DNA of 10,925 nt. Source: Desulfobacteraceae bacterium (GTDB lineage: Bacteria; Desulfobacterota; Desulfobacteria; Desulfobacterales; UBA11574). Positions 1-10,925 of this stretch are shown one piece after another (the first letter of the stretch is position 1; every line of letters begins with the position of its first letter). The notes beneath the pieces are model-generated. The model made no database searches. It was not told the DNA's origin and worked only from the letters and a program-made list of their open reading frames with translations. The stretch spans positions 1 to 10,925 of the forward strand of contig PKTV01000573.1 in assembly GCA_002868985.1 (NCBI GenBank), written 5' to 3'. Both the position numbers and the translations under genes were made by a program.

Positions 1-407
1 CCAAAGCGGGTGTGATCGCAACGTTACTGCCGGGAACCGCATTTTGTTTAAAAGAGCCTTATGCCAAAGGGCGATATATGATCGATAGCAATTGTGCCGT
101 AGCCCTTGCCTCAGATTTTAATCCAGGGAGCTGTTTTTCAGAATCGATCCCTCTGATTTTTGCACTGGCCACACTCTATATGAACATCGGAATAGAAGAA
201 GCCATCACCGCCCTCACCATCAATGGTGCAGCGGCCCTTGGGCGAGCAGATACCATTGGAAGTCTCGACATAGGAAAGTATGGGGACGTCATCATACTCA
301 AGGACCCTTCATATCAATTCATTCCGTATCATGTGGGAATAAGCACTGTTGAAAAAGTTATAAAAAGAGGACGGTTGGTATTTGACGGGCTGTTGCCTCA
401 ATTTTAG
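1..407 (+). CDS. hutI: Imidazolonepropionase, C-terminal part (cut by window edge)
   Basis: HutI hydrolyses 4-imidazolone-5-propanoate to N-formimino-L-glutamate in the cytoplasmic histidine degradation pathway. Only about the last 135 residues are present; the reading frame is open to the left edge (first full codon at base 3), so the true start lies outside the window. The fragment carries the amidohydrolase C-terminal signatures of the family: ALASDFNPGS, whose Asp is the metal-binding residue at the end of the TIM barrel, then AITALTINGAAALG, the GSLDIGKYGDVIIL turn, and IPYHVGISTVEKVIKRG, the usual HutI tail. It ends with TAG at 405-407 and converges on the lipoprotein gene with only 24 bases between the stops. 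No other hut gene is in the window, so operon partners, if any, lie to the left. Assignment to HutI rather than another amidohydrolase rests on the DFNPGS and IPYH motifs. Confidence 0.93.
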   Translation, partial: KAGVIATLLPGTAFCLKEPYAKGRYMIDSNCAVALASDFNPGSCFSESIPLIFALATLYMNIGIEEAITALTINGAAALGRADTIGSLDIGKYGDVIILKDPSYQFIPYHVGISTVEKVIKRGRLVFDGLLPQF

Positions 408-431
408 AAAACTTAAACCCTCTTTATTTTT

Positions 432-1391
432 TTATTCTTTTGGCTGAACACAAAACCCCGGTCCTATATCATGACCTGAAACAAGAATCGCTTCAGCAGT
501 GTCAGGATATACTGCAGTTATTTTGATTTCACCGGTCTTAAAACCTGGTTTAAAAAATCGTTGCCCTTCCAACCCTTCGAATATGCGGCTGCTGTCAAAG
601 ACTTTAAACAAATCTCCGATTTTCAGGCCAATGTTTTCCCCGAAATTTAAAATAATTTTATCTGAATCAATTGAAGCGATAAACCCTTTCCAGGGTTGAA
701 AGACGATGGCATTACAAATCGTTTCGCCCATTTTGTCTGCAATGGTCCCAAACGCCTCATCCACTATTAATGAATTCATTTCATGGTCGGCATGGATCGA
801 TTCCAGGTCCATTTCGTCAACTTCTATTTCGTGCACAAAACTTTCATCCAGTAGTTTTGCACCGGTTTCAGTATCGTAAACTTCCGCGGCTATTCGTACT
901 TGGACAAAGTAATGGGTGTCTTTGAGCCACCAGATACCCTCCTTCCTTTTGTTCGGTGTTATGGTTATTAAAGCGCCGGTTACAATGGCATTCAGACCGA
1001 GCTGTCGACCGGTCTTGGCCAAAGCCAAGTTATCGATCCATCCGGATCTTGTCCTCGGCACCCTTGCCAAGTCGTCAGGATAGCTGGAATCGCCCGGCTT
1101 TTCCAAAAGAATGGTCGGGCATGAAGATGCAATGGTTTCGGATAGATCTCTTATAAACTTCTTTTCCACATCTTTGTTGGCGAGAGTCATTTTATTTTCA
1201 AATAACAGTATTCCAACCCTTTTTTTCAAATTACTATCCGGAGCCCTAAAATCTCTGACCATTCTCTTGGTCGATTTCTCAATCGAAGCAACGGTGGAAC
1301 ATCCTGTAATCGAAACTAAACATAACAGCAAAAACAAAATACAGACAACCCGATGAATCTTTACCACAAAGGATTTAAATCTTTGAAACAT
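432..1391 (-). CDS. Putative outer-membrane or periplasmic lipoprotein of unknown function
   Basis: This 319-residue protein begins with a charged n-region and hydrophobic stretch (residues 14-30) ending in the lipobox ITGC, so Cys31 should be lipidated after export. Residues about 57-140 (KRVGILLFENK, then AIVTGALITI) resemble the alpha/beta fold seen in CsgG/FlgT-type envelope proteins that detect or assemble surface structures. Residues about 235-319 (GFIASIDSDKIILNFGENIG followed by KIGDLFKVF) look like the small beta domain found at the C-terminus of FlgT-like proteins. These similarities are by eye and remote. The start codon overlaps the queF stop in a TAATG arrangement, so it is probably translationally coupled and transcribed from the queF promoter. 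No flagellar or curli gene is nearby, so the function is unassigned. Confidence is high for a real exported lipoprotein and low for the role. Confidence 0.85.
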   Translation of the reverse strand: MFQRFKSFVVKIHRVVCILFLLLCLVSITGCSTVASIEKSTKRMVRDFRAPDSNLKKRVGILLFENKMTLANKDVEKKFIRDLSETIASSCPTILLEKPGDSSYPDDLARVPRTRSGWIDNLALAKTGRQLGLNAIVTGALITITPNKRKEGIWWLKDTHYFVQVRIAAEVYDTETGAKLLDESFVHEIEVDEMDLESIHADHEMNSLIVDEAFGTIADKMGETICNAIVFQPWKGFIASIDSDKIILNFGENIGLKIGDLFKVFDSSRIFEGLEGQRFFKPGFKTGEIKITAVYPDTAEAILVSGHDIGPGFCVQPKE

Positions 1392-1792
1392 TATTTTTTT
1401 CCCTCGAACACAGCTGTAACTTTGGTCGTAATACCCCCTCTTGCCGTGAAATCTCCCGTAACTTCCATGTATCTGGGTGCCAGTACAGCGACAAGATCTT
1501 CAAGAATCCGGTTGACCACATGTTCATAAAAGATACCCACGTTTCTATATTGCAACAGATAAAATTTCAACGATTTCAATTCAACGATTTTGTTATACGG
1601 CCGGTATGTTATCGTTATACATCCTACATCCGGCAATCCGGTCATTGGGCATACAGAGGTATACTCAGGTTGTTGAATGACAATATCAATGTCCCTTTGA
1701 TATTGATATTCCATGGGGACAAGCACGTCAGTCTTTACAATATCCGGACTTTCAATAGTATATTTTATTTGCTTTTCTAATGATGCGGGCAC
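1391..1792 (-). CDS. queF: NADPH-dependent 7-cyano-7-deazaguanine reductase (type I, unimodular)
   Basis: QueF reduces the nitrile of preQ0 to the amine preQ1 using two NADPH, a cytoplasmic step of queuosine tRNA modification. The 133-residue length is typical of the single-module type I enzymes. The catalytic segment [13 protein letters not shown] places the thioimide-forming Cys at residue 48 and the proton-donor Asp at 55. The family signature ELKSLKFYL is at 71-79 and is followed by [16 protein letters not shown], with the substrate-binding Glu at 90; the residue before it is Tyr where B. subtilis QueF has His. The end, GDFTARGGI, is also characteristic. The start is GTG at 1790-1792 with GGAG about ten bases upstream. 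A good promoter lies at 1853-1881. The downstream lipoprotein gene overlaps by one base. No other queuosine genes are in the window. Confidence 0.95.
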
Positions 1793-1810
1793 TTTTTTAA
1801 TTCTCCATGA

Positions 1811-1827
1811 TATTTTAATTTAAAATA
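1811..1827. repeat. 17-bp AT-only palindrome in the queF leader
   Basis: TATTTTAA, a single central T, and TTAAAATA form a perfect inverted repeat with 8-base arms, located between the predicted queF transcription start and its ribosome binding site. Such a site could be an operator for a dimeric regulator or a weak RNA hairpin; being entirely A/T it could also be chance in an AT-rich spacer. Confidence 0.4.
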
Positions 1828-1852
1828 GTGTTACGATTTTTCGTGAAATGCT

Positions 1853-1881
1853 ATAATAGTGAAGAAAACCTTTTCTGTCAA
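1853..1881 (-). promoter_or_regulatory. Sigma70-type promoter for queF and the lipoprotein gene
   Basis: Reading on the minus strand, a perfect TTGACA (-35, 1881 to 1876) is followed by a 17-base spacer and TATTAT (-10, 1858 to 1853, five of six consensus bases). Transcription would begin near 1846, giving a leader of roughly 53 bases before the GTG of queF. Consensus and spacing are both good. It was found by eye, not by scoring. Confidence 0.6.
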
Positions 1882-1931
1882 ACAAGCCGCCTGATTTTTT
1901 TATGCAGGTCCTAAAGAACTTTGCAGGGATC

Positions 1932-1958
1932 TTGACACGGGGCTTTAATTCTGATAAC
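1932..1958 (+). promoter_or_regulatory. Weak candidate promoter for the 58-residue protein gene
   Basis: TTGACA at 1932-1937 is a perfect -35 box, and GATAAC at 1953-1958 matches four of six -10 bases. The spacer is only 15 bases, shorter than preferred, so this is tentative. It lies about 40 bases upstream of the chosen start codon and points the right way. Confidence 0.25.
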
Positions 1959-1996
1959 GAACTAATATTATTGTAAATAAAACAAAGGTGTCAAAA

Positions 1997-2173
1997 ATGA
2001 GCTCAATTGATGAACTGATTCTCAGATCAACCAAAGAAATCGTCGTAAAATTTATTGAAACGGGCAGAGTGGGACCGGCTGGTTTTCAAGAAACGTTCAA
2101 AGCTGTTTATAAAACGGTTGAACAAACCGTAAAAGGTTTTCAAGAAGATGAGGATGCTGAACCATCGGAATAG
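1997..2173 (+). CDS. Small conserved-looking protein of unknown function (58 aa)
   Basis: This is a short acidic-tailed protein, not recognised with confidence. The ATG at 1997 is preferred over an in-frame GTG at 1988 because AAAGG (1984-1988) then sits eight bases upstream as a good ribosome binding site, whereas the GTG would overlap it. The predicted product is almost all helical: SSIDELILRSTKEIVVKFIE, then GRVGPAGFQETFKAVYKTVE, ending in a Glu/Asp-rich tail. The two-helix layout, with an EIV segment followed by a later segment ending in a hydrophobic helix, vaguely recalls the N-terminal half of MucR/Ros-type regulators, but the zinc-binding DNA-binding half is absent and the likeness is remote. 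It stands alone, diverging from queF and converging on polA. Ribosome binding site, amphipathic pattern and lack of any competing gene support it being real. Confidence 0.75.
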   Translation: MSSIDELILRSTKEIVVKFIETGRVGPAGFQETFKAVYKTVEQTVKGFQEDEDAEPSE

Positions 2174-2203
2174 CGAGTGTTAACGGTTTTCAAAGATTAG
2201 ATA

Positions 2204-2220
2204 AATTCTTCATGAGAATT
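2204..2220. terminator. Possible weak bidirectional terminator hairpin
   Basis: AATTCT and AGAATT form a 6-bp stem around a 5-base loop (TCATG) in the 51-base gap between the convergent 58-residue gene and polA. The stem is A/T-rich and neither side has a clean T tract, so termination activity is doubtful; its position between two converging stops is the main argument. Confidence 0.25.
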
Positions 2221-2224
2221 CAGG

Positions 2225-4903
2225 TTAATGGGCCTCAGCCCAGTTATCGCCCGATGCCAGATTGACCTTTAAGGGCACCTTTAGATTCCAAATTCCTTCC
2301 ATGATTTCTTTGACAAGGACCTTGACGGACTCAAGCTCCTCAGGGGGAACTTCAAAAACGATTTCGTCATGTACCGAAAGAAGCATCGCGCTTTTTAGAC
2401 GGCCTTTCCTGAATGCGGCATCCACACGGATCATCGCCAGCTTAATGAGATCAGCGGCAGTTCCCTGGACGGGTGTGTTGATGGCCGTTCGTTCTGCAAA
2501 CTCCCGTACAACTTTATTGGGACTATTGATATCCGGCAGCAGCCTGATGCGGCCCAAGAGGGTACTCGTTTTTTTGGTCTTTCTGGCATCGCTGATGGTT
2601 TGATCAACAAATTTTTTGACACCTTTATATCTGGCGAAATAATTGTCTATATAAGTTTTGGCCATTTTTCGACTGATGCCCAGCTCTTTGGAAAGCCCGT
2701 AAGGGCTCATACAATACACAATGCCGAAGTTAATCACCTTGGCCTGTCGTCTCAGTTCGGAAGTGACAAATGAGGGGAAAACCTGAAATACTTCGGTCGC
2801 GGTGCGGGTGTGAATATCCTCATCATTGTTAAATGCCTCTATCAAAATATTATCATCGGCATAATGGGCCAGGATGCGAAGTTCTATCTGAGAATAATCG
2901 GCTGAAATCAGGGTCCAGTCTTTTCTGGGAACAAATGCTTTGCGAATTTCCATGCCCTCATCTGTCCTGATGGGTATATTTTGAAGGTTCGGATTAGAAC
3001 TGCTCAGTCTTCCTGTAGCGGTAACCGTTTGATTGTAGGATGTATGAATTCTTCCGGTTTCCGGATGAACAAGATCAAGCAGGGCATCCGTATAGGTTGA
3101 TTTCAATTTGGCAAGGGTTCTGTGTCTTAAAATAATCTCCGGAAGTTCATGCTTGTCTGCAAGGGCTGTCAGCACGTTAACATCTGTTGAATACCCTGTT
3201 TTTTTTCTGGTCTTTTTTTGAACCGGCAGCTTGAGTTTTTCAAAAAGTATCCTCCCCAGCTGCTGGGATGATCTGATATTAAATTCTTCTCCAGCCATTG
3301 AATAAATCATGCTTTCAAGCTGTATAAGCTGGTGTTCAAACGATTTAGAAAGCTCCATGAGCTTTTCTCTGTCAACACAAACCCCTGTCATTTCCATGTT
3401 CATTAAAACCGGCACAAGAGGTAACTCAACGTTATTATACAATTTCATCAGGCCAGATCTGTCGATCAAAGGCATTAGAACATGATAGGCCATCAATGTA
3501 ATATCTGCATCTTCACAGGAATACGGCACCGCCTTTTCCAGGGGAATTTCGGAAAAACTCACATCTTTTTTCCCCTTACCTGAAATCTCCTTGTACGTTA
3601 TCGTTTTGTGATCCAGAAAATCGAGAGCGATCTGGTCCAGGTTGTGGGCCCGTTTTGAAGGGTTAATCAGATAGGACGCCAGCATGGTGTCAAAAATCAC
3701 GCCGGCCAGGTTTATCCCGGAACGTTTAAGCACCATCCAGTCATATTTTATATTCTGCCCAATTTTTTTTACATCCGGATTTTCAAGCACAGGTTTCAAT
3801 TGGCTTAATACTTTTTTAAGCTCAAGCTGTGCCGGGACCTCCGGATAATCATGGGCACACGGGATGTAAAAAGCTTCGTCAGACTTCATTGAAAACGACA
3901 ATCCCACAAGGTTTGCTTTCATAGGATCTCTGGAGGTGGTTTCGGTATCGATAGCGAACATTTCAGCTTTTTTAAGCCGCTCAATCAGATCGAAAAGCGC
4001 CGACATATCATATATCGCATGGTAATTTTTATTTGAAAGATCGGATCGTCTGGGAAAAGCTTGCTGCAATTGTCTAAATTCCAGATTTCTAAAAAGTTTT
4101 GACAGCCTGGTGTTATCCGGTGTTTTATATTTGAAATTTTCAGGATTAAATGGAAACGGTACATCAATATTGATTTTAACCAGTTTTTTGCTCATAAATG
4201 CCTGTTCTTTGTACTGAACAAGGTTTTCATGCTGTTTTTTCTTTGTAATCGTATGAACGCGTTCATAAAGACGTTCCACGGATCCAAAAGTTTTTATTAA
4301 AGACAGGGCTGTTTTAGGCCCAATACCGGGAACACCGGGTATATTGTCTGCCGCATCACCTGAAAGCCCCATCACATCTATCATCTGATAAGGTTCAACA
4401 CCAAAATCTTCTCTAATCGTATTGATATCAATGGTTTTTTCTTTCATGGGATCCCAGATGACGGCATTGTCTGTAACAAGCTGAACAAAATCTTTATCCC
4501 CGGTGACCATTACGACAAAGAACCCGGCTTTTTCAGCCTGGTATCTGAAAGTGCCGATAAGATCATCGGCCTCAAAACCCTGCATTTCAATAACCGGTAT
4601 GTTGAATCCATGGGTTATTTCCTTTATATATGGAATCTGAATCGACAAATCCTCGGGCATGGGAGGGCGATTCGCCTTGTAGTCCCGGTATATTTCATGC
4701 CTGAAGGTCGGCCCCTTGGCATCAAAGAACATGGCCACATATTCAGGAGATCGATCCTCAATAAGTTTGATTAGCATTCGAGCGAATCCGAATGCTGCGT
4801 TAGTGGGGAGACCTTTTGAATTGGCCAAATTCCTTATGGCATGATAGGCACGATAAATATATGCACTGCCGTCTATCAAATATAATGTTCTATCATTTTT
4901 CAT
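2225..4903 (-). CDS. polA: DNA polymerase I
   Basis: PolA fills gaps and removes RNA primers during lagging-strand synthesis and excision repair. All three domains are intact in 892 residues, close to the usual 880-930. The 5'-3' nuclease has LIDGSAYIYRAYHA (Asp11), FFDAKG (Asp61), GFEADDLIG (111-114), VTGDKDF (Asp136/138) and GDAADNIPGVPGIGPKTA (183-199). The 3'-5' proofreading domain keeps DTET (Asp319, Glu321), GQNIKYD (Asn384, Asp388) and YSCEDAD (Tyr461, Asp465), so proofreading is expected to be active. The polymerase has motif A SADYSQIELR (Asp669), motif B RRQAKVINFGIVY (Lys722, Phe726, Tyr730) and motif C SVHDE (His845, Asp846, Glu847). Phe726 is the usual E. coli-like residue. Cys731 follows the O-helix Tyr where E. 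coli has Gly. The start is ATG at 4903, with no strong ribosome binding site upstream. The gene is monocistronic and divergent from the CoA-binding gene. Confidence 0.98.
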   Translation of the reverse strand: MKNDRTLYLIDGSAYIYRAYHAIRNLANSKGLPTNAAFGFARMLIKLIEDRSPEYVAMFFDAKGPTFRHEIYRDYKANRPPMPEDLSIQIPYIKEITHGFNIPVIEMQGFEADDLIGTFRYQAEKAGFFVVMVTGDKDFVQLVTDNAVIWDPMKEKTIDINTIREDFGVEPYQMIDVMGLSGDAADNIPGVPGIGPKTALSLIKTFGSVERLYERVHTITKKKQHENLVQYKEQAFMSKKLVKINIDVPFPFNPENFKYKTPDNTRLSKLFRNLEFRQLQQAFPRRSDLSNKNYHAIYDMSALFDLIERLKKAEMFAIDTETTSRDPMKANLVGLSFSMKSDEAFYIPCAHDYPEVPAQLELKKVLSQLKPVLENPDVKKIGQNIKYDWMVLKRSGINLAGVIFDTMLASYLINPSKRAHNLDQIALDFLDHKTITYKEISGKGKKDVSFSEIPLEKAVPYSCEDADITLMAYHVLMPLIDRSGLMKLYNNVELPLVPVLMNMEMTGVCVDREKLMELSKSFEHQLIQLESMIYSMAGEEFNIRSSQQLGRILFEKLKLPVQKKTRKKTGYSTDVNVLTALADKHELPEIILRHRTLAKLKSTYTDALLDLVHPETGRIHTSYNQTVTATGRLSSSNPNLQNIPIRTDEGMEIRKAFVPRKDWTLISADYSQIELRILAHYADDNILIEAFNNDEDIHTRTATEVFQVFPSFVTSELRRQAKVINFGIVYCMSPYGLSKELGISRKMAKTYIDNYFARYKGVKKFVDQTISDARKTKKTSTLLGRIRLLPDINSPNKVVREFAERTAINTPVQGTAADLIKLAMIRVDAAFRKGRLKSAMLLSVHDEIVFEVPPEELESVKVLVKEIMEGIWNLKVPLKVNLASGDNWAEAH

Positions 4904-4959
4904 ATGAATTCAGTTTTCGGATGATATTCATCCCATATATCTCTAAAGATTGCTCGCGG

Positions 4960-4988
4960 TTGACAAGAATACACTGTTGCATTAATTT
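4960..4988 (+). promoter_or_regulatory. Weak candidate promoter for the CoA-binding and zinc-ribbon gene pair
   Basis: A perfect TTGACA at 4960-4965 is followed after 17 bases by TAATTT, which matches only three of six -10 bases. A separate TATAAG at 5033-5038 is a better -10 but lacks a matching -35. The 163-base polA/CoA-binding divergent gap must hold promoters for both directions; these are the only plus-strand candidates seen. Confidence 0.25.
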
Positions 4989-5066
4989 TGAATCACTAAA
5001 AATTGATATGCTTTTGTTCCTATCATTAATTTTATAAGACAGCAAGGCCGCTTAAGGGATCATCAC

Positions 5067-5501
5067 ATGAAATCAGGCAAAATAATTAGCGAAGACAGCG
5101 AAATAAAAGATATACTTGAAAACGCCAAGACCATCGCAATCCTCGGCCTAAGCCCTAAACCTGACAGGGATTCCAATAGGGTCGCCAGATATCTGAAAGA
5201 TCATGGATACAGAATAATTCCGGTCAGGCCGGGCCAGAAAGAAATCTTGGGGCAAAGCGCCTATACCACCCTCGATGATATTAAGGAACACGTGGATATT
5301 GTGGATGTATTTAGAAATCCTGAACAGATTGTACCGCATGCGCACGAGGCGATACGAATGCAACCCAAGGTTTTTTGGATGCAGCTTGGTATCGAAAATC
5401 AAAAAGCGGCATCGCTTTTAGTAAAAGCGGGCATCGATGTCGTCATGAACAAATGTATAAAGATTGAACATGACAGACTCTGTAAAAACAACACCTTATA
5501 G
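5067..5501 (+). CDS. CoA-binding domain protein (YccU-like)
   Basis: A 144-residue cytoplasmic protein made of a single Rossmann-like CoA-binding domain of the succinyl-CoA-synthetase-alpha type. The N-terminal beta-strand and glycine turn AILGLSPKPDRDSNRVARYL (24-43), GYRIIPVRPGQKEILG, the DIVDVFRNPE segment (78-87), KVFWMQLGI (101-109) and the ending VVMNKCIKIEH (125-135) are the hallmarks of this small family. It lacks the ligase catalytic His domain, so it probably binds CoA or a CoA derivative rather than forming an acyl-CoA; the cellular role is not known. AAGGG at 5054-5058 is eight bases before the ATG. Its last 32 bases overlap the next gene in another frame, suggesting coupled translation with the Cys-rich protein. 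Confidence 0.92.
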   Translation: MKSGKIISEDSEIKDILENAKTIAILGLSPKPDRDSNRVARYLKDHGYRIIPVRPGQKEILGQSAYTTLDDIKEHVDIVDVFRNPEQIVPHAHEAIRMQPKVFWMQLGIENQKAASLLVKAGIDVVMNKCIKIEHDRLCKNNTL

Positions 5502-5694
5502 ACAAAAACGTCATAGAGCCCGGCAAATCGGATGTCATTGTTGCGGGAATAATCCACCTTTTTGCTGGAGATGCCGTTGCGGCTTCGCTATTTGTCAGGA
5601 ATGCATGATGGAAAATTTCTGGGGTATGTCGTGCAACGGAATAACCTGGGAGTGCCCGGACTGCGGTGCAAATAACGGATTCGGAAATCAATAA
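5470..5694 (+). CDS. Cys-rich zinc-ribbon-like small protein (74 aa)
   Basis: Function unknown. From the ATG at 5470 the product has 74 residues with 11 cysteines: a CHCC cluster at 22-25, CWRCRC at 32-37, CQEC at 42-45, Cys55 and CPDC at 62-65. The CxxC pairs at 32/35, 42/45 and 62/65, with Cys22, Cys25 and Cys55 as further ligand candidates, are typical of treble-clef or RING-like zinc folds and could hold two zinc ions. The N-terminus is basic (RQKRHRAR, 11-18), as for a nucleic acid binder or a chaperone-like tail. An in-frame TTG at 5464 is an alternative start. It overlaps the CoA-binding gene by 32 bases, which argues for co-expression. The regular cysteine spacing makes a chance reading frame unlikely. 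It ends 19 bases from the converging transpeptidase gene. Confidence 0.8.
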   Translation: MTDSVKTTPYRQKRHRARQIGCHCCGNNPPFCWRCRCGFAICQECMMENFWGMSCNGITWECPDCGANNGFGNQ

Positions 5695-5713
5695 CTCCCC
5701 AAACACCTATCCA

Positions 5714-6616
5714 TCATTCCTCGCTCCACTCCCGCTTGAGTAATACCATAAGGTCTTTTCCCGGCCGATAAAGGTAAAGCCTGGAAAATCCCAGTGTATT
5801 CTTGCTGTCTTTTATCCTGACTTCACCCACGGCCACAACACGCTTTTGAAAACCGATGACAGCAATATGCCTAAACTCTCGATTCAAAGACCGGTAGCTT
5901 TCAGGAAGCATGGCCTGTTTGAGTAAAATCATAAGTTCAGATAGTTGCTTTTTAGCCGGCTCAAACCGGTAAGGAAGATGGTTTGCAATGATAACAGGCA
6001 TTTTCTTTAACGGAGCCCGTCGATCCAGATCAGCAAGGTCTTGAGTGCTTAAAACCACGCACCCATTGGTTGAAAAAGGCTTTATGGTCTGGTTGGAACC
6101 ATGGATAAATATTCCGTTGCCACAATTACCTTCAAGACGGTCAAAGATATCAGGATAACTTAACCCAAAGGCCCGGTCGCCGAACAGGGTGACTTTAGAA
6201 TCCCGATAAGATGTTACATTGAAGTAAATCCCTTCAGGCGTTTTTTCGTCATTTTCTTTTTGTTTTTTCCCGGGCTGTTCTCCGGTACTGCAATCATAGC
6301 TTTTTATTAACTGGTAGCGACCGTCATAACAATATAAGTGAAGCTTTTGGAGGGCCTTCTCCACCAGAATCAGGTGAATAGGCTTTCCGTTTCCGTTGTA
6401 AAAAAGAATCGGACCGTCCCATAACCCGTCGTCCGCATCACCTTGGACCGTGTCTCCAGTGGGAATGTTTTGGAAAGGTTCTTTAGAATAGGAATTATTT
6501 TTTGACCCGTCACAACAAAGGGTTAAAACAGCGACAACAACAAGCAAAACCGCTTTCATGAAGATGAAATCGGCGGCCTTTTGTGTGTTTTTACCGTCAT
6601 TGGTTATAATCTGCAT
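5714..6616 (-). CDS. L,D-transpeptidase (YkuD) family protein, exported
   Basis: Enzymes of this family cross-link peptidoglycan stem peptides or attach proteins to them in the periplasm. The catalytic segment is IHGSN at 171-175 followed by STNGCVVL at 182-189: His172 and nucleophile Cys186 are present, while the usual SHGC His is Asn and the following Arg is Val, a variant form I believe occurs in delta-proteobacterial members. The domain spans about residues 78-215. Residues about 225-300 form a separate small C-terminal region ending in LYLYRPGKDLMVLLKREW, perhaps NTF2-like. A hydrophobic stretch at 20-34 ends in LTLCC, so it is either a lipoprotein with an imperfect lipobox or membrane anchored. 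The ATG at residue 20 (6559) would give a more ordinary signal peptide; neither start has a good ribosome binding site. It is third in the operon after the HAD gene (19-base gap). Confidence 0.88.
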   Translation of the reverse strand: MQIITNDGKNTQKAADFIFMKAVLLVVVAVLTLCCDGSKNNSYSKEPFQNIPTGDTVQGDADDGLWDGPILFYNGNGKPIHLILVEKALQKLHLYCYDGRYQLIKSYDCSTGEQPGKKQKENDEKTPEGIYFNVTSYRDSKVTLFGDRAFGLSYPDIFDRLEGNCGNGIFIHGSNQTIKPFSTNGCVVLSTQDLADLDRRAPLKKMPVIIANHLPYRFEPAKKQLSELMILLKQAMLPESYRSLNREFRHIAVIGFQKRVVAVGEVRIKDSKNTLGFSRLYLYRPGKDLMVLLKREWSEE

Positions 6617-6635
6617 TGAAAAACATTAAAAATTG

Positions 6636-7262
6636 TTATGCTATTTTTATATCAAGTATCTGAGCAATTTCTTTTAAGCTCTTGATATGAAAATTGGCGG
6701 AAAGAGATCTGTTCTGATACGCCACAAACGGCACACCCGCCGCTTTAGCAGCAATCTCGTCAAGTTCTGAATCTCCCACATATAAGGCATTATCTGCCTC
6801 TATTTCAAAATGTTCCAGAATTTTTATCAGCGGGTCCGGATAAGGTTTGGGACGATCGACGTCACTGGAACTCACAACCAGATCAAAATATTCTTCCAGA
6901 CCATGTTCGCTGAGAACCCGATCCATTGTGTTCGATCGGTTTGTCGCAATGGCAGTCTTGTATCCGGGCCTGAGTTTTTCGAGCAAAGGCTTTAAATAGG
7001 GTTCTAAAATCATATATTTTAAAAACGGGATATAGCTCATATTTTTTCGATAATTCTGAGCCGCTCTGACGCTTTTTTCATCATTAAACAGGTGGGCAAT
7101 CGATTGGTCTGCAGTGTGACTGTGACAATACGCAAACTGATCGGGGGTCAAGGTCGGCCGACCGAAATGCTGCAATATTTCATTATAATACGCCATGTTT
7201 GCTTTCGTTGTATCAAACATGACACCGTCACAGTCAAAAGCGACAACTTTGATATGTTCCAT
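6636..7262 (-). CDS. HAD-superfamily phosphatase (Gph-like)
   Basis: A 208-residue cytoplasmic hydrolase of the haloacid dehalogenase superfamily with a helical cap, similar to phosphoglycolate phosphatases. Motif I is FDCDGV with nucleophile Asp10 and acid/base Asp12; motif II is ATNRS with Thr107; motif III Lys139 is in RPKPYPD; motif IV GDSELD has Asp164 and Asp168 for magnesium. All catalytic residues are present, so it should be an active phosphatase; the substrate cannot be read from sequence, and 2-phosphoglycolate or another small phosphate ester is a guess from family resemblance. It begins two bases after the stop of the DUF1573 gene (TAA AG ATG), so the two are almost certainly co-transcribed and probably coupled. 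The transpeptidase gene follows 19 bases later. Confidence 0.92.
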   Translation of the reverse strand: MEHIKVVAFDCDGVMFDTTKANMAYYNEILQHFGRPTLTPDQFAYCHSHTADQSIAHLFNDEKSVRAAQNYRKNMSYIPFLKYMILEPYLKPLLEKLRPGYKTAIATNRSNTMDRVLSEHGLEEYFDLVVSSSDVDRPKPYPDPLIKILEHFEIEADNALYVGDSELDEIAAKAAGVPFVAYQNRSLSANFHIKSLKEIAQILDIKIA

Positions 7263-7264
7263 CT

Positions 7265-7996
7265 TTATTGTTTTTCGTTTTTCGACCTATCGAGAATGTT
7301 TCCGATAACATGGATTTTAATCTCGGGCCGTATCTTGCTGTCTGTTTTTAATTTTATGGTGTCAGCATAGCGCCCCTTGGTTTTTTTCAGATTTTCAACC
7401 GTCAGGACATATTCCATTTTTTCTGAACTTTTGGTTTTTTCCAGCGTAAAAGCGATGTTTTTTGTATTGGTTGCCTTGGCTTTTTTAATTGTGAACGGAT
7501 ACTTATCTTTCGGTATGATTTTCACCGTTGCTTTTATTGGATCGCCTGCAAAACCACGAAAAACAACCCTCTTTGGAACAATGTCAACAAATTTTTCAAC
7601 ATTTCCCATAATGGTCAAATAGAGCATGGAATGTTTGAGGGAATTGGTTTTGACCGTTATTTTTTTGGTGAGTGTTCTTCCGCCGTATCCCGCTGTATCG
7701 ACTTTAATAACAATTTTTCCCTCACCGCCGGGAGGGATCTGTCTCGGATATGAGACAGCCGTACACCCTCAGCCGGTTTTGACTTTTTCAATCACAAGCG
7801 GCGCATCTCCTTGGTTTTGTAGGATAAAATCATGTGTGACTTCAGTACCATCTATAACGGTGGGGAATGTGTACCGGCTTTCGGATACAAAGACAGATGG
7901 TGATGGAGGTGTTTGTTTGGAAGCGCCGAATGCGCTGCTATTGAAAGACATAATACAAACAGCGGCAAAAAAAATAAAAAAAAGTTTAAGTTTCAT
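7265..7996 (-). CDS. DUF1573-domain exported protein, putative selenoprotein with in-frame TGA (Sec76)
   Basis: A single frame runs from ATG at 7996 to TAA at 7265 (243 residues), broken only by TGA at 7769-7771. I translated the 141 bases between 7628 and 7768 and found no other stop. The product starts with a signal peptide (MKLKLFFIFFAAVCIMSF, likely cut near residue 24), then a DUF1573 Ig-like domain (about 40-130): YTFPTVIDGTEVTHDFILQN, PLVIEKVKTG, Sec76, GCTAVSYPRQIPPGGEGK, TLTKKITVKTN. A second beta-rich region follows (about 131-243). In the family the boundary motif is normally Cys-Gly-Cys-Thr, so the TGA replaces the first Cys exactly. A stem-loop follows the TGA. AAGGA at 8007-8011 lies ten bases before the ATG; an upstream in-frame ATG at 8041 would lengthen the protein but lacks the signal-peptide start. 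The family role is unknown; the protein should act in the periplasm. A nonsense mutation or sequence error is the alternative. Confidence 0.8.
7732..7771 (-). promoter_or_regulatory. SECIS-like stem-loop directly after the in-frame TGA
   Basis: On the mRNA, GAGGG starting at the second base of the TGA pairs with CCCTC 30 bases later, and inside it CTGTCTC (7758 to 7752) pairs perfectly with GAGACAG (7745 to 7739) around a six-base loop, ATATCC. The loop lies 18-23 bases after the TGA, within the distance known for bacterial SECIS elements. The loop lacks a G in its first two positions, which the E. coli-type consensus expects, so SelB recognition is not assured. All bases are also coding. Confidence 0.55.
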
Positions 7997-8094
7997 GTTA
8001 AAAATATCCTTAAAAAAATTAACCGGTTCATATTGACTCAAACATCCGATTCTCGACCTTGGCCACCATCAAACCGCCAAGGTATGAACAGCAT

Positions 8095-8122
8095 ATTTAA
8101 GGTGCATTATATAGAATGTCAA
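8095..8122 (-). promoter_or_regulatory. Candidate promoter of the DUF1573-HAD-transpeptidase operon
   Basis: On the minus strand TTGACA (8122 to 8117) is followed after 16 bases by TTAAAT (8100 to 8095, four of six consensus bases), just past the priA stop and about 100 bases before the DUF1573 start. This would let the three-gene operon be expressed apart from priA. A TATAAT at 8106-8111 also lies here but only five bases from the -35. Confidence 0.35.
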
Positions 8123-8133
8123 GGCGCATCTTT

Positions 8134-10575
8134 TTACATCATAAAAATCGGATCGACATCAAGAACAACCTTGACATCGCGTCGGTTGATTATTGCTCTG
8201 TTCTCGAGCCATAAATTATTAAGAAATCGGTGGAGTGCTCTGACTTCCAAACCTTTTAAAAGGATCTGCCATCGGTATTTTTTTGCAATCTTGAAAAGCG
8301 GGGCTTCAATAGGCCCCAATATTTCAAGGGTCTTTGATAACGATCTGTTCTTTTGTTTTAATGTATGGCAAAGATCTCCCACAGTCTCGGCATGCTGCCG
8401 GGTCTTTTCTTTGTTTTTTCCAGATATTTTAATCTGAGCCACTCTAGAAAATGGCGGATAATTCAGGCTCTTTCGAAACCCGATCTCGACCTTGTAAAAC
8501 GGCTTCAAGTCCTGCTCACTTGCAGATAAAATGCTGAAATGATCCGGGTTATACGTCTGCAGAATAACACGTCCGGGCACAGCCCCTCGCCCGGCGCGAC
8601 CGGAAACCTGTGCCAGCAGCTGAAATGTGCGTTCTCCGGCTCGAAAATCAGGAAAATTCAAAGAGAGGTCTGCACAGATAATACCAACAAGGGTAATGTT
8701 TGGAAAATCATGACCTTTAGCCACCATCTGAGTCCCCACCAGAACATCAATGGTCCGGTTTCTTACACCTTTAAGTATCTTTATCATTGATCCTTTACGC
8801 CGGGTCGTGTCACGATCCATTCTGGCGACTGAGGCTTGAGGGAAAAGCATCTTTACCGTCGCCTCGACCTTTTCGGTCCCAAGCCCCAAAAGCATGATCT
8901 TAGAGGACCCGCAAGAAATGCAGTTAGATGCTGACGCTCGTGTAAACCCACAGTAATGGCATTTGTATGCATTGGCCTTTTGATGCAATGTTAAAGAAAT
9001 ATCACAATTTTTACATCGTATCGCTTCACCGCAGGCTGAGCAAACCGGATAGCTGGCAAAGCCACGCCGGTTCAAAAATAGGAGCGCCTGCTCGCCACGT
9101 CCAAATGTCGTTTCCATGGCTTCATAAAGCTCCGGAGTAATAAACCGTCGACTTCCCCGAACATCTCTGCTTTTACGAAGATCAACAACTGTTACCTTGG
9201 GGAGCGATCTTTTTTCAACTCGCTCTTTTAATGTAACCCCTTTAAATTTCTCTATTTTTACATTATAATAGGACTGTATTGACGGCGTGGCAGACCCCAG
9301 CAGTGCCACGGCGTTCTGTTGCTTTGCCCTTACCACGGCAAGATCTCTGGCATTGTATCTCAAACGGCTATCCTGCTTGTAAGATGTGTCATGTTCTTCA
9401 TCAACGATAATAACGCCGATATTCGTTAAGGGTGCAAAAACAGCGGATCTGGCACCAATGGCGATGGAAACCTCACCCCTGGCAATACGTACCCACTGAT
9501 CGTAACGTTCTCCAGCAGAAAGTCCGCTGTGAAGAATAGCGACACGATCACCAAAGCGCGCCCTGAATCGCCTTTCCGTCTGGGATATAAGGGCAATTTC
9601 AGGAACCAGAACCAGAACGCTATAGCCCGAGTCAATCGCCTTTGCTGCAATATGCATGTAAACTTCTGTCTTACCGCTTCCGGTAACGCCGGTTAGAAGG
9701 AAAGTACTAAATTTTCCACCAAGAGTCCTGATCACTTTTGAAACCACACGGCTTTGTTCTCCAGTGAGCCTTTGGGGTGTATCAGGTTTTATAAATTCAC
9801 CAAGGGGATCGCGATAAACCTGTTTATTAAAAATAGAGATATACCTGTCCGCTTCTAAATGCTTTATTAATTTTGGAGCAGATGGCACAAGTTTTTTTAG
9901 TTTGCTTGCGCTGACTTCGCCCTGGCTTTTGATTGCTTCAATGATCTTTTGTTTTGACGCAGATAGACTGTCCATAGGGATATTTGCATTGATTAACGAC
10001 ACATGCCTTTGTGTTTTTGGTTTTGTGATCCCGCCTCTTAACTCCCGCTCATGAACAATGAGCCCTTGATGTTTCATGTCATAGATTAAAGCATTAGGAA
10101 TTTTGTTGTTAAGTTTTTCGCGAAGTTTTTTTAATCCGCAAGACGCTTCCTTTAACAAGTTTAAGATTTCCCTCCCCAAAGGTGTAAGAGAATTCTCGGA
10201 AAGGGCTTCTTCTCCATTTTTCGTAATGGCAATGGCAGTAAAATCATAAATATTCAGTCCACCAGGCAATGCACATTTGATAACATCTCCGATGGGATGC
10301 AGGTAGTAATCAGCCGTCCATCGGAAAAAAGGTATCATACTTGAAGGGAAAAGCGGCTCTTCATCAAGAATATCAAGAATATTTTTTATCTTCCCCTGAT
10401 CCGTATCTTTGCATACACCCAGAATATATCCCGTTACTCTGCGCCGGCCAAATGGAACAAGAACTCTTTTCCCTGTCGAAACCAGCGCTACCAGGTTTTC
10501 CGGAACGCTGTAAACATATGTGCTGTATACCGGTAAGGCTATGGCGACCTCTATGCAAGATGATACCGTTGTCAT
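8134..10575 (-). CDS. priA: Primosomal protein N' (replication restart helicase PriA)
   Basis: PriA recognises stalled forks and D-loops and reloads the replisome through the restart primosome. From ATG at 10575 the protein has 813 residues, longer than the about 730 of E. coli, with the extra length in the region before the helicase core. Order: 3'-DNA-end binding domain (8-105, EVAIALPVYSTYVYSVPE), winged helix region, helicase lobe 1 with Walker A GVTGSGKTEVY (296-306), DEEH (392-395) and LGSATPS (426-432), a two-zinc module with Cys512, 515, 521, 524, 539, 542, 552 and 555, then lobe 2 with GTEKVE, GTQMVAKGHDFPNI (614-627) and QVSGRAGRG (656-664), and the C-terminal domain. A GTG at 10647 would add 24 residues; the later ATG is preferred because the family fold begins right after it, but the ribosome binding site is not decisive. 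No gene overlaps; the operon below has its own candidate promoter. Confidence 0.96.
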   Translation of the reverse strand: MTTVSSCIEVAIALPVYSTYVYSVPENLVALVSTGKRVLVPFGRRRVTGYILGVCKDTDQGKIKNILDILDEEPLFPSSMIPFFRWTADYYLHPIGDVIKCALPGGLNIYDFTAIAITKNGEEALSENSLTPLGREILNLLKEASCGLKKLREKLNNKIPNALIYDMKHQGLIVHERELRGGITKPKTQRHVSLINANIPMDSLSASKQKIIEAIKSQGEVSASKLKKLVPSAPKLIKHLEADRYISIFNKQVYRDPLGEFIKPDTPQRLTGEQSRVVSKVIRTLGGKFSTFLLTGVTGSGKTEVYMHIAAKAIDSGYSVLVLVPEIALISQTERRFRARFGDRVAILHSGLSAGERYDQWVRIARGEVSIAIGARSAVFAPLTNIGVIIVDEEHDTSYKQDSRLRYNARDLAVVRAKQQNAVALLGSATPSIQSYYNVKIEKFKGVTLKERVEKRSLPKVTVVDLRKSRDVRGSRRFITPELYEAMETTFGRGEQALLFLNRRGFASYPVCSACGEAIRCKNCDISLTLHQKANAYKCHYCGFTRASASNCISCGSSKIMLLGLGTEKVEATVKMLFPQASVARMDRDTTRRKGSMIKILKGVRNRTIDVLVGTQMVAKGHDFPNITLVGIICADLSLNFPDFRAGERTFQLLAQVSGRAGRGAVPGRVILQTYNPDHFSILSASEQDLKPFYKVEIGFRKSLNYPPFSRVAQIKISGKNKEKTRQHAETVGDLCHTLKQKNRSLSKTLEILGPIEAPLFKIAKKYRWQILLKGLEVRALHRFLNNLWLENRAIINRRDVKVVLDVDPIFMM

Positions 10576-10925
10576 TTTTTTCAGTCCGTCTGAATTCCTT
10601 TTATAAGCAGTAAAACCGATGTGAGATGAAGGCTTTTTTCTTGACACTTCATCCGCTTTTTTCTAATCTGTAATATGCAAACTGTCTGTGAAAATTAGAT
10701 TTTTCTTAAATATTTTCTTTTGAACCTAAGTTGAGCGATTTTCAAGTTTGCCGCAGATAAGCCCCGCGTAGCGGGATCTCCGCTTCGCTATGACAAGTCT
10801 TGAGCGTAGCGAAATCCCGTTCCACGGGAGAAGATGCTGTTTCGCTATAGTTGTCTATGCGGAATGGCATCTGACGCAGTAGATGCGGTGAAATTGGAAA
10901 TCCCGCAGGGTTTCAAATTATTGAA
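10576..10925. other. Non-coding region upstream of priA
   Basis: About 350 bases with no convincing gene on either strand. The part from 10576 to about 10750 is AT-rich and should hold the priA promoter, but no -35/-10 pair there is convincing (TATTAC about 100 bases upstream of the ATG lacks a partner). If the GTG at 10647 is the real priA start, the first 72 bases are coding. The rest is the hairpin cluster listed separately. Confidence 0.6.
10751..10914. repeat. Cluster of short GC-rich hairpins, REP-like dispersed repeat candidate
   Basis: Four small inverted repeats follow one another: CCCGC-GTA-GCGGG (10763-10775), CCCGT-TCC-ACGGG (10816-10828), GCATCT with an eight-base loop and AGATGC (10867-10886), and GAAATCCC-GCA-GGGTTTC (10897-10914, one bulged T). 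The words GCGTAGCG and TTCGCTA recur at 10766, 10804, 10784 and 10841, and GACAA...TAGCGAAA (10792-10814) is an imperfect inverse of TTTCGCTATAGTTGTC (10840-10855). On the minus strand part of it reads CTTGTCATAGCGAAGCGGAG, which recalls the widespread TGTCATTGCGAG-type intergenic repeats. It is richer in G+C than the flanking DNA and may run past the right edge. Confidence 0.6.

Follow-up and report, generated by a model that had tools for sequence, protein, structure and literature searches.

Does the single in-frame TGA of a DUF1573 gene on a contig from an uncultured Desulfobacteraceae bacterium (PKTV01000573.1; the whole stretch of 10,925 nucleotides that was analyzed is called the window) end a protein, or is it read as selenocysteine (Sec), and if so, with the help of which RNA signal and in what kind of protein? 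Our reading is that the gene probably belongs to the known OS_HP2/DUF1573 selenoprotein family, with its UGA read as Sec in an exported two-domain protein.

The gene, its product and its family

The reading frame occupies 7265–7996 on the minus strand, from an ATG at 7996–7994 to a TAA at 7267–7265, and is preceded by a putative Shine-Dalgarno-like AAGGA read from the sequence (8007–8011, minus strand, 10 nt 5' of the ATG). Its only internal stop is the TGA at codon 76 (7769–7771, minus strand), in the context VKTG-U-GCTAV...IPPGGEGK. With this codon translated as Sec, the product has 243 residues, and Sec76 is the first residue of a U-G-C motif in which Cys78 (TGT, 7763–7765, minus strand) is its partner. 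Plain ORF calling yields two fragments, one ORF that opens with TTG and stops at 7769 and another that opens with ATG at 7627; the practical consequence is that the gene is cut in two.

The N-terminus (about residues 1–25; 7922–7996, minus strand) is hydrophobic and signal-peptide-like, as judged from the sequence and from a helix at residues 3–18 of the predicted structure. It is followed by the DUF1573 domain, with a PapD/HYDIN-like Ig fold (residues 38–133; 7598–7885, minus strand), and by a second all-beta, Ig-like domain that has no Cys (about residues 137–235; 7292–7588, minus strand). The PF07610 (DUF1573) match covers residues 38–133 and spans the TGA (78.3 bits against a cut-off of 26.1), and the predicted structure (mean pLDDT 93.2) places the TGA inside domain 1, between strands 67–74 and 78–82. 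The preliminary description of this DNA is borne out where it reported one TGA in an otherwise unbroken frame, family similarity running on past it, a DUF1573 protein with a signal-peptide-like N-terminus, and a gene that an automatic pipeline would split.

Its suggestion that the selenoprotein is undescribed and may be new was wrong. The window protein matches NCBIfam NF041425.1 (OS_HP2_seleno, titled 'OS_HP2 family (seleno)protein') at 150.3 bits, above the membership cut-off of 100, and has the features that mark the family, namely UGC (UxC) in a DUF1573 domain and a TGA aligned with the Cys of homologues. Table 2 of PMC2398784 (2008), in the part of that source available, gives OS_HP2 as pfam07610 with UxC and reports, for its samples, 2 selenoproteins against 354 homologues with Cys; a DUF1573 selenoprotein with UGC is also listed in the available parts of PMC9312934 (2022) and PMC13188914 (2026). 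The former credits it to a 2007 paper on the Olavius algarvensis symbiont, and the latter to reference 60, cited in its section 10 for the same symbiont. In the literature covered, partial texts mostly from outside the subscription journals, we found no function, order-wide spread or double hairpin for OS_HP2/DUF1573. We regard the gene at 7265–7996 as very probably encoding a true selenoprotein of this known, uncharacterized family.

Conservation of the UGA and the Sec machinery

Across 96 genomes sampled from the order (the window's own genome, its genus, family and order), a homologue is present in 87. Typing of the site in 104 order homologues gave TGA in 89, CGC in 13 and neither in 2; two short fragments (G023, G029), a second G089 copy and L162 were left outside the typing. 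L158 and L159 read CCG and CFC where CGC is expected. The Sec form occurs at one locus or more in 83 of the 86 genomes with a typed copy (96 searched), three genomes having Cys copies only and nine having both Sec and Cys copies, and it was found in 62 of the 71 families sampled. Since 83 of the 96 sampled genomes carry the Sec form, the family is widely kept in the order. Within the genus, G001, G003 and G004 have the same TGA and G002 gave no match; L046 and L047 are probably the records G001 C120 and G003 C375 and were not counted as further support.

The U is directly followed by GC in 88 of the 89 Sec copies and by AS in L144. This last copy (genome G072, 4998–5720, minus strand) has TGA at the site within UAS, and so Sec with no adjacent Cys; at 91.7 it scores below the NF041425 cut-off of 100. 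A draw of 395 genomes from the phylum, the order included, gave a homologue in 153. Outside the order, 60 loci were picked because a TGA was reported inside the match; 58 of them have UGC, and L199 and L246 have CGC at the best match. The listing of outside-order TGA loci held at least three more besides these 60 (G097, G128 and G278). These counts uphold the proposal that Sec replaces the first Cys of a CGC motif, and the search for TGA aligned to this Cys that the preliminary description had suggested found such homologues both within and outside the order.

For the eight nearest genes (28 non-independent pairs, first 25 codons excluded), dN/dS was 0.11–0.80 over the 50 codons before the TGA, lying below 0.5 in 27 of 28 pairs, and 0.04–0.39 after it in the 27 pairs with computable dS, some of it saturated. 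By this measure both halves of the gene are under purifying selection. Because the same site is TGA in 89 of the 104 typed homologues, the TGA at 7769–7771 is, on this comparison, not a chance occurrence, and we infer that Sec is almost certainly inserted there.

The tree of Sec and Cys forms needs 7 changes, at least 4 of them forced by the starred branches. We claim no direction of change, because 47 of 99 inner branches are open, the bootstrap is unsettled and the long branches of L160 and L161 meet. The main Cys-form clade (L105, L116, L134, L137, L142) groups at 100/97. A common neighbor cluster, heterodisulfide-reductase/ferredoxin-like by eye only, accompanies L092, L094, L116, L134 and L142.

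Among the relatives, selA was found in 90 of the 96 order genomes and in all 62 of those with completeness of 90% or more and contamination of 5% or less. A tRNA-Sec scored above cut-off in 74 of the 96, with 39 candidates scored per genome among the matches listed; 70 reach at least 72 bits by hand count, and the remaining four matches, at 50–57 bits, are possibly other tRNAs. selB was above cut-off in 22 of 31 genomes, and the sister genome G001 had no selB over the cut-off.

The metagenome-assembled genome (MAG) to which the window belongs comprises 3.05 Mb in 577 contigs and is 89.7% complete. A selA search of this MAG gave 0 matches at first. Its contig C446 starts within the end of selA and holds the last 24 codons (RTILDDELQLIEHAFRHMLKKAGS, stop): selA of the sister G001 ends at L252:6628, and C446 begins at query position 6554. 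The sisters G001–G004 carry selA, G002 a part only. With the selA end at the start of C446 and selA in the sisters, the empty search was rejected as a sign that the organism lacks the gene; because C446 begins inside the selA end, the missing part is an assembly gap. Apart from repeats, nothing of the selC region of the sister was found in the MAG. Positions 9697–9915 of L252 are a repeat of about 170–200 nt common to many contigs of the window's genome, and other repeats were seen too. No proper selB match was found in the MAG, and no gap of this kind accounts for that; the best match is presumably EF-Tu, by its sequence and neighbors. No tRNA-Sec was found among the 150 of 227 tRNA candidates scored, the matches being Trp, Leu, Arg, Tyr and Ser tRNAs. 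selD is present (370.9 bits; L257, C415:2678–3598) and has one in-frame TGA, in KTCGUAAK, which makes it a second TGA-bearing gene of selenoprotein type in the same genome. The sel genes that the preliminary description had named as a check, and whose lack it would have taken as refutation, seemed missing at first and were recovered in part, as a selD of the Sec type and the end of selA; neither selB nor tRNA-Sec was found in the MAG.

Two readings of the TGA dispense with Sec. A sequencing or assembly error masking a TGT or TGC codon would be in keeping with a draft MAG of 577 contigs and with the Cys codons at this site in 13 of the 104 relatives; the same TGA nevertheless stands in G001, G003 and G004 and in 83 genomes overall, a recurrence that in practice already refutes this reading and makes it extremely improbable. 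The gene might instead be a decaying pseudogene, or the TGA a true stop separating a 75-residue peptide from a separately started C-terminal protein, and plain ORF calling returns just these two fragments. Low dN/dS on either side of the TGA, its position within domain 1 of the model with a pLDDT of 93.2, the frame free of other stops and the selected hairpins described below argue against both versions, which we consider very unlikely.

RNA hairpins 3' of the UGA

The candidate SECIS region behind the UGA contains two hairpins, both on the minus strand. Hairpin 1 (7739–7758; nt 14–33, the U of UGA being nt 1) has 7 bp and the loop AUAUCC, with its apical loop 17 nt past the UGA, and hairpin 2 (7718–7737; nt 35–54) has the loop GGC closed by a C-G pair and lies at 39 nt. 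Their stability was compared with 60 synonymous-codon shuffles per gene, which leave the protein unchanged. In the 89 Sec genes the mean z is −2.38 for hairpin 1 and −2.24 for hairpin 2, against −0.74 and +0.19 in the 13 Cys genes. Flanking windows of the Sec genes, upstream and downstream, have mean z from +0.14 to −0.42; control windows of the Cys genes give −0.33 to −0.63, and the Cys-gene value for hairpin 1 (−0.74) is little below them. In the 58 Sec genes outside the order (80 shuffles) z is −2.57 for hairpin 1 and −1.43 for hairpin 2, and hairpin 1 is there the better kept of the two. Judged by codon shuffling, the hairpins are selected in the Sec genes.

Double-sided changes occur at 7 of 7 pairs of hairpin 1 and at 4 of 8 pairs of hairpin 2. 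Conservation is best at the inner pairs of hairpin 1: in 84 distinct rows, nt 17–30 form U-A in 46, C-G in 24 and U-G in 13 and are unpaired in 1, and nt 18–29 form C-G in 61, U-A in 13 and U-G in 3 and are unpaired in 7; the two outer pairs are frequently disrupted (in 36 and in 32 of the 84 rows). Some substitutions couple an amino-acid change in one strand of the stem to a silent change in the other, for example Val GUC→Ala GCC alongside Arg AGA→AGG (L016, L083). The pair counts use the window's own fold as the structure, which favors zero slide; with the partners slid by −1 there were 58 double-change cells, 10 pairs and 30 types, versus 66, 11 and 29 in the true register, and 55.0% of cells were paired versus 83.6% unshifted. 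Alignment A1 leaves out the Sec windows L088, L102, L144 and L160, which have length changes or an altered motif. RNAalifold predicted three of the hairpin 2 pairs but no pair belonging to hairpin 1, and an Rfam scan of the window gave 0 matches.

The bacterial SECIS model in the available part of PMC13188914 requires a loop of 3–9 with a G in loop letters 1–2, at 16–37 nt and at most −7.5 kcal/mol, and the same text places a subset of bacterial SECIS elements outside this published model. Like the published elements, the structures in the window are stem-loops straight after the UGA, and hairpin 2 is capped by C-GGC-G, which is similar to N1-G[G/U]-N-N2. Hairpin 1 is within range at 17 nt, yet neither letter 1 nor letter 2 of its loop AUAUCC is a G, and hairpin 2 at 39 nt is beyond 16–37. 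A canonical SECIS in the window gene was rejected, as the gene does not fit the model; 13 of 89 Sec and 2 of 13 Cys genes fit it with a local-hairpin script, and 8 of 89 and 3 of 13 with a cruder first script. When the G rule is dropped, a hairpin at 16–37 nt is present in 80/89 Sec genes, 4/13 Cys genes and 48/58 outside-order Sec genes; a G-loop hairpin at 38–42 nt is present in 77/89, 2/13 and 37/58, respectively. The Gs of loop 2 are no independent sign of SelB binding, because they are encoded by a conserved Pro-Gly-Gly.

Two accounts of this arrangement have equal standing. Hairpin 1 may shorten the path and bring hairpin 2 within reach, or hairpin 1 alone may be the SECIS, of a class outside the model. 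In the tandem arrangement, hairpin 1 would fold away about 20 nt, and the G-bearing hairpin 2, nominally at 39 nt, would be offered to SelB at an effective 16–37 nt. The double hairpin lends itself to testing what distance a SECIS may keep from its UGA and whether a hairpin can act as spacer.

Gene neighbors, proposed role and relation to known systems

A HAD_2 phosphatase gene (6636–7262, minus strand) starts 2 nt past the stop of the Sec gene, and the two likely form one operon. An L,D-transpeptidase gene (YkuD; 5714–6616, minus strand) follows the HAD phosphatase and is possibly the next gene of the operon; a Cys-rich ORF of 76 residues with no Pfam match (5464–5694, plus strand) overlaps the end of a CoA_binding_2 gene (5067–5501). 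The upstream neighbor is priA (8134–10647, minus strand; PriA_3primeBD and PriA_C by Pfam). At the 88 Sec loci besides the window's, clustered by BLAST and in some cases on contigs that end near the gene, 68 have a relative of the HAD_2 phosphatase downstream in the same orientation (in one as the second gene; two loci end ahead of any downstream ORF), and 43 have a priA relative within the four nearest upstream ORFs. In the window, this main priA-DUF1573-HAD context contains neither metal nor redox genes by Pfam.

Seven of the 88 loci (L086, L087, L111, L120, L133, L141 and L146) combine the Sec gene with MauE (PF07291) and rhodanese (PF00581), both Pfam-checked; the window copy has no adjoining MauE. 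MauE, a membrane protein with a link to redox chemistry, is required for the maturation of methylamine dehydrogenase; in the copies read, including L141, it has a CGC motif of its own. A single frame at L141 (4998–6293, minus strand) joins MauE (residues 67–196, 92.6 bits) to DUF1573 with UGC. Cation_efflux (PF01545) genes stand beside the Sec gene at three of the seven MauE loci (L120, L141, L146); at L146 (494–1972, minus strand), Cation_efflux, ZT_dimer and MauE share one frame of 492 aa, which adjoins the Sec-DUF1573 gene and rhodanese. At L087 the Sec gene adjoins genes for a membrane protein of DsbD type and a regulator of ArsR type. Because its neighbors include rhodanese and DsbD-type proteins as well as Cation_efflux and ArsR-type ones, the MauE subfamily points to redox and metals alike. 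OmpA (PF00691) is encoded upstream of the Sec domain in the same frame at L081, L119, L096 and L154, and at L114 it falls just below the Pfam cut-off (26.2 versus 27.2); these fusions suggest that the protein sits at the cell wall. Testable partners follow from the links to MauE, rhodanese, cation efflux and OmpA.

What sequence comparison gives is the conservation of the UGA, the family membership and the selected hairpins. We propose that the ribosome would decode the UGA at 7769–7771 as Sec, aided by the structured RNA just 3' of it, and that the product would be an exported two-domain protein with Sec76-Gly-Cys78 in a turn between two strands of domain 1. Sec76 and Cys78 could form a reversible selenenylsulfide, and the protein could act in the periplasm, exchanging electrons with a thiol, a persulfide or a similar substrate there; one subfamily would have as its partner a MauE-like membrane protein, fused or encoded alongside, plus rhodanese. 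Because cation-efflux genes stand beside three of the seven MauE clusters, we lowered the likelihood of a redox role for the UGC pair from an even chance to slightly below it; among the roles considered it is still the likeliest. The usual neighbor, the HAD phosphatase, does not point to redox and counts against such a role.

Sec might also be inserted to serve as a ligand, with U-G-C holding a metal or metalloid (e.g., copper, mercury or cadmium) rather than acting as a redox pair. On a turn, selenolate and thiolate could make a soft pair suited to thiophilic metals, and the Cation_efflux genes at L120, L141 and L146 and the ArsR-type regulator at L087 are consistent with this; MauE and rhodanese at all seven loci and the DsbD-type protein at L087, however, suit redox work, and the priA-DUF1573-HAD context of the window offers no metal genes by Pfam (nor redox ones). 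A metal site is a serious alternative, though less likely than the redox pair. In our view the protein is improbable as a chaperone or scaffold in which U-G-C forms a structural selenenylsulfide, since a purely structural bond would leave the wide retention of costly Sec unexplained. The reversible redox pair can be extended to a broader hypothesis, a near-core periplasmic selenol relay of Desulfobacterales that is fed by MauE where present and decoded through a tandem SECIS with hairpin 1 as spacer; taken as a whole, this is conceivable and rather doubtful.

Compared with OS_HP2 as represented by NF041425.1, the window protein is alike in domain, Sec position and motif, with no difference at the family level. 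The Cys-type DUF1573 copies of the order share the domain and the site but have CGC, that is, Cys for Sec, and the 13 examined have weak hairpins or none, unlike the Sec genes; the Cys-type copy L094 passes NF041425 too (140.4 bits). A sequence search of the PDB gave 0 matches. In fold, the protein is close to the PapD-like/HYDIN-type domains 2e6j and 6bqm and to 2qsv (Porphyromonas gingivalis, unknown function); this likeness does not make the function common. The OS_HP2 listings, in the parts available, are without the order-wide spread, the two-hairpin region and the OmpA and MauE fusions reported here; relative to those texts, the present analysis adds how widely the family occurs in the order, that its SECIS region mostly departs from the published model, and which gene partners accompany it.
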